The notes under the pieces were generated by a model. That model saw only the letters and a program-made list of their open reading frames with translations. It was not told where the DNA came from and did not search any database. Below, in pieces: positions 1-64,000 of a stretch of 64,000 nucleotides of DNA. Source of the stretch: Pseudomonadaceae bacterium (GTDB taxonomy: Bacteria > Pseudomonadota > Gammaproteobacteria > Pseudomonadales > Pseudomonadaceae); contig JAUVZY010000005.1 in assembly GCA_030602315.1 (NCBI GenBank), positions 1 through 64,000 on the forward strand, read 5' to 3'. How positions within the stretch are numbered: the first letter of the stretch is position 1; each line of letters starts with the position of its first letter. The translations under genes were made by a program, and so were the position numbers.

Positions 1-2839
<2,839 letters not shown>

Positions 2840-2978
2840 GCGCCGCAGAGTGGGGCGGCGGGGCGGCGATGTCCAGCAAAACTCCGGACAGGCGGGGGCT
2901 GTTCGTCTGCCGGATTTTCGGTCATGGTGGGCGGGATGGCGCGTTTTCCGGCACGCGCCGCTTCGAGGAGACCCCGCG

Positions 2979-3779
2979 TTGCCGATCGCGCCGTTCGACC
3001 TCCGCCCCGCCCGCTGCCCGGTGCTGGTGAGCATTCCCCACGCGGGCACCCACGTGCCGCCCGCCATCGCCGCGCGCCTCACGCCCGAGGCGGCGGAGCT
3101 GCCCGACACCGACTGGCACCTGCCGCTGCTCTACGACTTCCTCGTCGACCGGCCGGTGGGGCTGATCCGCGCGCGGGTGTCGCGCTTCGTCGTCGACCTC
3201 AACCGCGCCCCCGACGACACGCCGCTCTACGCCGGGGCCACCACCGGCCTGTGCCCCACCACGCTGTTCGACGGCCGCCCGGTGTACCGCCCCGGCGCCG
3301 AGCCGGACGCGGCGGAGATCCGCGAGCGCGTCGCCACCCGCTGGCGGCCCTATCACGACGCCCTGGCGGCGGAGCTGGCGCGCATCCGCGACGCCTACGG
3401 CTTCGCCGTGCTGCTCGACGCCCATTCGATCCGCAGCGAGATCCCGCGCCTGTTCGAGGGCCGCCTGCCCGACTTCAACCTCGGCACCAACCGGGGCGCG
3501 GCGGCGGCGCCGGATCTGGTCGCGGCGGCGGAAGACGCGCTCAAGGCGGCGGCGGGCTACACCCGCGTCACCGACGGGCGCTTCGTCGGCGGCCACATCA
3601 CCCGCCATTACGGCCGCCCGGCGGAGCGCGTCCACGCCCTGCAACTGGAAATGGCCCAGTCCACCTACATGGAGGAAGCGCCGCCGTTCGCCTACGACGC
3701 GACGCGGGCGGCGCTGCTGCGCCCGCACCTCGCGCGCCTGGTGGACGCCCTGATCGCCTGGAGCGCCGCCCCCCGATGA
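2979..3779 (+). CDS. hutG: N-formylglutamate amidohydrolase (HutG-type)
   Basis: Hydrolyses N-formylglutamate to glutamate and formate, the last step of the five-step histidine pathway; cytosolic zinc enzyme. The 266-residue protein carries the family pattern: an SIPHAGTH start region, VVDLNR, DAHSIRSEIPRLF, GHITRHYG and a QLEMAQSTYM end. The start is TTG 2979, chosen because GAGGAG lies 8 nt upstream and the family N-terminus begins here; no ATG fits in this frame. It overlaps the next gene (hutF) by 4 bases, so the two form a histidine-degradation pair. A second homologue lies at 37019-37885. Confidence 0.88.
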   Translation: MPIAPFDLRPARCPVLVSIPHAGTHVPPAIAARLTPEAAELPDTDWHLPLLYDFLVDRPVGLIRARVSRFVVDLNRAPDDTPLYAGATTGLCPTTLFDGRPVYRPGAEPDAAEIRERVATRWRPYHDALAAELARIRDAYGFAVLLDAHSIRSEIPRLFEGRLPDFNLGTNRGAAAAPDLVAAAEDALKAAAGYTRVTDGRFVGGHITRHYGRPAERVHALQLEMAQSTYMEEAPPFAYDATRAALLRPHLARLVDALIAWSAAPR

Positions 3780-5155
3780 CCGTGCTGTTCTGCCCCGCCG
3801 CGCTGCTGCCCGAAGGCTGGGCCGAGAACGTGGCGATCGACGTGGACGACGCCACCGGCGCCATCGCCGCCGTGACCGCCGACGCCCCCTGCCCGCCCGC
3901 CGCGCGCCGCCTGTGCGGGCCGACCCTGCCGGGCATGCCCAACCTCCACTCCCACGCCTTCCAGCGCGCGATGGCGGGCCTCGCCGAGCGCACCGGCGCG
4001 CGCGGCGGCATGGACAGCTTCTGGAACTGGCGGGAGACGATGTACGCCTTCCTCGCCCGGCTCACCCCCGACGACGTGGGGGCGGTGGCGGAAATGCTCT
4101 ACGTGGAACTGCTGAAGGGCGGCTTCACCGCGGTGGCCGAGTTCCATTACCTCCACCACGGGCCGGACGGCGCCCCCTACGCCGACCGCGCCGAAATCGC
4201 CAAGCGCCTGCTCGGCGCGGCGGAGGCGGCGGGCATCGGAATCACCCTGCTGCCGGTGCTCTACGCCCACGGCGGCTTCGGCGGCGCGGCGCCGACGCCG
4301 GGGCAGGCGCGCTTCCTCAACGGCGTGGACGGCCTGATGCGGATCGTCGAGGGCGCGCGCGCGGCGGCGCGGCCGGGGCAGCGGGTGGGCCTGGCGCTGC
4401 ACTCGCTGCGGGCGGTGACGCCGGAGGAGATGGCGGACGCCCTGACGGCGGCGGACGCCCTCGACCCCACCGCGCCGGTGCACATCCATGTGGCCGAGCA
4501 GACCGCCGAGGTGGAGGCCTGCCTCGCCTGGAGCGGCCAGCGGCCGGTGGCGTGGCTGCTGGAGCACGCGCCGGTGGACCGCCGCTGGTGCCTGATCCAC
4601 GCCACCCACCTGGACGCCGCCGAGGTGGCGGGCCTCGCCGCCTCCGGCGCGGTGGCGGGCCTCTGCCCCACCACCGAGGCCAACCTCGGCGACGGCCTGT
4701 TCCCGGCGGAGGCGTTCCTGGCGGCGGGCGGCGTTTTCGGCGTCGGCACCGACAGCCACGTGAGCCTCGACGCCGCCGACGAACTGCGGATTCTCGAATA
4801 CGGCCAGCGCCTGACGACGCGGCGGCGGGGCGTGCTCGGCACCCCCGGCGCGGGCTGCGGCGCCGACCTCTGGCGGCGCGCGCTGGCGGGCGGCGCCCCG
4901 GCGCTGGGGCTGCGCGCCGGGGCGATCGTCCCCGGCCGCCGCGCCGACCTGGTGGCCCTCGACCCGGACGACCCCAAGCTGATCGGCCGCAGCGGCGACG
5001 CGCTCCTCGACTCGCTGGTGTTCGCCACCCCGTCCCGCGCGGTGCGCGAGGTCTACGTCGCCGGGCGGCGGGTGGTCGCCGACGGCCGCCACCCCCGCGA
5101 GGACGCGGCGCGCGCCGCCTACCGCGCCGCCCTCGCCCGCCTCGGCGCGGGGTGA
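3776..5155 (+). CDS. hutF: Formimidoylglutamate deiminase
   Basis: Deaminates N-formimino-L-glutamate to N-formylglutamate, which the upstream HutG then hydrolyses. The 459-residue amidohydrolase-superfamily enzyme has metal ligands in PNLHSHAF (His58, His60), a further His in HIHVAEQ (about 236) and GTDSHVSLD (Asp326, His328). The DSFWNWRETMY stretch is typical of HutF. The ATG overlaps the hutG stop in an ATGA arrangement, so translation is probably coupled. hutH, hutU and hutI are not in the window. The preceding in-frame plus-strand ORF back to 1505 is antisense to the helicase and is not coding. Confidence 0.92.
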   Translation: MTVLFCPAALLPEGWAENVAIDVDDATGAIAAVTADAPCPPAARRLCGPTLPGMPNLHSHAFQRAMAGLAERTGARGGMDSFWNWRETMYAFLARLTPDDVGAVAEMLYVELLKGGFTAVAEFHYLHHGPDGAPYADRAEIAKRLLGAAEAAGIGITLLPVLYAHGGFGGAAPTPGQARFLNGVDGLMRIVEGARAAARPGQRVGLALHSLRAVTPEEMADALTAADALDPTAPVHIHVAEQTAEVEACLAWSGQRPVAWLLEHAPVDRRWCLIHATHLDAAEVAGLAASGAVAGLCPTTEANLGDGLFPAEAFLAAGGVFGVGTDSHVSLDAADELRILEYGQRLTTRRRGVLGTPGAGCGADLWRRALAGGAPALGLRAGAIVPGRRADLVALDPDDPKLIGRSGDALLDSLVFATPSRAVREVYVAGRRVVADGRHPREDAARAAYRAALARLGAG

Positions 5156-5168
5156 CGCCCGGGCGGGA

Positions 5169-5197
5169 TTGACAGGCGCGTCGGCGCCTCCTTACAT
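5169..5197 (+). promoter_or_regulatory. Candidate housekeeping promoter for htpG
   Basis: A perfect TTGACA at 5169-5174 is followed after exactly 17 bp by TTACAT at 5192-5197, about 50 bp upstream of the htpG start. No clear heat-shock sigma-32 element (CTTGAA / CCCCAT) is visible, so heat control is not shown by the sequence. The call rests on consensus match and position only. Confidence 0.4.
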
Positions 5198-5245
5198 GCC
5201 GTCTCGTTCATCCGTTTCGGCACGATACAAAGGCTTAATCCCATC

Positions 5246-7126
5246 ATGACCGTGGAAACCCTGCATTTTCAGGCGGAAGTCTCCAAGCTTCTCGACATCG
5301 TCGTCCACGCCCTCTACTCGCAGAAGGATGTGTTCCTGCGCGAGCTGGTCTCCAACGCCTCCGACGCCTGCGACCGCCTGCGCTACGCCGCGATCACCGC
5401 GCCCGGCCTCACCGAGGGCGACGCCGAGTTCAAGGTGCGCCTGATCCCCGACGAGACCGCCAAGCTCCTCACCGTCGCCGACAACGGCATCGGCATGAGC
5501 CGCGACGACCTGGTGGAAAACCTCGGCACCATCGCCCGCTCGGGCACCGCCCGCTTCGCCGAGGCGCTGGCGGCCCAGGCCCAGGGCGACGGCAAGCAGG
5601 CGCTCAACCTGATCGGCCAGTTCGGCGTCGGCTTCTACGCCGCCTTCATGGTGGCGGAGCGGGTCGACGTGATCACCCGCAAGGCGGGCGAGGACGAGGG
5701 CTGGAAGTGGTCGTCGGACGGCAAGGGCGCGTTCACCGTCGAGCCGTTCGACGGCGCGGCACGCGGCACGCGCATCGTGCTCCACCTCAAGGCCGACGCC
5801 CTCGACTACCTCAAGCCCTCGACCCTCGAACGGGTGGTGAAGACCTATTCGGACCACATCGACCTGCCGGTGGTGCTGGAGGAGGGAGAGGAGAGCCGCA
5901 CCCTCAACGCCGCCTCGGCGCTGTGGACCCGCCCCAAGGCGGAGATCACCCCCGAGCAGTACGCCGAGTTCTACCACCACGTCGGCCACGCCTTCGACGA
6001 CCCGTGGCTCACCGTCCACATGCACGCGGAAGGGGCGATCGAGTACACCGGCCTGGTGTTCGTGCCCTCCGACCGGCCGTTCGACCTGTTCGACCCGGAC
6101 CGCCGCCAGCGCCTCAAGCTCTACGTCCGCCGCGTCTTCATCACCGACGACTGCGAGGGGCTGGTGCCCTCCTACCTGCGCTTCCTCAAGGGCGTGGTGG
6201 ACACGCCGGATCTGCCGCTCAACGTCTCCCGCGAGATGCTCCAGGACAACCCGCTGGTGAAGAAGATCGGCCGCGGTCTGGTGGGCAAGGTGCTGGGCGA
6301 GATCGGCAAGGCGAGCGAGGACAAGGACCGCTACGCCGAGTTCTGGGAAACCTTCGGCGCGGTGCTGAAGGAAGGCATCTACGAGGACTTCGAGCGCCGC
6401 GCCACGATCCTCGACCTCTGCCGCTTCCGCTCGTCGCTGCGGGAGGGCTGGGTGAGCCTCGCCGAATACCTGGAGGCGATGCCCGAGGGGCAGGAAGCGA
6501 TCTACTTCCTCACCGGCGATTCGGTGGAGGCGCTCAAAGCCAACCCGCAGCTCGAGGGCTTCACCGCCAAGGGCGTCGAGGTGCTGCTGCTCACCGACAC
6601 CATCGACGAGTTCTGGACCTCGATGGCGCCGCCCTACAAGGAGCGCCGCTTCGCCTCGGTGGCGACGGCGGGCGGCGATCTCGCCAAGATCAAGGCCAAG
6701 GACGCGGCGGCCGAGGACGCCCAGCCCGAGGACGCGGCCGACAAGACCCTCGAGGCCGACGTCCACGCCCTCGCCCAGGCGATGAAGGCGGTCTACGGCG
6801 ACGCGGTCTCGGCGGTGAAGGCTTCCGAGCGGCTGACCGCCAGCCCGGTGTGTCTGGTGGCGGGCGACGCGGGCGTGAGCCTGCACATGGAGCGCCTGCT
6901 CAAGGCCCACAACCGCACCGGCGCCCACGCCGACCGGGTGCTGGAGATCAACCCCAAGCACCCGGTGATCAAGGCCCTGGCGGGCCGCGCCGAGGCCGAG
7001 GGCTTCGCCGACGCGGCGTGGCTGCTGCTCGACCAGGCGCGCATCGTCGAGGGCGAGCCGGTGGGCGACGCGGCGGCGTTCTCCCGCCGCCTCACCGCGG
7101 TGATGGAAAAGGGGCTGTTCCGGTGA
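5246..7126 (+). CDS. htpG: Molecular chaperone HtpG (bacterial Hsp90)
   Basis: ATP-dependent homodimeric cytosolic chaperone. The 626-residue length is the normal bacterial Hsp90 size. The N-terminal GHKL ATPase domain shows FLRELVSNASDACD (catalytic Glu and Asn), DNGIGM (Asp79) and GQFGVGFY. The middle domain has the NVSREMLQ motif and the C-terminal dimerisation domain completes the protein. The stop codon overlaps the GTG start of the next gene (GTGA). It is preceded by a good TTGACA promoter. Confidence 0.96.
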   Translation: MTVETLHFQAEVSKLLDIVVHALYSQKDVFLRELVSNASDACDRLRYAAITAPGLTEGDAEFKVRLIPDETAKLLTVADNGIGMSRDDLVENLGTIARSGTARFAEALAAQAQGDGKQALNLIGQFGVGFYAAFMVAERVDVITRKAGEDEGWKWSSDGKGAFTVEPFDGAARGTRIVLHLKADALDYLKPSTLERVVKTYSDHIDLPVVLEEGEESRTLNAASALWTRPKAEITPEQYAEFYHHVGHAFDDPWLTVHMHAEGAIEYTGLVFVPSDRPFDLFDPDRRQRLKLYVRRVFITDDCEGLVPSYLRFLKGVVDTPDLPLNVSREMLQDNPLVKKIGRGLVGKVLGEIGKASEDKDRYAEFWETFGAVLKEGIYEDFERRATILDLCRFRSSLREGWVSLAEYLEAMPEGQEAIYFLTGDSVEALKANPQLEGFTAKGVEVLLLTDTIDEFWTSMAPPYKERRFASVATAGGDLAKIKAKDAAAEDAQPEDAADKTLEADVHALAQAMKAVYGDAVSAVKASERLTASPVCLVAGDAGVSLHMERLLKAHNRTGAHADRVLEINPKHPVIKALAGRAEAEGFADAAWLLLDQARIVEGEPVGDAAAFSRRLTAVMEKGLFR

Positions 7127-8058
7127 CCGCCGCGCCGCGGGTTCTCGTCACCGGGGCCACCGGCTTCGTCGGCCGCGCCCTGGCGGCGGACCTCGCGGCG
7201 CGCGGATACCTGGTGCGCGCCGCGGTGCGCACGGCGGCGCAGACGGTCGCCAGCGCGGCGGAGCACGTGACGGTGGGCGAGCTTTCCGGCGCCACCGACT
7301 GGCGCGACGCGGTGGCGGGGTGCGACGCGGTGGTCCACCTCGCCGCGCGCGCCCACGTGCTGAAGGAGTCGGGCGACCCGGCGCCGCTGTTCCGCGCCGT
7401 CAACCGCGACGCCGCCCTCGCCCTCGGCCACGCGGCGCGGGCGGCGGGGGTGCGGCGGATGGTGTTCGTCAGCAGCATCGGCGTGCACGGCCTCGCCAGC
7501 CCGCCGGAAGGTTTCTCGGCCGAGTCGCCTATCGCCCCCGCCACCCCCTACGGCGTCTCGAAGGCCGAGGCGGAGGCGGGCCTGCGCGCCCTCGACGGCT
7601 TCGAGGTGGCGATCGTGCGGCCGCCGCTGGTCTACGGCGCGGGCGCGCGGGGCAACTTCGGGCGGCTGGTGAAGCTGGTGGACAGCGGCCTGCCGCTGCC
7701 GTTCGGCCGGGTGCGCAACCGCCGCAGCCTGATCGGCCTCGCCAACTTGGTGGACGTGCTGGCGCTCTGCCTCGACCACCCGGGCGCGGCCGGCCGGGCG
7801 TTCGCGGTCGCCGACGCCGAGGTCACCTCCACCGCCGAGCTGGTGCGCGCCATCGGCCGCATCCGCGGGCGGCGCCCGCCGCTGCTGCCGGTGCCGGTGG
7901 CGCCGATGGCGTGGGCCGCCCGGGCGCTGGGGCGGGGCGCCCTGGCGGAGGGTCTGTTCGGCGATCTGGTGGTGGACGCCGCCGCCGCGCGCGCGCATCT
8001 CGGCTGGGTGCCGCGCTTCGCCCAGGCCGACCTTCTCGCCGACGCGCTCTCCGTCTGA
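7123..8058 (+). CDS. NAD-dependent epimerase/dehydratase (extended SDR, UDP-sugar epimerase-like)
   Basis: 311-residue extended short-chain dehydrogenase, probably acting on a nucleotide sugar for surface glycans. The Rossmann motif GATGFVGRALA is at residues 9-19, the catalytic Ser is in VFVSSIGVHG, and YGVSK supplies the catalytic Tyr and Lys. The rest resembles UDP-glucose 4-epimerase-like proteins of O-antigen clusters, but substrate cannot be assigned. GTG start at 7123 overlaps the htpG stop, so it is probably translated from the htpG message. No other polysaccharide genes are adjacent. Confidence 0.8.
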   Translation: MTAAPRVLVTGATGFVGRALAADLAARGYLVRAAVRTAAQTVASAAEHVTVGELSGATDWRDAVAGCDAVVHLAARAHVLKESGDPAPLFRAVNRDAALALGHAARAAGVRRMVFVSSIGVHGLASPPEGFSAESPIAPATPYGVSKAEAEAGLRALDGFEVAIVRPPLVYGAGARGNFGRLVKLVDSGLPLPFGRVRNRRSLIGLANLVDVLALCLDHPGAAGRAFAVADAEVTSTAELVRAIGRIRGRRPPLLPVPVAPMAWAARALGRGALAEGLFGDLVVDAAAARAHLGWVPRFAQADLLADALSV

Positions 8059-8127
8059 AAACCGCCACTCGGCAAAATCGCCGAAGTTGCATACACTCTC
8101 CGCAGGCGGTTGGGGGAGGCCTGGGGA

Positions 8128-8619
8128 ATGAAAGTGCTGCGGATGCTGCTGCTCGCGGCGGTGGTCGGAGGACCGCTGCTGGCGCTGGCCTCGGGGTTCG
8201 GGCTGTTCAGCCGCGACCGCCGGGCCGAGGACCTGGGCACCCCGGCGGTGGCCAAGGCGCTGGCCGAGCGCGCCGCGGCGATGATCCGCGACGACGGCCT
8301 GGCGGCGGCGCTGGCCGAAATGTCCGACCCCAAGAGCGAACTGATCCAGGGTAGCCTGTACGTGTTCGCGGCGCGCCTCGACGGCACCGTGCTCGCCCAC
8401 CCCCACGACCGCCGCATGGTCGGCGCCTCGCTCCTCGGGGCGCGCGACTTCAACGGCGTCGCCTACGGCCGCGAGCTGGTCTCGACCGCGCGCACCGACC
8501 GCCTCGGCTGGGTGGACTACGTGGACGTGGATCCGGTGAGCCGCAAGCAACGCCGCAAAAGCACCTACGTGCTGCGGGAGGGCGACCTGTTCGTCGCCTG
8601 CGGCTACTACCTCAAATGA
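8128..8619 (+). CDS. Secreted or membrane-anchored single Cache-domain protein
   Basis: 163-residue protein with a hydrophobic N-terminal segment (about residues 4-24) followed by one Cache fold: LYVFAARLDGTVLAHP, MVGASLLG, GWVDYVDVDPVS and KSTYVLREGDLFVACGYYL. Cache domains bind small molecules outside the membrane, usually as sensor modules of chemoreceptors or kinases; here the domain stands alone with no signalling output. ATG 8128 is chosen because GGGGGAGG lies just upstream; a TTG at 8110 would place that Shine-Dalgarno inside the gene. Its stop abuts the convergent RhlE stop at 8620. Ligand unknown. Confidence 0.75.
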   Translation: MKVLRMLLLAAVVGGPLLALASGFGLFSRDRRAEDLGTPAVAKALAERAAAMIRDDGLAAALAEMSDPKSELIQGSLYVFAARLDGTVLAHPHDRRMVGASLLGARDFNGVAYGRELVSTARTDRLGWVDYVDVDPVSRKQRRKSTYVLREGDLFVACGYYLK

Positions 8620-9966
8620 TCAGGCGCGCTTGCGCCCGCCGTCGCCCCGGCTCGGGCGGCGCTCGGCGTTGTCGCGCTTGCCTTCCTTGCGGAAGCCGCC
8701 TTCCTTGCGGAAGCCCCCTTCCGGGCGCGGGCCGTCCTTGCGGAAGCCGCCGTCCTTGCGCGGCCCGGCGTCCTTGCGGAACCCGGGGCCGGAACGCTTC
8801 GGCCCGTTGCGGAACGGCGCGCGGCGCGGCAGCTTCGGCTCCAGCCCTTCCACCACCATCACCGGCAGGGTGGAGTGGGTGAAGCGCTCGATGCGGATCA
8901 CCAGGCCGGTGTCGTCGCGCCCGGCGAACGAGATCGCCGCGCCGGTGGCGCCCGCGCGGCCGGTGCGGCCGATGCGGTGGACGTAATCCTCCGCCATGCG
9001 CGGCAGGTCGAAGTTGATGACGTGGCTGATGTCGCGCACGTCGATGCCGCGCGCCGCCACGTCGGTGGCGACGAGAATCCGCAGGCGGCCGTCGTGCAGG
9101 CGCTTCAGGGTGTGGTTGCGCTGGCCCTGGGAGAGGTCGCCGTGCAGCGCCGCCACCGCGTGGCCCGCCTCGGCCAGCTCGCGGGCGATGTCGTCGGCGT
9201 CGCGCTTGGTGGCGACGAACACGATCGCCTTGCCCACCTCGGGGCGCGAGACGTGGTGGGCGAGCAGCGCCTTCTTGTGGGCGATGTCGTCGGCGTGGAA
9301 CAGCACCTGGGCGATGTCGGGCTTGCTCTCGCTGGCGGCGATGGCGACGCGCGCCGGCTCCTTCAGCAGGGCGCGGGCGAGGTTTTCCATCTGCCGGTCG
9401 AGGGTGGCGGTGAACAGCAGGGTGCGGCGCTCCGCCGGGCAGGCGGCGCCGATCGCCGCCACGTCCTCGGCGAAGCCCATGTCGAGCATGCGGTCCGCCT
9501 CGTCGAGGATCAGGGTGTCGATGCGCGAGAGGTCGAGCCGGTTGGCGCGCACGTGGTCGAGCAGGCGGCCCGGAGTCGCCACCGCCACGTCCACCGGACG
9601 GGCAAGGCGGCGGAGCTGCTCGCGATACGGCATGCCGCCGACGATCTCGACGCTCTGCACGTTGGCGAACTTGCCGAAGTCGCGCACGCTGCGGCCCACC
9701 TGGCCCGCCAGTTCGCGGGTCGGGGTGAGGATCAGCACCGTCGGCGCGCCGGGCATGCGGCGCACCGGCTCGGCGGCGATGGCGGAGAGCACCGGCAGCA
9801 GGTAGGCGGCGGTCTTGCCGGTGCCGGTGGCGGCGGTGGCGAGCACGTCGCGGCCGTCGAGCACGTGGGGGATCGCCTCGGCCTGCACCGGAGTCGGCTC
9901 GGTGAGGCCGCAGGCGGCGACCGCCTTGAGGATCAGGGGATGGAGCGCAAACGCTTCGAACGACAT
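8620..9966 (-). CDS. DEAD-box RNA helicase, RhlE-like
   Basis: ATP-dependent RNA helicase of 448 residues. Seen in order: the Q-motif region PTPVQAEAIP, ATGTGKT (Lys51), TPTRELA, the TPGR box, DEAD at 155-158, the SAT-equivalent FTATL, ARGIDV and HRIGRTGRAG. The C-terminal tail is a basic tandem repeat of FRK(D/E)G units that likely binds RNA. Such helicases assist ribosome assembly, mRNA decay and cold growth. It lies downstream of mgsA on the same strand, separated by about 200 bp of strong hairpins. Confidence 0.9.
   Translation of the reverse strand: MSFEAFALHPLILKAVAACGLTEPTPVQAEAIPHVLDGRDVLATAATGTGKTAAYLLPVLSAIAAEPVRRMPGAPTVLILTPTRELAGQVGRSVRDFGKFANVQSVEIVGGMPYREQLRRLARPVDVAVATPGRLLDHVRANRLDLSRIDTLILDEADRMLDMGFAEDVAAIGAACPAERRTLLFTATLDRQMENLARALLKEPARVAIAASESKPDIAQVLFHADDIAHKKALLAHHVSRPEVGKAIVFVATKRDADDIARELAEAGHAVAALHGDLSQGQRNHTLKRLHDGRLRILVATDVAARGIDVRDISHVINFDLPRMAEDYVHRIGRTGRAGATGAAISFAGRDDTGLVIRIERFTHSTLPVMVVEGLEPKLPRRAPFRNGPKRSGPGFRKDAGPRKDGGFRKDGPRPEGGFRKEGGFRKEGKRDNAERRPSRGDGGRKRA
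8681..8787 (-). repeat. About five 18-bp tandem repeats encoding the FRKDG-type tail of the RhlE-like helicase
   Basis: Imperfect copies of CTTGCGGAAGCCGC-type units recur near 8682, 8701, 8734, 8752 and 8770. Each unit keeps frame and gives a glycine-phenylalanine-arginine-lysine-acidic block. Copy number may vary between strains by slippage. It is coding repeat DNA, not a CRISPR array. Confidence 0.7.
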
Positions 9967-10067
9967 CGGGTTTCCCTAGCGGCCATGATCAATCGGCCGG
10001 ACGCGACGGCCATGGCGTCGTCCGGCATCGGGATCGGAGGCGATGCATAAGGAAACGTATGTAACTG

Positions 10068-10148
10068 GGCGCGCCATACAACCGGCGCGCCGCGAGTCCA
10101 TTGGACTCGACCTCCGGCGAAGGGGCGCACCATACGGGTGCGCGCCCC
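10068..10148. repeat. Three consecutive inverted repeats between mgsA and the RhlE-like gene
   Basis: First: GGCGCGCC at 10068-10075 and again at 10084-10091 around an 8-nt loop. Second: CGAGTCCA at 10093-10100 and TGGACTCG at 10102-10109, with one base between. Third: GGGGCGCACC at 10122-10131 against GGTGCGCGCCCC at 10137-10148. The loops of the first and third both begin with ATAC. They lie downstream of mgsA and upstream of the helicase start, so they could end the mgsA transcript or form a structured helicase leader. No clear T-run follows. Confidence 0.6.
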
Positions 10149-10173
10149 GGTTGCCAAGCGAATTCGCGCGCGG

Positions 10174-10623
10174 TCACGCCTTGTTGGCGTGGCGCAGGAT
10201 GTAACCGTCGTAATCGGGCACCGTGCGGCGGTAGTCGTCGCGCCCGAACAGCGAGCTGTTGATGACGAAATCGGCGGTGGCGCGGGTCATCGCCAGGACG
10301 ATGTTGTAGACCGTCGACATCCGCACCAGGGCCTTGACGTCCACGTCGTGGGGCTGGGTCGACATCGGATCGGTGAAGAAGATCAGGATGTCGAGGTTGC
10401 CCTCGGCGATCATCGCGCCGAGCTGCTGGTCGCCGCCGAGGGGGCCGGATTTCAGCCGCGCGATGTCGAGGGAGGGGCACTGGGTCTGCAACAGCCGCCC
10501 GGTGGTGCCGGTGGCGCACAGCTCGTGCCGGGCCAGGGTGCCCTCGTTGTATTTCACCCATTCCACCAGGTCCGCCTTGCGGGCGTCGTGGGCGACGAGG
10601 CCGATTCGCTTGCGCGCTTTCAT
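10174..10623 (-). CDS. mgsA: Methylglyoxal synthase
   Basis: Converts dihydroxyacetone phosphate to methylglyoxal and phosphate, a bypass that relieves sugar-phosphate build-up; cytosolic homohexamer in characterised members. The 149-residue length is typical. Family motifs are visible: LVAHDARKADLV near the N-terminus, GTTGRLLQ, KSGPLGGDQQLGAMIAEG (phosphate and catalytic region) and FFTDPM with QPHDVDVKALVR. ATG 10623 gives the conserved start; in-frame sequence upstream to 10698 lacks family similarity. Confidence 0.93.
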   Translation of the reverse strand: MKARKRIGLVAHDARKADLVEWVKYNEGTLARHELCATGTTGRLLQTQCPSLDIARLKSGPLGGDQQLGAMIAEGNLDILIFFTDPMSTQPHDVDVKALVRMSTVYNIVLAMTRATADFVINSSLFGRDDYRRTVPDYDGYILRHANKA

Positions 10624-10918
10624 GTGGGGGTTCTCCAGTCCGTGTCGGCGCCGCCGGTGGCCGCGCGCCTGTGCGCGACAGATGGGGCGGCCCGGCATCC
10701 GTGCCTAGAGCGTCGCAAATATTTCCCAGCAATTCAAGATATTAGAAAAAATCGATGAAGGTCAGCGATTTTGCCGTATCACCGGCTTGACTTGCGAATG
10801 ATTGGCGATAACATTGCCCCGATTCCCCAGGCGCACGACCGCGACGGCCCATGGCGCTTTCCGTACAGGCACGGATCTTGCGGGAATCCCAACACATCCG
10901 CAGCCGGGGCCGCGAACC
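10624..10918. other. Intergenic region between mgsA and feoA1 (divergent promoters)
   Basis: Roughly 295 bp without a gene. The stretch around 10710-10770 is AT-rich for this genome and probably contains the mgsA promoter on the minus strand. The right part holds the Fur-type feo promoter, then about 100 nt of leader before feoA1. No open frame here is convincing. Confidence 0.6.
10787..10815 (+). promoter_or_regulatory. feo promoter with Fur-type iron box
   Basis: TTGACT at 10787-10792 and TAACAT at 10809-10814 make a sigma-70-like pair with 16-bp spacing. The spacer and -10 carry CTTGCGAATGATT...CGATAACAT (10791-10814), matching the alphaproteobacterial Fur-box style and two further copies at 15069-15093 and 30289-30306. 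Binding of iron-loaded Fur here would block polymerase, giving iron repression of feo. Position and motif are seen; the regulator is inferred. Confidence 0.65.
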
Positions 10919-11143
10919 ATGAACGCTACCTTCCTCACCAAGGCGCCGATCGGCAAGACGGTCCGCATCGTCGACATCGACGGCGGCCGCGCCGCGCGCC
11001 TGCGCCTCGCCACCCTCGGCCTGCGCGAGGGCACCACGATTTGCGTCGCCCACGCCGACGGCAACGGCCCGGTGGTGATCGAGGTGGGGGGCGGCCGACT
11101 GGTTCTGGGCGCCGGCATGGCGGACAAGATCGTCGTCTCCTGA
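10919..11143 (+). CDS. feoA: FeoA-domain ferrous iron transport protein (first copy)
   Basis: 74-residue SH3-like FeoA protein, a small cytosolic partner of the FeoB ferrous-iron channel. The fold is visible as a short N-terminal beta segment, RLATLGLREGTTI and a GGGRLVLGAGMADKIVV end. The ATG at 10919 is preferred over an upstream in-frame ATG at 10802, which would lie inside the Fur-type promoter. It is the first gene of feoA1-feoA2-feoB-feoC, with 62 bp before the second feoA. Confidence 0.85.
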   Translation: MNATFLTKAPIGKTVRIVDIDGGRAARLRLATLGLREGTTICVAHADGNGPVVIEVGGGRLVLGAGMADKIVVS

Positions 11144-11205
11144 GACCCCGATCTTTCTTTTTTGATGTTTCTTCTGCTCACAATTCACGGTTCGAGAGAG
11201 TGAAA

Positions 11206-11451
11206 ATGGCTGCGGTTCTGCGGGAAATGGCGGTTGGGGAAAGCGGCCGGGTGACCGGCTTCGCGACGGGCGGTTCCTCCGCCTACCGGCGCAAGCTGCT
11301 GGCGCTCGGGCTGACCAAGGGGTCGATCTTCAAGGTGACGCGCGTCGCGCCCCTCGGCGACCCGGTGGAGATCGTGCTGCGCGGCTTCTCCCTCAGCCTG
11401 CGCCGCGACGAGGCGGACATGGTCCTGGTCGAACGCGAAGGGGGGAACTGA
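11206..11451 (+). CDS. feoA: FeoA-domain ferrous iron transport protein (second copy)
   Basis: 81-residue FeoA protein with the family pattern YRRKLLALGLTKGSIFKVTRVAPLGDPVEIVLRGFSLSLRR split over its length; it fits the FeoA consensus better than the first copy. The start ATG 11206 follows GAGAG. feoB begins two bases after the stop at 11453, so the two are probably translated together. Two feoA genes before one feoB occur in several Proteobacteria; division of labour is unknown. Confidence 0.88.
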   Translation: MAAVLREMAVGESGRVTGFATGGSSAYRRKLLALGLTKGSIFKVTRVAPLGDPVEIVLRGFSLSLRRDEADMVLVEREGGN

Positions 11452-11452
11452 G

Positions 11453-13816
11453 ATGAACGCGCCGCGCAACCCGATCGTCGCCGTGGTGGGCAACCCCAAC
11501 TGCGGCAAGACCACGCTGTTCAACGCCTTGACCGGCGCCCGCCAGGCGGTGGGCAACTGGGCGGGGGTGACGGTGGAGAAGAAGGTGGGCCGCGCCGCCC
11601 ACGCCGGTCTCGACCTCGAAATCGTCGACCTGCCCGGCACCTACTGCCTGTCGTTCGGCGACGCCGCGTCGGAAGACGAGCGCATCGCGCGCGACTACAT
11701 CGCCTCCGGCGAGGCGGACGCGATCCTCAACATCGTCGACGCCTCCAACCTCGAACGCAACCTCTACGTCACCGTGCAGCTCCTGGAGATGCGGGTGCCG
11801 ATGGTGGTGGCCCTCAACATGATGGACGCCGCCGAGGCCAACGGCGTCGAGATCGACGCCGCCAAGCTCGCCGAGCGCCTCGGCTGCCCGGTGGTGCCGA
11901 TGGTGGCGTCCCGCGGCAAGGGCGTGCGCGAAGCCCTCGACGCCGTGGTCGCGACGATCCGCGATCCCGCTCCGGCGGCGGCGCGGGTGGTCTATCCGCC
12001 CGCGATCGAGACGGCGGTGGTGGCGGCCTCCGCCCTGCCCGGTCTGGTTCCGGCCGATGCCAAGGGCTCCAACGCCGACGCCCGGTTCGCCGCGCTGCGC
12101 GCCATCGAAGACGTGGAGGGCGCGGCGCGGATGCTGCCGCGCGCCAGCTTCGCCCGGCTGGAGGAGATCGTCGCCGCCGCCGAGGAAGACCTCGGCGACA
12201 CCCTCGACATCCTCCTCGCCGACGGCCGCTACGCCTTCATCGGCGGCATCTCGGCCGACGCGGTGCGGCAGAAGGGCCGCGCCACCGCGGCGCTGACGCA
12301 GCGGATCGACCGCGTCGTCCTGCACCGCGTCTTCGGCCTGCCGATCTTCCTCGGCGTGATGTATGCGATGTTCCTGTTCACCATCAACATCGGCGGCGCG
12401 TTCATCGACTTTTTCGACCAGTTCTTCGGAACCCTGTTCGTCGACGGCGTCGGCCACCTGCTCAGCAACGTCGGCGCGCCCGACTGGGCGGTGGCGCTGA
12501 TCGCCGACGGCGTCGGCGGCGGCATCCAGACCGTCGCCACCTTCGTGCCGGTGATCGGCTGCCTGTTCCTGTTCCTCTCGTTCCTCGAGGATTCGGGCTA
12601 CATGGCGCGCGCCGCGTTCGTGATGGACCGGGTGATGCGCGCCATCGGCCTGCCGGGCAAGGCGTTCGTGCCGCTGATCGTCGGCTTCGGCTGCGGCGTG
12701 CCCGCGGTGATGGCCACCCGCACCCTCGAAAACCCCCGCGACCGCATCCTCACCGCGCTGATGGCGCCGTTCATGTCGTGCGGCGCGCGGCTGCCGGTCT
12801 ACGTGCTGTTCGCCGCCGCGTTCTTCCCCGAGAACGGCCAGAACATCGTCTTCGCCCTCTACCTCATCGGCATCGCCGCCGCCATCGGCACCGGCTTCCT
12901 GCTGAAGTCCACGCTGCTGCGCGGCGACACCTCGCCGTTCATCATGGAGCTGCCGCCCTACCACCTGCCGCAGACCTGGAGCCTGCTGCTGCGCGCCTGG
13001 GACCGGCTCAAGGTGTTCGTGCTGCGCGCGGGCAGGATGATCGTCGGCGTCGTGGTGGTGCTGTCGTTCCTGAACTCCTGGGGCACCGACGGCAGCTTCG
13101 GCAACGCCGACACCGACCGCTCGGTGCTGTCGGAAATCGGCCGCGGCGTCGCCCCGGTGCTCGCGCCGATGGGCGTCACCGAGGAGAACTGGCCCGCCGC
13201 GGTAGGCATGTTCACCGGCGTGTTCGCCAAGGAAGCGGTGATCGGCACCCTCAACGCCCTCTACGCCAACGTCGGCACGGACGACGCCGAAGAGGACGCG
13301 GGCGCGGCGGAAGCCGAGGAGGGCTTCGACCTCTGGGGCAACCTCGCGGCGGCGTTCGCCACCATCCCGGAAAATCTCGCGGGCGTGGCCGACAGCCTCG
13401 CCGATCCCCTCGGCCTTTCGGTCGGCGACCTCACCGACTCGGCGGCGGTGGCCGAGAGCAACGCGGTGGAGGTGAGCACCCTCACCGCGATGCAGACCCT
13501 GTTCGGCAGCCAGGCGGCGGCGTTCGCCTATCTCCTCGCGGTGCTGCTCTACATGCCGTGCGTCGCGGCGATGGGCGCGATCTACCGCGAGACCGGCGCG
13601 GGCTGGGCGACCTTCGCCGCGCTCTGGACCACCGGCCTCGGCTACGGCGCCGCCACCTTGTTCTATCAGGTCGCCACCTACGCCGAGCATCCGCAAAGCT
13701 CGGGCGTGGCGATCGGCTGCGTGCTCGCCGCCCTCGCGGCGGCGGTGGCGGCGATGCGCCACCTCGGCACGCCGCCGGAGGTCCGCCCGACGGAGGCGCT
13801 GCGCCATGCTGAGTGA
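11453..13816 (+). CDS. feoB: Ferrous iron transporter FeoB
   Basis: Inner-membrane Fe(II) importer of 787 residues. The N-terminal G domain shows G1 GNPNCGKT (13-20) and G3 DLPG (59-62), with G4 NMMD further on, then a helical GDI-like domain. The membrane part contains two Gate regions with the conserved cysteines in GFGCGVPA and SCGARLPVY, and LLYMPCVAA. A loop rich in Asp, Glu and Ala (about residues 605-630) is longer than usual. It overlaps feoC by 11 bases. Under the Fur-type promoter at 10787, it should be induced in iron shortage. Confidence 0.97.
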   Translation: MNAPRNPIVAVVGNPNCGKTTLFNALTGARQAVGNWAGVTVEKKVGRAAHAGLDLEIVDLPGTYCLSFGDAASEDERIARDYIASGEADAILNIVDASNLERNLYVTVQLLEMRVPMVVALNMMDAAEANGVEIDAAKLAERLGCPVVPMVASRGKGVREALDAVVATIRDPAPAAARVVYPPAIETAVVAASALPGLVPADAKGSNADARFAALRAIEDVEGAARMLPRASFARLEEIVAAAEEDLGDTLDILLADGRYAFIGGISADAVRQKGRATAALTQRIDRVVLHRVFGLPIFLGVMYAMFLFTINIGGAFIDFFDQFFGTLFVDGVGHLLSNVGAPDWAVALIADGVGGGIQTVATFVPVIGCLFLFLSFLEDSGYMARAAFVMDRVMRAIGLPGKAFVPLIVGFGCGVPAVMATRTLENPRDRILTALMAPFMSCGARLPVYVLFAAAFFPENGQNIVFALYLIGIAAAIGTGFLLKSTLLRGDTSPFIMELPPYHLPQTWSLLLRAWDRLKVFVLRAGRMIVGVVVVLSFLNSWGTDGSFGNADTDRSVLSEIGRGVAPVLAPMGVTEENWPAAVGMFTGVFAKEAVIGTLNALYANVGTDDAEEDAGAAEAEEGFDLWGNLAAAFATIPENLAGVADSLADPLGLSVGDLTDSAAVAESNAVEVSTLTAMQTLFGSQAAAFAYLLAVLLYMPCVAAMGAIYRETGAGWATFAALWTTGLGYGAATLFYQVATYAEHPQSSGVAIGCVLAALAAAVAAMRHLGTPPEVRPTEALRHAE

Positions 13817-14027
13817 CATCCGCATCTATCTGTCGGAACGCGGTCGCGCGCCGCTCTCCGACATCGCCGTCCGCCTCGGCGTCACCCCCGACGCCGCGCG
13901 CGGCATGCTCCAGCACTGGATGCGCAAGGGCAAGGTCTGCCGCCTCGCCGACTGCAAGGCCTGCTCGCGCGGCTGCGGCGAATGCGGGGAAAGCGCCGCC
14001 AACGAAATCTACGAGTGGCGCGCCTGA
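13806..14027 (+). CDS. feoC: FeoC-like winged-helix Fe-S protein
   Basis: 73-residue protein with a winged-helix N-terminal half (residues 1-42) and five cysteines at 45, 50, 53, 57 and 60, the spacing of an oxygen-sensitive Fe-S cluster as in FeoC. In characterised FeoC proteins this part protects or tunes FeoB. The start ATG lies inside the end of feoB (11-bp overlap). It is followed by a convergent XRE regulator gene after 19 bp. Confidence 0.9.
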   Translation: MLSDIRIYLSERGRAPLSDIAVRLGVTPDAARGMLQHWMRKGKVCRLADCKACSRGCGECGESAANEIYEWRA

Positions 14028-14046
14028 GCGCGCCGCTTGCCGCCGC

Positions 14047-14262
14047 TCAGGCCTCGTCCTCCGCGACGTAGGCGAGAATGTCGCCGGGTTGGCACGCCAG
14101 CTCCCGGCAGATCGCCTCCAGGGTGGAGAACCGCACCCCCTTGACCCGCCCCTGGCGCAGCAGCGACAGGTTGGATTCGGTGATGCCGATCGCCTGCGCC
14201 AGGTCGTTGCCGCGGCGCTTGCGCTTCGCCAGCATCACGTCGAGGGTGACCACCACCGGCAT
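14047..14262 (-). CDS. Small XRE-family transcriptional regulator
   Basis: 71-residue helix-turn-helix protein: LDVMLAKRKRRGNDLAQAIGITESNLSLL positions the HTH in the first half, followed by FSTLEAICRELACQPGDILAY. This is the short YozG-like XRE type that typically accompanies DUF2975 membrane proteins. Its ATG 14262 sits 3 bases after the end of the DUF2975 gene, so they form a two-gene unit. Target genes unknown; autoregulation is likely by analogy. Confidence 0.85.
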   Translation of the reverse strand: MPVVVTLDVMLAKRKRRGNDLAQAIGITESNLSLLRQGRVKGVRFSTLEAICRELACQPGDILAYVAEDEA

Positions 14263-14264
14263 GC

Positions 14265-14807
14265 TCAGACGATCTCCGCGTTTTCGTCGCGCAGGCGTGC
14301 CGCTTCGGCGAACGCCCACGCCAGCATGCCCGCCACCGCCGCCAGGAACAGCGCCGCGCAATCCCCCACCGAAAGCCCGAGGGACAGCATCCGCTGCCCA
14401 GGCGGGTTGCCCAAAGTCAGCACCAGAACGATGGCGGGCCGATACAGCAGGCCGACGCCGAACAGCACCGCGAGGCTCCGCGCCGCCCGGCGCAGGCGCG
14501 CGGAACTGGCGTCCGAGAACACCTCGCCGCGCGCGAACCCGGCGAACAGCCCGTGCAGCACCGCCAGCAGCCACGCCATCACCCCCGCAGGCACCAGGGT
14601 GACCGCCGCCGCCGCCGCGCGCTGAACCGCCGTCAGGGTTTCGGGATACGGAATGCCGGAAGGCATCTCCGCATACACCGCCGGAGCCTCCACCAGCCCC
14701 CACCACACCGGCGGAGCCAGAAGCAGAACCGGCACCGCCCCCACGCACACCCGGCTCAACCGCCGGGACAACCGGCGCACCCGCGCCATCGCGAACGACT
14801 CCTGCAT
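14265..14807 (-). CDS. DUF2975-family four-helix membrane protein
   Basis: 180-residue integral membrane protein with about four hydrophobic segments (near residues 18-38, 60-85, 105-130, 145-165). Its partner is the small XRE regulator immediately downstream, the usual DUF2975 arrangement; the function of the pair is not established. ATG 14807 is chosen because GGGAGGACAAG lies just upstream; an in-frame ATG at 14861 lacks a Shine-Dalgarno. The upstream 500 bp are AT-rich. Confidence 0.72.
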   Translation of the reverse strand: MQESFAMARVRRLSRRLSRVCVGAVPVLLLAPPVWWGLVEAPAVYAEMPSGIPYPETLTAVQRAAAAAVTLVPAGVMAWLLAVLHGLFAGFARGEVFSDASSARLRRAARSLAVLFGVGLLYRPAIVLVLTLGNPPGQRMLSLGLSVGDCAALFLAAVAGMLAWAFAEAARLRDENAEIV

Positions 14808-15068
14808 CGTCTTGTCCTCCCTGGGTCCGATGCCCCAAGGATTCCGGATTTTATTCCGCACGACAACGATAACTTTCTGTTTTACGAAAATTTATATCTG
14901 TCGAACGGTGAATCTCCCTCTATTTTCCGCCCCTCCCCGCTCTCCGGCCCCGGCGCAATTTCTCTTCTTCCGCCCCGAGACGCGTTCGCGCCCCAAATTT
15001 TCATCCTGTTTTCCCAGACCTTGCACGCTTCTCAAGAAGCACTCGTAAATAAGTCGATTTTGCTTCTG

Positions 15069-15093
15069 CTTGCGAATGATTATCGCTATCATC
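15069..15093 (+). promoter_or_regulatory. Fur-type iron box, second copy
   Basis: CTTGCGAATGATT at 15069-15081 is identical to the feo site over 13 bases and continues TATCGCTATCATC. The TATCAT at 15087-15092 sits where the feo -10 lies, so this is probably a promoter as well as an operator. It reads rightwards towards the hydrolase gene at 15306 and the hairpin at 15124. Confidence 0.6.
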
Positions 15094-15123
15094 CCCCTCG
15101 ACCACACGGCTTGGATTGGTCCA

Positions 15124-15169
15124 AACCCCGCCCGCCCCGGTACGGCACATACCGGACGCGGGCGGGGTT
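15124..15169 (+). terminator. Strong two-part hairpin downstream of the Fur-type site
   Basis: The outer stem is 12 of 12 paired: AACCCCGCCCGC at 15124-15135 with GCGGGCGGGGTT at 15158-15169. The inner stem is CCGGTA (15137-15142) with TACCGG (15150-15155). GAACGTTTT follows, a weak T-run. It may terminate a short transcript starting at the Fur-type promoter about 35 nt upstream, act as an attenuator for the hydrolase gene, or shield the regions from each other. Confidence 0.5.
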
Positions 15170-15274
15170 GAACGTTTTCCCCCACCGTGCGCGCGGCGGC
15201 CGCCCGCCCAGGTTCGCCGCGTCGAATTTTTATCCGCTTCCCCGATCATCTTCCGGCCCCGGCAGCGCCATCTG

Positions 15275-15290
15275 TGGAACAGGCGTTCCA
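15275..15290 (+). promoter_or_regulatory. Palindromic candidate operator before the dehalogenase gene
   Basis: TGGAAC at 15275-15280 and GTTCCA at 15285-15290 form a perfect 6+4+6 inverted repeat immediately upstream of the GGAAGGTGAG ribosome-binding region. The form resembles TetR-family operators. No TetR gene lies nearby, so the binder is unknown. Confidence 0.35.
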
Positions 15291-15305
15291 ATGGAAGGTG
15301 AGACG

Positions 15306-16229
15306 ATGTCCGCGACCGAGACCCTGTTCCCCGGCTTTTCCGAGCACCGCGTCGCCGTCGGCGGCGGCGTCGAGATCTTCTGCCGCGTCGGCGGCAGCGG
15401 CCCGGCGGTGCTGCTGCTGCACGGTTACCCGCAGACCTCGGCGATGTGGCACCGCATCGCGCCGCGGCTCGCCCGGGACCATCTGGTCGTTTGCGCCGAT
15501 CTGCGGGGCTACGGCCGCTCCTCCAAGCCCGCCAGCGCGCCCGACCACGCCAGCTATTCCAAGCGCGCGATGGCGGCGGACATGGCGGCGGCGATGACGC
15601 ATTTCGGCGCCGAGCGGTTCTTCGTCGGCGCCCACGACCGGGGGGCACGGGTCGCCCACCGCCTCGCCGCCGATTTCCCGACGCGGGTGCGCGCCCTCTG
15701 CACCCTCGACATCGCGCCGACGCGCGAGATGTATCGCCACACCGGCGAGGCGTTCGCCCGCGCCTACTGGCACTGGTTCTTCCTGATTCAGAAGGCGCCG
15801 TTCCCCGAGCGCATGATTGGCGCCGACCCGGAGGCCTACTGGCGGAAAAAGTGCGGCTCCGGCTCGGCGGGAATGACCCCCTTCGCGCCCGAGGCGCTCG
15901 CCGAATACCTCGCCTGCTTCGCCGACCCGGAGACCATCCGCGGCAGTTGCGAGGACTACCGCGCCGCCGCCGCCATCGATATCGCCCACGACGACGCCGA
16001 CGGCGATGCCAAGCTGTCGATGCCGGTGCGCGCCCTGTGGGGCGAGCGCGGCATCATCGGCACCTGCTTCGACCCCCTGGCGCTGTGGCGGCAGCGCGCC
16101 GCCCGCGTCGAGGGCGGGCCGCTGCCGGGCGGCCACTACCTCGCCGAGGAATGCCCGGACCTGGTGCTCGCCGAATTCCGGGCGTTCTTCGGCCGCGTCG
16201 CGGCGGAGGAGGAAGAGGCCGCCACCTAA
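15306..16229 (+). CDS. Alpha/beta hydrolase, haloacetate (fluoroacetate) dehalogenase-like
   Basis: 307-residue alpha/beta hydrolase predicted to displace halide from haloacetates. All residues known to matter in fluoroacetate dehalogenase appear to be present: Asp nucleophile D111 in AHDRGARV with carboxylate-binding R112 and R115, acid D135 in TLDIAPT, catalytic H277 in GGHYL, and the halide pocket H156-W157 plus Y218 in CEDYRA. The oxyanion HGYPQTS motif is at 39-45. The chosen ATG follows GGAAGGTGAG; an in-frame ATG at 15291 would consume it. Upstream are a Fur-type site, a hairpin and a palindrome. Its stop overlaps the convergent PAAR gene. Epoxide hydrolase activity is an alternative. 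Confidence 0.78.
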   Translation: MSATETLFPGFSEHRVAVGGGVEIFCRVGGSGPAVLLLHGYPQTSAMWHRIAPRLARDHLVVCADLRGYGRSSKPASAPDHASYSKRAMAADMAAAMTHFGAERFFVGAHDRGARVAHRLAADFPTRVRALCTLDIAPTREMYRHTGEAFARAYWHWFFLIQKAPFPERMIGADPEAYWRKKCGSGSAGMTPFAPEALAEYLACFADPETIRGSCEDYRAAAAIDIAHDDADGDAKLSMPVRALWGERGIIGTCFDPLALWRQRAARVEGGPLPGGHYLAEECPDLVLAEFRAFFGRVAAEEEEAAT

Positions 16230-16522
16230 CCGATCAAAACCGTCATGCAGCCGAGCGCGATCGTGCCGCCGTGGGCGGTGGCATCCCCCAACCGCGCCGC
16301 CGCCTTGCCGCCGATGCGCACGGTTGCGGATCCGGCGACGATGACGTCGGGCGGACCGACGCAGACGCAGGCGTCGCCGACCACGGCGGCGGGCAACCCG
16401 CCGACCAGCACCGTCGCCACCCCAGGGCCGGAGATCGGCCCGCCGACGTGGGGGATCGGTATCGGTCCCGGCGCGTGGAGCGGGCAGATGTGGAAATCGG
16501 TCAGCCGTGCCGCCGGGGGCAT
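16226..16522 (-). CDS. PAAR-domain spike-tip protein
   Basis: 98-residue protein composed of one PAAR domain with regularly spaced glycine-rich turns: GPGVATVLVGGLPAAVVGD, CVCVGPPD, GSATVRIGGKAAARLGD and a C-terminal HGGTIALGCMTVLIG. PAAR proteins cap the VgrG needle of type VI secretion or related contractile injection machines, binding a metal ion at the tip. It follows the beta-helix gene at 16535-16855 by 12 bp in the same direction. No other secretion-system gene is in view, so it is an orphan pair. Confidence 0.82.
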   Translation of the reverse strand: MPPAARLTDFHICPLHAPGPIPIPHVGGPISGPGVATVLVGGLPAAVVGDACVCVGPPDVIVAGSATVRIGGKAAARLGDATAHGGTIALGCMTVLIG

Positions 16523-16534
16523 CGCGCGCTCCGC

Positions 16535-16855
16535 TCAGTTGATCGTGACGATGGCGCCGGTGATCGTGGTCTGAGCCGTCGCCGAAAGCTCGGCGACGTT
16601 CCCCGACGCCAGCGTCAGGCGCGCGTCGGCGGTCAGGGAGAGGCACCCGCCCGCGCGAATGCTGACGTCGCCTGCGCTCTCCAGGCTGATGCCGGTCGCG
16701 GAAAAGCGGGCGCTGTTGCCACGGCCGTCGGCGATCGCCAGGGCGCCGTCGCCGTCGCCAACGACGATCCGGCATCCCCCGGGGGTGACGATCGTCAGCG
16801 TGCGGGTTTCATGATCGTAGGCGATCGCGAGATCGGTTCGCTCGGTCTCGGACAT
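16535..16855 (-). CDS. Small beta-helix protein resembling the VgrG / gpV spike C-terminus
   Basis: 106 residues dominated by short alternating strands such as RTLTIVTPGGCRIVV, GDGALAIADGRG, GISLESAGDVSIRAGG, CLSLTADARLTLASG and TTITGAIVTIN. This is the pattern of the triple-stranded beta-helix of phage and type VI spikes, without the VgrG N-terminal domains. ATG 16855 follows GGAAGGGGGA and is better than the ATG at 16897. With the PAAR gene it would make a minimal needle tip. Confidence in the fold is moderate. Confidence 0.62.
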   Translation of the reverse strand: MSETERTDLAIAYDHETRTLTIVTPGGCRIVVGDGDGALAIADGRGNSARFSATGISLESAGDVSIRAGGCLSLTADARLTLASGNVAELSATAQTTITGAIVTIN

Positions 16856-16933
16856 GGGTCCCCCTTCCGGTTCGCCGGTGGAGACCAAGCCTAGCATCCT
16901 CCCGGAGCGAAGGACAGGAAGCCGGGTGCCGCC

Positions 16934-17860
16934 TCAGCCGAAGCGGCGGCGCAGGTAGCTGGTGAACATCGCGCCGGAGACGTTCTGCATCACGCTGAAC
17001 ACCGCGCTCGGCACCGCCGCCAGCGGCGAGAAGTGCGCCTGCGCCAACGCCGCGCCGAGGCCCGAGTTCTGCATCCCCACCTCGATGGCGAGGGTCTTGC
17101 GCTGCGCCAGCGACATCCCCGCCGCGTGGGAAGCGGCGTAGCCCACCAGCATGCCGACGACGTTGTGCGCCGCCACCACCGCGACGATCAGCAGCCCGCC
17201 TTGCGCCAGCTTCGGCTGGTTGGCGGCCACCACCGCGGCGATGATCGTCACCACCAGCGCCGCGCTCGCCACCGGCATGCCCGCCTGCAGCCACGCTCCG
17301 GCGCGGGGGAACACGCTCTTGATCGCGGCGCCCAGGGCGAGCGGCACCAGGATCACCTTGACGATGCTCATCAGCATGCTCGCCGCGTCCACCGGCAGGT
17401 ACTGGCTGGCGAGCAGCCACACCAGCGCCGGAGTGGCGAACGGCGCCAGGAGGGTGGAGACGGTGGTGAGGGTGACCGACAGCGCCACGTCGCCCTTGGC
17501 GAGATAGGTCATCACGTTGCTGGCGGTGCCGCCGGGGCAGCAGCCCACCAGCACCACCCCCGCGGCGACCTCGGGCGGCATGGCGAACAGCCGCGTCAGA
17601 GCGAAGGCCACCAGCGGCATGATGGTGAACTGGGCGAGCACGCCCACCGCCACCTCCCGCGGGTGGCGCGCCACCTGGGCGAAATCGGCGGGCGACAGGG
17701 TCAGCCCCATGCCGAACATCACCACCCCCAGCAGCCAGACGATGTGCGGCACCAGCGGCAGGAAAATCTCCGGCGAGACGTAGGCCAGCGCCGAAACCCC
17801 CAGCACCCAGAAGGCGAAGGTTTTGCCGACGAAACGCGAGATCGCAGCGAGAACGTCCAT
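16934..17860 (-). CDS. Bile acid:sodium symporter family (BASS) transporter, copy A
   Basis: 308-residue inner-membrane protein with about nine hydrophobic segments. BASS signatures are visible: FGMGLTLSPADF, VGCCPGGTASNVMTYLAKGDVALSVTLTT (the crossover helix region) and AIEVGMQNSGLGAALA. Family members move organic anions such as pantoate, pyruvate or bile acids with sodium; substrate here is unknown. ATG 17860 follows a GGGGGAG stretch. A paralogue of exactly the same length lies at 19261-20187 on the same strand, with an opposite-strand ligase-like gene between them. Confidence 0.88.
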   Translation of the reverse strand: MDVLAAISRFVGKTFAFWVLGVSALAYVSPEIFLPLVPHIVWLLGVVMFGMGLTLSPADFAQVARHPREVAVGVLAQFTIMPLVAFALTRLFAMPPEVAAGVVLVGCCPGGTASNVMTYLAKGDVALSVTLTTVSTLLAPFATPALVWLLASQYLPVDAASMLMSIVKVILVPLALGAAIKSVFPRAGAWLQAGMPVASAALVVTIIAAVVAANQPKLAQGGLLIVAVVAAHNVVGMLVGYAASHAAGMSLAQRKTLAIEVGMQNSGLGAALAQAHFSPLAAVPSAVFSVMQNVSGAMFTSYLRRRFG

Positions 17861-17955
17861 TCCCCGTCTCCCCCAAGGCGCGAACAGCGGCGGACCATAC
17901 GCGCTTCCGCGGAGTTTGGGGAGTCGAATCTGGCGCCCTCCGCGCCGGGCCGTCG

Positions 17956-17985
17956 TTGACTTCCCCTTCCGTCTCCCCGTAACAA
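17956..17985 (+). promoter_or_regulatory. Weak candidate promoter for the ligase-like gene
   Basis: TTGACT at 17956-17961 and TAACAA at 17980-17985 are separated by 18 bp, about 30 bp before the ATG at 18015. The match is partial and rests on position. Confidence 0.3.
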
Positions 17986-18014
17986 GGAGCACTTCCTCAC
18001 CCCGGGGGGACCCG

Positions 18015-19205
18015 ATGAACCGCTCGTTGATTCTGCTTCAGTCGCTGGCCTTGCTGCCGGTGATCCTGGTTTCCAACCGTGCCGCCGCCCTGGTTCTCGC
18101 GATCATGGTCGTCGCCGCGGCGCTACGGCGCCAGCCCCTCGGGCGGGTGGGGGCGTTGCCGCCGCTCCTCGCCCTGCTGGGTTTCGGCGCGGTGACCGCG
18201 CTGTGGTCGGTGGACCCGGGCAACACCCTCGGCAAGGTCACCCAGCTCGCCGGCATCGCCATTGCCGCGTTCGCCCTCGCGGGCACCGCCGAGCGTTGGA
18301 GCGACGCGGATCGCGAGGTTCTGGCCCACGCCGCGCTGGTCGGCTGGGGTGTGGCGGTGGCGATCCCGCTGCTCGACCTAGCCGCCCACGACGCCGTCGC
18401 CGCCGCGTTGCGCGCCGTCTTCGGCGAGTTCAGCCGCCTCGACGCGCCGCATCTGGTGGAAAAGGCGGGCGTCACCGCCCTGGTGCTCGCCACCTTCCCG
18501 GCGCTCGCGGCGTTGCGGCGGGTGGATGCGCCGAAGCTCCTGTTTCCGCTGCTCCTCGCCCTCGCCGCCGCCGCCGCGGTGACGGTGGACGGTTCCGCAG
18601 CGCTGCTGTTGTCGGTAAGCGGCGGCGCGGCATGGCTGCTGCACGCCCGATGGCCGCGCCTGATGCGCGACCTGCTGCGTTTCGGCGTGCCCGCCGCGGT
18701 GCTGGCGATGCCGCTGCTGCCGATGCTGGTGGACCCGCTCGCGGCGATCCAGGCGGTGCCGCAGATCAACACCTCGAACTTCTACCGCCTGACGATCTGG
18801 GATTTCACCTACCGGCATATCGTCGAGCAGCCGTGGCTCGGCTGGGGCCTCGACGCCGCCCGAGTCTTCCCCGGCGCGGGCGACAAGTTCACCGTCCTCA
18901 TCCCCGATTATCGGGGAGCGCCGCTGGAGTTCACCGCCGCGAACCTGCCGCTCCACCCCCACAACGGACCGTTGCAGCTGTGGCTGGAGCTGGGCGGCGT
19001 GGGCGCGGCGCTCGTCGCCGTCTGCCTGTGGCGGGCGATTTCGTCGGCGGTGGCGCCCGAACGGGAGGATGCGCCGATGGCCGCCCTGTTCGCCGCCGCC
19101 GCGGTGCCGTTCCTGGTGTCGTTCGGGGTGTTCCAGTCGTGGTGGCTGGCGCTGGTGATTCTGCTGTGGGCCGCCACCCGCGCGCTGGTGCCGCGCGCCG
19201 GATAA
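18015..19205 (+). CDS. O-antigen ligase / polymerase-like (Wzy/WaaL family) membrane protein
   Basis: 396-residue polytopic inner-membrane protein with ten or more hydrophobic segments. The large periplasmic loop (about residues 245-325) holds the features expected of O-antigen ligases: FYRLTIWDFTYRHIVEQPWLGWGLDAAR and HPHNGPLQLWLELG, where the His-Asn pair is typical of the active loop. It would join or polymerise glycan on lipid carrier at the periplasmic face. ATG 18015 follows CGGGGGGACCC. It sits alone between two transporters and away from other glycan genes. Confidence 0.78.
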   Translation: MNRSLILLQSLALLPVILVSNRAAALVLAIMVVAAALRRQPLGRVGALPPLLALLGFGAVTALWSVDPGNTLGKVTQLAGIAIAAFALAGTAERWSDADREVLAHAALVGWGVAVAIPLLDLAAHDAVAAALRAVFGEFSRLDAPHLVEKAGVTALVLATFPALAALRRVDAPKLLFPLLLALAAAAAVTVDGSAALLLSVSGGAAWLLHARWPRLMRDLLRFGVPAAVLAMPLLPMLVDPLAAIQAVPQINTSNFYRLTIWDFTYRHIVEQPWLGWGLDAARVFPGAGDKFTVLIPDYRGAPLEFTAANLPLHPHNGPLQLWLELGGVGAALVAVCLWRAISSAVAPEREDAPMAALFAAAAVPFLVSFGVFQSWWLALVILLWAATRALVPRAG

Positions 19206-19260
19206 GCCAAGGGCGCGGCGTTCCCCCCGGTCCGCCGCGCCCCGCGTCCGCCGCCGCCGG

Positions 19261-20187
19261 TCAGTCGGCGCGGCGTCCGAAATAGTTGGCGATCAACGCG
19301 CCCGAGATGTTGTGCCAGACGCTGAAGATCGCGCTCGGCACCGCCGCCAGGGGCGAGAAGTGCGCCTGCGCCAGGGCCGCCCCGAGGCCCGAGTTCTGCA
19401 TCCCCACCTCGATCGCCACCGCCTTGCGCTGCGGCAGGCGCATGCCGCCCAGCCGCCCGGCGAGGTAGCCGAGCGCGTAGCCGACGCCGTTATGCACCAC
19501 CACCACCGCCGCGATCAAGAGGCCGCTCTGGGCGATCTTCGCCTGGCTCACCGCCACCACCGCCGCGACGATCAGGACGATGCCGGTGACGCTCACCAGC
19601 GGCAGCACCGGCACCAGGGTGCGGGCGAAACCGGGCAGCAGCGCCTTGATGGCGACGCCGACGGCGATCGGCAGCAGCACCACCTTGACGATCGACAGGA
19701 ACATCGCCGCCGCGTCCACCGGCAGATACTGGCTGGCGAACACCCACACCAGGAACGGCGTGACGAACGGCGCCATCAACGTGGTGATGGTGGTGAGGGT
19801 GACCGACAGGGCGACGTCGCCCTTGGCGAGATAGGTCATGACGTTGGACGAGGTGCCGCCGGGGCAGCAGCCCACCAGCACCACCCCCGCCGCGACCTCG
19901 GGCGGCATCGGCACGATGCGCGTCAGCCCGAAGGCCACCAGCGGCATCACCGTGAACTGCGCCAGCATGCCGAGGCCCACCTCGCGCGGCCGCCGCGCCA
20001 CCTCGACGAAATCGCCGGGCGCGAGGGTGAGGCCCATGCCGAACATCACCATCCCCAGCAGCCAGACGATGTAGGGGGCGATCGGCCGGAACAGGTCGGG
20101 CGCGAAATAGGCCGCCGCCGTCACCGCCAGAACCCACACCGCGAACGTTCGTCCGACGAACTGCGCCAGCGACGCCAAGCTTTTCAT
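19261..20187 (-). CDS. Bile acid:sodium symporter family (BASS) transporter, copy B
   Basis: 308-residue paralogue of the protein at 16934-17860. The same motifs recur: FGMGLTLAPGDF, VGCCPGGTSSNVMTYLAKGDVALSVTLTT and VAIEVGMQNSGLGAALAQAHFSPLAAVPSA. The strongest differences are in the helices facing the lipid. ATG 20187. Divergent from the lipoprotein operon, with about 185 bp shared. The two copies suggest duplication with one divergent gene caught between them, or paired acquisition. Confidence 0.88.
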   Translation of the reverse strand: MKSLASLAQFVGRTFAVWVLAVTAAAYFAPDLFRPIAPYIVWLLGMVMFGMGLTLAPGDFVEVARRPREVGLGMLAQFTVMPLVAFGLTRIVPMPPEVAAGVVLVGCCPGGTSSNVMTYLAKGDVALSVTLTTITTLMAPFVTPFLVWVFASQYLPVDAAAMFLSIVKVVLLPIAVGVAIKALLPGFARTLVPVLPLVSVTGIVLIVAAVVAVSQAKIAQSGLLIAAVVVVHNGVGYALGYLAGRLGGMRLPQRKAVAIEVGMQNSGLGAALAQAHFSPLAAVPSAIFSVWHNISGALIANYFGRRAD

Positions 20188-20301
20188 CACGCTTTCCTGA
20201 AATATTTGAAACCCTGGGGGCCGACGATAGTCGCTTTCGCAAAGATTTGGGAGGGGATTTGTTCGATCGCTGCGATATGACGGAATCCTCATCAATCGCG
20301 G

Positions 20302-20329
20302 TTGCATCGCCGCCGCCACGGCGTAAAAT
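20302..20329 (+). promoter_or_regulatory. Promoter of the lipoprotein operon
   Basis: TTGCAT at 20302-20307, a 16-bp spacer, then TAAAAT at 20324-20329. A start site would fall near 20336, leaving a leader of about 38 nt to the TTG start at 20374. Confidence 0.5.
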
Positions 20330-20373
20330 TCCCCGAGCGGGTTCCGACCCGTGCAGTCGAGGGGGAAATCATC

Positions 20374-21333
20374 TTGAAATTCCGTTTGTTGGCCGCGGTC
20401 GGCATGACCGCGCTGGTCGGCGGTTGCGCCGTTCCCGACACCACGCCGAAACCGGTGGAACCGCCGGTGACGCGCACCCAGGCCCAGGCGGCGCAGGCCG
20501 CCCAGCTCCAGCCCCAGGCGAAGGTTCTGAAGCGCAAGATCGCGATCGGCCGCTTCTCCAACGAGACCCGTTACGGCCGCACCTTCCTGCGCGACGGCGA
20601 CGCGGATCCGCTCGGCAAGCAGGCCTCCGACATGCTCGCCGCCCGCCTGGTGGAATCCGGCAGCTTCCTGGTGTTCGAGCGCCCCGACATCGACAAGCTC
20701 AAGCGCGAGCAGGCGGTGAGCGGCCCGGGCGAGCTGATCGGCGTCGACACCCTGATCCTCGGCTCGGTCACCGAGTTCGGCCGCAGCACCGTGGGTCAGT
20801 CGGGCTTCTTCTCCGGCACCAAGAAGCAGATCGCCCACGCCAAGGTGGAGATCCGCCTGGCGGACCCGAAGACCGGCCACGTGTTCTTCTCCGCCACCGG
20901 GCAGGGCGAGGCCACCAGCGAGGCGGGCGACGTGATGGGCTTCGGCTCCCGCGCCGACTACGACGGCACCCTCAACGACAAGGCGATCGGCGCTGCGGTC
21001 TCCGACGTGATGAACGGCCTCGTCACCAAGCTCACCGAGCGCCCCTGGCGCACCGACATCCTCAAGGCCGAGGGCGCGCGCGTGTTCGTGAGCGGCGGCG
21101 AGCGCCAGGGCCTCAAGGTCGGCGACACCCTGGCGGTGATGCGCGAGGGCGAGAAGGTGAAAAGCGCCCAGACCGGCTTCACCATCAGCCTGCCCGCCGC
21201 CCCGGTGGCGACGCTGACGGTGCAGAGCCTGTTCGGCACCAACGAAACCGACGAGGGCGCGATCTGCGCCGTCACCTCCGGGCAGCTCCCGGCGGACACC
21301 CGTCCCCTGTTCGTGAGCGAGGTGGGCAAATGA
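20374..21333 (+). CDS. CsgG/HfaB-family outer-membrane lipoprotein
   Basis: 319-residue lipoprotein; signal peptide with lipobox LVGGC and lipidated Cys18. The body has the CsgG hallmark KRKIAIGRFSNETRYG, DTLILGSVTEFG and KVEIRLADPKTGHVFFS, then a C-terminal extension (about 220-319) with GGERQGLKVGDTLAVMREGEKV. CsgG proteins form secretion pores or stress-related lipoproteins in the outer membrane. TTG 20374 is chosen because GGGGGAA precedes it and it starts the signal peptide; the ATG-like upstream frame does not. First gene of a four-lipoprotein operon, ATGA-coupled to the next. Confidence 0.83.
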   Translation: MKFRLLAAVGMTALVGGCAVPDTTPKPVEPPVTRTQAQAAQAAQLQPQAKVLKRKIAIGRFSNETRYGRTFLRDGDADPLGKQASDMLAARLVESGSFLVFERPDIDKLKREQAVSGPGELIGVDTLILGSVTEFGRSTVGQSGFFSGTKKQIAHAKVEIRLADPKTGHVFFSATGQGEATSEAGDVMGFGSRADYDGTLNDKAIGAAVSDVMNGLVTKLTERPWRTDILKAEGARVFVSGGERQGLKVGDTLAVMREGEKVKSAQTGFTISLPAAPVATLTVQSLFGTNETDEGAICAVTSGQLPADTRPLFVSEVGK

Positions 21334-21638
21334 AACGCCTTCTGATCCCCGCCCTGGCCCTGGCGCTGGCGGCGTGCAGCAACCCCCACGAGGTCACCCG
21401 CACCGTCGACAGCCGCCCGAGCCTGACGGTCGCCAACGCCCCGGCGTTCGCCACCCTGTCGGTGGACGGCGTCGCGGTGGGCAAGGCCAACGACTTCATC
21501 GGCCGCTCGATCCGCGTCGAGCCGGGCAAGCACGTGGTGCGCGTCTACGCCGAGGACGGCAAGCTGATCCACGAGGAGACGGTGTTCGTCTCCGGCGCGG
21601 TGGTGCGCCAGATCACCCTGCCGGAGGCGCCGCTGTGA
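21330..21638 (+). CDS. Small lipoprotein with a PEGA-like beta-domain
   Basis: 102-residue lipoprotein with a signal peptide ending LALAAC (Cys16). The mature part, AFATLSVDGVAVGKAND then SIRVEPGKHVVRVYAEDGKLIHEETVFVSG split over its length, resembles a PEGA-type beta-sandwich. It overlaps the CsgG-like gene by 4 bases and the following gene by 4 bases. Role unknown, probably accessory to the CsgG-like pore. Confidence 0.72.
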   Translation: MKRLLIPALALALAACSNPHEVTRTVDSRPSLTVANAPAFATLSVDGVAVGKANDFIGRSIRVEPGKHVVRVYAEDGKLIHEETVFVSGAVVRQITLPEAPL

Positions 21639-22027
21639 TCCGCGTCCGTTCCCTCGCCGCCGCGGCGCTGGCCGCCGCCCTGCTCGCCGGATGCGCCCAG
21701 AAGGGCCTCTACGCCTGGGGCAACTACGACACCGCGATGTATCAATACGCCCGCGACGACACCGCCCAGCCCGCCTTCCAGGAGGCGCTGCTGGCGGTGA
21801 TCGAGAGCAACGAGACGTCGGGCAAGCGGATGCCGCCCGGCATCTACGCCGAATACGGTTATCAATTGCTCGGCCAGAGCAAGACCGACGACGCCATCGC
21901 CTTCTTCGAGAAGGAGAAGCGCACCTGGGCCGAATCCGAGGCGTTCATGGATCAGATGATCGCCTACGCCAAGGGCGGCCGCACCCTGCGCAAGCCCGAG
22001 GCCGCTCCGGCCGGGGAGGCGAAGTGA
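21635..22027 (+). CDS. DUF4810-type lipoprotein
   Basis: 130-residue lipoprotein (lipobox LLAGC, Cys20). The mature protein begins KGLYAWGNYDTAMYQYARD, the DUF4810 pattern, and has helical repeats with GIYAEYGYQLLGQSKTDDAIAFFEKEK, a TPR-like hairpin. GTG 21635 overlaps the previous stop (GTGA). DUF4810 genes regularly sit between CsgG-like and DUF799 genes; molecular function is not established. Confidence 0.82.
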   Translation: MIRVRSLAAAALAAALLAGCAQKGLYAWGNYDTAMYQYARDDTAQPAFQEALLAVIESNETSGKRMPPGIYAEYGYQLLGQSKTDDAIAFFEKEKRTWAESEAFMDQMIAYAKGGRTLRKPEAAPAGEAK

Positions 22028-22746
22028 TGCGCATCCTCCGCCTGCTTCCGGCGCTGCTGGCGCCGCTCGCGCTCGCCGCCTGCGTCACCGCGCCCGCCAA
22101 CCGCGACTACGCGGCCTTCCGCGCCGCCGATCCGCACAGCATCGCGATCGTCCCGGCGGTCAACCGCAGCCTCGAGGTCACCGCCGCCGACTACTACCTC
22201 TCCACCATCACCGTGCCGCTCGCCGAGCGCGGGTATTACGTCTTCCCGGTGCATCTGGTGAAGCGGGTGATGGAGGACGACGGCCTCTCCGACGCCGACA
22301 TGGTCCACGCCACGCCGCCCGAGAAGGTGGCCGAGCTGTTCCACGCCGACGCGGTGCTCTACGTCACCATCGAGGAATGGGAATCCAACTACGCGGTGCT
22401 CGCCACCACCACCCGCGTCACCCTCTCCTACGCGCTCAAAGACGGCCGCACCGGGGAAACCCTGTGGGACGACACCGAGCGCATGGTCTACCAGCCGCAG
22501 TCGAGCGGCGGCGGCATCGCCGGGCTGATCGCCCAGGCGGTGGTGGCGGCGATGGAACGGGCGGCGCCCAACTACATGCCGCTCGCCCGCCAGGCCAACT
22601 GGATGGCGGTCAACCGCGCCGGCCTCGGCCTGCCCGCCGGGCCGTATGCGGCCAACTACGCCAAGGACGCGGACGTGTTCCCCTCCGGCGGCGCCAAGCC
22701 CAAGCCGGAGCCGGGCAGCGAAACCGCCCAGGCGGCCAAGCCCTGA
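22027..22746 (+). CDS. DUF799 (GNA1162-like) lipoprotein
   Basis: 239-residue lipoprotein, signal peptide ending LALAAC (Cys19). The body matches GNA1162-type proteins: IAIVPAVNRSLEVTAADYYLSTITVPLAERGYYVFPV, HADAVLYVTIEEWESNY and TGETLWDDTERMVYQ, split here. The C-terminus is a Lys/Pro/Glu-rich tail. The structure of GNA1162 resembles TolB/CsgG-type periplasmic domains. Its ATG shares a base with the previous stop. Last gene of the operon, followed by a strong terminator. Confidence 0.85.
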   Translation: MRILRLLPALLAPLALAACVTAPANRDYAAFRAADPHSIAIVPAVNRSLEVTAADYYLSTITVPLAERGYYVFPVHLVKRVMEDDGLSDADMVHATPPEKVAELFHADAVLYVTIEEWESNYAVLATTTRVTLSYALKDGRTGETLWDDTERMVYQPQSSGGGIAGLIAQAVVAAMERAAPNYMPLARQANWMAVNRAGLGLPAGPYAANYAKDADVFPSGGAKPKPEPGSETAQAAKP

Positions 22747-22750
22747 ACCG

Positions 22751-22782
22751 AAAACGCCCCGGAAACCCCGGGGCGTTTTTTT
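22751..22782. terminator. Bidirectional rho-independent terminator
   Basis: AAAACGCCCC at 22751-22760 pairs with GGGGCGTTTT at 22770-22779, and the T-run continues to 22782. The A-run on the other side lets it also terminate the convergent pyrB transcript, whose stop is at 22784. Confidence 0.9.
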
Positions 22783-22783
22783 G

Positions 22784-24067
22784 TCATTCGAAGCCTTCGA
22801 ACACCGCGTCGTCCGGTCCCACCGGCCGGGGCGAGCGCCAGGTGGCGTCGCGCAGGTCGTGGGGGATCTGCTGCGCCACCCCCAGCAGCATCGCGAAAAT
22901 CGCCATGCGCACCGGAATGCCGTTGTCGGTCTGGCGGAAGATCGCCAGGCGCGGGTCGCGGTCGAGATCGGTGGAGAGGTCGTTGGCGTCGGCGCGGCTG
23001 TCGCGCGGCAGCGGGTGCATGATCAGGGTGTCGGGCTTGCAGGCGGCGTCCGCCAGCGCGCGGTTGATCTGGAACTCGGGGGTGTAGCCCTCGATCGCCT
23101 CGCCCGCGAAGCGTTCCTTCTGGATGCGGGTGGCGTAGAGCACGTCGCAGTCCTTCACCCCCTCGGCGAGGCGGTCGGTCTCGCGCACCACGTGGCCGTT
23201 CACCGCCAGGCGGTCGAGCAGGTGGCGCGGCATTTCCAGCCCCTTGGGGGCGACGAAGCTGAACTGGATGCCGGTGTGCAGCGCCAACAGCTTCGACAGC
23301 GAATGCACGGTTCGGCCGTATTTGAGGTCGCCGACGAAGGCGATGTGCATGCCGTCGAGGCTCTTGCCGAGGCGCGAGAACTCGCGCTGGATGGTGTAGA
23401 GGTCAAGCAGCGCCTGACTCGGGTGCTCGCCCGGGCCGTCGCCCGCGTTGACCACCGGCAGGTTGGTGGCGCGGGCGAACTCGGCCACCGACCCCTGCTC
23501 CGGGTGACGCACCACCAGGGCGTCCACGTAACCCGAAACCACGCGGCTGGTGTCGTAGATCGATTCGCCCTTGCTCATCGACGAGAAGGTGAAGCCGGTG
23601 GTGTCCACCACCGAGCCGCCCAGGCGGCAGAACGCGGTGCCGAAGCTCATGCGGGTGCGGGTGCTGGCCTCGAAGAACAGGTTGCCGAGCACCGCGCCCT
23701 CCAGCACCCGCGTCACCTTGTGGCGCCGCGCCACCGGCTCCAGCAGGTCGGCGATGCGGAACAGCTCGTGGACGATGTCGAGGTCGAGCTGGTCGGTGGA
23801 GAGGAGCTGGGGCTTGCCCTCGAAGGCGATGGCGGGCGCGCCCGCCGCCGGGGCGGCGGCGCGGGCGGGCCGGGCGGCGAGGATTTCCGCCACGAACCGG
23901 CCGACCACCTCGGGCATGGTGCGGGATTCCGCCGATCCGCTCGGCAGCAGCCACGCGTCGAGCGCCCGGCGAGTGACGCCCAGGCGCTGGGCGAACGCGT
24001 CGCGGGTCATGTTGAGTGTACGCATTGCGTTGCGAAGCACCGCCTGCTGTTCGGTATGTGCGTCCAT
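22784..24067 (-). CDS. pyrB: Aspartate carbamoyltransferase with N-terminal HTH-like extension
   Basis: Condenses carbamoyl phosphate and aspartate, the committed step of pyrimidine synthesis. The catalytic part (about residues 100-427) has STRTR, EHPSQALLDL and HPLPR, all canonical. The protein is about 100 residues longer than standard PyrB: residues 10-55 read as a lambda-repressor-like helix-turn-helix (MRTLNMTRDAFAQRLGVTR, then RALDAWL), followed by an Ala-rich linker. ATG 24067 includes the whole HTH; internal ATGs at 24022 and 24010 are alternatives. GTGTAC repeats lie at the promoter. No pyrI or pyrC is adjacent. Confidence 0.9.
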   Translation of the reverse strand: MDAHTEQQAVLRNAMRTLNMTRDAFAQRLGVTRRALDAWLLPSGSAESRTMPEVVGRFVAEILAARPARAAAPAAGAPAIAFEGKPQLLSTDQLDLDIVHELFRIADLLEPVARRHKVTRVLEGAVLGNLFFEASTRTRMSFGTAFCRLGGSVVDTTGFTFSSMSKGESIYDTSRVVSGYVDALVVRHPEQGSVAEFARATNLPVVNAGDGPGEHPSQALLDLYTIQREFSRLGKSLDGMHIAFVGDLKYGRTVHSLSKLLALHTGIQFSFVAPKGLEMPRHLLDRLAVNGHVVRETDRLAEGVKDCDVLYATRIQKERFAGEAIEGYTPEFQINRALADAACKPDTLIMHPLPRDSRADANDLSTDLDRDPRLAIFRQTDNGIPVRMAIFAMLLGVAQQIPHDLRDATWRSPRPVGPDDAVFEGFE

Positions 24068-24100
24068 TTCCGCCTCCGGGTGTGTACGCTCTGCGTGTAC
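24016..24100 (-). promoter_or_regulatory. Three GTGTAC repeats around the pyrB start
   Basis: GTGTAC occurs at 24016-24021 (inside the first codons), 24082-24087 and 24095-24100, the last two 13 bp apart. Each is followed or preceded by GC-rich context (GTGTACGC). They are possible operators, perhaps for the HTH part of this same protein; this is inference. Confidence 0.35.
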
Positions 24101-24129
24101 TCCCGGGGCTTCGGCCTGTCAAGCGGCCC

Positions 24130-24546
24130 TCAATCCTCGGGTCGCACCGCGCCGCGCGTGCGCTTGGTGGCGGAGCGGGCGCGCTTGGTTTCCAGGCGCT
24201 GGCGCTTTTGCGAAAGGCTCGGCCGGGTGGCGATGCGCGGGCGCGGCGGGGTGAGCGCGCGGCGCACCAGGTCGGCGAGGCGCTCGCGCGCGGCGGCGCG
24301 GTTCATTTCCTGGCTGCGGTGTTCGCGGGCGGTCAGCACCACCACCCCCTCGGCGGTCATGCGCGACCCGGCGATGCCGCGCAGGCGGCGGAACGCGCCG
24401 GGCGGCAGCGCCGCCCGGGCGTCGAAGCGCAGTTGCACCGCGGTGGAGACCTTGTTGACGTTCTGCCCGCCCGGACCGGCGGCGCGGACGAACCGCTCCT
24501 CGATCTGCTCCTCGGCGATGGCGAAGCTGGCGGTGACGGGAATCAT
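24130..24546 (-). CDS. arfB: Ribosome-rescue peptidyl-tRNA hydrolase ArfB
   Basis: 138-residue class-I release-factor-like protein. The GGQ catalytic motif is at 26-28 within RAAGPGGQNVNKVST, and the C-terminal tail is strongly basic (SLSQKRQRLETKRARSATKR), which in ArfB enters the empty mRNA channel of stalled ribosomes. It frees nascent chains from non-stop complexes. Monocistronic in appearance, 45 bp downstream of the quinone-reductase-like gene on the same strand. Confidence 0.92.
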   Translation of the reverse strand: MIPVTASFAIAEEQIEERFVRAAGPGGQNVNKVSTAVQLRFDARAALPPGAFRRLRGIAGSRMTAEGVVVLTAREHRSQEMNRAAARERLADLVRRALTPPRPRIATRPSLSQKRQRLETKRARSATKRTRGAVRPED

Positions 24547-24591
24547 CGGCGGACCGGCGTTGTTGGGGCGGGTCCGCCGAATATAGTGCGA

Positions 24592-25443
<852 letters not shown>

Positions 25444-25494
25444 GGGATTGTCCTTCGTGCGGTTGTGAATCGGGTTGACACGAAGATGGCGCGG

Positions 25495-25534
25495 ACACAA
25501 ACTTTTCGTAAGTACGCACAAAAAGGTTAGTGTG
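25495..25534. promoter_or_regulatory. Candidate HxlR operator between qor-like and hxlR-like genes
   Basis: The 95-bp divergent spacer contains GTAAGTAC at 25508-25515 flanked by CTTTT (25502-25506) and AAAAAG (25520-25525), and by ACAC (25495-25498) and GTGT (25530-25533) further out. GTAAGTA/TACTTAC elements are typical of DUF24/HxlR binding sites. It would repress both genes until Cys21 of the regulator is modified. Confidence 0.45.
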
Positions 25535-25538
25535 AAAA

Positions 25539-25925
25539 ATGTCCGAACCGCTCAGCCTCACCGACCAGGTCCGCCGCGGCGACGTGTTCGCCGAGGCCTG
25601 CCCGTCGCGGCAGATTCTCAAGCACCTCACCAGCCGCTGGGGGGTGCTGGTGCTGATCGCGCTGCGCGACGGCACCCTGCGCTTCAGCGCGCTTCGCCGC
25701 ATCGTCTGCGGGGTGAGCGAAAAGATGCTGGCACAAACCCTTCAGGAGCTGGAGGCGGACGGCTTCGTGCGCCGCACCGCGCACCCGGTGGTGCCGCCGC
25801 ACGTGGAGTACGCCCTCACCCCGCTGGGGGAGGAGGCGGCGGCCCGGGTCGCCGGTCTGGCCGACTGGATCGAGCTGAACCTGCCGCGCATCCTCGGCGC
25901 CCGCCCGGCGGCGGTCAGCGCATGA
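25539..25925 (+). CDS. HxlR-family transcriptional regulator
   Basis: 128-residue winged-helix (DUF24) regulator. The conserved N-terminal cysteine is Cys21 in AEACPSRQ, the residue oxidised or alkylated in redox-sensing members such as YodB and QorR. The wHTH follows: LTSRWGVLVLIALRDG, RFSALRRIVCGVSEKMLAQTLQELEADG and the wing VEYALTPLGEE. Divergent from the quinone-reductase-like gene, which is its probable target. Its end overlaps a convergent small gene by 11 bases. Confidence 0.88.
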   Translation: MSEPLSLTDQVRRGDVFAEACPSRQILKHLTSRWGVLVLIALRDGTLRFSALRRIVCGVSEKMLAQTLQELEADGFVRRTAHPVVPPHVEYALTPLGEEAAARVAGLADWIELNLPRILGARPAAVSA

Positions 25926-26139
25926 GCAGGGCGGCGGCGGCGGCCATCGCGGCGACGCCCGCCGCCAGCGCGAACACCGCCAGCCACAGGGTGCGGGCGT
26001 CGCGCCGCGCCGCGGCGCGCAGAGCCTTGACGCTGTCGCGCATCTCGGTGCGCAGCACCCGCAGCTCGCCCTCGATCTCCGACAGGCGGCAGTTGGCCGA
26101 CCGCGCCAGTTCCCGCAGTTCCATGGTGCTCGACGTCAT
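25915..26139 (-). CDS. Small single-pass membrane protein with a coiled-coil
   Basis: 74 residues: an amphipathic N-terminal helix with heptad-like leucines (ELRELARSANCRLSEIEGEL, then RVLRTEMRDSVKAL) and one C-terminal transmembrane helix (about 50-72). ATG 26139 follows GGAGGG at good distance. The 11-base convergent overlap with the HxlR gene is unusual but both starts are well supported. No family recognised. Confidence 0.55.
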   Translation of the reverse strand: MTSSTMELRELARSANCRLSEIEGELRVLRTEMRDSVKALRAAARRDARTLWLAVFALAAGVAAMAAAAALLMR

Positions 26140-26234
26140 CGCGTTGCCCTCCGTCCGGTGACGGAAAAACGCTACCGCGCACCTGTCGGCGGAGTGTGCC
26201 GCGCGGGCGGGAAAAGTGTCGCAAAGTGTGGCGG

Positions 26235-26825
26235 TCAACCGCGCCCGGGGAAGGCGAGGGCGAGGGCCTTGACGCACACCGCCGCCAGCAGCGACTTCAG
26301 CATCGCGCCCACCAGGAACGGCTCGACCCCCTTGGCCAGCGCCCTTTCCGCGCCCACCGACGCACCCAGCCACGCCGCGCCGACCCCAAGGCAGATCGCG
26401 CTGCCGAGCAGCATCGCCGCGCACAGGCGCACCAGCGACGCCCCGGCCCAGCCGCGCTCCACCAGCGCGCCCACCGCCGCGGCGGCGAGCGGAAACGCGA
26501 ACAGGTAGCCCGCCGTCGGCCCCTGGAACTTCGCCAGCCCGGCGCTCGCCCCCGCGAACACCGGCAGCCCGGCGGCCCCGGCGGCGAGATAGGCGAGCAG
26601 GCACAGCCCACCCAGCCGCCATCCGAACAGCGCGCCGACGACGGTGACGGCGAAGGTCTGCAGCGTCACCGGCACCGGACTCATCGGCACCGGAAACGAC
26701 ACCTTGGCCGCCAGCGCCACGCCGACCACGCCGAGCGCCACCAGCGCCGCCCGCACCGGCCACGCCCGCCCGTTCACCCACCGCGGCGCCGCCGCCCCCG
26801 TCAGTCTCCACCCGGCCCGCTCCAT
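26235..26825 (-). CDS. bioY: Biotin transporter substrate-binding subunit BioY
   Basis: 196-residue S-component of an energy-coupling-factor vitamin transporter with about six membrane helices. The signature LAKFQGPTAGYLFAFPLAA is in the middle, preceded by VPMSPVPVTLQTFAV, which is strongly conserved in BioY. No bioM/bioN ATPase or T-component is nearby; solitary BioY proteins can transport biotin or share an ECF module. ATG 26825 follows GGGGAG; ATG 26840 is possible. A perfect 16-bp hairpin terminator upstream isolates it from the tRNA-Arg side. Confidence 0.9.
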   Translation of the reverse strand: MERAGWRLTGAAAPRWVNGRAWPVRAALVALGVVGVALAAKVSFPVPMSPVPVTLQTFAVTVVGALFGWRLGGLCLLAYLAAGAAGLPVFAGASAGLAKFQGPTAGYLFAFPLAAAAVGALVERGWAGASLVRLCAAMLLGSAICLGVGAAWLGASVGAERALAKGVEPFLVGAMLKSLLAAVCVKALALAFPGRG

Positions 26826-26882
26826 GCCCCGACTCCCCATCGCCCCGCTCGGCCGGAAGCCTAGCAACCCGCCCCCGAAAAG

Positions 26883-26922
26883 GCCATAGGCCGGAGGGAC
26901 TCGCGCCCCTCCGGCCTATGGC
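26883..26922 (-). terminator. Perfect 16-bp hairpin terminator
   Basis: GCCATAGGCCGGAGGG (26883-26898) pairs base for base with 26907-26922 around an 8-nt loop. Read on the minus strand the stem is followed by C and TTTT (26881-26878). It starts directly after the leftmost att-like repeat, so before the insertion it was probably the terminator of the tRNA-Arg gene itself. Confidence 0.7.
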
Positions 26923-26933
26923 GTCCCCGACAC
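26919..26933. repeat. Distal att-like copy of the tRNA-Arg 3' end
   Basis: TGGCGTCCCCGACAC matches the true tRNA 3' end at 27709-27723 in 14 of 15 positions. Read as tRNA it gives GTGTCGGGGAC, discriminator G, then CCA. G73 is usual for minor arginine tRNAs of this type, so this may be the original host end, displaced by the insertion. Confidence 0.65.
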
Positions 26934-26955
26934 AAGGAAACGTAGGTTTACTCGA

Positions 26956-27420
26956 CTAGAACATACTAGTAATGAAGAAGAATAGCATTATTCCCGCTGC
27001 CGCTAGCCCGAGAAGCACAGATGCCCAGAAACACCCAATCCAAACCACAACCTGCCGTTTGAATTTACGAATATACCCATCCTGCTCCGCAAGATCACCC
27101 CCGCAAATCTCGCTCACGCGCCGTGACTGAAGCAAATTCTGCTGAACCACTACCAGAGTGGCCCGCTGAAGCGAAAAGGCCGAAAGTAGAAAATGACCCA
27201 TAAATATCAAAAGAGATATGCAAAGAAGTACGGCAGCCACCCCAGACCACGGAGATGGAACAAGCTTGTTATTATAAGACATGAGTGCAAAAATTCCACC
27301 ATACCCAGCTAGTATAATTACATTGTTGTATGATTTACCCGACTCAAATAACTCCTTCATCATCGACCGAGTTTGAGCCAGCAACTCCTGGCTTTCCCGC
27401 ATCACATGATCGGCATCCAC
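26956..27420 (-). CDS. Low-GC three-helix membrane protein inside the tRNA-Arg insertion
   Basis: 154-residue hypothetical protein: a charged N-terminal helix (about 1-30), membrane segments near 33-48, 58-82 and 122-150, and a basic cytosolic stretch between the second and third (SLQRATLVVVQQNLLQSRR). Codon use is AT-rich, unlike all neighbours, with many ATA, AAT and TTA codons. ATG 27420 is used. No family recognised; the layout of membrane helices with a long N-terminal helix resembles small cargo or effector proteins of islands, but that is only a resemblance. Confidence 0.6.
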   Translation of the reverse strand: MDADHVMRESQELLAQTRSMMKELFESGKSYNNVIILAGYGGIFALMSYNNKLVPSPWSGVAAVLLCISLLIFMGHFLLSAFSLQRATLVVVQQNLLQSRRVSEICGGDLAEQDGYIRKFKRQVVVWIGCFWASVLLGLAAAGIMLFFFITSMF

Positions 27421-27708
27421 GATGATCTTCCCTCCGCACAGTTACGGACCCAGGGCCACATTTCCCGCCTCATGCCTTCGACGCCAGCTAGGATCTGGGG
27501 AATCACAAACTCACCCACCATCAATGCGATTGGGGGGTAAAGTTACTAGAATTACACAGCCACTTAAAAGTTTAATTATTCGAATAATACATTCGAATGA
27601 GTGAGTAGAAAAATATATTTCGATCTGCCATATGGATGGAGAATTCTCCCGTATGGCGAATAAATTACAGTAATACTATGAATTATTTATACCAGAAGAA
27701 TTTTTAAG
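27421..27708. other. AT-rich non-coding stretch with palindromes
   Basis: No supportable gene (a 60-codon plus-strand ORF here has no coding character). Contains the perfect palindrome ATTATTCGAATAAT (27575-27588), a second ATTCGAAT (27591-27598), and an inverted repeat GCCATA (27627-27632) / TATGGC (27652-27657) enclosing GGAGAATTCTCC (27638-27649). The last could now terminate the tRNA transcript, since ATATTTTT follows on the minus strand. Confidence 0.55.
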
Positions 27709-27723
27709 TGGTGTCCCCGACAC
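27709..27723. repeat. Proximal att-like repeat (3' end of tRNA-Arg)
   Basis: TGGTGTCCCCGACAC, 14 of 15 identical to 26919-26933. It supplies the tRNA acceptor strand and CCA, so the inserted element restored a working tRNA. Confidence 0.65.
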
Positions 27724-27785
27724 GATTCGAACGTGCGACCCCCGGATTAGGAATCCGATGCTCTATCCTGCTGAGCTACGGGGAC
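27709..27785 (-). tRNA. tRNA-Arg (anticodon CCT)
   Basis: Complete cloverleaf on the minus strand: acceptor GTCCCCG / CGGGGAC, D-arm GCTC/GAGC, anticodon stem TCGGA/TCCGG with loop TTCCTAA (anticodon CCT, reading AGG), T-arm GCACG/CGTGT with TTCGAAT. Encoded discriminator A and CCA. Its 3' end is the integration boundary of the AT-rich insertion and carries the att-like repeat. Confidence 0.96.
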
Positions 27786-27818
27786 TTAGGGCGGGTTATA
27801 CCGCGAAAGGGGCGCGGT

Positions 27819-28829
27819 TCAAAGCGCGAAAGGCCGGGCGGCGGCGAGGCCGCCGAGGTCGTGGGCGCGGGCGAAGGCATCGGCATAGCGCACCATCGCG
27901 GCGCGGGTGCCCGGCTCGAACGCCGAGTGCCCGGCGTCGGGGACGACGGTGATGGTGGCGCCGGGCCACGCCTGCACCAGGCGATGGGCGGTGCGGATCG
28001 GGCAGACCACGTCGTAGCGCCCCTGCACCACCGCGAGCGGCAGGTGCGCCACCTTGGGCACGTTGTCCAGCAGCTGGCCGGGGGCGAGGAAGCCCTGGTG
28101 GCGCATGTAGTGGACCTCGAGCCGCGCCAGGGCCACCACGTCCGGGTCCACCGCCTCGGGGGTGCGCCACCAGACGTCGCCGTCGCGGGGGCCGTGGAGG
28201 CTGGAGCAGGCGTGCTCGTAGGCGTTCCACACGTGGGCCGCCGGGCCGTGGACCTTCGGGTCCGGGTCGGCGAGGCGGCGGGCGTAGGCGGCGAGCGGGT
28301 CGCCCCGTTCCTCCGGCGGCAGGAAGCCGCGCCAGCGCGCCTCCGCCTCGGGGAAGAAGCGGCCCATGCCGTCGAGGAACCACGCCACCTCGTCGTCGCC
28401 GAACAGGAACACCCCGCGCAGGATGAAGCCGAGGCAGCTTTCCGGATGCGCCTGGCCGTAGGCCACCGCCAGGGTGGTGCCCCAGCTGCCGCCCACCACC
28501 AGCCACGCCGGGATGTCGAGGGTGCGGCGCAGCGTCTCGATGTCGGCGATCAGGTCCCAGGTGGTGTTGGCGTGGATTTCCCCGGTCGGCGTCGAGCGGC
28601 CGCAGCCGCGCTGGTCGAACAGCACGATGCGGTAGCGGTCGGGATCGTAGAAGCGGCGGTGGGCGGGCAGGCAGCCCGAGCCGGGGCCGCCGTGGAGGTA
28701 GACCACCGGAATGCCGCCCGGCGAGCCGCATTCCTCCCAGTAGATGCGGTGGCCCCCGTCCACGCCCAGCATGCCGGAGGCGAACGGCGCGATCGGCGGG
28801 TAGAGATCGGCGGCGTGGAAGGTGTCCAA
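27819..28829 (-). CDS. pip: Proline iminopeptidase
   Basis: Releases N-terminal proline from peptides; cytosolic alpha/beta hydrolase of about 336 residues. Seen: oxyanion HGGPGSGC, FDQRGCGRSTP, nucleophile elbow GGSWGTTLA, acid Asp in GRYDVVCP and catalytic His in DAGHSAFE. TTG 28829 is chosen because GGGAGG lies upstream and the family N-terminus starts near LYPPIAPF; the longer ORF to 28913 would overlap the divergent nuclease-like gene. Fits the peptide-scavenging genes further right. Confidence 0.9.
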   Translation of the reverse strand: MDTFHAADLYPPIAPFASGMLGVDGGHRIYWEECGSPGGIPVVYLHGGPGSGCLPAHRRFYDPDRYRIVLFDQRGCGRSTPTGEIHANTTWDLIADIETLRRTLDIPAWLVVGGSWGTTLAVAYGQAHPESCLGFILRGVFLFGDDEVAWFLDGMGRFFPEAEARWRGFLPPEERGDPLAAYARRLADPDPKVHGPAAHVWNAYEHACSSLHGPRDGDVWWRTPEAVDPDVVALARLEVHYMRHQGFLAPGQLLDNVPKVAHLPLAVVQGRYDVVCPIRTAHRLVQAWPGATITVVPDAGHSAFEPGTRAAMVRYADAFARAHDLGGLAAARPFAL

Positions 28830-28873
28830 ACCTCGGCCTCCCGTTGTGGCCACGATCGCGCTAGGATGCGCGC

Positions 28874-29680
28874 ATGGAGCGGCATGATATCGCAAAATCC
28901 CGGGGCGTGCCACGCGCGGTTGCGGCGCTTCTGGCGGTGTTGCTGTGGCTCCCCTGCGCCCGGGCCGAGGCGCCGCTCCCCGGGCTGACGCGGGGGCCGG
29001 AGGCGCGGGTGGCGCAGATCGCCTACGCCGCCTCGTTCGACCTGGACGACGGCAGCCGGGTGCGGCTGGTGGGCATCCGCGCGCCCAAGCCCGACGCGCC
29101 GCCCTTCGCCGGGCAGGGCGAACCCCTGGGCGCCGAGGCCAAGGCGTTCGTCGAGGCGTTCGCGGCGGGGCGCGCCCTCACCCTCTATTTCGACGCCAAT
29201 CCGCAGGACCGCTACGGCCGCCGCCTCGCCCACGCGGTGCGCGACGACGGCGTGTGGCTGCAACGGGCGCTGATCGAGGCGGGGCTGGCGCGGGTCTACT
29301 CCCTCCCCGACAACCGGCGCGGCATCAAGGACCTGCTGGCGGCGGAGGACGCGGCGCGCCGCGCCGGGCGGGGCCTGTGGGCGCTCCCCGAGTTCCGCGT
29401 GCGCGGGGCGGAGGAGGCGGAGCCGGGCGGATTCGCGCTGGTGGAGGGCGTGGTGCGGGCGCAGTCCTCCGGCGACGGTCCGACCTACCTGAATTTCGGC
29501 CGCACCTGGAAAAGCGACTTCACCGTGCGCATCGCCCCCGGCGACCGCAAGCGCTTCGCCGCGGGCGGGCGGGTGCCCGACTACCGCGGCAAGCGGGTGC
29601 GGGTGCGCGGCTGGGTGTTCGAGAAGGACGGCCCGATGATCGACGCCACCCACCCGGAGCAGATCGAGGTGCTGGACTGA
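28874..29680 (+). CDS. Exported SNase-like (thermonuclease-fold) protein with degenerate active site
   Basis: 268-residue protein with an N-terminal signal peptide (hydrophobic about 13-31). An OB-fold SNase domain spans about 45-175. Compared with staphylococcal nuclease, Arg35 and Arg87 equivalents remain (R64 in RVRLVGIRAPK, R116 in DRYGRRL), but calcium ligand Asp40 is Arg69, general base Glu43 is Lys72, and the DGDT calcium motif is DDGS. A further OB-like domain follows (GPTYLNFGRTWKSDFTVRI). Probably a binding rather than cutting protein. Divergent from pip. Confidence 0.8.
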   Translation: MERHDIAKSRGVPRAVAALLAVLLWLPCARAEAPLPGLTRGPEARVAQIAYAASFDLDDGSRVRLVGIRAPKPDAPPFAGQGEPLGAEAKAFVEAFAAGRALTLYFDANPQDRYGRRLAHAVRDDGVWLQRALIEAGLARVYSLPDNRRGIKDLLAAEDAARRAGRGLWALPEFRVRGAEEAEPGGFALVEGVVRAQSSGDGPTYLNFGRTWKSDFTVRIAPGDRKRFAAGGRVPDYRGKRVRVRGWVFEKDGPMIDATHPEQIEVLD

Positions 29681-29683
29681 CCT

Positions 29684-30214
29684 TCAGACCTGCCGCGGCG
29701 CGGCGATGCCGAAATCGCCGGCGATCTGGCCGAGCCAGGCGGCGAGGCGCGCGGCGGTGCGGTCGGGCTGGTTGTCCTCGTCGAGCGGCAGACCCGCGAA
29801 GTGGCCGTTGCGCACCGCCTGGGAGGTTTCGAAGTCGTAGCCCTCCACCGGCCACTGCCCCACCACCTTGGCGCCGCGCTCGGCGAAGAACTCGGCCACC
29901 TCGCCCACCGCGTCGACGAAGCTGTCCGAGTAGGCGAACTGATCGCCGAGGCCGAACACCGCGACGGTGCGGCCCGAGAGATCGGCGCCGTCGAGGCGGC
30001 TCATCAGGTCCTCCCAATCGGCGGGAATCTCGCCGACGCCGACGGTGGGGGTGCCGACGATCAGGAAGTCGTAGGCCATCACCTCCTCGGCGGTGGCGCG
30101 GCCCGCGTCGATGGGCTGGCTCATGGTGTCGTCGTCGAACTGCGCCTTGATGCGCTTGGCGACGCGCTTGGTGGTGCCGGTGTCCGAACCGTAGATCAAA
30201 CCGATGCGCGCCAT
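29684..30214 (-). CDS. fldA: Long-chain flavodoxin
   Basis: 176-residue FMN electron carrier. FMN phosphate loop YGSDTGTTKRVAK at 8-20, TPTVGVGEIPADWE (60s loop) and GLGDQFAYSDSFVDAVG (90s loop), with the extra long-chain insertion near DEDNQPDRTAARL. It can replace ferredoxin when iron is scarce or donate electrons to nitrogenase (NifF-like). ATG 30214 follows GGGAGGA. A Fur-type box about 75 bp upstream makes iron-starvation induction likely. The assignment between FldA and NifF is not decided. Confidence 0.9.
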   Translation of the reverse strand: MARIGLIYGSDTGTTKRVAKRIKAQFDDDTMSQPIDAGRATAEEVMAYDFLIVGTPTVGVGEIPADWEDLMSRLDGADLSGRTVAVFGLGDQFAYSDSFVDAVGEVAEFFAERGAKVVGQWPVEGYDFETSQAVRNGHFAGLPLDEDNQPDRTAARLAAWLGQIAGDFGIAAPRQV

Positions 30215-30288
30215 GGACGATCCTCCCGCAGAGTCGAAGAGAAAGCCGCGCCCGGGGGACGCCGGACGCGGAAGATGAAGGCACTTAG

Positions 30289-30306
30289 ATGATAATGACT
30301 CGCAAC
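30289..30306 (-). promoter_or_regulatory. Fur-type iron box, third copy, before the flavodoxin gene
   Basis: Read on the minus strand GTTGCGAGTCATTATCAT matches the core of the sites at 10791 and 15069 (TTGCGA.T.ATT, then ATC), in the same orientation relative to its gene. Flavodoxins replacing iron proteins are classic Fur targets. Confidence 0.6.
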
Positions 30307-30340
30307 GCTGCGCCCCGCAAGGGGCTGACATGCGGCTTTT

Positions 30341-31249
30341 TCAGCGCACCGGGGCGATCTTCACCAGGAAATCCCGCACCGCCTGGCAGAACTCCCGCGC
30401 CACGCCCGAGGGCGGCTTGCCGATCGGGAAGAACAGGTAGAACGACAGCGGAATCCGCGGCGCGAACGGCCGGGTGACGACGCCCCGGTCGCGGAAGGCG
30501 TGGGCGGTGAAGGGTTCGACCACCGTCACCCCCATGCCCTCGGCCACCAGGGCGTAGGCGGTGTAGGCGCGCTGGGTGCTGATGCGGCGGCGCGGCGTGA
30601 TGCCCGCCTCGTGGAGGACGTTGGAGATCGCCCCCCAGGCGAGGCGGTCGTCGGTGAGGCCGATGAAGTCGACGTCGGAAAGGTCGGACGGCGCGATCAC
30701 CGCCTTGGCCGCCAGCGGGTGGTCCTCGGGCATGGCGCACACCAGCTCGGTGGAAATCAGCAGCTCGCCCTCCACCCCCGGCGATTCGAGGGGCTTGAGC
30801 GCGATGCCGAGATCGACCACGCCGCGCGACACCCAGTCCACCACCGTCGCCGAGCCGTAGGAGGAAAGCGTCACCTGCACCTGCGGCCGGGCGCGGCAGA
30901 ACGCCGCCACCACCTTGGGCAACACGCCGGAGGAAAGGCTCGGCATGCAGGCGAGGCGCAACTGCCCGAGTCCCGCCTGGCGGATCTCGTTGGCGCGGGC
31001 GGCGATGCCGTTCAACCCGGCGAACAGGCCCTCGGCCTCGGCGTACAGCACTTCGCATTCGGGGGTCGGACGTAACCTGCGGTTGCTGCGGTCGAACAGC
31101 GGAAAGCCCACCTCCCGCTCCAGTTCGGCCAGCAGACGGCTGACGGAAGGCTGGGAAACGTTGAGCAATCGGGCCGCGCTCGATGCCCCGCCGGTGAGCA
31201 CAGCCGCCCGCAGCGCCTCGATCTGCCTCATCGTTATGCGTGATGCCAT
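30341..31249 (-). CDS. LysR-family transcriptional regulator
   Basis: 302-residue LysR protein: wHTH in residues about 1-60 (RQIEALRAAVLTGGASSAARLLNVSQPSVSRLLAELE, split across the fold) and a periplasmic-binding-type effector domain with SLSSGVLPKVVAAFCRARP and GVTVVEPFTAHAF. Divergent from the dpp-type operon, so it is the probable regulator of that operon, sensing a transported amino acid or peptide product. ATG 31249 follows GGAAAA; 31270 lacks a Shine-Dalgarno. Confidence 0.87.
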   Translation of the reverse strand: MASRITMRQIEALRAAVLTGGASSAARLLNVSQPSVSRLLAELEREVGFPLFDRSNRRLRPTPECEVLYAEAEGLFAGLNGIAARANEIRQAGLGQLRLACMPSLSSGVLPKVVAAFCRARPQVQVTLSSYGSATVVDWVSRGVVDLGIALKPLESPGVEGELLISTELVCAMPEDHPLAAKAVIAPSDLSDVDFIGLTDDRLAWGAISNVLHEAGITPRRRISTQRAYTAYALVAEGMGVTVVEPFTAHAFRDRGVVTRPFAPRIPLSFYLFFPIGKPPSGVAREFCQAVRDFLVKIAPVR

Positions 31250-31417
31250 AGGTTTTCCGGATAATCTCATGATGCAATCGTATTTGACGCTATGGTTCGC
31301 CGATGTTTAGGGTGGTTTCAAGACAAAAAAGAAACGGCCTCGGGAGGGCTGCCACTGACAAGCGCCTACGTATGTTGGAGCGTGTCGTTGCAACCGGAGA
31401 CCTGGAGACTACCCCCC

Positions 31418-33022
31418 ATGCGCAACCTTTTGATTGGAACCACGGCCCTGATGATGGGGCTGGCGGCGGGCGCCGCCCATGCGGCCGACCTCAAGGTCGG
31501 GCTGTCGGCGGAGCCGAGCGCCCTCGATCCGCACTACCACAACCTCGTGCCCAACAACGCGATGGCGAAGCACGCCTTCAACACGCTGGTGGAGCAGGAC
31601 GCGAACCAGCGCCTCGGCGCCGGTCTCGCCACCTCGTGGAAGGCGCTCGACGACACCACCTGGGAATTCAAGCTGCGCCCGGGGGTGAAATTCCACGACG
31701 GCACGCCGTTCACCGCCAAGGACGTGGTGTTCTCGATCTGCCGCGTGCCGAAGGTGCCGAACAGCCCCTCCGCCTTCACCATCTACATGAAGTCGATCGA
31801 GAGCATGGAAACGCCCGACGACATGACCGTGGTGATGAAGACGGCGACGCCCTACCCGCTGCTGCCCACCGACATCTCGACGATCCAGATCGTCGCCGCC
31901 AACACCGGCACCCTCAACGGCCCGCTGGTGTTCAAGAAGGACGGCTGCACCGGCGTCGAGAGCTATCCCTCCACCGAGGACTTCAACTCCGGCAAGGCGA
32001 TGAACGGCACCGGTCCGTTCAAGTTCAAGGAGTTCGTCAAGGGCGACCGCACCGTGATGGTGAAGAACCCCGACTACTGGGGCGAAAAGGCGGCGTGGGA
32101 CACCGTGACCTTCCGGCCGATCGCCGCCGACGGCCCGCGCGTCGCCGCGCTGCTGGCGGGCGACGTGGACTTCATCGAGAACCCGCCGTCGCAGGACCTG
32201 CCGCGCCTCAAGGGCGACAAGAAGGTCCACGTGGTGGACGGCCTCTCGAACCGCGTCATCTACGTCGCCATCAACAGCGGCTCGGCGGTGCACCCGGGCC
32301 TCAAGGGCGTGGACAAGAACCCGCTCGCCGACCCCAAGGTGCGCAAGGCGCTCTCCCTCGCCATCGACCGCAAGGCGATCGCCGCCAAGATCATGAACGG
32401 CCAGGCGGAGCCCGCCGGTCAGACCATCTCGCCCGGCCTGTTCGGCCACAACCCGGACCTCAAGCCCGACGCGTTCGACGCCAAGGAGGCGCAGAAGCTG
32501 CTGGCCGAGGCGGGCTACCCGAAGGGCTTCGAGGTCACCCTCGGCACCCCCAACGACCGCTACATGAACGACGAGAAGGTGGCCCAGGCGATCGCCCAGT
32601 TCTGGACCCGCGTCGGCGTCAAGACCAACGTCGACGCCACCACCGCCTCGGTGTTCTTCTCCCGTCGCGGCAAGCAGGAGTTCGCGGCGTTCCTGGCGGG
32701 TTGGGGCGCGGGCACCGGCGAGGCGTCCTCGCCGCTCAAGTCGCTGGTGGCCTGCCGCAACAAGGAAAAGGGCTACGGCACCACCAACTACACCGACTAC
32801 TGCAACGCCGCGATGGACGCGACCCTCGACCAGGCCCTCGCCACCATCGACGACGCCAAGCGCGAGAAGCTGCTGCAGACCGCGATGGCCCAGGTGGCGG
32901 CGGACACCGGCATCATCCCCATCCACTTCGAAAAGACCCCGTGGGCGATGAAGGCCAACCTCACCTACGTGCCGCGCGTCGACCAGCAGACCATGGCGCA
33001 GTACATCCGGCCGGCGAAGTAA
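31418..33022 (+). CDS. dppA: Dipeptide/oligopeptide ABC transporter periplasmic binding protein
   Basis: 534-residue SBP_bac_5 protein, signal peptide ending AAHAAD (about residue 22). Family hallmarks: ALDPHYHN, WEFKLRPGVKFHDGTPFTAKDVVFS, GTGPFKFKEF and VRKALSLAIDRKAI. It captures the substrate for the following permeases. Members bind dipeptides, opines, glutathione or N-acyl amino acids; the neighbours encode a formylglutamate-type amidohydrolase and ArgE-like deacylase, pointing to acylated amino acids. About 170 bp divergent from LysR; the ATG follows CTGGAG. Confidence 0.9.
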   Translation: MRNLLIGTTALMMGLAAGAAHAADLKVGLSAEPSALDPHYHNLVPNNAMAKHAFNTLVEQDANQRLGAGLATSWKALDDTTWEFKLRPGVKFHDGTPFTAKDVVFSICRVPKVPNSPSAFTIYMKSIESMETPDDMTVVMKTATPYPLLPTDISTIQIVAANTGTLNGPLVFKKDGCTGVESYPSTEDFNSGKAMNGTGPFKFKEFVKGDRTVMVKNPDYWGEKAAWDTVTFRPIAADGPRVAALLAGDVDFIENPPSQDLPRLKGDKKVHVVDGLSNRVIYVAINSGSAVHPGLKGVDKNPLADPKVRKALSLAIDRKAIAAKIMNGQAEPAGQTISPGLFGHNPDLKPDAFDAKEAQKLLAEAGYPKGFEVTLGTPNDRYMNDEKVAQAIAQFWTRVGVKTNVDATTASVFFSRRGKQEFAAFLAGWGAGTGEASSPLKSLVACRNKEKGYGTTNYTDYCNAAMDATLDQALATIDDAKREKLLQTAMAQVAADTGIIPIHFEKTPWAMKANLTYVPRVDQQTMAQYIRPAK

Positions 33023-33110
33023 GCGCCCGCCTTTCCGCTTCCGGAGCCGCCCCGCGCGGGCGGCTCCGGGGCTTCGCCCGGATTTGGCGTCTCTCGAACC
33101 TGGAACAGAC

Positions 33111-34082
33111 ATGGGATATGTAATCAACCGGCTGATGCAGGGGCTGATGGTGATCGCGGTGATGGCGGTTCTCGTCTTCGTCGGCGTCTACGCCATCGGC
33201 AACCCGGTGGACATGCTGATCAGCCCCGAGGCCGACCAGGCCGAAATCGAGGCGACGATCATCCGCATGGGCCTCGACAAACCGCTGTGGGAGCAGTTCC
33301 TCGGCTTCGTCGGCGGCGCGCTCCGGGGCGACCTCGGCACCTCGTTCATGTACAACGAACCGGCGGTGCGGCTGATCCTCGCCCGCTTCCCCGCCACCCT
33401 CGAACTCGCCCTGGCGGCGATCCTGATGGCGGTGGCGGTGGGCATTCCGCTCGGCGTGATCGCGGGCCTGCGCCCCAACGGCGTGGTCGGCCGCTCGATC
33501 ATGACGGTGTCGATCCTCGGCTTCTCGCTGCCGACCTTCTGGGTCGGGATGATGTTCATCATGGTGTTCGCGGTGTCGCTGGGCTGGCTGCCCTCCACCG
33601 GGCGCGGCGAAACCGTCGAGGTGCTGGGGGTGCGGTGGAGCTTCCTCACCGCCAACGGCCTGTCGCACCTGTTCCTGCCCGCGCTCAACCTCGCGCTGTT
33701 CAAAACCTCGCTGGTGATCCGCCTCGCCCGCGCCGGGACCCGCGAGGTGATCACCCAGGACTACATCAAGTTCGCCCGCGCCAAGGGCCTTTCGGAAACC
33801 CGGGTGATCCTGGTGCACATGCTCAAGAACATGATGATCCCGGTGGTCACCGTGCTCGGGCTGGAGTTCGGCTCGGTGGTCGCCTTCGCGGTGGTGACCG
33901 AGACGGTGTTCGCCTGGCCGGGCATCGGCAAGCTGCTGATCTCGTCGATCGTCCACCTCGACCGGCCGGTGATCGTGGCGTACCTGATGCTCACCGTGCT
34001 GCTGTTCGTCACCATCAATTTCGTCGTGGACCTGATCTACGCGATTCTCGACCCGCGCGTCCGGCGCAAGGAGGCGGCATGA
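33111..34082 (+). CDS. dppB: Dipeptide-type ABC transporter permease 1
   Basis: 323-residue inner-membrane permease (BPD_transp_1) with six helices. N-terminal INRLMQGLMVIAVMAVLVF, the large periplasmic loop and the EAA motif region REVITQDYIKFARAKGLSE are present. Coupled to dppC by an ATGA overlap. ATG 33111 chosen; it follows GGAACAGAC weakly and is 88 bp after the dppA stop, with no other start fitting. Confidence 0.92.
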   Translation: MGYVINRLMQGLMVIAVMAVLVFVGVYAIGNPVDMLISPEADQAEIEATIIRMGLDKPLWEQFLGFVGGALRGDLGTSFMYNEPAVRLILARFPATLELALAAILMAVAVGIPLGVIAGLRPNGVVGRSIMTVSILGFSLPTFWVGMMFIMVFAVSLGWLPSTGRGETVEVLGVRWSFLTANGLSHLFLPALNLALFKTSLVIRLARAGTREVITQDYIKFARAKGLSETRVILVHMLKNMMIPVVTVLGLEFGSVVAFAVVTETVFAWPGIGKLLISSIVHLDRPVIVAYLMLTVLLFVTINFVVDLIYAILDPRVRRKEAA

Positions 34083-34999
34083 CCGAAGCCACCCTCGCCA
34101 CCGCCCCGGCGCACAAGGAGGTCTCGGTCGAGACCCCGGCGCAGCGGCTGGTGCGCAAGTTCGTCGCCAACCGCATCGCCCTCGGCGGCCTGGCGGTGTT
34201 CCTGGCGATCGCCCTGGCGGCGGTCCTGGCGCCGCTGATCGCGCCGCAGAACCCCTACGACCTCGCCGGCCTCGACATCATGGACGGCGCGATTCCGCCG
34301 GGCGGCGAGGCGTTCTCGGGCGGCACCTACGTGCTCGGCACCGACGAGCAGGGCCGCGACATGCTCTCGGCGATCCTCTACGGCCTGCGCATCTCGATCG
34401 GCGTCGGCGTCGGCTCGACGGTGATCGCGCTGGCGATCGGCCTCGCCATGGGTCTGTTCGCCGCCTATTCGGGCGGCTGGCGCGACGCCCTGGTGATGCG
34501 CCTGGTGGACCTGCAGCTCGGCTTTCCGCCGATCCTGATCGCGCTGATCCTGCTCGCCATCCTCGGGCGCGGCGTCGACAAGGTGATGATCGCCCTGGTG
34601 GCGCTGCAGTGGGCGTATTATGCCCGCACCGTGCGCGGCAACGCGCTGGTGGAGCGCCGCAAGGAATACATCGAGGCGGCGCGCTGCCTCGGCCTGCCGT
34701 ATGCGCGGATCGTGTTCGGCCACCTCATGCCCAACTGCCTGCCGCCGCTGATCGTGGTGGCGACGATGCAGGTGGCCCACGCCATCGCCCTCGAAGCCAC
34801 GCTCTCCTTCCTCGGCGTCGGCGTGCCGGTGACAGAGCCGTCGCTCGGCATGCTGATCGCCAACGGCTTCGACTTCATGATGAGCGGGCGCTACTGGGTG
34901 AGCTTCTTCCCCGGCGTCACCCTGCTCGTCACCGTGGTCTCGATCAATCTCGTCGGCGACCATCTCCGCGACATCCTGAATCCGAGGCTGCAGAAATGA
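34079..34999 (+). CDS. dppC: Dipeptide-type ABC transporter permease 2
   Basis: 306-residue DppC-type permease: N-terminal OppC_N segment with FVANRIALGGLAVFLAIALAAVL, LGTDEQGRDMLSAILYGLRISI and the EAA loop RRKEYIEAARCLG. Pairs with the preceding DppB. Four-base overlaps on both sides show a translationally coupled operon. Confidence 0.93.
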   Translation: MTEATLATAPAHKEVSVETPAQRLVRKFVANRIALGGLAVFLAIALAAVLAPLIAPQNPYDLAGLDIMDGAIPPGGEAFSGGTYVLGTDEQGRDMLSAILYGLRISIGVGVGSTVIALAIGLAMGLFAAYSGGWRDALVMRLVDLQLGFPPILIALILLAILGRGVDKVMIALVALQWAYYARTVRGNALVERRKEYIEAARCLGLPYARIVFGHLMPNCLPPLIVVATMQVAHAIALEATLSFLGVGVPVTEPSLGMLIANGFDFMMSGRYWVSFFPGVTLLVTVVSINLVGDHLRDILNPRLQK

Positions 35000-35978
35000 C
35001 CGGCGAACCCACCCTCGTGGTCGAGGGCCTCAAGACCCACTTCTTCACCGAGGCGGGCGTGGTCAAGTCGGTGGACGGCGTCGACCTTGCCGTCAACCGC
35101 GGCGAGATCCTCGGCCTGGTCGGCGAATCCGGTTCCGGCAAGTCGGTCACCGGGTTCTCGATCCTCGGCCTGATCGACCCACCCGGGCGGATCGTCGGCG
35201 GCTCGGTGCGCCTCAACGGCGAGGAACTCACCACCGCCAGCCCCAAGCGCCTGCGCAGCCTTCGCGGCGACCGCATCGCGATGATCTTCCAGGACCCGAT
35301 GATGACCCTCAATCCGGTCCTGAAGATCGAGACCCAGATGGTCGAAACCCTCCAGGCGCACGTCAAGATCGGCCGCGCCGAGGCCCGTGCCCGGGCGCGC
35401 GACGCCCTCGGCCGGGTGGGCATCCCCAGCCCCGAGGAACGGCTGGACAGCTACCCGCACCAGTTCTCGGGCGGCATGCGCCAGCGCGTCGCCATCGCCA
35501 TCGCGCTGCTGCACGGGCCGGATCTGATCATCGCCGACGAACCCACCACCGCCCTCGACGTGACGATCCAGGCGCAGATCCTCTCCGAGGTGCAGACCCT
35601 CTGCCGCGAAACCGGCACCGCGCTGATCTGGATCACCCACGATCTCGCGATCATCTCCGGCCTCGCCGACCGCGTCGCGGTGATGTACGCGGGCAAGATC
35701 GTCGAGACCGGCCGCATCGCCGAGGTGGTGGCCACTCCCCGCCATCCCTACACCCACGGCCTGATCGGCTCGGTGCCGAGCCGCAACCGCCGCGGCGAAC
35801 GCCTCACCCAGATCCCGGGGATGACGCCGTCGTTCCTCGCCCTGCCGCCCGGCTGCGCGTTCGCGCCGCGATGCCCCCGGGCCGACGAAAAGTGCCTCGC
35901 CATGCCCGAACTCGCGCCATGCCCCGGCGGCGGCCATCTCGCCCGCTGCTTCCACCCGGTGCCCGAAGGAGCCGCGTC

Positions 35979-35982
<4 letters not shown>
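34996..35982 (+). CDS. dppD: Dipeptide-type ABC transporter ATPase 1
   Basis: 328-residue ATPase. Walker A GESGSGKS (about 40-47), Q-loop [10 protein letters not shown], signature FSGGMRQR, Walker [13 protein letters not shown] and H-loop WITHDLAI. The C-terminal oligopeptide-transporter extension has four cysteines ([14 protein letters not shown] and CFHP) that bind an Fe-S cluster or zinc in this family. Confidence 0.94.
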
Positions 35983-37018
<1,036 letters not shown>

Positions 37019-37019
<1 letters not shown>

Positions 37020-37885
37020 TGGAGGCCGAAGCCGCCCGACGAAGCCCCGCCCTGTCGGTCTTCGACGCACCCGCCGACGCCCGCGTCGCCGCGGTGTTCG
37101 ACAGCCCGCACAGCGGCGCCGACTACCCGGCCGATTTCCGCCCCGCCCTGCCGATGGCGGAGCTGCGCAAGGCCGAGGACATGTACGTGGACGACTTCTA
37201 CGCCCCCGCGCCGGACCACGGCGCGGCGCTGCTGCTCGCCCGCTTCCCGCGCGTCTACCTGGACGCCAACCGCGCGGTGGAAGACATGGACGAGGGACTG
37301 CTGGACGCCCCCTGGCCCGGCCCCCTCGCCCCCGGCATCAAGACCGAATGCGGCCTCGGGCTGATCTGGCGCCTCTCCTCCGACGCCCGGCCGATCTACG
37401 ACCGCAAGCTTTCGGTGGCGGAGGCGCAGGCCCGCATCGACGCCTGCCACGCCCCCTACCACGCGGCGCTGAAGCGCCTGCTGGACGCGCGCCACGCCGC
37501 GTTCGGCCGGGTCTACCACGTCAACTGCCACTCCATGCCCGCCCTCTCCGGCCCCCGCGCGCCGGAGGGCGAGGGCGTGGCGCGCGCCGATTTCGTGCTC
37601 GGCGACCGCGACGGCACCACCTGCGCGCCGGACTTCACCCACGCCGTCGCCGAGTGCCTCACCGGCCTCGGCTATTCGGTGGCGCTCAACGACCCCTACA
37701 AGGGGGTCGAGCTGGTGCGCGCCTACGCCGACCCGGCCTCCGGCCGCCACAGCCTCCAGGTCGAGATCAACCGCCGCCTCTACATGGACGAAACCACCTT
37801 CGAAAAATCCGCCGACTACGCCGCCACCGGCGCGGCGGTGGCGCGGCTGATCGCCACCGTGGTCGCGTTCGCCCAAACCGCATGA
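37019..37885 (+). CDS. N-formylglutamate amidohydrolase family protein (second homologue)
   Basis: 288-residue zinc hydrolase of the FGase family: VFDSPHSGADYP, VDDFY, DANRAVEDMD, VNCHSMP and SLQVEINRRLYMDE. Distinct from HutG at 2979-3779 in length and context: it is the fifth gene of a dpp-type transporter operon, not next to hutF. It probably deacylates an imported N-formyl or N-acyl amino acid. The ATG shares a base with the dppF stop codon. Confidence 0.87.
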
Positions 37886-37910
37886 GTATCTGGAAAAGAG
37901 TCGCACCATC

Positions 37911-39080
37911 ATGTCGTCGGATTCGCTCGACACCCTCTCCATCCTCGAGACCCTCGTGGCCTTCCCCACCGTCAGCCGCGACTCCAACCTCGCGCTGATC
38001 GACTGGATCGAGGCCTACGCCCGGCGCTGCGGCGCCGCCACCCGCCGCACCTTCAACGCCGAGGGCACCAAGGGCAACATCCTGGTCTCCGTGGGTCCGC
38101 CCGAGGTGGCGGGCGTGATGCTCTCCGGCCACACCGACGTGGTGCCGGTGGACGGCCAGGACTGGAGCAGCGACCCCTTCGTCCTCACCGAGCGGGACGG
38201 CCGCCTCTACGGCCGCGGCGCGTGCGACATGAAGGGGTTCCTGGCGGTGGCGCTGGCGTGGCTGCCGCGCTTCGCCGCCGCGCCGCTCGCCAAGCCTTTG
38301 CACATCGCCTTCTCCCACGACGAGGAGGTGGGCTGCATCGGCGTGCAGAGCCTGATCGAGGACTTGAAGCACCTGCCCGCGATCCCCGAGGTGTGCATCG
38401 TCGGCGAGCCGACGATGATGCGGCCGATGCTCGCCCACAAGGGCAAGGTCAACGTGCGGGTGCGGGTGAAGGGCTTCGAGTGCCACTCCTCCCTCGCCCC
38501 CACCGGCGTCAACGCGGTGGAATACGCCGCCGAGCTGATCGCGTTCCTCAAGGGCATGGCGCGGAAGAAGAGCAATGAGGGGCCGTTCGACACGATGTTC
38601 GACATCGCCCACACCACCGTCCACGTGGGGCTGATCGAGGGCGGCACCGCCCTCAACATCGTGCCGCAGGACTGCTGCTTCGATTTCGAGATCCGCGCGA
38701 TCCCCGGCGACGACCGCATGGCGATGCTGGACGAGATCAAGGCCCACGTCGCCGACGAGCTGGAACCGGCGATGAAGGCGATCCACCCCTCCTGCGGCTT
38801 CTCGTGGGAAATCCTCTCCTCGGTGCCCGGCTCCGACACCGACCCCAACGACCCGGCGGTGCACATGGTCAGCCAGCTGTCGGGCGCCAACAGCTACGGC
38901 AAGGTGGCCTTCGGCACCGAGGCCGGGCGGTTCCAGACCCGCTGGGGAATGTCCACGGTGATCTGCGGCCCCGGCGACATCGACCAGGCCCACAAGCCCG
39001 ACGAGTTCATCGACCTCGACCAGATCCGCGCCTGCGAATCCTTCGTCGGCCGCCTGCTGGAGCGGATGCGCGCGGTCTAA
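37911..39080 (+). CDS. argE: ArgE-type acetylornithine deacetylase family amidohydrolase (M20)
   Basis: 389-residue metallohydrolase. M20 motifs: SGHTDVVPVDG (metal ligand His and catalytic Asp), GRGACDMKG, DEEVGCIG (catalytic Glu), GEPTMMRPMLAHKGK, HSS in the dimerisation domain and the C-terminal QAHKPDEFI His. Overall an ArgE-like protein that removes acetyl from N-acetylornithine, but in this operon it may deacylate imported N-acyl amino acids. It overlaps the convergent amidase gene by 4 bases. Confidence 0.87.
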   Translation: MSSDSLDTLSILETLVAFPTVSRDSNLALIDWIEAYARRCGAATRRTFNAEGTKGNILVSVGPPEVAGVMLSGHTDVVPVDGQDWSSDPFVLTERDGRLYGRGACDMKGFLAVALAWLPRFAAAPLAKPLHIAFSHDEEVGCIGVQSLIEDLKHLPAIPEVCIVGEPTMMRPMLAHKGKVNVRVRVKGFECHSSLAPTGVNAVEYAAELIAFLKGMARKKSNEGPFDTMFDIAHTTVHVGLIEGGTALNIVPQDCCFDFEIRAIPGDDRMAMLDEIKAHVADELEPAMKAIHPSCGFSWEILSSVPGSDTDPNDPAVHMVSQLSGANSYGKVAFGTEAGRFQTRWGMSTVICGPGDIDQAHKPDEFIDLDQIRACESFVGRLLERMRAV

Positions 39081-40360
39081 ACGGCCGCCATCACCCGTTC
39101 GGCGAGGGCGAGGGCGAGGGCGTCCGCGCCCGGCGGCGCCACCACCTGAATGCCGAGCGGCAGGCCGGTGTCGGCGCAGGCGAGGCCCGGCACCGCCACG
39201 CACGGGCCGCGCAGCAGCGTCCACAGGCGGTTGAAGTCGGGGCTGCCGGTGCCCGCGGCGAACGGCGGCGCCACCCCCGGCGCGGCGGGCGTGACCAGCG
39301 CCGCCACCCCGGCGGCGGCGAGGTGGCGCGGCAGTTCGGCGATGGCGGCGTCGCGGCAGGCATAGGCTTCGCGCACCGTGGCGGGGTCGAGGGCGCGTCC
39401 GGCGGCGAGGGCGTCGCGCAGCGCCGCCGACAGACGCTCGCCGTGAACCTCCGCCTCGAACGCCAGACAGCGCGCGCTTTCCCACGCCATCACGGTGCGC
39501 TGCGCCGCCATCGCCTCGGCGTAGAGGGGCGGCAGTTCGCAAGGCACGGCGGCGATTCCGGCGGCGGCGAGGCGGCGCGGCAGGTCCTCGGCGAAGGCGC
39601 GCCGCATCGCCGGGTCCGCCAGCTCCCACGCGGGCGAACCGCAAAGGCCGAGGCGGGGAAGCGCGCCGCGCGGCGGGTCGAGGGGCACGCCCGAAACCGC
39701 CGCCACGAACAGGCGGCAATCCGCCACGCCGCGCGCCAGCACGCCGACGGTGTCGAGGGAGGTGGCGTAGGGCTTGATGCCGGTGGGGTCGACGGTGCCG
39801 AAGCTGGGCTTGTAGCCCACCACGCCGCAATAGGCGGCCGGGCGCACGATCGACCCGGCGGTCTGGGTGCCGACGGCCAAGGGCAGCATGCCCGCCGCCA
39901 CCGCCGCCGCCGAGCCGCTCGACGAGCCGCCGGGGGTGCGCGAAAGGTCGCGCGGGTTGCGGGTCGGCCCGGGGTGGAAGGCGGCGAACTCGGTGGTGAC
40001 GGTCTTGCCCGCCACCGCCGCCCCGGCGGCGCGCGCCAGCGACACCACCGCCGCGTCGAACGGCATCCGCACCCCGGCGTAGATCGGCGAGCCGCAGCCG
40101 GTGGGCCAGTCGCGGGTGGCGGCGAGATCCTTGATCCCCACCGGCAGGCCGCCGAGGGGGCCGGGGCAGCCCGCCGCGTCCACCCGCGCCGCCTGGGTCC
40201 GCCAGAGGTCGGCGTCGAGGGCGGCGAAGGCGGAAACCTCCGGCTCCCGCGCCGCGATCCGCGCGAGGCAGGACTCCGCCAGCGCCACGGCGGTGAGCCG
40301 CCCCGCCGCGATCGCCGCCCGCGCCGCAACGGCGGAGAGGTCGCAGGGTTCGGGCGTCAC
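39077..40360 (-). CDS. Amidase-signature family hydrolase
   Basis: 427-residue Ser-cisSer-Lys amidase. Lys in VGIKDLAATRDW, Ser in the glycine-rich PGGSSSGSAAAVAAG, and catalytic Ser in TQTAGSIVRPAA. Substrates of the family are carboxamides, including amino-acid amides; specificity cannot be read. It converges on the argE-like gene and shares a 4-base overlap with it; upstream it overlaps the M20 deacylase by 4 bases, so it is the end of a liv-M20-amidase operon. Confidence 0.87.
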   Translation of the reverse strand: MTPEPCDLSAVAARAAIAAGRLTAVALAESCLARIAAREPEVSAFAALDADLWRTQAARVDAAGCPGPLGGLPVGIKDLAATRDWPTGCGSPIYAGVRMPFDAAVVSLARAAGAAVAGKTVTTEFAAFHPGPTRNPRDLSRTPGGSSSGSAAAVAAGMLPLAVGTQTAGSIVRPAAYCGVVGYKPSFGTVDPTGIKPYATSLDTVGVLARGVADCRLFVAAVSGVPLDPPRGALPRLGLCGSPAWELADPAMRRAFAEDLPRRLAAAGIAAVPCELPPLYAEAMAAQRTVMAWESARCLAFEAEVHGERLSAALRDALAAGRALDPATVREAYACRDAAIAELPRHLAAAGVAALVTPAAPGVAPPFAAGTGSPDFNRLWTLLRGPCVAVPGLACADTGLPLGIQVVAPPGADALALALAERVMAAV

Positions 40361-41487
40361 CCGCCGAGGCTCCGCCAGTCATCGAGAATCGCGCCGTAGA
40401 TCGTCACCGCCGCGTCGATCTTCGCCACCTCGGCGTATTCGTCGGTCTGGTGCGCCTGGGCGGTTTCGCCGGGGCCGAGGATCAGCGTCGGCGGATGGCC
40501 GAGGGCCGGGGTGAGCACCGAGGCGTCGGTGAAGAACGGCGCCGACTGGGGCGCGAACCGCTCGCCCAGCACCGCGCAGGCGCAGGCGATGGCGCGCGCC
40601 GCCCAGGGCGCGTCCGGCTCGGTCCACACCCCGCCCAGGTCGAACAGGGTGGTGATCGCGGCGGATTCGCCGATCACGCCGGTGAGGTCCTCGCGCACCG
40701 CCGCGTGATCCATCCCCGGGATGGTGCGCACGTCCACCAGGATTTCCGCCCGGTCGGGCACCGAGTTGATGTTGAGGCCGCCCGAAACCTTGCCGACGTT
40801 GAGGGTCGGCGGCCCGAGCACCGGATGGCGGGCGACGTTGAAGTCGAAATCCGCGAGCCGGGCGATCGCCCGCGCCGCCTTGTAGACGGCGTTGTCGCCC
40901 AGTTCGGGCATCGAGCCGTGGGCGGTCACGCCCGAGGTTTCGGCCTTCAGCCACAGCGCGCCCTTGTGGCCGATCATCGGCCGGTTGCCGGTCGGCTCGC
41001 CCACCAGCAGCGCCGCCGCCCGGGGCAGCAGGCCGCCCTCGGCCATCGCCAGGGCGCCGTCGCAGCCGGTTTCCTCGCCTGCGGTGATCGCCAGCACCAC
41101 CTCCGGCCCGTCCTTCAGCGCCGCCGCCCGCGCCTCGGCGGCGACCACGAACGCGGCGATGCCCGACTTCATGTCGGAGCTGCCGCGGCCGTAGAGCCGC
41201 CCGTCCTTGATCTCGCCCGCGAACGCGTCGACGCTCCAGGGCTTGGCGCCCAGGGGCACGGTGTCGACGTGGCCGGTGAACACCAGGGCGGGCGCGTCGC
41301 GGCGGCCGATCCGCGCCAGCAGGTTGGCGCGCCCCTCGCCGATCGGCTGAAGGGTGCAGGCGAATCCGGCCGCCTCCAGCCGCCGCACCAGGTGCGCGAC
41401 GCACGCGCCCTCCCGGCCCGGCGGGTTGATGGTGTCGAACGCGACCAGTTCGCGGGTCAGCGCGACGGCGGGGGAAAGCTCGGTCAT
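40357..41487 (-). CDS. M20 metallopeptidase, succinyl-diaminopimelate desuccinylase/acetylornithine deacetylase-like
   Basis: 376-residue M20 enzyme: FTGHVDTVPLG, GRGSSDMKSG, GEETGCDGA, VGEPTGNRPMIGHKG and C-terminal GPGETAQAHQTDEY. DapE/ArgE-like but not assignable by sequence to either pathway; cluster membership suggests a catabolic amino-acid deacylase. Co-transcribed with the amidase (4-base overlap) and 12 bp downstream of livF. Confidence 0.85.
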   Translation of the reverse strand: MTELSPAVALTRELVAFDTINPPGREGACVAHLVRRLEAAGFACTLQPIGEGRANLLARIGRRDAPALVFTGHVDTVPLGAKPWSVDAFAGEIKDGRLYGRGSSDMKSGIAAFVVAAEARAAALKDGPEVVLAITAGEETGCDGALAMAEGGLLPRAAALLVGEPTGNRPMIGHKGALWLKAETSGVTAHGSMPELGDNAVYKAARAIARLADFDFNVARHPVLGPPTLNVGKVSGGLNINSVPDRAEILVDVRTIPGMDHAAVREDLTGVIGESAAITTLFDLGGVWTEPDAPWAARAIACACAVLGERFAPQSAPFFTDASVLTPALGHPPTLILGPGETAQAHQTDEYAEVAKIDAAVTIYGAILDDWRSLGG

Positions 41488-41499
41488 GGCGGTGTCGTC

Positions 41500-42210
41500 C
41501 TACCCGAAATAGGCGGCGTGGAACTCGGCGTTGGACTTGAGTTCCGCCGCGGTGCCTCCGGCGACCACGCGGCCGCCGGACAAAACGTATCCGGCGTCGG
41601 CGATCGCGAGGGTCTGGTGGACGTTCTGCTCCACCAGGAACACGGTGATGCCGCGCGCGCGGATGCCCTCGATGATGCGGAAGTTTTCCTTCACGTACAA
41701 CGGCGACAGGCCGAGCGAGGGTTCGTCGACGATCAGCAGCCGGGGCTTGCCCATCAGGCCGCGGCCGATCGACACCATCGCCTGCTCGCCGCCCGACATC
41801 GTGCCCGCCAGCTGGTTGCGGCGCTCGGCGAGGCGGGGGAAGGTGTCGTAGACCTCCGCCAGGCGGCGCTTGATCTCCGCCTCCGAAGGCTCCTGATAGG
41901 CGCCGAGGCGCAGGTTCTCGGCCACCGTGAGCTTGGGGAACATCCGCCGCCCCTCGGGGATGCAGGCGACGCCCCGGGCGATCACGCGGTGGGTGGCCTC
42001 GCCGGTCACCTCGGCGCCGAACACCTTGACGCTGCCCGCGCGCGGCGGGGTGAGGCCGAGGATGGCGCGGATCAGCGTGGTCTTGCCCGCGCCGTTGGAG
42101 CCGAGCAGGCAGGTGATGGTGCCGGGGGCGACCGTCAGCGACACGTCGATCAGCACGTCGGCCTTGTCGTAGGCGGCGTGGAGGCCGGAAATTTCGATGG
42201 CTGCGTCCAT
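41500..42210 (-). CDS. livF: Branched-chain amino acid-type ABC transporter ATPase LivF
   Basis: 236-residue ATPase: Walker A GSNGAGKTT, Q-loop followed by IPEGRRMFPKLTV (typical LivF), signature MSGGEQAM, Walker B LLIVDEPSLGL and H-loop VEQNV. Works with LivG on the LivHM channel. LivHMGF systems also carry urea, amides and other amino compounds. Confidence 0.95.
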   Translation of the reverse strand: MDAAIEISGLHAAYDKADVLIDVSLTVAPGTITCLLGSNGAGKTTLIRAILGLTPPRAGSVKVFGAEVTGEATHRVIARGVACIPEGRRMFPKLTVAENLRLGAYQEPSEAEIKRRLAEVYDTFPRLAERRNQLAGTMSGGEQAMVSIGRGLMGKPRLLIVDEPSLGLSPLYVKENFRIIEGIRARGITVFLVEQNVHQTLAIADAGYVLSGGRVVAGGTAAELKSNAEFHAAYFG

Positions 42211-42220
42211 GTCCGCCCCC

Positions 42221-43000
42221 TCACGCCGAACCGAGATAGGCTTCCTGCACCAGGGGGTCGGAGGCGACCTCCTGGTAGGTGCCCTCGGCGATCTTCTCGC
42301 CGTAGTTCAGAACCACGCAGCGGTCCGAGACCCGCTCGATCACCCCCATCTCGTGCTCCACCAGGATGATCGTGAGGTTCCCCAGGCGCTCGCGCACCGC
42401 GAGGATGTCGCTCATCAGCTGGTGGGTTTCGTCGTGGGTCATGCCCGCCGAGGGTTCGTCGAGCAGCAGCAGCTTCGGCCGGGCGATCAGGGCGCGGCAG
42501 ATCTCGATGCGCCGCCGCTCGATCATCGGCAGCGCGCCGACCGCCTGGAACATGCCGTCGGCGAGGCTCGGGGAGAACAGCGCCACCAGTTCCCGCGCCT
42601 CGGCGAAGGCGGCGTCGTGCTCGGCCTTCAGCGCCCTGCGGGCGAACAGGTTGTGCCACAGGCCGCGATTCAGGCGGCCGTGGTTGCCGACCATGATGTT
42701 GTCGAAGATCGAGAGTTCCAGGCACAGCCGCGAGCGCTGGAAGGTGCGCGCGATGCCGGCGCGGTAGACCGCCTGGGGCGAGGCGCCGGTGATGTCGGCG
42801 CCGTCGAAGGCGATGCGGCCGCCGTTGGGGGCGTAAAGCCCGGTGAGGACGTTGAACGAGGTGGTCTTGCCCGAGCCGTTCGGCCCGATCAGGCCGAGAA
42901 TCTCGCCGCGGGCCACGCCGAAGGAGACGTCGTTCAGCGCACGCACGCCGCCGAAGCTCTTGGCCACGCCTTCGAGGCTGAGGAGCATCTCGCCGCTCAT
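42221..43000 (-). CDS. livG: Branched-chain amino acid-type ABC transporter ATPase LivG
   Basis: 259-residue ATPase: [31 protein letters not shown] in place of the usual LSGGQ-type signature (the LivG loop is degenerate here: [13 protein letters not shown]), Walker [22 protein letters not shown] 43000 overlaps the livM stop by 4 bases. The weak ABC signature is unusual and worth comparison, since LivG normally keeps LSYG(Q/E). Confidence 0.92.
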
Positions 43001-44145
43001 CGCCCGCCCTCCGGAAAATAGCGCCGCACCCGGCGCGGCAGCAGCCCCGAGGGGCGGAACAGCAGGATCGCGATCACCACCGCCGAGAACAGCAGGAAGC
43101 GGTATTCCTGGATCGCCTGGAGCTTCTCCGGCAGCACCACGACGATGGCGGCGGCGAGGATCATCCCCCACGGGCTGCCCATGCCGCCCAGCAGCACGAT
43201 GGCGACGAGGATCAGGCCGTCGGAAAAGGTGAAGCTGGTGGGCGCAACATAACCCTGCATGCAGCCGTAGAGCGCCCCGGCGACGCCGATGATGGCGTTG
43301 CCGAGCACGAACGCGAAGATCTTGTTGCGGCGGATGCCGATGCCGTAGCAGGCCGCGCCGGTCTCGTCGAGCCGCACCGCGTCGAGGGCGAGGCCGAGCC
43401 ACGAGCGCTCCAGCCGCCGCACCAGGGTGAAGGCGAGCGCCAGCAGCGCGAACGCCGCCAGCGCGTAGTTGAGGTAGAACGACGCGTCGGCGCCGAACAG
43501 CGTCGGGGCGTCGCCGAAGTCCCAACCCAACACGTTCATCGCCGCCACCGGCAGGCCCTGCGGCCCGCCGAAGGCGTCGTTGACCTCGAGGAAGGTTTTG
43601 AACAGCACCGCGAAGGCGATCGTCACCACCGCCGCGTAGTGGCCCCGGGTGCGCACCACCGGCACCACCAGGGCGAGGCCGACCAGCGCCGCGAACAGAC
43701 CGCCCAGGGGCAGCGACAGGATCGCCGGAACGCCGGAGCCCACCAGCTTGGCCGAGGTGTAGGCGCCGATGCCGAAAAACGCCGCGCCCGCGAAGTTGAC
43801 CACCCCGGCATAGCCGAACTGGACGTTGAGGCCGAGGGCGACGGTGGCGTAAAGCATCACCGTGGCGAGCATCAAGAGCGGAAAGTGGTCCTCGGCGAAG
43901 GCGGCGACCACGCCCAGACCGGCGGCCGCCACCAGCGCCGACAGCGCGCCCGGGGAGGCCAGCGCGGCGCGGGACACCGCCTCGGCCACGCCCGCCCGCC
44001 CGGCGAGCCAGGCGGCGAGGGCGGCGGCGGCGATCAGCGAGATCACCGCCACGTCGCTCTCCTGCTCCATGAACACGATGGCGAAGACCATGCCCGCGAG
44101 AACGGCGGCGGCGGCGACGGCAAGGGGGGGAAAGCGGTTCAGCAT
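42997..44145 (-). CDS. livM: Branched-chain amino acid-type ABC transporter permease LivM
   Basis: 382-residue permease with about ten helices. [25 protein letters not shown] is typical LivM/LivH sequence, and [15 protein letters not shown] plus [14 protein letters not shown] follow. The ORF extends upstream to 46515 only in a non-coding frame; ATG 44145 gives the real start, 3 bases after the livH stop. Confidence 0.92.
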
Positions 44146-44147
44146 CG

Positions 44148-45062
44148 TCACACCCGGTCGCTGGCGCGTTCGGGGATCAGGCCGGTGGGCTTCCACGCCA
44201 TCAGCGCGATCACCACCGCGAAGGCGAACACGTCCTTGTAGGCGGAGGCGAACGGCATCGCCACCGCGCCGATCATCTGCAACGCGGCGAACAAAAAGCC
44301 GCCGAGGATCGCGCCGTAGAGGTTGCCGAGGCCGCCGATGATCGCGGCGGAAAAGCCGATCAGGCCGAGCAGCAGGCCCATGCCGAAGTTGATCTCGTTG
44401 TAGTAGAGGCCGTTCATCACCCCGGCGACGGCGGCGATCGACGAGCCGAGGGCGAAGGTGACGAGCACGATTAGGGTGTAGTTGATGCCCATGGTGCGCG
44501 CGGTTTCCTCGTCCTGCGCCACGGCGCGGATCGCGAGGCCGAGGCGGGTGCGGTTGATGAGGAGATGCAGCCCGACGATCACCAGCACGCCGGTCACCAC
44601 CAGGATCGAACTGTCGGCGCGCAGGGTGAACTGCCCCCACTGCCACGACGAGGTCGGCAGCAGCGCCGGGAACGCCTTGGGGTTGGAGCCGTCCGGGTAG
44701 AACAGGCGGACGCTCTCGCGCAGCGCGGTGCCGAGCATCAGGGTGGCGAGCAGGATGTTGAGCCGGGGCGCGCTCTTGAGCGGCAGGATCAGCCATCGCG
44801 CGATCGCCGCGCCGAGGGCGGCGGTGCCCGCCAGGGCGAACACCACGGTCGCCGCGAGCTGCGCCAGCGGGTGCGAGAAGCCGAGCGCGGCGGCGCCCGA
44901 GGCGGCGGTGAAGCCGGTGAACGCCCCCACCATCAGCACGTCGCCGTGGGAGAACTTGATCACGTCCAGCACCCCGAAGAACAGGGTGAAGCCGACCGCG
45001 ACGAGGGCGTAGACGGTGCCCAGCATCAGGCCGTTGACGACGTATTGGCCGAAAAGATCCAT
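44148..45062 (-). CDS. livH: Branched-chain amino acid-type ABC transporter permease LivH
   Basis: 304-residue permease with about eight helices: VNGLMLGTVYALVAVGFTLFFGVLDVIKFSHGD split here, then LRAVAQDEETARTMGIN and IGGLGNLYGAILGG. It begins 64 bp downstream of livK. Partners LivM. Confidence 0.94.
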   Translation of the reverse strand: MDLFGQYVVNGLMLGTVYALVAVGFTLFFGVLDVIKFSHGDVLMVGAFTGFTAASGAAALGFSHPLAQLAATVVFALAGTAALGAAIARWLILPLKSAPRLNILLATLMLGTALRESVRLFYPDGSNPKAFPALLPTSSWQWGQFTLRADSSILVVTGVLVIVGLHLLINRTRLGLAIRAVAQDEETARTMGINYTLIVLVTFALGSSIAAVAGVMNGLYYNEINFGMGLLLGLIGFSAAIIGGLGNLYGAILGGFLFAALQMIGAVAMPFASAYKDVFAFAVVIALMAWKPTGLIPERASDRV

Positions 45063-45125
45063 GCGTCCGCTCGCTGGAGAATCCGATGGGCGGGGAGCGC
45101 CGCGCGACGCTCCCCGGTGCGGTGG

Positions 45126-46301
45126 CTACTTGGCGCCGGCGAGCTTGCGCTTGCCCGCGGCGTATTCGCTGTCTTCCCACAGCACCCACTTGCCGTCCTG
45201 GATCACGTATTTGGTGATCAGGGCGACGGTGTTCTGGCCGTGGTCGTCGAAGGTGATCGGGCCGACGATGCTGTCGCGGTTCTTGATGTCGTCGAGGTAG
45301 GCGGTGACCTTCTTGCGGTCCGGCCCGACCGCCTCGATGGCGTCGATCAGCAGGTTGGTGGCGGCGAAGGAGAAGGCGCCGTAAGCGTCCGGACCCTGGT
45401 CGAACTTGGCCTTCTCGTACTCGGAGAGGAAGTACTGGCCGCCCGGCAGCTTCTCCACCGGCGCGCCCTCGCGGAACGCCAGCACGCCCTCGGCGAGCTT
45501 GGGGTCGAGGCCCTCGATGAAGGCGTCGGAGACGATCCCCGACACGCCCTCGAACTGGGCGTTGATACCGAGCTTGTCCATCTGCTGGCGGATGCGGATG
45601 CCCAAGGGCGTGAGGCCGCCGAAGTAGATCACGTCGGGCTTCAGCTCCTTCGCCTTGGTCAGCTCGGCGGTGAAGTCCTGCTGGTCGGCGGTGACGCCGA
45701 AGGTGGCGAGCACCTTGCCGCCCTTCTCGGTCACGAACTTCGAGAAGTAGGCGTTGTGGCCCTTGCCGTAGTCGGTGGTGTCGTGGAGGATCACCCAGGT
45801 CTTGTAGCCCGCCCGGGTCATGAAGTCGGCGGCCACCTCGTTCTGGTTCACCATCGTGCCGTTGACGCGGTGGATCTCCTTGTAGTCGTTGGCGTAGGTG
45901 ATGTCGGGCAGCACCGCGCCCCACACGATCACCGGCAGGTTGAACTTGTGGTAGACGTCCACCGTGCTCATCGCCACCGCCGAGCAGTAGTGGGTGATGC
46001 CGCCCACCACCTTGCGGTCGGCGGCGGCCTTGGTGGCCACCTGCACGCCGACGTTGGGCTTGCACTCGTCGTCCTGGGAGAACAGCTCGTAGGCGTACTT
46101 GGCCTTGGGGTCGGCGTTGCGCAGCCGCACCGCCAGTTCGGCCGAGTTGCGGCCGCCCACGCCGATCGAGGCGGTGCCGCCGGACAGCGGGCCGATGAAC
46201 GCGATCTTGACCGTGTCCTTCGCCGAAGCCGCCGCCAACGGCGACGCGGCGAGCGCGGCCGCGACCAACGCGCCGACGCCGAAACGCAGGATGGATGTCA
46301 T
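45126..46301 (-). CDS. livK: Periplasmic leucine-binding-type solute receptor LivK
   Basis: 391-residue periplasmic binding protein with a cleavable signal peptide ending ASAKD (about residue 28). Type I fold: IAFIGPLSGGTASIGVGGRN, RVNGTMVNQNEVAADF and YGAFSFAATNLLIDA. First gene of the liv-M20-amidase transcript. A perfect 7+1+7 inverted repeat lies about 80 bp upstream, and an XRE-cupin regulator gene precedes it on the same strand. Confidence 0.93.
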   Translation of the reverse strand: MTSILRFGVGALVAAALAASPLAAASAKDTVKIAFIGPLSGGTASIGVGGRNSAELAVRLRNADPKAKYAYELFSQDDECKPNVGVQVATKAAADRKVVGGITHYCSAVAMSTVDVYHKFNLPVIVWGAVLPDITYANDYKEIHRVNGTMVNQNEVAADFMTRAGYKTWVILHDTTDYGKGHNAYFSKFVTEKGGKVLATFGVTADQQDFTAELTKAKELKPDVIYFGGLTPLGIRIRQQMDKLGINAQFEGVSGIVSDAFIEGLDPKLAEGVLAFREGAPVEKLPGGQYFLSEYEKAKFDQGPDAYGAFSFAATNLLIDAIEAVGPDRKKVTAYLDDIKNRDSIVGPITFDDHGQNTVALITKYVIQDGKWVLWEDSEYAAGKRKLAGAK

Positions 46302-46381
46302 CTGATGGCTCCTCAGTTTCCCGGCGCCGACGCGACCGGCGGGGTTCGATGGCGCCCAAGCCTGACAGATGGAGTGCGGAA

Positions 46382-46396
46382 TTCAAGTGACTTGAA
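46382..46396. promoter_or_regulatory. Palindromic candidate operator upstream of livK
   Basis: TTCAAGT (46382-46388), G, ACTTGAA (46390-46396): a perfect 7-base inverted repeat in the 224-bp gap before livK. Probable site for the adjacent XRE-cupin regulator; binding not shown. Confidence 0.45.
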
Positions 46397-46525
46397 CGGC
46401 TTCTGCACGAAATTTCGGCTATGAGCAAAATCGCGCCAAATCCGCCTATTTTCGCGCCACGCCCTGCGGCCCGCCGCAACCCGCCTTTCCCCGCGCTTCC
46501 GGCGGCCGCGCGCACGCAGCCGTGC

Positions 46526-47131
46526 TCAGTAGGTAGGCGGGGTGTTGACCCACAGGATGCGGGCGGGAACGGCTCCGGGGTTGCGGTAGGCGTGGGGCCG
46601 CTCGGAGCGGAAGGCGAACGAGTCGCCCTTGGCGAGGCGGACGGTCTCGCCGTCGACGATGAGGTCCAGCTCGCCGTCGAGCACGTAGCCGAACTCCTCG
46701 CCCACGTGGCTGGTGGCCCCGGCGGAGGAGCCGCCCGGGCTGACGGTGTGGATGTTGGCCTCGAGCATCAGGCCGTCGCCGCGCGGCATCAGGAACTCCA
46801 GCACCACGCTCGGCCCGGCCCCGGCGCGCCCGACGCCGACGGTGGGCCGACCGCCCGCGCGGTGCACCAGCGGCACCTCGGCGGAGGGCATGGCGAACAG
46901 GTCGTGCAGCGACACCTCGAGTCCCGAGACGATCCGCCGCACCAGCGCCAGCGACGGCACCGCCCGGCCGGTCTCGATTTTCGAGAGCATGCTTTCCGAG
47001 CATTCGGCGAGGTCGGCCAGGTCCTTGAGCCGCATCCCCCTGAGCTTGCGCGCATGCCGCAGGCCCTCGCCCAGGCGTTCGAGCGCCTCGGGCGACGGCA
47101 TCGCTGCGGTGAGATCGGCGGAATCGGACAT
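46526..47131 (-). CDS. XRE-cupin transcriptional regulator (PuuR-like)
   Basis: 201-residue regulator: XRE helix-turn-helix at about 18-75 (RHARKLRGMRLKDLADLAE, then CSESMLSKIETGRAVPSL) and a C-terminal cupin (HTVSPGGSSAGATSHVGEEFGYVLDGELDLIVDGE and RPHAYRNPG) that binds a small ligand. PuuR-type regulators control amine and amino-acid catabolism. It precedes livK on the same strand; a palindrome in the gap is a candidate site. ATG 47131 is used; the longer frame would enter the tRNA. Confidence 0.83.
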   Translation of the reverse strand: MSDSADLTAAMPSPEALERLGEGLRHARKLRGMRLKDLADLAECSESMLSKIETGRAVPSLALVRRIVSGLEVSLHDLFAMPSAEVPLVHRAGGRPTVGVGRAGAGPSVVLEFLMPRGDGLMLEANIHTVSPGGSSAGATSHVGEEFGYVLDGELDLIVDGETVRLAKGDSFAFRSERPHAYRNPGAVPARILWVNTPPTY

Positions 47132-47171
47132 GTCGCGCGGCCCGTCGAGTGGGGCGTTCCCGCGAGGGAAC

Positions 47172-47246
<75 letters not shown>

Positions 47247-47303
47247 ATACCAGTCAGAGGCGCGGAAGATACGGGGATTTTCCGCGCTTGGCAAGCGGCT
47301 CCG

Positions 47304-48494
47304 TCACGCCGCGAGGGCGGCGGCGGCGCGTTCGATCCATTCGCGCTGTTGCGCCGCGTCGGCCCCCTCGGCGGCGAGGATGCGCGCCATGGTGAGCGCC
47401 GCGCGGCCGTTGGCGGCGGCGGTGGCGCCCGGCCCGGCGAGCGGCGCCACGGCGGCGCGCGCCTCGGGGTAGGCCTCGGCCAGCAACAGCGCCTCGGCGA
47501 GGGCGAAACGGCTTTCCGGATGCTCGGGATTCTCGGCGATCAGCTGGCGCACCCGCTTGGCGCGGGCCTGCGTGTCCTCGCCGCTCCAGAGGTCGAGGTA
47601 GGCGCGCAGGATCGCGGGCGCGGGCGCGGCGCGCCACTGCTGCTCCAGCACCTCGGCGGCCTTTTTCTCGCGCCCCTCGGCCAGATGGATGCGCGCCAGG
47701 GCGAGCGCCGCGCCGGTGTCCTCCGGCGCCAGGTCGAGGGCCTGGCGGGCGAGCTTGGCGGCATCCGCCAGGCGGCCCTCGCCGCGCGCCGCCTCGGCCC
47801 GGGCCATGGCGACGCGGGCGGTCTGGGTTTCGGTGTCGGCGGTGGCGAGCACCCCCTTCTTGCGCGCGGCGTCGAGGATCGCCTGCGCCGCGTCGAGGTT
47901 TCCGGCGCGGAGTTCGGCGGCGTAGGCCGCCTCCGCCGCCCACGCCGCCTGCGGCGCGCGGGCATGGGCGCGGCGCGCCAGCTCGGGCAGGCGCGGGTCG
48001 TCGGCGGGCAGGGTCTCGATCAGGCCGCGCAGGCCCGCGAGTTCGGTTTCCGGGGTTTCCAGCAGCGCCTCGTAGTGCGCCCGCGCGGCTTCGATGTCGC
48101 CCCGGGCGCGGTCGGCCCCGGCGGCGAGCAGGTGGGTGAGCTGCGGATTCTTGAGCGCCTTGTCGGCGTCCTTGATGCAGCGGCGCGCGGTGTCGGCGTC
48201 GCCCGCCGCGAGGGCGGTGACCGCCCCGGCGAGGGCGGCGGTGCCCTTGACCTGGCGGCGCTCGCGGCGGCTGCGGGCGAAGCGCCCGGGCAGGCCGAGG
48301 AACCCGGCGACGAAGCGCAGCACGACGTAGAGCACGAAGGCGATGGCGAGGGCGCCGACGATCGTCACCGGCACCGAGGTGTCCACCTGCCAGGCGAGCC
48401 AGCGCACCGTCACCTCGCCGGGATGGTCGGCGAGCCACACCGCGCCGCCCACCAGCGCCGCGACCGCGATCAGGTATCCGAGAATCCTCAGCAT
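47304..48494 (-). CDS. hemY: HemY-type TPR inner-membrane protein
   Basis: 396-residue protein (not protoporphyrinogen oxidase): two N-terminal membrane helices (about 2-22 and 42-63) in the HemY_N pattern VRWLAWQVDTSVPVTIVGALA, then a long TPR solenoid (GDADTARRCIKDADKALKNPQ, LAPEDTGAALALARIHLAEG, HPESRFALAEALLLAEA). It is the last gene after hemC and the UroS-Mic60 fusion, the conserved alphaproteobacterial heme/envelope block. Its molecular role is not defined. Confidence 0.88.
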   Translation of the reverse strand: MLRILGYLIAVAALVGGAVWLADHPGEVTVRWLAWQVDTSVPVTIVGALAIAFVLYVVLRFVAGFLGLPGRFARSRRERRQVKGTAALAGAVTALAAGDADTARRCIKDADKALKNPQLTHLLAAGADRARGDIEAARAHYEALLETPETELAGLRGLIETLPADDPRLPELARRAHARAPQAAWAAEAAYAAELRAGNLDAAQAILDAARKKGVLATADTETQTARVAMARAEAARGEGRLADAAKLARQALDLAPEDTGAALALARIHLAEGREKKAAEVLEQQWRAAPAPAILRAYLDLWSGEDTQARAKRVRQLIAENPEHPESRFALAEALLLAEAYPEARAAVAPLAGPGATAAANGRAALTMARILAAEGADAAQQREWIERAAAALAA

Positions 48495-48498
48495 GGCG

Positions 48499-50574
48499 TC
48501 AGCCTCCCGTCTTCTGCGTCGGCTGCTGCATCGCGCTGGCGGCGACGCGGGCGAGGGCGTCGGCGGTGAGCGTCGAGAGTGCGGCGTCGAGCTGCACGCG
48601 GCGTTCGGCGCGGGCGAGCCACGGCTTCAGCGCCGCCGCCACCGCCGGGTCCTGGATGCTGCCGAGTTCGCGGATCGCGCCGGAGAGGTCGCCGCCGTCC
48701 ATCAGGCGCTCGGCGCGCACCAGCACCGCGCCGACGCTGTCGGTGTCGGAGCCGCCGTCGATGCGGCGCACCGTCACCAGGCCGGAGACGCGGGCGAGGG
48801 TCTTGTCGAGCAGGCCGTCGCCCGCCGGGGCGTTGGCGGCCTTGGCGGCGGCGGTGGCGGTGCGCTGGAAGCCCTGGCGCAGCGCCGCCACCGTCGGCAC
48901 CCCTTCGGCGGCGACGGCGGCGAAGGCCTCGGCGCGGGCGTCGAAGGCGGATTTGTCGTCGGCGAGGGCGCGGGCGGTGCGCAATTCGGCGTCGAAGGGT
49001 TCGCCGTCCTGGGCCTTGGCGCGCAGCTGCACCACCGCCAGAAGGTTGGCGAGGGAGGCATCGTGGCGCGACACCATGGCGCGGGCCATCGCCTCCACCT
49101 CGGTGATGCGGTCGTTGAGCTTGAGCACGCTCGACGCCTCGGCGCGGCTGGCCTCGACGGCGGCGACGCGGCGGGAGATCGCCTCCAGCTCGTCGCGCTG
49201 GGCGATGCCGCGCTGCTCGATCTTGCCGGAAAGGGTCTTGGCGTTCTCGGCGAGCTGTTCCACCCGCCCGGCGATCAGGTCGAGGCGGTGCGGCACGTCG
49301 CCCGCCGCGCCGGAGGCCTGCGGCGCGCCCGAGCCGCCGCCCACCGACAGGGAGCCGAGGCGGGAATCGAGGGCGGCGAGGCGCTCCTTGAGGGCGCCGA
49401 TCTCGGCGACGACGTTGCCCGAGGGCGGCACCGCGTCGGTGACGTCCTCGATCATGCCGCTCATGGTCTTGACCTCGGCGCGCAGGCGGGCCAGCTCGGT
49501 GCGGTTGGCGTCGACGTTCTTTTCGAGATCGGCGATCAAGGCGCGGGTCTCGCTCACCGGCAGGTCGGGGAGATAGCTGCGGTAGGGCATCGGCACCTTG
49601 TCGCGCCAATACGGAACCGACGCATAGGCGCCGAGGCCGACCACCGCCGCCAGCAGCAGCGCGATCATCGTGCCGCGGCCCGAGCCGCCCGACGGCGCCT
49701 CCTCCTCGGCTTCCTCGACGGTCGGCTCCTCGGCCGCGCGCTCGGCTTCCGCCTCCGCCGCGACCGGCACCGGGGCCTCGCCTTCGGCTTCCTTTTCCGG
49801 GGTCATCGTGCTGTCTCCACCGTTTGCCTCCGCCGCGGGCGCGGCGACGGGTTCGTCGTCCGCCGGTCGGTCCGCATCGAGAACCGCCAGCAGCGCCTCC
49901 TGTTCCGGGTGCGGCGCCACCCGCACGTCGCGCCACGGCGCGGCGCGCAGCCGCTCCGCCACCGCAGGCGACAGCGCGTAGGCCGTGAGAGCGGCCAAGT
50001 GGCCGTCCACACCCGCATTTTTAGCCAGAGTAACGAAAGTCTCGGCGGTGCGGGGCGAAAAAAACAGCGCCGCGTCGAGCGCCCCGGATTCCAAGGCTTC
50101 CACCAGCTCCCCCGACAGCGCCACGGCGGTGCGGGATTCGTAGAGCTGCACCTTGCGCACCTCGAATCCGCGTTGCGCGAGAGCGCCTTGCAGGTCGCCC
50201 GCGACGACGTTGGCGGCGACGTGGAGCAGCGGCCCGAGGGCGGGTTCGAGTTCGTGCGCCACCAGTTCGGCGAGCAGGTCCACGTCGCCCCCCGCCGCGT
50301 GGACGTGGGTGTAGCCGAGGCGCCGCGCCTCCGCCGCCGAGGCCTCGCCCACGGCGTAGACCGGGGTTTCGCGGTCGGCGGAGGCCGCCGCCATGGCGCG
50401 CACGCCGTTGGCGCTGGTGAACAGCACCGCCTGGATGCCGCGCATGTCGAGCTGCGGCGCGGCCACCGGCACCACCGCCAGCATCGGCTCGATCCGCACG
50501 CCGTAGCCGCGCGCCCGCAGCAGCGCGGCGGTCTCCTGGGCGTCGTCGTGGGGACGGGTGACGAGAACCTGCAT
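48499..50574 (-). CDS. hemD: Uroporphyrinogen-III synthase fused to a Mic60/mitofilin-like membrane protein
   Basis: One 691-residue ORF. Residues 1-240 are HemD: VLVTRPHDDAQETAALL, AVLFTSANGVRA and LYESRTAVAL, closing hydroxymethylbilane to uroporphyrinogen III in the cytosol. A linker with Glu/Ala-rich stretch (257-298) leads to one membrane helix (about 303-323), then a periplasmic coiled-coil (340-500) and the mitofilin-type C-terminal region with the LARVSGLVTVRRIDGG motif. An internal ATG at 49806 (Met257) has GGTGGAG upstream, so a separate Mic60 form could be made. No stop separates the parts. Elsewhere these are usually two genes. Confidence 0.85.
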   Translation of the reverse strand: MQVLVTRPHDDAQETAALLRARGYGVRIEPMLAVVPVAAPQLDMRGIQAVLFTSANGVRAMAAASADRETPVYAVGEASAAEARRLGYTHVHAAGGDVDLLAELVAHELEPALGPLLHVAANVVAGDLQGALAQRGFEVRKVQLYESRTAVALSGELVEALESGALDAALFFSPRTAETFVTLAKNAGVDGHLAALTAYALSPAVAERLRAAPWRDVRVAPHPEQEALLAVLDADRPADDEPVAAPAAEANGGDSTMTPEKEAEGEAPVPVAAEAEAERAAEEPTVEEAEEEAPSGGSGRGTMIALLLAAVVGLGAYASVPYWRDKVPMPYRSYLPDLPVSETRALIADLEKNVDANRTELARLRAEVKTMSGMIEDVTDAVPPSGNVVAEIGALKERLAALDSRLGSLSVGGGSGAPQASGAAGDVPHRLDLIAGRVEQLAENAKTLSGKIEQRGIAQRDELEAISRRVAAVEASRAEASSVLKLNDRITEVEAMARAMVSRHDASLANLLAVVQLRAKAQDGEPFDAELRTARALADDKSAFDARAEAFAAVAAEGVPTVAALRQGFQRTATAAAKAANAPAGDGLLDKTLARVSGLVTVRRIDGGSDTDSVGAVLVRAERLMDGGDLSGAIRELGSIQDPAVAAALKPWLARAERRVQLDAALSTLTADALARVAASAMQQPTQKTGG

Positions 50575-50592
50575 GCCGGTCTCCTTTCGGGG

Positions 50593-51513
50593 TCAGAGGC
50601 CTCCGCTCGCGGCCTTCACCTCGCGGCCCGCGTCGGAGCCGATCGCCTCGGCCTCCGCCACGGCGCCCGCGCGGCGGGCCTCGAAGATCGCCGAGCCGTC
50701 GGGCCGCGCGAGGCGGCCGAGGAACGACAGGCGGCCATCCGCGCCCAGGCGCGCGAGGCCGCCGATGGGGGTGCGGCAGGAGCCGTCGAGCACCCGCAGG
50801 AAGGCGCGCTCGCACGCCACCTCGGCGAAGGTGGCGGCGTCGGCGATGCGCGCCAGCCACGCTTGCGCGCGGGCGTCGTCGGTGCGGCAGGTGACGCCGA
50901 TGGCGCCCTGCGCCACCGCGGGCAGCATCTCCTCCACCGTGAGGATTCCGGCGGCGCGGTCGGCGAGGCCGAGGCGGCGCAGGCCCGCCAGCGCCAGCAG
51001 GGTCGCGTCCACCACGCCGTCGGCGAGCTTGGCGAGGCGGGATTGCACGTTGCCGCGGAAGGTCACCACCTTGAGATCGGGCCGCCGCGCCAGCACGAAG
51101 GCGCCGCGCCGCAGGCTGGCGGTGCCCACCGTCGCACCCCCGGGCAGGGCGTCGAGGGAGGCGGCGACCGGCGAGAGAAAGGCGTCGCGCGGGTCCTCGC
51201 GCGGCAGCATGCAGGGCAGGTCGATGCCCTCGGGCAGCCAGGTCGGCACGTCCTTCATCGAGTGCACCGCGATGTCGATGCGGCGTTCCAGCATCGCCTC
51301 GTCGATCTCCTTGGTGAACAGGCCCTTGCCCCCGGCCTCGGACAACGGCCGGTCGAGGATGCGGTCGCCGCTGGTCTTGATCACCAGCACCGCGATGGCG
51401 CCGTCGGCGGCGAGTTCGGGCACGGCGGCGCGCAGGGCGGCGGCGACCATGTCGGTCTGGGCCAATGCCAGGGGGCTGCCGCGGGTTCCGATGGTGAGAA
51501 GCGGGTGGGACAT
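50593..51513 (-). CDS. hemC: Hydroxymethylbilane synthase (porphobilinogen deaminase)
   Basis: 306-residue cytosolic enzyme polymerising four porphobilinogens. TIGTRGSPLALAQTDMV start, GTASLRRGA, FRGNVQSRLAKL and the cofactor-attachment cysteine in LDGSCRTPIGG. It makes the substrate of the UroS domain encoded 18 bp downstream. Divergent from tsaD over 103 bp. Confidence 0.95.
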   Translation of the reverse strand: MSHPLLTIGTRGSPLALAQTDMVAAALRAAVPELAADGAIAVLVIKTSGDRILDRPLSEAGGKGLFTKEIDEAMLERRIDIAVHSMKDVPTWLPEGIDLPCMLPREDPRDAFLSPVAASLDALPGGATVGTASLRRGAFVLARRPDLKVVTFRGNVQSRLAKLADGVVDATLLALAGLRRLGLADRAAGILTVEEMLPAVAQGAIGVTCRTDDARAQAWLARIADAATFAEVACERAFLRVLDGSCRTPIGGLARLGADGRLSFLGRLARPDGSAIFEARRAGAVAEAEAIGSDAGREVKAASGGL

Positions 51514-51546
51514 GAACGCACAACTCTGGTAAATCGACGGGCGGGC

Positions 51547-51563
51547 CGGGGTTTCCCCGGCGC
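51547..51563. repeat. Short GC hairpin in the hemC-tsaD spacer
   Basis: GCCGGGG / TTT / CCCCGGC, perfect 7-base stem. The spacer also holds TTTACC...; both divergent promoters must lie here. Possible 5'-leader structure of one gene. Confidence 0.4.
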
Positions 51564-51616
51564 TTTACCTGTTGTAGAGATTGGCCCCGCGCCTGCAAAG
51601 GGGTAATTGAAACGCG

Positions 51617-52675
51617 ATGATCGTCCTCGGCATCGAAACCAGTTGCGACGAAACCGCCGCCGCCGTCGTCGGCGACGACCGCCGCATCCTGTCCAACGTC
51701 GTCGCCTCGCAGATCGCCACCCATCGCCCGTTCGGCGGCGTGGTGCCGGAAATCGCGGCGCGCGCCCACCTCGGGCAGATCGACGCGGTGATCCGCGCGG
51801 CGCTCGCCGAGGCGGGCGTGGGCGTGGGCGACCTCGACGCGGTGGCCGCCGCCGCCGGGCCGGGGCTGATCGGCGGCGTGCTGGTGGGCGTCACCGCCGC
51901 CAAGGCGATCGCGGCGGCGCGCGGCATTCCGTTCGTGGCGGTGAACCATCTGGCGGGCCACGCCCTCACCGCCCGCCTCACCGACGGCGTGCCCTTCCCC
52001 TTCCTGCTGCTGCTCACCTCCGGCGGCCATTGCCAGACCCTGATCGTCAAGGGGCCGGAGGACTACGTGCGCCTCGGCACCACCATCGACGACGCGGCGG
52101 GCGAGGCCTTCGACAAGACCGCCAAGATGATCGGCCTGCCCTACCCCGGCGGCCCGGAGATCGAACGCCACGCGGCGGGCGGCGACCCCAGGCGCTTCCC
52201 CCTGCCGCGGCCGATGAAGGGCGCGCCGGGGTGCGACTTCTCCTTCTCCGGCCTCAAGACCGCGGTGCGCCACACCCTCGACAAGCTCCCCGGCCCGCCG
52301 TCCCCCGCCGACGTCGCCGACCTCTGCGCCGCGATCCAGGCGGCGATCACCGATTCCCTGTGCGCGCGCCTCAAGCCCGCGCTCGCCGCCTTCCGCGCCG
52401 CCTGCCCCGAAGGGCGGCACCTGGTGGTGGCGGGCGGCGTCGCCGCCAACCGCCATCTGCGCGCCGCGCTGGCCGCCCAGGCGGAGAAATCCGGGCTTGC
52501 GTTCGTGGCGCCGCCGCTGCCACTCTGCACCGACAACGGCGCGATGATCGCCTGGGCGGGGCTGGAACGGCTGCGGCACCTCGGCCACGGCGATCCGCTC
52601 GACTTCAAACCCCGGCCGCGCTGGCCGCTCGACGGCGACGCCCCGAAGGCGCGCGGCGCGGGCGTCAAAGCCTAG
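51617..52675 (+). CDS. tsaD: tRNA N6-adenosine threonylcarbamoyltransferase
   Basis: 352-residue TsaD, transferring threonylcarbamoyl to A37 of ANN-reading tRNAs with TsaB and Tsa[15 protein letters not shown] start, HLGQIDAVI, iron-binding region [23 protein letters not shown], and GGPEIERHA. First gene of tsaD-gpsA-yciI-EVE, the common alphaproteobacterial order. Start ATG 51617; an earlier TTG is possible but unneeded. Confidence 0.96.
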
Positions 52676-52683
52676 GAGACCCC

Positions 52684-53676
52684 ATGGAACGGATCGGCAT
52701 CGTCGGCGCGGGCGCATGGGGCACCGCCTTGGCCATCGTCGCCGCCCGCGCCGGGCGCGAGGCGGTGCTGTGGGCCCACGAGCCGGAGACCGCGCGGGGC
52801 ATCGCCGCCGCCCGCGAAAACCGCGTCTACCTGCCCGGCATCCCCCTCGACCCCCTGATCGCGCCGACCGCGAACCTCGCCGAGGCCGCCGCCTGCGACG
52901 TGGTGCTGTGGGTCACCCCGGCGCAGTTCGTGCGCCCGGTGCTGCGCCAGTTCGCCCGCCACCACCGCCCCGGCACGCCGGTGGTGATGTGCGCCAAGGG
53001 CATCGAGGAAGGCAGCTTCGCCCTGATGAGCGACGTGCTGGCGGATGAACTGCCGGAGGCGCCCTGGGGCGTGCTCTCCGGCCCCACCTTCGCCGCCGAG
53101 GTGGCGCGCGGCCAGCCCACCGCCATCACCCTCGCCTGCGAAGACGAATCCCTCGCCGCCCGCCTCGCCGACGCGCTGGCAGCGCCGGGCTTCCGCCCCT
53201 ATTGGTCGAAGGACGTGATCGCGGCGGAGGTCGGCGGCGCGGTCAAGAACGTGCTGGCGATCGCCTGCGGCATCGTCTCCGGCCGCAACCTCGGCCACAA
53301 CGCCCAGGCCGCCCTGATCACCCGCGGCATCGCCGAGATCACCCGTCTCGCGGTGGCGAAGGGGGCGGAGGAGGTGTCGCTGATGGGCCTCGCGGGCCTG
53401 GGCGATTTGATCCTCACCGCCACCTCGATGATGTCGCGCAACTTCTCGCTCGGCGCGGCGCTGGGCGAGGGGCAGAGCCTCGAGAGCATTCTCGGCGCGC
53501 GCCGCGCCGTCACCGAAGGGGTGTTCACCGCCCGCGCGGTGCGCGACCTCGCCGCCCGCACCGGCATCGACATGCCGATCGCCTCCGCCGTCGCCGCGAT
53601 CCTGTTCGACGGCGCGGGCATCGACGCCACCATCACCGACCTGCTCGCGCGGCCGCTCCGCGCCGAGCGCGACTGA
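52684..53676 (+). CDS. gpsA: Glycerol-3-phosphate dehydrogenase (NAD(P)+)
   Basis: 330-residue cytosolic enzyme reducing dihydroxyacetone phosphate to sn-glycerol 3-phosphate for phospholipid synthesis. Rossmann motif GAGAWGTALA at residues 7-16, CAKGIEEGSFALMSD, SGPTFAAEVA, catalytic Lys in GGAVKNVLAIACGI and GLAGLGDLILT. Begins 8 bp after tsaD in the same direction. Confidence 0.96.
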   Translation: MERIGIVGAGAWGTALAIVAARAGREAVLWAHEPETARGIAAARENRVYLPGIPLDPLIAPTANLAEAAACDVVLWVTPAQFVRPVLRQFARHHRPGTPVVMCAKGIEEGSFALMSDVLADELPEAPWGVLSGPTFAAEVARGQPTAITLACEDESLAARLADALAAPGFRPYWSKDVIAAEVGGAVKNVLAIACGIVSGRNLGHNAQAALITRGIAEITRLAVAKGAEEVSLMGLAGLGDLILTATSMMSRNFSLGAALGEGQSLESILGARRAVTEGVFTARAVRDLAARTGIDMPIASAVAAILFDGAGIDATITDLLARPLRAERD

Positions 53677-53696
53677 AGCCAAAGGGAGAAACGTCC

Positions 53697-53972
53697 ATGC
53701 TGTTCGCCGTCACCTGCCTCGACAAGCCCGGCGCCCTCGAGACCCGCCTCGCCAACCGCGCCGCCCACCTGGAGTACGCCGCCAAGCTGCCGCTGGTGGT
53801 GGGCGGGCCGATGCTCGCCGACGACGGCGAGGGCATGGTCGGCTCGCTGCTGGTGATCGAGGCGCCCGACCGCGAAAGCCTGGAAAAGACCCTCGCCGAG
53901 GACCCCTACGCCAAGGCGGGCCTGTTCCAGAGCGTCACCATCCGCCCGTTCAAGAAGGTGTTCCCGAAGTAG
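53697..53972 (+). CDS. YciI-like protein
   Basis: 91-residue YCII-fold protein: LFAVTCLDKPGALETRLANRAAHLEY, GPMLADDGEGMVGSLLVIEA, DPYAKAGLFQSVTIRPF. The central His (in HLEY) and Asp are the conserved pair of the family. Exact reaction unknown. Follows gpsA by 20 bp, ATG after AAAGGGAGAAA. Confidence 0.88.
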   Translation: MLFAVTCLDKPGALETRLANRAAHLEYAAKLPLVVGGPMLADDGEGMVGSLLVIEAPDRESLEKTLAEDPYAKAGLFQSVTIRPFKKVFPK

Positions 53973-54030
53973 GACACCCTTTTCCCCCGGCCGATCGGAG
54001 CTATCTAGGGAACATCGAGGAGATGCCGAC

Positions 54031-54444
54031 ATGGCCCATTGGCTGCTGAAATCCGAACCCGGCGAGTGGAGCTGGGACGACCAAGCCGGCGTGGAACGCG
54101 AGGCGTGGACCGGCGTGCGCAACCACCTGGCGGCGCGCCACCTGCGGGAGATGCGCGCCGGCGACACCGCGTTCTTCTACCACTCGGTGACCGAGAAGCG
54201 CGTCGTCGGCATCGTCGAGATCGTCGGCGAGGCGGAGCCGGACCCTACCGACCCGTCGGCCAAGTTCGTGATCGTCTGGGTCAAGGCCAAGGCGCCGCTG
54301 CCCCAGCCGGTAGACCTCGCCACCATCAAGGCCGACCCGGAGCTGGCCGAGTTGCCGCTGGTGCGCCAGGCGCGCCTGTCGGTGATGCCGATCCCCGACG
54401 CGGCGTGGGCCAAGATCTGCCGGATGGGCGGGGTGGAGGCATGA
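54031..54444 (+). CDS. EVE-domain protein
   Basis: 137-residue EVE protein of the PUA-like fold: HWLLKSEPGEWSWDDQ, GVRNHLAARHLREMRAGDTAFFYHS, VGIVEIVGEAEPDP and PLVRQARLSVMPIPDAAW. EVE proteins read modified bases in nucleic acids; this housekeeping type (YTH-like pocket with Trp/Ser) is widespread next to gpsA or yciI. The stop overlaps the HAD gene ATG. Confidence 0.9.
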   Translation: MAHWLLKSEPGEWSWDDQAGVEREAWTGVRNHLAARHLREMRAGDTAFFYHSVTEKRVVGIVEIVGEAEPDPTDPSAKFVIVWVKAKAPLPQPVDLATIKADPELAELPLVRQARLSVMPIPDAAWAKICRMGGVEA

Positions 54445-55064
54445 TCCGCTGCGTCGTGTTCGACTTCGACGGCACCCTGGTGATGTCCAACGCCATCAAG
54501 CGGGAGGGCTTTTTCGCCGTCACCGCCGCGGTGGCGGGCGGGCGCGCGGCGATGGACGCCCTGCTCGCCGACCCGCCGGGGGACCGCTACGCGATTTTCG
54601 CCGCCTTCGCCGCCCGCTTCGGCCTCGACGCCGGGGAGTTGGCGGAGGCCTACGGCGCATGGTGCGAGGCGGCGATCCTCGCGGCGCCCGAGCGCGACGG
54701 CGCCGCCCACCTGCTGGCGCGGCTGAAGCGCGACGGCATCCGCATCTGGATCAATTCGGCGACGCCCGAGGCGCCGCTCCGCAGCGTCGTGGCGCGGCGC
54801 TACCCGGCCGGAACCTTCGACGGCGTGCTCGGTGGCCACGGCCGTAAGGTGCCCAACCTGCTGGCGGTGATGCGGAGCGAGGGCCTCGGCCCCGAGGACC
54901 TGCTGATGGTGGGCGACGGCTTCGACGACCGCGACGCCGCCGCCGAAATCGGCTGCGCCTTCGCCGGGCTGGACCGCGGCACCCTCGCCGCCCGCCCCGA
55001 CTGCGGCGACCTGGTCGCCGACCTGCGTGAACTCGAAACCCTGTTCGACGAGGTGCCCGCATGA
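54441..55064 (+). CDS. HAD-family hydrolase (phosphatase-like)
   Basis: 207-residue HAD enzyme: motif I DFDGTLV (nucleophile Asp9), motif II NSATPE, motif III Lys in GHGRKVPNLL, motif IV GDGFDDRDAA. Cap region between I and II is helical. Likely a phosphoglycolate or sugar phosphatase; because the next gene is a phosphomannomutase type, sugar-phosphate housecleaning is plausible. ATGA-coupled with the EVE gene and with the following gene. Confidence 0.85.
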   Translation: MIRCVVFDFDGTLVMSNAIKREGFFAVTAAVAGGRAAMDALLADPPGDRYAIFAAFAARFGLDAGELAEAYGAWCEAAILAAPERDGAAHLLARLKRDGIRIWINSATPEAPLRSVVARRYPAGTFDGVLGGHGRKVPNLLAVMRSEGLGPEDLLMVGDGFDDRDAAAEIGCAFAGLDRGTLAARPDCGDLVADLRELETLFDEVPA

Positions 55065-56428
55065 ACCTGTCGTGTTTCAAGGCCTACGACATCCGCGGCC
55101 GCGTGCCCACCGAGCTGGATCCGGAACTGGCGCGTCGCATCGGCCGCGCCTTCGCCGAGGTGGTGGAGCCGGGGACCGTGGTGGTCGGCCACGACGCCCG
55201 GCTGGAAAGCCCCGAGCTGGCGCGCGCGCTGATCGACGGCCTCACCCAGGGCGGCGCCGACGTCGTCGACATCGGCCTGTGCGCCACCGAGGAAGTCTAC
55301 TTCCAGACCGCGCACCGGGAGGCCGAGGGCGTCGGCGGCGGCATCATGGTCACCGCCAGCCACAACCCCAAGGGCACCAACGGCATGAAGCTGGTGCGCC
55401 AGGGGGCGCGGCCGATCTCGGGCGACAGCGGCCTCGACGCGATCCGCGCGCGCGTCGCCGCGCCCGAGCCGCCGGTGCGGCGGGTCGGCAAGGCGGTACG
55501 CGACGCCGACAAATCCGCCTACGTCGAGCACCTGTTGAGCTTCGTCGACGCCGCCCAGCTGAAGCCGCTGAAAATCCTCGCCGACGCGGGCAACGGCGTG
55601 GCCGGGCCGATCGTCGAGCGGCTGGCGCAGCGCCTGCCCTTCGCCATCGAGCTGGTGCGCGGCACGCCGGACGGCGAGTTCCCCGACGGCGTGCCCAACC
55701 CGCTGCTGCCGGAAATGCGCGCCGCCACCGCCCAGGCGGTGGTGCAGCACCAAGCCGATTTCGGCGTGGCGTGGGACGGCGACGCCGACCGCTGCTTCCT
55801 CTACGACGGCGAGGGCAACTTCATCGAGGGCTACTACCTCGTCGGCCTGCTGGCGGAGGCGATGCTCGCCCGCCACCCGGGCGCCAAGATCATCCACGAC
55901 CCGCGCCTGGAATGGAGCACGGTGGCCGACGTCGACCGCTGCGGCGGCACCGCGGTGCGCTGCAAGACCGGCCACGCCTTCATCAAGGAGCGGATGCGCA
56001 AGGAAGACGCGGTCTACGGCGGCGAGATGAGCGGCCACCACTACTTCCGCGATTTCGCCTACTGCGACACCGGCATGGTGCCGTGGCTCCTGATCGCGTC
56101 GCTGGTCTCGGCCTCGGGCAAATCGCTCGCCGAACTGGTGCGGGAGCGCATGGCCGCCTTCCCCTGCTCGGGCGAAATCAACTTCGAGACCGACGCGGCC
56201 GCCGCCACCGACCGCATCCTTGCCCACTACCTACCGATGAACCCCGAGCGCGACGACACCGACGGCGTCTCGCTCGACTTCGGCGACTGGCGCTTCAACC
56301 TCCGCCGCTCCAACACCGAACCCCTGCTCCGCCTCAACATCGAAACCCGCGGCGACGCCGTGGCGGTGCGCTACCACCTCGAAGCCCTCACCGCCCTGAT
56401 CGGCACCGAGCCGAAAGGGGCGCATTGA
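55061..56428 (+). CDS. manB: Phosphomannomutase/phosphoglucomutase
   Basis: 455-residue alpha-D-phosphohexomutase that interconverts mannose 6- and 1-phosphate (and glucose phosphates) for GDP-mannose. Catalytic serine in TASHNPKGTNGMK (about residue 102), magnesium loop DGDADRCF, sugar loop GEMSGHHYF and phosphate loop RRSNTEPLLRL. It supplies the GDP-mannose pathway used by gmd and fcl to the right. Confidence 0.94.
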   Translation: MNLSCFKAYDIRGRVPTELDPELARRIGRAFAEVVEPGTVVVGHDARLESPELARALIDGLTQGGADVVDIGLCATEEVYFQTAHREAEGVGGGIMVTASHNPKGTNGMKLVRQGARPISGDSGLDAIRARVAAPEPPVRRVGKAVRDADKSAYVEHLLSFVDAAQLKPLKILADAGNGVAGPIVERLAQRLPFAIELVRGTPDGEFPDGVPNPLLPEMRAATAQAVVQHQADFGVAWDGDADRCFLYDGEGNFIEGYYLVGLLAEAMLARHPGAKIIHDPRLEWSTVADVDRCGGTAVRCKTGHAFIKERMRKEDAVYGGEMSGHHYFRDFAYCDTGMVPWLLIASLVSASGKSLAELVRERMAAFPCSGEINFETDAAAATDRILAHYLPMNPERDDTDGVSLDFGDWRFNLRRSNTEPLLRLNIETRGDAVAVRYHLEALTALIGTEPKGAH

Positions 56429-56491
56429 TTCCATTGCCTCCGGCGCGCCTCTGGCTTATCACGACGCGATAGGATTCTCGTGAGGGACAGA

Positions 56492-57469
56492 ATGAGCGAA
56501 CGGATCTACGTTGCCGGTCATCGTGGTATGGTTGGCTCCGCAATTGTGCGGAAGCTGCTCGCCCTCGGTCATCCCACCGATGCGATCATCACGCGCACCC
56601 ACGCAGAACTCGACCTGACCCGCCAGGATTCCGTACGTGCTTTTTTCGATGCCGAACGTCCGGATCAGGTTTACCTCGCCGCGGCCAAAGTTGGCGGCAT
56701 CCACGCCAATTCCACCTACCCGGCCGATTTTATTTACGAAAACCTGATGATCGAGGCGAACGTCATCGACGCTGCCTACCGCTCGGGGGTGAAGAAGCTG
56801 CTGTTCCTCGGGTCGAGCTGCATCTACCCGCGCCTCGCGCCGCAGCCGATGGCCGAGGACGCCCTGCTCACCGGCCCCCTGGAACCCACCAACGAACCCT
56901 ACGCGCTCGCCAAAATCGCCGGGATCAAGCTGTGCGAGAGTTACAACCGTCAGCACGGCGTCGACTACCGCAGCGTCATGCCCACCAACCTCTATGGCCC
57001 AGGCGACAACTACCACCCGGAGAACTCCCACGTCATCCCGGCGTTGATCCGCCGCTTCCATGAAGCGAAACAGGCAAACGTCCGCGAAGTGGCGATTTGG
57101 GGCAGCGGCACTCCGCTGCGGGAGTTCCTGCACGTTGACGACATGGCGGCAGCCAGTGTGTTCGTGATGAACCTGCCTCACGAGGTCTACCGCACCCACA
57201 CCCAACCGGCGCTCTCCCATATCAATGTGGGCAGCGGCGCGGAAATCAGCATCGCCGACCTTGCGCGCCTCATCGCCCTCACCCTCGGCTACGCAGGCAG
57301 GATCGTCCTCGACGTGGACAAGCCCGACGGCGCGCCGCGCAAACTGATGAACAGCAGCCGCCTTTCGTCCCTCGGCTGGATCCCCGAGATCGGCCTGGAC
57401 GAGGGCCTCTCCCACGCCTATCAAGATTTCGTCGCGAACCACACCAAAGGACACGAGCGTGCCCGATAA
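56492..57469 (+). CDS. fcl: GDP-L-fucose synthase, copy 1
   Basis: 325-residue SDR that epimerises and reduces GDP-4-keto-6-deoxymannose to GDP-L-fucose. GHRGMVGSA at about 9-17, FLGSSCIYP with catalytic Ser, YALAKIAG with Tyr and Lys. ATG 56492 follows GAGGGACAG; GTG 56480 would add four residues. Overlaps gmd by 11 bases. Slightly less GC-rich than upstream housekeeping genes. A homologue lies at 58592-59560. Confidence 0.93.
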
Positions 57470-58589
57470 TCGGAAAGTTGCCTTGATCACCGGCGTCACC
57501 GGCCAGGACGGCGCCTACCTCGCCGAATTCCTCCTTGGCAAGGGGTATGTTGTGCATGGCATCAAGCGCCGCACCAGCCTGTTCAACACCGACCGCATCG
57601 ATCACCTCTACGCGGACCCGCACGAGAGCGACCGGCGGTTCATCCTCCACCACGGCGACCTCACCGACAGCTCGTCGCTGACGCGGATCATCCAGCAGGT
57701 GCGGCCGAGCGAGATCTACAACCTCGCGGCCCAGAGCCACGTGGCGGTGAGCTTCGAGGAGCCGGAATACACCGCCAACTCCGACGCCCTCGGCGCGCTC
57801 CGGATCCTCGAGGCGATGCGCATCCTCGGGATGGAGAAGACCTGCCGCTTCTATCAGGCGAGCACCTCGGAACTCTACGGCCTGGTGCAGGAGATCCCGC
57901 AGAAGGAAACCACCCCGTTCTACCCGCGCTCGCCGTATGCGGTGGCCAAGCTCTACGCCTACTGGATCACCGTGAACTACCGCGAGGCGTACGGCATGTA
58001 TGCCTGCAACGGCATCCTGTTCAACCACGAATCACCGCGCCGCGGCGAAACCTTCGTCACCCGCAAGATCACCCGCGGCCTGGCCAACATCGCCCAGGGT
58101 CTGGAGCCGTGCCTGTACATGGGCAACCTCGACTCGCTGCGCGACTGGGGCCACGCCAAGGACTACGTGCGCATGCAGTGGATGATGCTGCAGCAGGCGC
58201 AGCCCGAAGACTTCGTCATCGCCACCGGGGTGCAGTACTCGGTGCGCGAGTTCATCACCTGGGCCGCCGCCGAGCTGGGCATCACCCTGCGCTTCAAGGG
58301 CAACGGGGTGGAAGAGGTCGGGGTGATCGACGCGGTGGCCGGCGACATGGCCCCGGCGCTCAAGGCCGGTGACGTGATCGTGCGGGTCGACCCACGCTAC
58401 TTCCGTCCGGCCGAGGTGGAAACCCTGCTCGGCGATCCGGCCAAGGCCAAGGAAAAGCTCGGCTGGGTGCCGGAGATCACCGTGCAGCAGATGTGCGCCG
58501 AGATGGTCCGCGAGGACCTGAAGGTCGCCCGTCGCCATGCCCTGCTCAAGGAGCACGGCTATGACATTCCGGTGGCCGTGGAGGGCTGA
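57459..58589 (+). CDS. gmd: GDP-mannose 4,6-dehydratase
   Basis: 376-residue SDR producing GDP-4-keto-6-deoxymannose. [14 protein letters not shown] at residues 12-25, SSSEL-type [10 protein letters not shown], catalytic Tyr/Lys in [35 protein letters not shown] start 57459 follows AAAGGA. It lies between the two fcl genes, 2 bases from the second. Its 3' half reads like Pseudomonas/Azotobacter Gmd in wording and codon use, the probable start of foreign DNA. Confidence 0.95.
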
Positions 58590-58591
58590 AC

Positions 58592-59560
58592 ATGGGACAG
58601 GACGCGCGCATCTACGTCGCCGGCCATCGCGGCATGGTCGGCTCGGCCATCGTCCGCCGCCTGCAGGCGCTGGGCCATCGCAACATCGTCACCCGCAGCC
58701 ATGACGAGCTGGATCTGACCGACCAGATGGCGGTGGAGGCGTTCTTCGTCGGCGAGCAGATCGAGCAGGTCTACCTCGCCTCGGCGCGGGTCGGCGGCAT
58801 TCACGCCAACAGCGTGTACCCGGCCGAATTCATCTACGACAACCTGATGATCGAAGCCAACGTCATCCACGCCGCGCATCGTCACGGCGTGCAGAAACTG
58901 CTGTTTCTCGGCTCCTCGTGCATCTACCCCAAGCATGCCGAGCAGCCGATCCGCGAAGAGTCGCTTTTGACCGGCCCGCTGGAGCCGACCAACGAGCCGT
59001 ACGCCATCGCCAAGATCGCCGGCATCAAGCTCTGCGAGAGCTACAACCGCCAATACGCGCGCGACTACCGCAGCGTGATGCCGACCAACCTCTACGGCCC
59101 GCACGACAACTACCACCCGCAGAACAGCCATGTGATCCCGGCGCTGCTGCAGCGCTTTCACCAGGCCACCCAGCGCGGCGACGAGGAGGTGGTGATCTGG
59201 GGCAGCGGCACGCCGATGCGCGAGTTCCTGCATGTGGACGACATGGCCGCCGCCTGCGTGCATGTCATGCAGCTCGACAGCGCGACCTACCGTGCCCACA
59301 CCCAGCCGATGCTCTCGCACATCAATGTCGGCACCGGTCGCGACTGCAGCATCCGCGAGCTGGCCGAAACCATCGCCCGGGTCACCGAGTTTCCCGGCCG
59401 CCTGAGCTTCGACGCCAGCAAGCCCGACGGCACGCCGCGCAAGCTGCTCGACGTGTCGCGCCTCAAGGCGCTGGGCTGGGAGGCGTCGATCAGCCTGGAG
59501 GACGGCCTGCGCGATGCCTACCGCTGGTTCGTCGAGCACCAGCATGAGGTGCGCCGCTGA
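58592..59560 (+). CDS. fcl: GDP-L-fucose synthase, copy 2
   Basis: 322-residue second Fcl: [59 protein letters not shown]-type [13 protein letters not shown]. Clearly related to copy 1 but with gammaproteobacterial-style codon use (many CTG, GAT, CAT). Follows gmd by 2 bases, followed by gmm at an ATG overlapping its stop: a gmd-fcl-gmm arrangement of GDP-fucose/colanic-type loci. Confidence 0.93.
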
Positions 59561-60048
59561 TGCATCTGGAGCCGGCGCGCTTTCAGGAGGTGGTGGCGGC
59601 CACGCCGCTGGTCTCGATCGATTTGATCGTGCAGCGGCCGGACGGGCGCATCCTGCTCGGCCAGCGGCTCAACCGCCCGGCGCGCGGCTTCTGGTTCGTG
59701 CCCGGCGGGCGCATCCGCAAGAACGAGTCGCTGGATGCCGCCTTCGCCCGCCTGACCCAGGGCGAGCTGGGCCGGCGCTTCGAGCGCCGCCAGGCCCGGT
59801 TGCTCGGGGTCTACGAGCACTTCTACGCCGACAGCGTGTTCGGCGAAGGCGAAGGGCACCCGGACACCCACTACGTGGTGCTGGGCTATCTGCTGCGTCT
59901 TGATCAAGCCGATGAGCTCGAGCCGCCGGCCGAGCAGCACGACCAGTACCGCTGGTGGCTGCCGCAGGATCTGGGCGGCAGCCCGCTGGTGCATCCCCAT
60001 ACCCAGGCATATCTGCCGGCCTGCCAGGCTGCCGGCGACCAACCGTAA
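59560..60048 (+). CDS. gmm: GDP-mannose mannosyl hydrolase (Nudix)
   Basis: 162-residue Nudix variant that hydrolyses GDP-mannose (and GDP-glucose) to GDP and sugar. Starts LVSIDLIVQRPDGRILLGQRLNRPARGFW and has the shortened Nudix box GGRIRKNESLDAAFARLTQGELG typical of Gmm, missing the usual second Glu pair. Adjusts flux of GDP-mannose in capsule pathways; its ATG overlaps the fcl stop. Confidence 0.92.
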   Translation: MHLEPARFQEVVAATPLVSIDLIVQRPDGRILLGQRLNRPARGFWFVPGGRIRKNESLDAAFARLTQGELGRRFERRQARLLGVYEHFYADSVFGEGEGHPDTHYVVLGYLLRLDQADELEPPAEQHDQYRWWLPQDLGGSPLVHPHTQAYLPACQAAGDQP

Positions 60049-60068
60049 CCATCAGGGACAGTCCGACC

Positions 60069-60842
60069 ATGACGCGCTTTTGCATCGTCACCATTCACTG
60101 GAACGATTTCGCCGGACTCAAGCTGACCTACCAGAGCCTTGCCAGCCAGACCTACGGCGAGTTTCGCTGGATCGTGGTGGACGGCGCCTCCACCGACGGC
60201 GCGGTGGAGTGGCTGGCGCGTCTCGAAGAGCCGCGCGCCGAGGTCAGTTCGGAAAAGGACCGCGGCATCTACGACGCGATGAACAAGGGGCTCGAGCGTG
60301 CGATGGCCAGCGACGGCTACACGCTGTTTCTCAACGCGGGCGACACCCTCGCCAGCCCCACGGTGCTGGAAAACGTGGCCCGCGCCATCGAGGCGTCAGC
60401 CACCCGGCCGGCCTTCGTCTACGGCGACTTCTTCTGGAAATATGCCGACGGCGCGCTGGTGCGGCGCCAGGCCAAGCCGATCGAGCTGCTCTACCGTGGC
60501 CTGCCTGCCAGCCACCAGAGCATGTACTTCGCCAACGAAAGGCTGCGTGAGGTGCGCTTTCGCGACGAGTACAAGCTTTCTGCCGACTACTGCATGGTCA
60601 TCGAGTTTCTCCAGGGCGTCGACCCGGCGAGCGGCGTGCTGCGCCTGCCGATCCCGCTGTGCATCTTCGACACCTGCGGGGTATCGCATAAACGCCGTTT
60701 CGACGCGATCAAGGAGGACGCGCAGATCCGCATGCGCTTTCTCAAGCTGCCGCGCTTCAAGGCCTACGTCCTCTACCTGCTGCACTACCTGCACACCCAC
60801 AGCAAGATCGTGCGCAACGCGCTGACCCACCGCGCACCGTAA
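60069..60842 (+). CDS. Family 2 glycosyltransferase (WcaE-like)
   Basis: 257-residue GT-A transferase: FCIVTIHWND start, VDGASTDGAVEWL, SEKDRGIYDAMNKGLERA (donor-binding), LFLNAGD and a C-terminal tail rich in Arg. The DRGIYDAMNKG motif is typical of colanic-type and WcaE-like enzymes. Cytosolic face of the membrane, likely adding a sugar from GDP-fucose or another nucleotide sugar to a lipid-linked glycan. Confidence 0.87.
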   Translation: MTRFCIVTIHWNDFAGLKLTYQSLASQTYGEFRWIVVDGASTDGAVEWLARLEEPRAEVSSEKDRGIYDAMNKGLERAMASDGYTLFLNAGDTLASPTVLENVARAIEASATRPAFVYGDFFWKYADGALVRRQAKPIELLYRGLPASHQSMYFANERLREVRFRDEYKLSADYCMVIEFLQGVDPASGVLRLPIPLCIFDTCGVSHKRRFDAIKEDAQIRMRFLKLPRFKAYVLYLLHYLHTHSKIVRNALTHRAP

Positions 60843-60850
60843 GGCGATGC

Positions 60851-60879
60851 GGTCACCCGCCCGCGTTGCGGGTGACCGT
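60851..60879. repeat. Hairpin downstream of the glycosyltransferase gene
   Basis: CGGTCACCCGC (60851-60861) pairs with GCGGGTGACCG (60869-60879) over 11 bp with a 7-nt loop, 9 bp after the gene end. No T-run follows; may be a stem of a rho-dependent or processing site. The rest of 60880-61106 has no gene. Confidence 0.5.
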
Positions 60880-61106
60880 CAGGCGCGCCTTGGGGAACTT
60901 CCCCGACCACAACACTCTGTTTTTAGGAGTGCCGCGATGGCAGCGCTGCGATGGCGGAGCGGGAGACGGTAGCGTCCGCCTGCTGCAGGTTCGCTCTCGC
61001 AGATTGGCGCATGGTCGACGATGTGCCGCCTGGCCCGCCCAGCGGAGCAACCGGCAATCGGCAACCGGCCTGTGTCGCTGTCGCCCCACAGATCGGAAAC
61101 CTGTCG

Positions 61107-61901
61107 ATGAAACGATTGCTCGTCCGAAAGGCTGATCCACTGCTCACCAAGATGACCCTGCTGGATGACGCCCAGACCGGTGCGCTGATCACCCGCCTAC
61201 GCGAGGCGCGCGGCCCGGTGACGGTGGGCTTTCTCAATCAGCACGGCTACAACCTCGCCCAGCAGAGCCCCGAGGTGCACCATAACTTCCTGCAGCTCGA
61301 CTGCCTGCTGCGCGATGGCATCGGCATCGAGCTGGCCTGCCGCCTGCACGGCATCGACGGCAAGGCCAATCTCAACGGCTCGGACTTCATCCCGCGACTG
61401 GTGGACAACTTCCTGCGTGACCGCCAGGTGCCGCGCCAGTTCTTCGCCATGGGCACCGAGGAGCCCTGGCTGAGTCAGGGCGCGCGGGGGCTGTTCCGCG
61501 ACCAGCCGTTCCATGGCATCGACGGCTTCCGTCCGCTGGATGAGTATCTGGCGTTCTTCCAGGCGCATCACCGGCCCGGGCATTTTCCGGTGATCATCCT
61601 TGCCATGGGCATGCCCAAGCAGGAGCTGGTGGCGCAAAGCCTGCGCCGCTCGCTGGGGGTTCCGGCGGTGATCGTCTGCGGTGGCGCAATCCTCGATTTT
61701 TCCGCCGGGCGCTTTCCCCGGGCGCCGGCACTGTTGCGCCGCGCCGGGCTGGAGTGGCTGTACCGCCTGAGCAAGGAGCCGCGCCGGCTGTTCGGGCGCT
61801 ACGTCGTGGGCATCCCGCTGTTTTTCGCCAACGTGGCCGGTAACGCGCTGGGGCGCGGCGCCGGCTTGCGGCGCTGGCTGCCGGCCGAGCGCAAGCGTTG
61901 A
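61107..61901 (+). CDS. WecG/TagA/CpsF-family glycosyltransferase
   Basis: 264-residue GT26 enzyme: VTVGFLNQHGYNLAQQSP, LLRDGIGIELACRLHG, IILAMGMPKQELVAQSL and VCGGAILDFSAGRFPRAP, then an amphipathic C-terminal helix region (LLRRAGLEWLYRLSKEPRRLFGRY) for membrane association. Transfers ManNAc-like sugars to undecaprenyl-linked acceptor. ATG 61107 follows GGAAAC. 264 bp separate it from the GT2 gene. Confidence 0.9.
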   Translation: MKRLLVRKADPLLTKMTLLDDAQTGALITRLREARGPVTVGFLNQHGYNLAQQSPEVHHNFLQLDCLLRDGIGIELACRLHGIDGKANLNGSDFIPRLVDNFLRDRQVPRQFFAMGTEEPWLSQGARGLFRDQPFHGIDGFRPLDEYLAFFQAHHRPGHFPVIILAMGMPKQELVAQSLRRSLGVPAVIVCGGAILDFSAGRFPRAPALLRRAGLEWLYRLSKEPRRLFGRYVVGIPLFFANVAGNALGRGAGLRRWLPAERKR

Positions 61902-62056
61902 CGCTGCGGCTAACCGATGGTCGTAAGCAGGCTCCGGCCGCTGCTCGGGCGCTTGCGCCGCAGGGCTCGATAGTGGAACCATGATGATGACAAAAAGACA
62001 TCAAATGGCCTCGGCCTTCCATCGGTTCGGACGGAACCCCGGGAGCGAGTATTCAC

Positions 62057-63292
62057 GTGCCGGCAATAAAACAACGGCAGGCGATCGAGCGGGCGCTGGC
62101 CCATCCCTTGTCTCCGATCGACCCGACGCTGCGCGACGCCTTTCATCAGTACCAGCTGCAGCACTACGGGCGCCTGTTGCTGCTGGTGAATCTGCTCGCC
62201 CAGCTGGCCTATCTGTCTTACGGCTTCGCGGATGCGGTGGTGCTCCAGGACCTGGGCTGGACCTCGCTGCAGGTGCGCCTGCTGGTGATCGGCACGATGC
62301 TGCCGGTGGTGCTCGCGCTGTTTCGCTGGTGCCGCGATGTGCGCGTGCTGGATCTGGCGTTGCCGTTGCAGATTCTGGCGGCGGCGGTGGTCTGGTATGC
62401 GCTGCTCTCCCAAAGCAACGAGCCGAGCATTCCGCATTATCTGTATGCCTCGCTGATCTTCATCGTGCTGGCCAATCTGTGCGTGCAGGTCGCCTTCCTG
62501 CCGTCCTTGCTGGTGTCGCTGGCGATTTCGGCGGTGACCCTGTATGCCGCCTCCCAGGTCAACCATCAGGATTCGCGCGGCCTGCTGGTGTTCACCCTGG
62601 TCTACCTGCCGGTGTTGTTCTTCAGCCTGTTCATGAGCCTGAGCACTACCCTCGATCGGCGCCGGGCGTTTCTGCGCACCGTGCTGCAAGAGCTGACCCA
62701 GCAGGCGCTGAGCGAGGCCAACCAGCGCCTGCATGACCTGGCCCATACCGATCCGTTGACCGGCCTGGGCAACCGCCGTCACTTCGAGGAACTCAGTCAG
62801 CGCGAGCTGGCCCAGGCGGCGCGCTATGGCCAGCCGTTGTGCGTGCTGATGCTCGATGCCGACCACTTCAAGCGCATCAATGACGGTCACGGCCATGACG
62901 TGGGCGACGAAGTGCTGCGCCGCCTCGCCAGTACCTTGCGGGCTGAGCTGCGCGAGGGCGATGTGCTGGCGCGTTTTGGTGGCGAGGAGTTCGCCGTGCT
63001 GCTGCCTAACACCGCGCTGGCCGAAGCCGAGCAGGTGGCCGAGCGGCTGCGTGCCGCGGTGGTGCGCCAGTGCATCACCCTGGCCAGCGGGGCGCAGGTG
63101 CGCTTTACCATCTCCATCGGCGCCGCTCCCTTCGAAGGCACGCCTTGCGACCTGGGCGCCTTGCTCAAGGCCGCCGACACCGCCCTCTACAGGGCCAAGG
63201 CCGAGGGTCGCGACTGCGTCCGCGTCGCCTCGCAGGCGAGCGTGCTGGAGCATGCGGCGGCGAGTGCGGCGGCGAGTGCGGCAGTAGGCTAG
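62057..63292 (+). CDS. Membrane diguanylate cyclase
   Basis: 411-residue protein with six membrane helices in residues 36-210 (a MASE-like sensor region) followed by a GGDEF domain (about 235-395). The active loop is GGEEF, with an RxxD inhibitory site (REGD) five residues before it, so it should make c-di-GMP under feedback. The C-terminus ends in short Ala/Ser repeats. GTG 62057 follows GGGAGCGAG. c-di-GMP usually promotes exopolysaccharide, consistent with the genes just upstream. Confidence 0.9.
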   Translation: MPAIKQRQAIERALAHPLSPIDPTLRDAFHQYQLQHYGRLLLLVNLLAQLAYLSYGFADAVVLQDLGWTSLQVRLLVIGTMLPVVLALFRWCRDVRVLDLALPLQILAAAVVWYALLSQSNEPSIPHYLYASLIFIVLANLCVQVAFLPSLLVSLAISAVTLYAASQVNHQDSRGLLVFTLVYLPVLFFSLFMSLSTTLDRRRAFLRTVLQELTQQALSEANQRLHDLAHTDPLTGLGNRRHFEELSQRELAQAARYGQPLCVLMLDADHFKRINDGHGHDVGDEVLRRLASTLRAELREGDVLARFGGEEFAVLLPNTALAEAEQVAERLRAAVVRQCITLASGAQVRFTISIGAAPFEGTPCDLGALLKAADTALYRAKAEGRDCVRVASQASVLEHAAASAAASAAVG

Positions 63293-63456
63293 GGCCGCCT
63301 TCTCGCCGTGCATTGTCCCGGCGGGATGCTTGCGCCGCCGCCAGGCAGCCGTTAGCGTGACTCCCATCACACCAGTGCTAGAGCAGGTGGTCCAGGCGGC
63401 TGCCCGCTCCTGGGTCGTCGACGTCGAAACGGCCGCCGGGGGGGCAGGGACGCACG

Positions 63457-64000
63457 ATGCACCGAAACACGCTTATCAACACCAGGGCCGGGCTGCTGGC
63501 GGCACTGGTGCTGCTGGTCACCCTGGTGCCGATGTGGGGCTTTCTGCTGCATGGGCTCGGGCAGGAGCGGGCGCTGCTCAATCAGGCCGCGCGCAGCGAC
63601 GCGATGAACCTGGCAATCGCCTTCGAGGCGCACGTACGCAGCGTCATCCACCACGTCGACATGGTGCTGCTGCGCCTGCGCGAGGATCTGGAACAGGACC
63701 CGGAAGCCTTCGAGCGGCTGACTGGCGGTGCTGACCTGCACGAGGGATTGATCGCCCAGTTCTCCCTGATCGATGCCGACGGGCGCCTGGCCAAATCCAG
63801 CCTGGCGCCCGTGACCCGTCCGGTCGACCTGAGTGACCGGGAGCATTTTCGCGTGCATCGCGATGCACCCTCGGCCGATCGGCTGTTCATCAGCCGGCCG
63901 GTGCTCGGCCGGGTGTCGGGCATCTGGTCGATCCAGTTCACCCGCCCGGTCCAGCGCGACGGCGCGTTCGCCGGTGTGCTGGTGCTTTCGGTGCCGGTTG
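63457..64000 (+). CDS. Cache-domain membrane sensor (partial, runs off the right edge)
   Basis: Open from ATG 63457 to the end (181 codons). N-terminal membrane helix (about 10-32), then the beginning of a periplasmic double-Cache-like domain: LAIAFEAHVRSVIHHVDMVLLRLRED, FSLIDADGRLAKSS and LSDREHFRVHRD, ADRLFISRPVLGR. The last pattern is typical of PDC sensors in Pseudomonas-like diguanylate cyclases, phosphodiesterases and histidine kinases. Output domain is beyond the window. 164 bp after the GGDEF gene. Confidence 0.82.
   Translation, partial: MHRNTLINTRAGLLAALVLLVTLVPMWGFLLHGLGQERALLNQAARSDAMNLAIAFEAHVRSVIHHVDMVLLRLREDLEQDPEAFERLTGGADLHEGLIAQFSLIDADGRLAKSSLAPVTRPVDLSDREHFRVHRDAPSADRLFISRPVLGRVSGIWSIQFTRPVQRDGAFAGVLVLSVPV

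Follow-up and report, generated by a model that had tools for sequence, protein, structure and literature searches.

A recurrent in-frame fusion of uroporphyrinogen-III synthase and Mic60 retains a conserved internal start and probably gives two products

Introduction

Bacterial Mic60 is related to the mitochondrial cristae organiser, and to our knowledge the placement of its gene among the heme genes has not been explained. Fusions of HemD to other proteins are familiar, as in the HemD-HemX of betaproteobacteria and in CobA-HemD, and an architecture of HEM4 plus Mitofilin is probably listed in domain databases. In-frame internal starts that yield a short C-terminal product are also established, an example being Cas11, which is made from within cas8 or cas10d genes. 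A further fusion is recorded in the PDB, where entry 9i49 is named "Coenzyme B12-dependent mutase,Uroporphyrinogen-III synthase".

The alphaproteobacterial operon hemC-hemD-mic60(IMMP)-hemY has been described head to head with tsaD-gpsA-yciI-EVE (PMC7641849). The stretch of DNA analyzed here, a window of 64,000 nucleotides (positions 1 to 64,000 of contig JAUVZY010000005.1, assembly GCA_030602315.1), holds, going by excerpts of that paper, the identical genes in the same order with the same divergent module; it differs in that hemD and mic60 form one frame, a fusion that those excerpts do not mention. As portrayed in excerpts of two further papers (PMC12136173, PMC9764997), bacterial Mic60/mitofilin proteins share with the window protein a single hydrophobic segment, a C-terminal Mitofilin match and long helices, the last taken here from a weak model, and are distinguished from it by the N-terminal uroporphyrinogen-III synthase (UroS) domain that the window protein bears. 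Our word searches of the literature, in which little of the primary Mic60 work was covered, returned neither the fusion nor an internal mic60 start.

Results

One open frame encodes HemD and Mic60

A preliminary description of the locus, made from the DNA letters, reported HemD and Mic60 as a single 691-residue frame at 48499-50574, and we found these coordinates to be exact and both domains to be matched by Pfam (Table 1). The HemY encoded downstream is a HemY_N/TPR protein, not protoporphyrinogen oxidase, and its Shine-Dalgarno-like (SD) sequence GGGAGG (-10.3), at 48503-48508, lies within the final mic60 codons.

Table 1. Coordinates of the fused gene, its parts and its neighbors in the window
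Feature	Position	Strand	Remarks
hemD-mic60 fused ORF, 691 aa	48499..50574	-	ATG at 50574, stop ends at 48499, no internal stop
Shine-Dalgarno-like AAAGGAGA of full-length start	50580..50587	-	duplex energy -8.7 kcal/mol
HEM4 / uroporphyrinogen-III synthase domain, residues 14-229	49888..50535	-	Pfam PF02602, E 7.7e-41
Linker, residues 234-301	49672..49875	-	acidic past Met257: 14 D/E and 3 K/R in residues 257-303
Internal Shine-Dalgarno-like GGTGGAG	49815..49821	-	GGAG to Met257, 8 nt; within GCAAAC-GGTGGAGA stretch kept at nucleotide level
Internal ATG, Met257	49804..49806	-	mic60 starts of the unfused relatives G064 and G062 align here
Predicted free Mic60 product, 435 aa	48499..49806	-	Pfam Mitofilin E 9.2e-17 on that stretch by itself
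Hydrophobic segment, residues 302-320, predicted membrane anchor	49615..49671	-	19-residue hydropathy 2.08
Mitofilin match, residues 440-673	48556..49257	-	Pfam PF09731, E 2.6e-16
hemY (HemY_N + TPR), downstream	47304..48494	-	start 4 nt past Mic60 stop
hemC, upstream of fused ORF, same direction	50593..51513	-	TIGR00212, 333.2 bits, cut-off 164
tsaD, divergent	51617-52675		
gpsA, divergent	52684-53676		
YCII-domain gene (YciI), divergent	53697-53972		
EVE-domain gene, divergent	54031-54444		

Judged by its residues, the UroS domain is apparently intact: the HEM4 match reaches 140.2 bits against a cut-off of 27.5 and spans positions 2-230 of the 231-position profile, and 59 of the 63 columns conserved in unfused alphaproteobacterial HemD are kept, among them the tyrosine at residue 145, which all unfused sequences covering this column share. 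The equivalog cut-off of NCBIfam was not reached (best model NF006621, 128.1 bits versus 223), this model being narrower than the Pfam family, and neither Pfam nor NCBIfam gave a HemX match to the fused protein at E<=1. The Mitofilin match (60.1 bits, cut-off 27.4) covers positions 367-613 of 614 in its profile, with 18 of 23 columns conserved in unfused Mic60 retained.

Between the two domains, the acidic linker is probably disordered, as its model shows neither helix nor strand at residues 234-299, with low confidence. Residues 302-320 form the only hydrophobic segment of their kind in the fused protein, the highest window elsewhere scoring 1.1, and helices are modeled from residue 340 to 556. 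The structure model behind the linker and helix readings was built on two sequences and has a mean pLDDT of 49.4, too weak to use further. Searches of PDB sequences gave weak matches alone, the best being 1jr2, a uroporphyrinogen-III synthase (E 0.0022), and 7pv1, a MIC60-MIC19 fusion (E 0.025), and the fused protein had no match in a library of defense systems.

The window contig appears to be alphaproteobacterial

The assembly that holds the window (G000) is 78% complete and contains another lineage as well. The window lies on contig C35 of this assembly (127,077 bases), and a second HEM4 gene lies on contig C29, in the order hemC-hemD-HemX-hemY, which we read as gammaproteobacterial. Two full TsaD genes are present, one on C11 and one on C35. 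Among 57 genomes (G000 and 56 relatives), the fused protein was matched over its length in G000 alone, with weak HemD-only matches in two others. Contig JAUVUZ010000017.1 (L006), from the metagenome-assembled genome CSMAG_1151, labeled Alphaproteobacteria bacterium, equals the window over 14,073 bases with one mismatch, at window position 56005, outside the fused ORF. Because of the two HEM4 and two TsaD genes, the HemX-type operon on C29, the lack of a full-length match in the relatives and the near-identity to CSMAG_1151, the window contig is very probably an alphaproteobacterial one misbinned into a gammaproteobacterial assembly, and we took CSMAG_1151 (G057) as the center of the search for relatives. 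If JAUVUZ010000017.1 stays collinear with the window beyond the 14,073-base stretch, one of its ends lies at about window base 6; this suggests shared reads or a common breakpoint, and the two assemblies are not surely independent.

Fused and split states among relatives

A check of relatives for the same fusion, proposed in the preliminary description, recovered it at the identical junction in SZUA-538 (L007/G058, 75% amino-acid identity), G059 (84%, on a 4.04 Mb contig) and G060 (70%). In G057-G060, all draft genomes in which a second copy could be missed, the fused gene is the sole HEM4 match and likewise the sole Mitofilin match. Since no other HEM4 gene is matched there, the fused gene must be the source of UroS, which stays joined to Mic60 unless cleavage in the linker frees it. 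A clear stop between the domains in close relatives had been named as a ground for rejecting the fusion; such stops are indeed found in G064 and G062, but three nearer species are fused and the fusion is not undone, so that the stops limit it to a clade.

We then counted states more widely. HEM4 was above the cut-off in 71 of 79 genomes (G057 and 78 relatives), at 90 listed places, from which 20 mostly weaker ones were left out, so that G066, G070, G082, G088 and G104 are absent, as is the second place in G087, one open frame over query residues 1-685. At the 70 places of this first set (66 genomes), HemD is fused to Mic60 in 28 cases and has it in a separate frame in 29, and no Mic60 was found at the other 13. 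A draw of 297 genomes from the order, with at most three candidates scored per genome, added 22 loci, the new ones among 30 given, a sampling that favors close relatives. The resulting 92 HEM4 loci (88 genomes) comprise 37 fused, 42 with a separate frame and 13 without Mic60 found, which rules out the fusion being a rarity of one genus.

As to copy number, 25 of the 28 fused loci in the first set are in genomes with a single HEM4 match; a second match is present in G068 and G072, and in G107 a second one falls below the cut-off. G101 has three HEM4 places (L016, L047, L075), with Mic60 detected at none of them in the stretches examined. A plasmid collection in which named fused relatives were sought returned 13 records, each amounting to 27-34% of the query, and the two inspected (Azospirillum, H1 and H2) have hemD without mic60 annotated beside it.

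On a HemD+Mic60 tree of 77 loci, the fused/split label needs 11 changes, nine of them forced by well-supported branches; this was a quick tree without bootstrap that left out L073 and L076, and it does not give the direction of the changes, fusion or split. Shuffled labels need about 25.7 changes on the same tree, so the state is also inherited. The fusion is therefore both widespread and recurrent, and the earlier statement that hemD and mic60 are usually neighboring separate genes holds for the 42 separate loci but misses a fused state that is found at 37 and recurs. Among close relatives, L092, L093 and L095 (G266, G257, G232) are split and L098, L103 and L110 (G341, G182, G324) are fused. 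In G257 an in-frame TAA stands three bases ahead of the ATG, and in G266 hemD and mic60 overlap in different frames; this group of six is useful for seeing how switching between the states occurs.

The internal start is homologous to the mic60 start codon of unfused relatives

The two nearest unfused relatives point to the origin of Met257. In G064 (59% identity), hemD ends in TAG and the mic60 ATG follows after three bases; in G062 (55% identity), the hemD stop lies further upstream and a short non-coding leader precedes the mic60 start. This leader, GGCAAAGGTGGAGA, resembles the coding GGCAAACGGTGGAGA at the same place in the window. Both start codons align with Met257 and the G062 leader matches, which makes the internal ATG of the window, together with its ribosome-binding site, the homologue of a mic60 start. 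It had been put forward as a plausible internal start at 49806 on the strength of the upstream GGTGGAG, and comparison of species now gives it firmer support than was claimed.

Within the window genome, the SD of Met257 (-6.4) is weaker than those of Met500 (-9.3), Met496 (-7.4) and Met371 (-6.6), and codon shuffling of the Glu-rich linker produced such a start in 52% of shuffles. The window alone cannot show selection, and the argument for Met257 is a comparative one. Across the four fused species, the same rare codon (<10% use) is found in 4/4 at 8 of 411 degenerate columns with an invariant amino acid, and those 8 include all three columns that could be tested within the 8 codons preceding Met257 (hypergeometric 4.9e-6, for a site fixed beforehand by the preliminary description, with the 8-codon span and the 10% limit chosen in this analysis). 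The three kept codons are GCA (2.0% use, in a column that hangs on a single gap placement in G060), GGT (6.8%) and GGA (6.8%). The same 8 codons show 0 synonymous differences against 7.0 expected, so that SD and start codon are kept with constraint at the nucleotide level. A blind scan of synonymous change in 15-codon windows placed the linker 7th among overlapping windows, and it was dropped as proof, its minimum not being significant. That minimum, the lowest synonymous change in the four species, lies at residues about 619-636 (48667-48720) and was equaled in 251 of 1000 shuffles.

An internal start of this kind was then sought across all fused loci, as an in-frame ATG with an SD energy <= -5.5 in the 60 codons past HEM4. 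It is present in 22 of 37, against 3.5 expected from windows of the same size elsewhere in the same ORFs and 9.4 from codon-shuffled linkers (0 of 100,000 simulations reached 22); the other two frames of these linkers give 5 and 0. The base after the ATG is A for 30 of 40 linker ATGs, compared with 40 of the remaining 277 ATGs in these ORFs (Fisher 1.1e-14), a preference also seen at unfused loci, where it holds for 29 of the 40 mic60 ATGs with the best SD (2 of 42 loci gave no ATG). These per-locus and per-ATG tests count related loci separately and overstate independence. The count by clade is free of this: over 19 fused clades, grouped by eye from the quick tree and including L073 (G072), which is absent from that tree, the weighted count comes to 11.17 where 4.64 would be expected, and a start above threshold occurs in 12 of the clades. 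Fifteen of the 37 loci stay below the SD threshold in the linker, 7 of the 37 having no ATG in the tested window, and lineages without a linker start at threshold may make only the fusion.

Discussion

We consider it likely that one frame with two starts serves this locus, giving a membrane-tethered HemD-Mic60 and a free Mic60. Mic60 of the known family has its N-terminus on the cytoplasmic side. Translation from the ATG at 50574 would yield a full-length protein with UroS in the cytoplasm, followed by the acidic linker, a single membrane segment and the putative coiled-coil/mitofilin part, and HemD, presumably active, would hang on the cytoplasmic side ahead of residues 302-320. Translation from Met257, if this start is used in the cell, would give free Mic60 and raise the dose of Mic60 above that of HemD. 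The frame would have arisen, or be kept, without a hemD stop, with selection retaining the mic60 start. Since a single hydrophobic segment follows the linker and hemY is adjacent, UroS is predicted to lie at the inner membrane next to HemY, as had been suggested earlier.

Other readings of the same frame deserve weighing. That an assembly or sequencing error conceals a stop might be thought of for an assembly that mixes lineages, but the identical frame in JAUVUZ010000017.1 and the fused frames of three further species rule this out, and we give it practically no credence. It is more conceivable, though still improbable, that HemD-Mic60 is the single product and the internal start a decaying relic from before the fusion: the 7 fused loci without an ATG in the linker window indicate that fusion-only lineages seem viable, and the SDs of hemY and hemD are both stronger than that of Met257. 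A relic of this kind sits poorly with the retention of rare codons at the SD across four species, three of them with 70-84% amino-acid identity to the window, and with the finding that 12 of the 19 fused clades have a member whose internal start passes the threshold. Cleavage of the finished fusion within its linker, releasing free HemD and free Mic60, seems to us very unlikely; the linker is long, acidic and of low predicted order, and a second HEM4 gene was not found in G057-G060, yet proteolysis leaves the conservation at the nucleotide level unexplained.

Selection for coupling is a different matter, as it is compatible with two starts. According to this idea, tethering of UroS to Mic60 sites brings heme synthesis to the respiratory membrane or an intracytoplasmic one, close to HemY. 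The recurrence of the fused state speaks for it, as does the hemC-hemD-mic60-hemY order seen here, which excerpts of the operon paper describe as conserved (PMC7641849). Gene order by itself can explain recurrent fusion, however, and with 11 state changes on the tree, and hemD and mic60 separate at 42 of the 79 loci that have both, we regard selected coupling as doubtful. Such frequent switching suggests that tethering is tolerated rather than required, and a benefit of the tether to heme synthesis is possible. One may go further and picture alphaproteobacteria that repeatedly join and re-split UroS and Mic60, mostly keeping the mic60 start. UroS would then be attached to a minor share of the Mic60 at membrane junctions, the rest being free, and heme supply would be tied to the architecture of the inner membrane in a reversible, dose-controlled way; we offer this as speculation that we think unlikely to hold.

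The fusion may be no more than the usual wear of an operon, and the information lies in the retained start. Many lineages carry the fusion with an internal start that can be read, which provides natural strains for testing the link between heme and Mic60, and annotating such loci as "uroporphyrinogen-III synthase" alone would hide Mic60.

Compared with known systems, the locus resembles the Cas11-type genes in having one frame and two starts, with the C-terminal part also made separately, which is predicted here; it differs from them in that the embedded start matches the one with which a separate gene begins in relatives, and in that such starts occur in many fused lineages. Similarly, it belongs with 9i49, HemD-HemX and CobA-HemD as HEM4 joined to another protein, but the partner is Mic60 and not HemX, the protein encoded at the same position on contig C29 of the window assembly. 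The domains, the operon and the internal-start trick are all known; their combination recurs and is directly testable.
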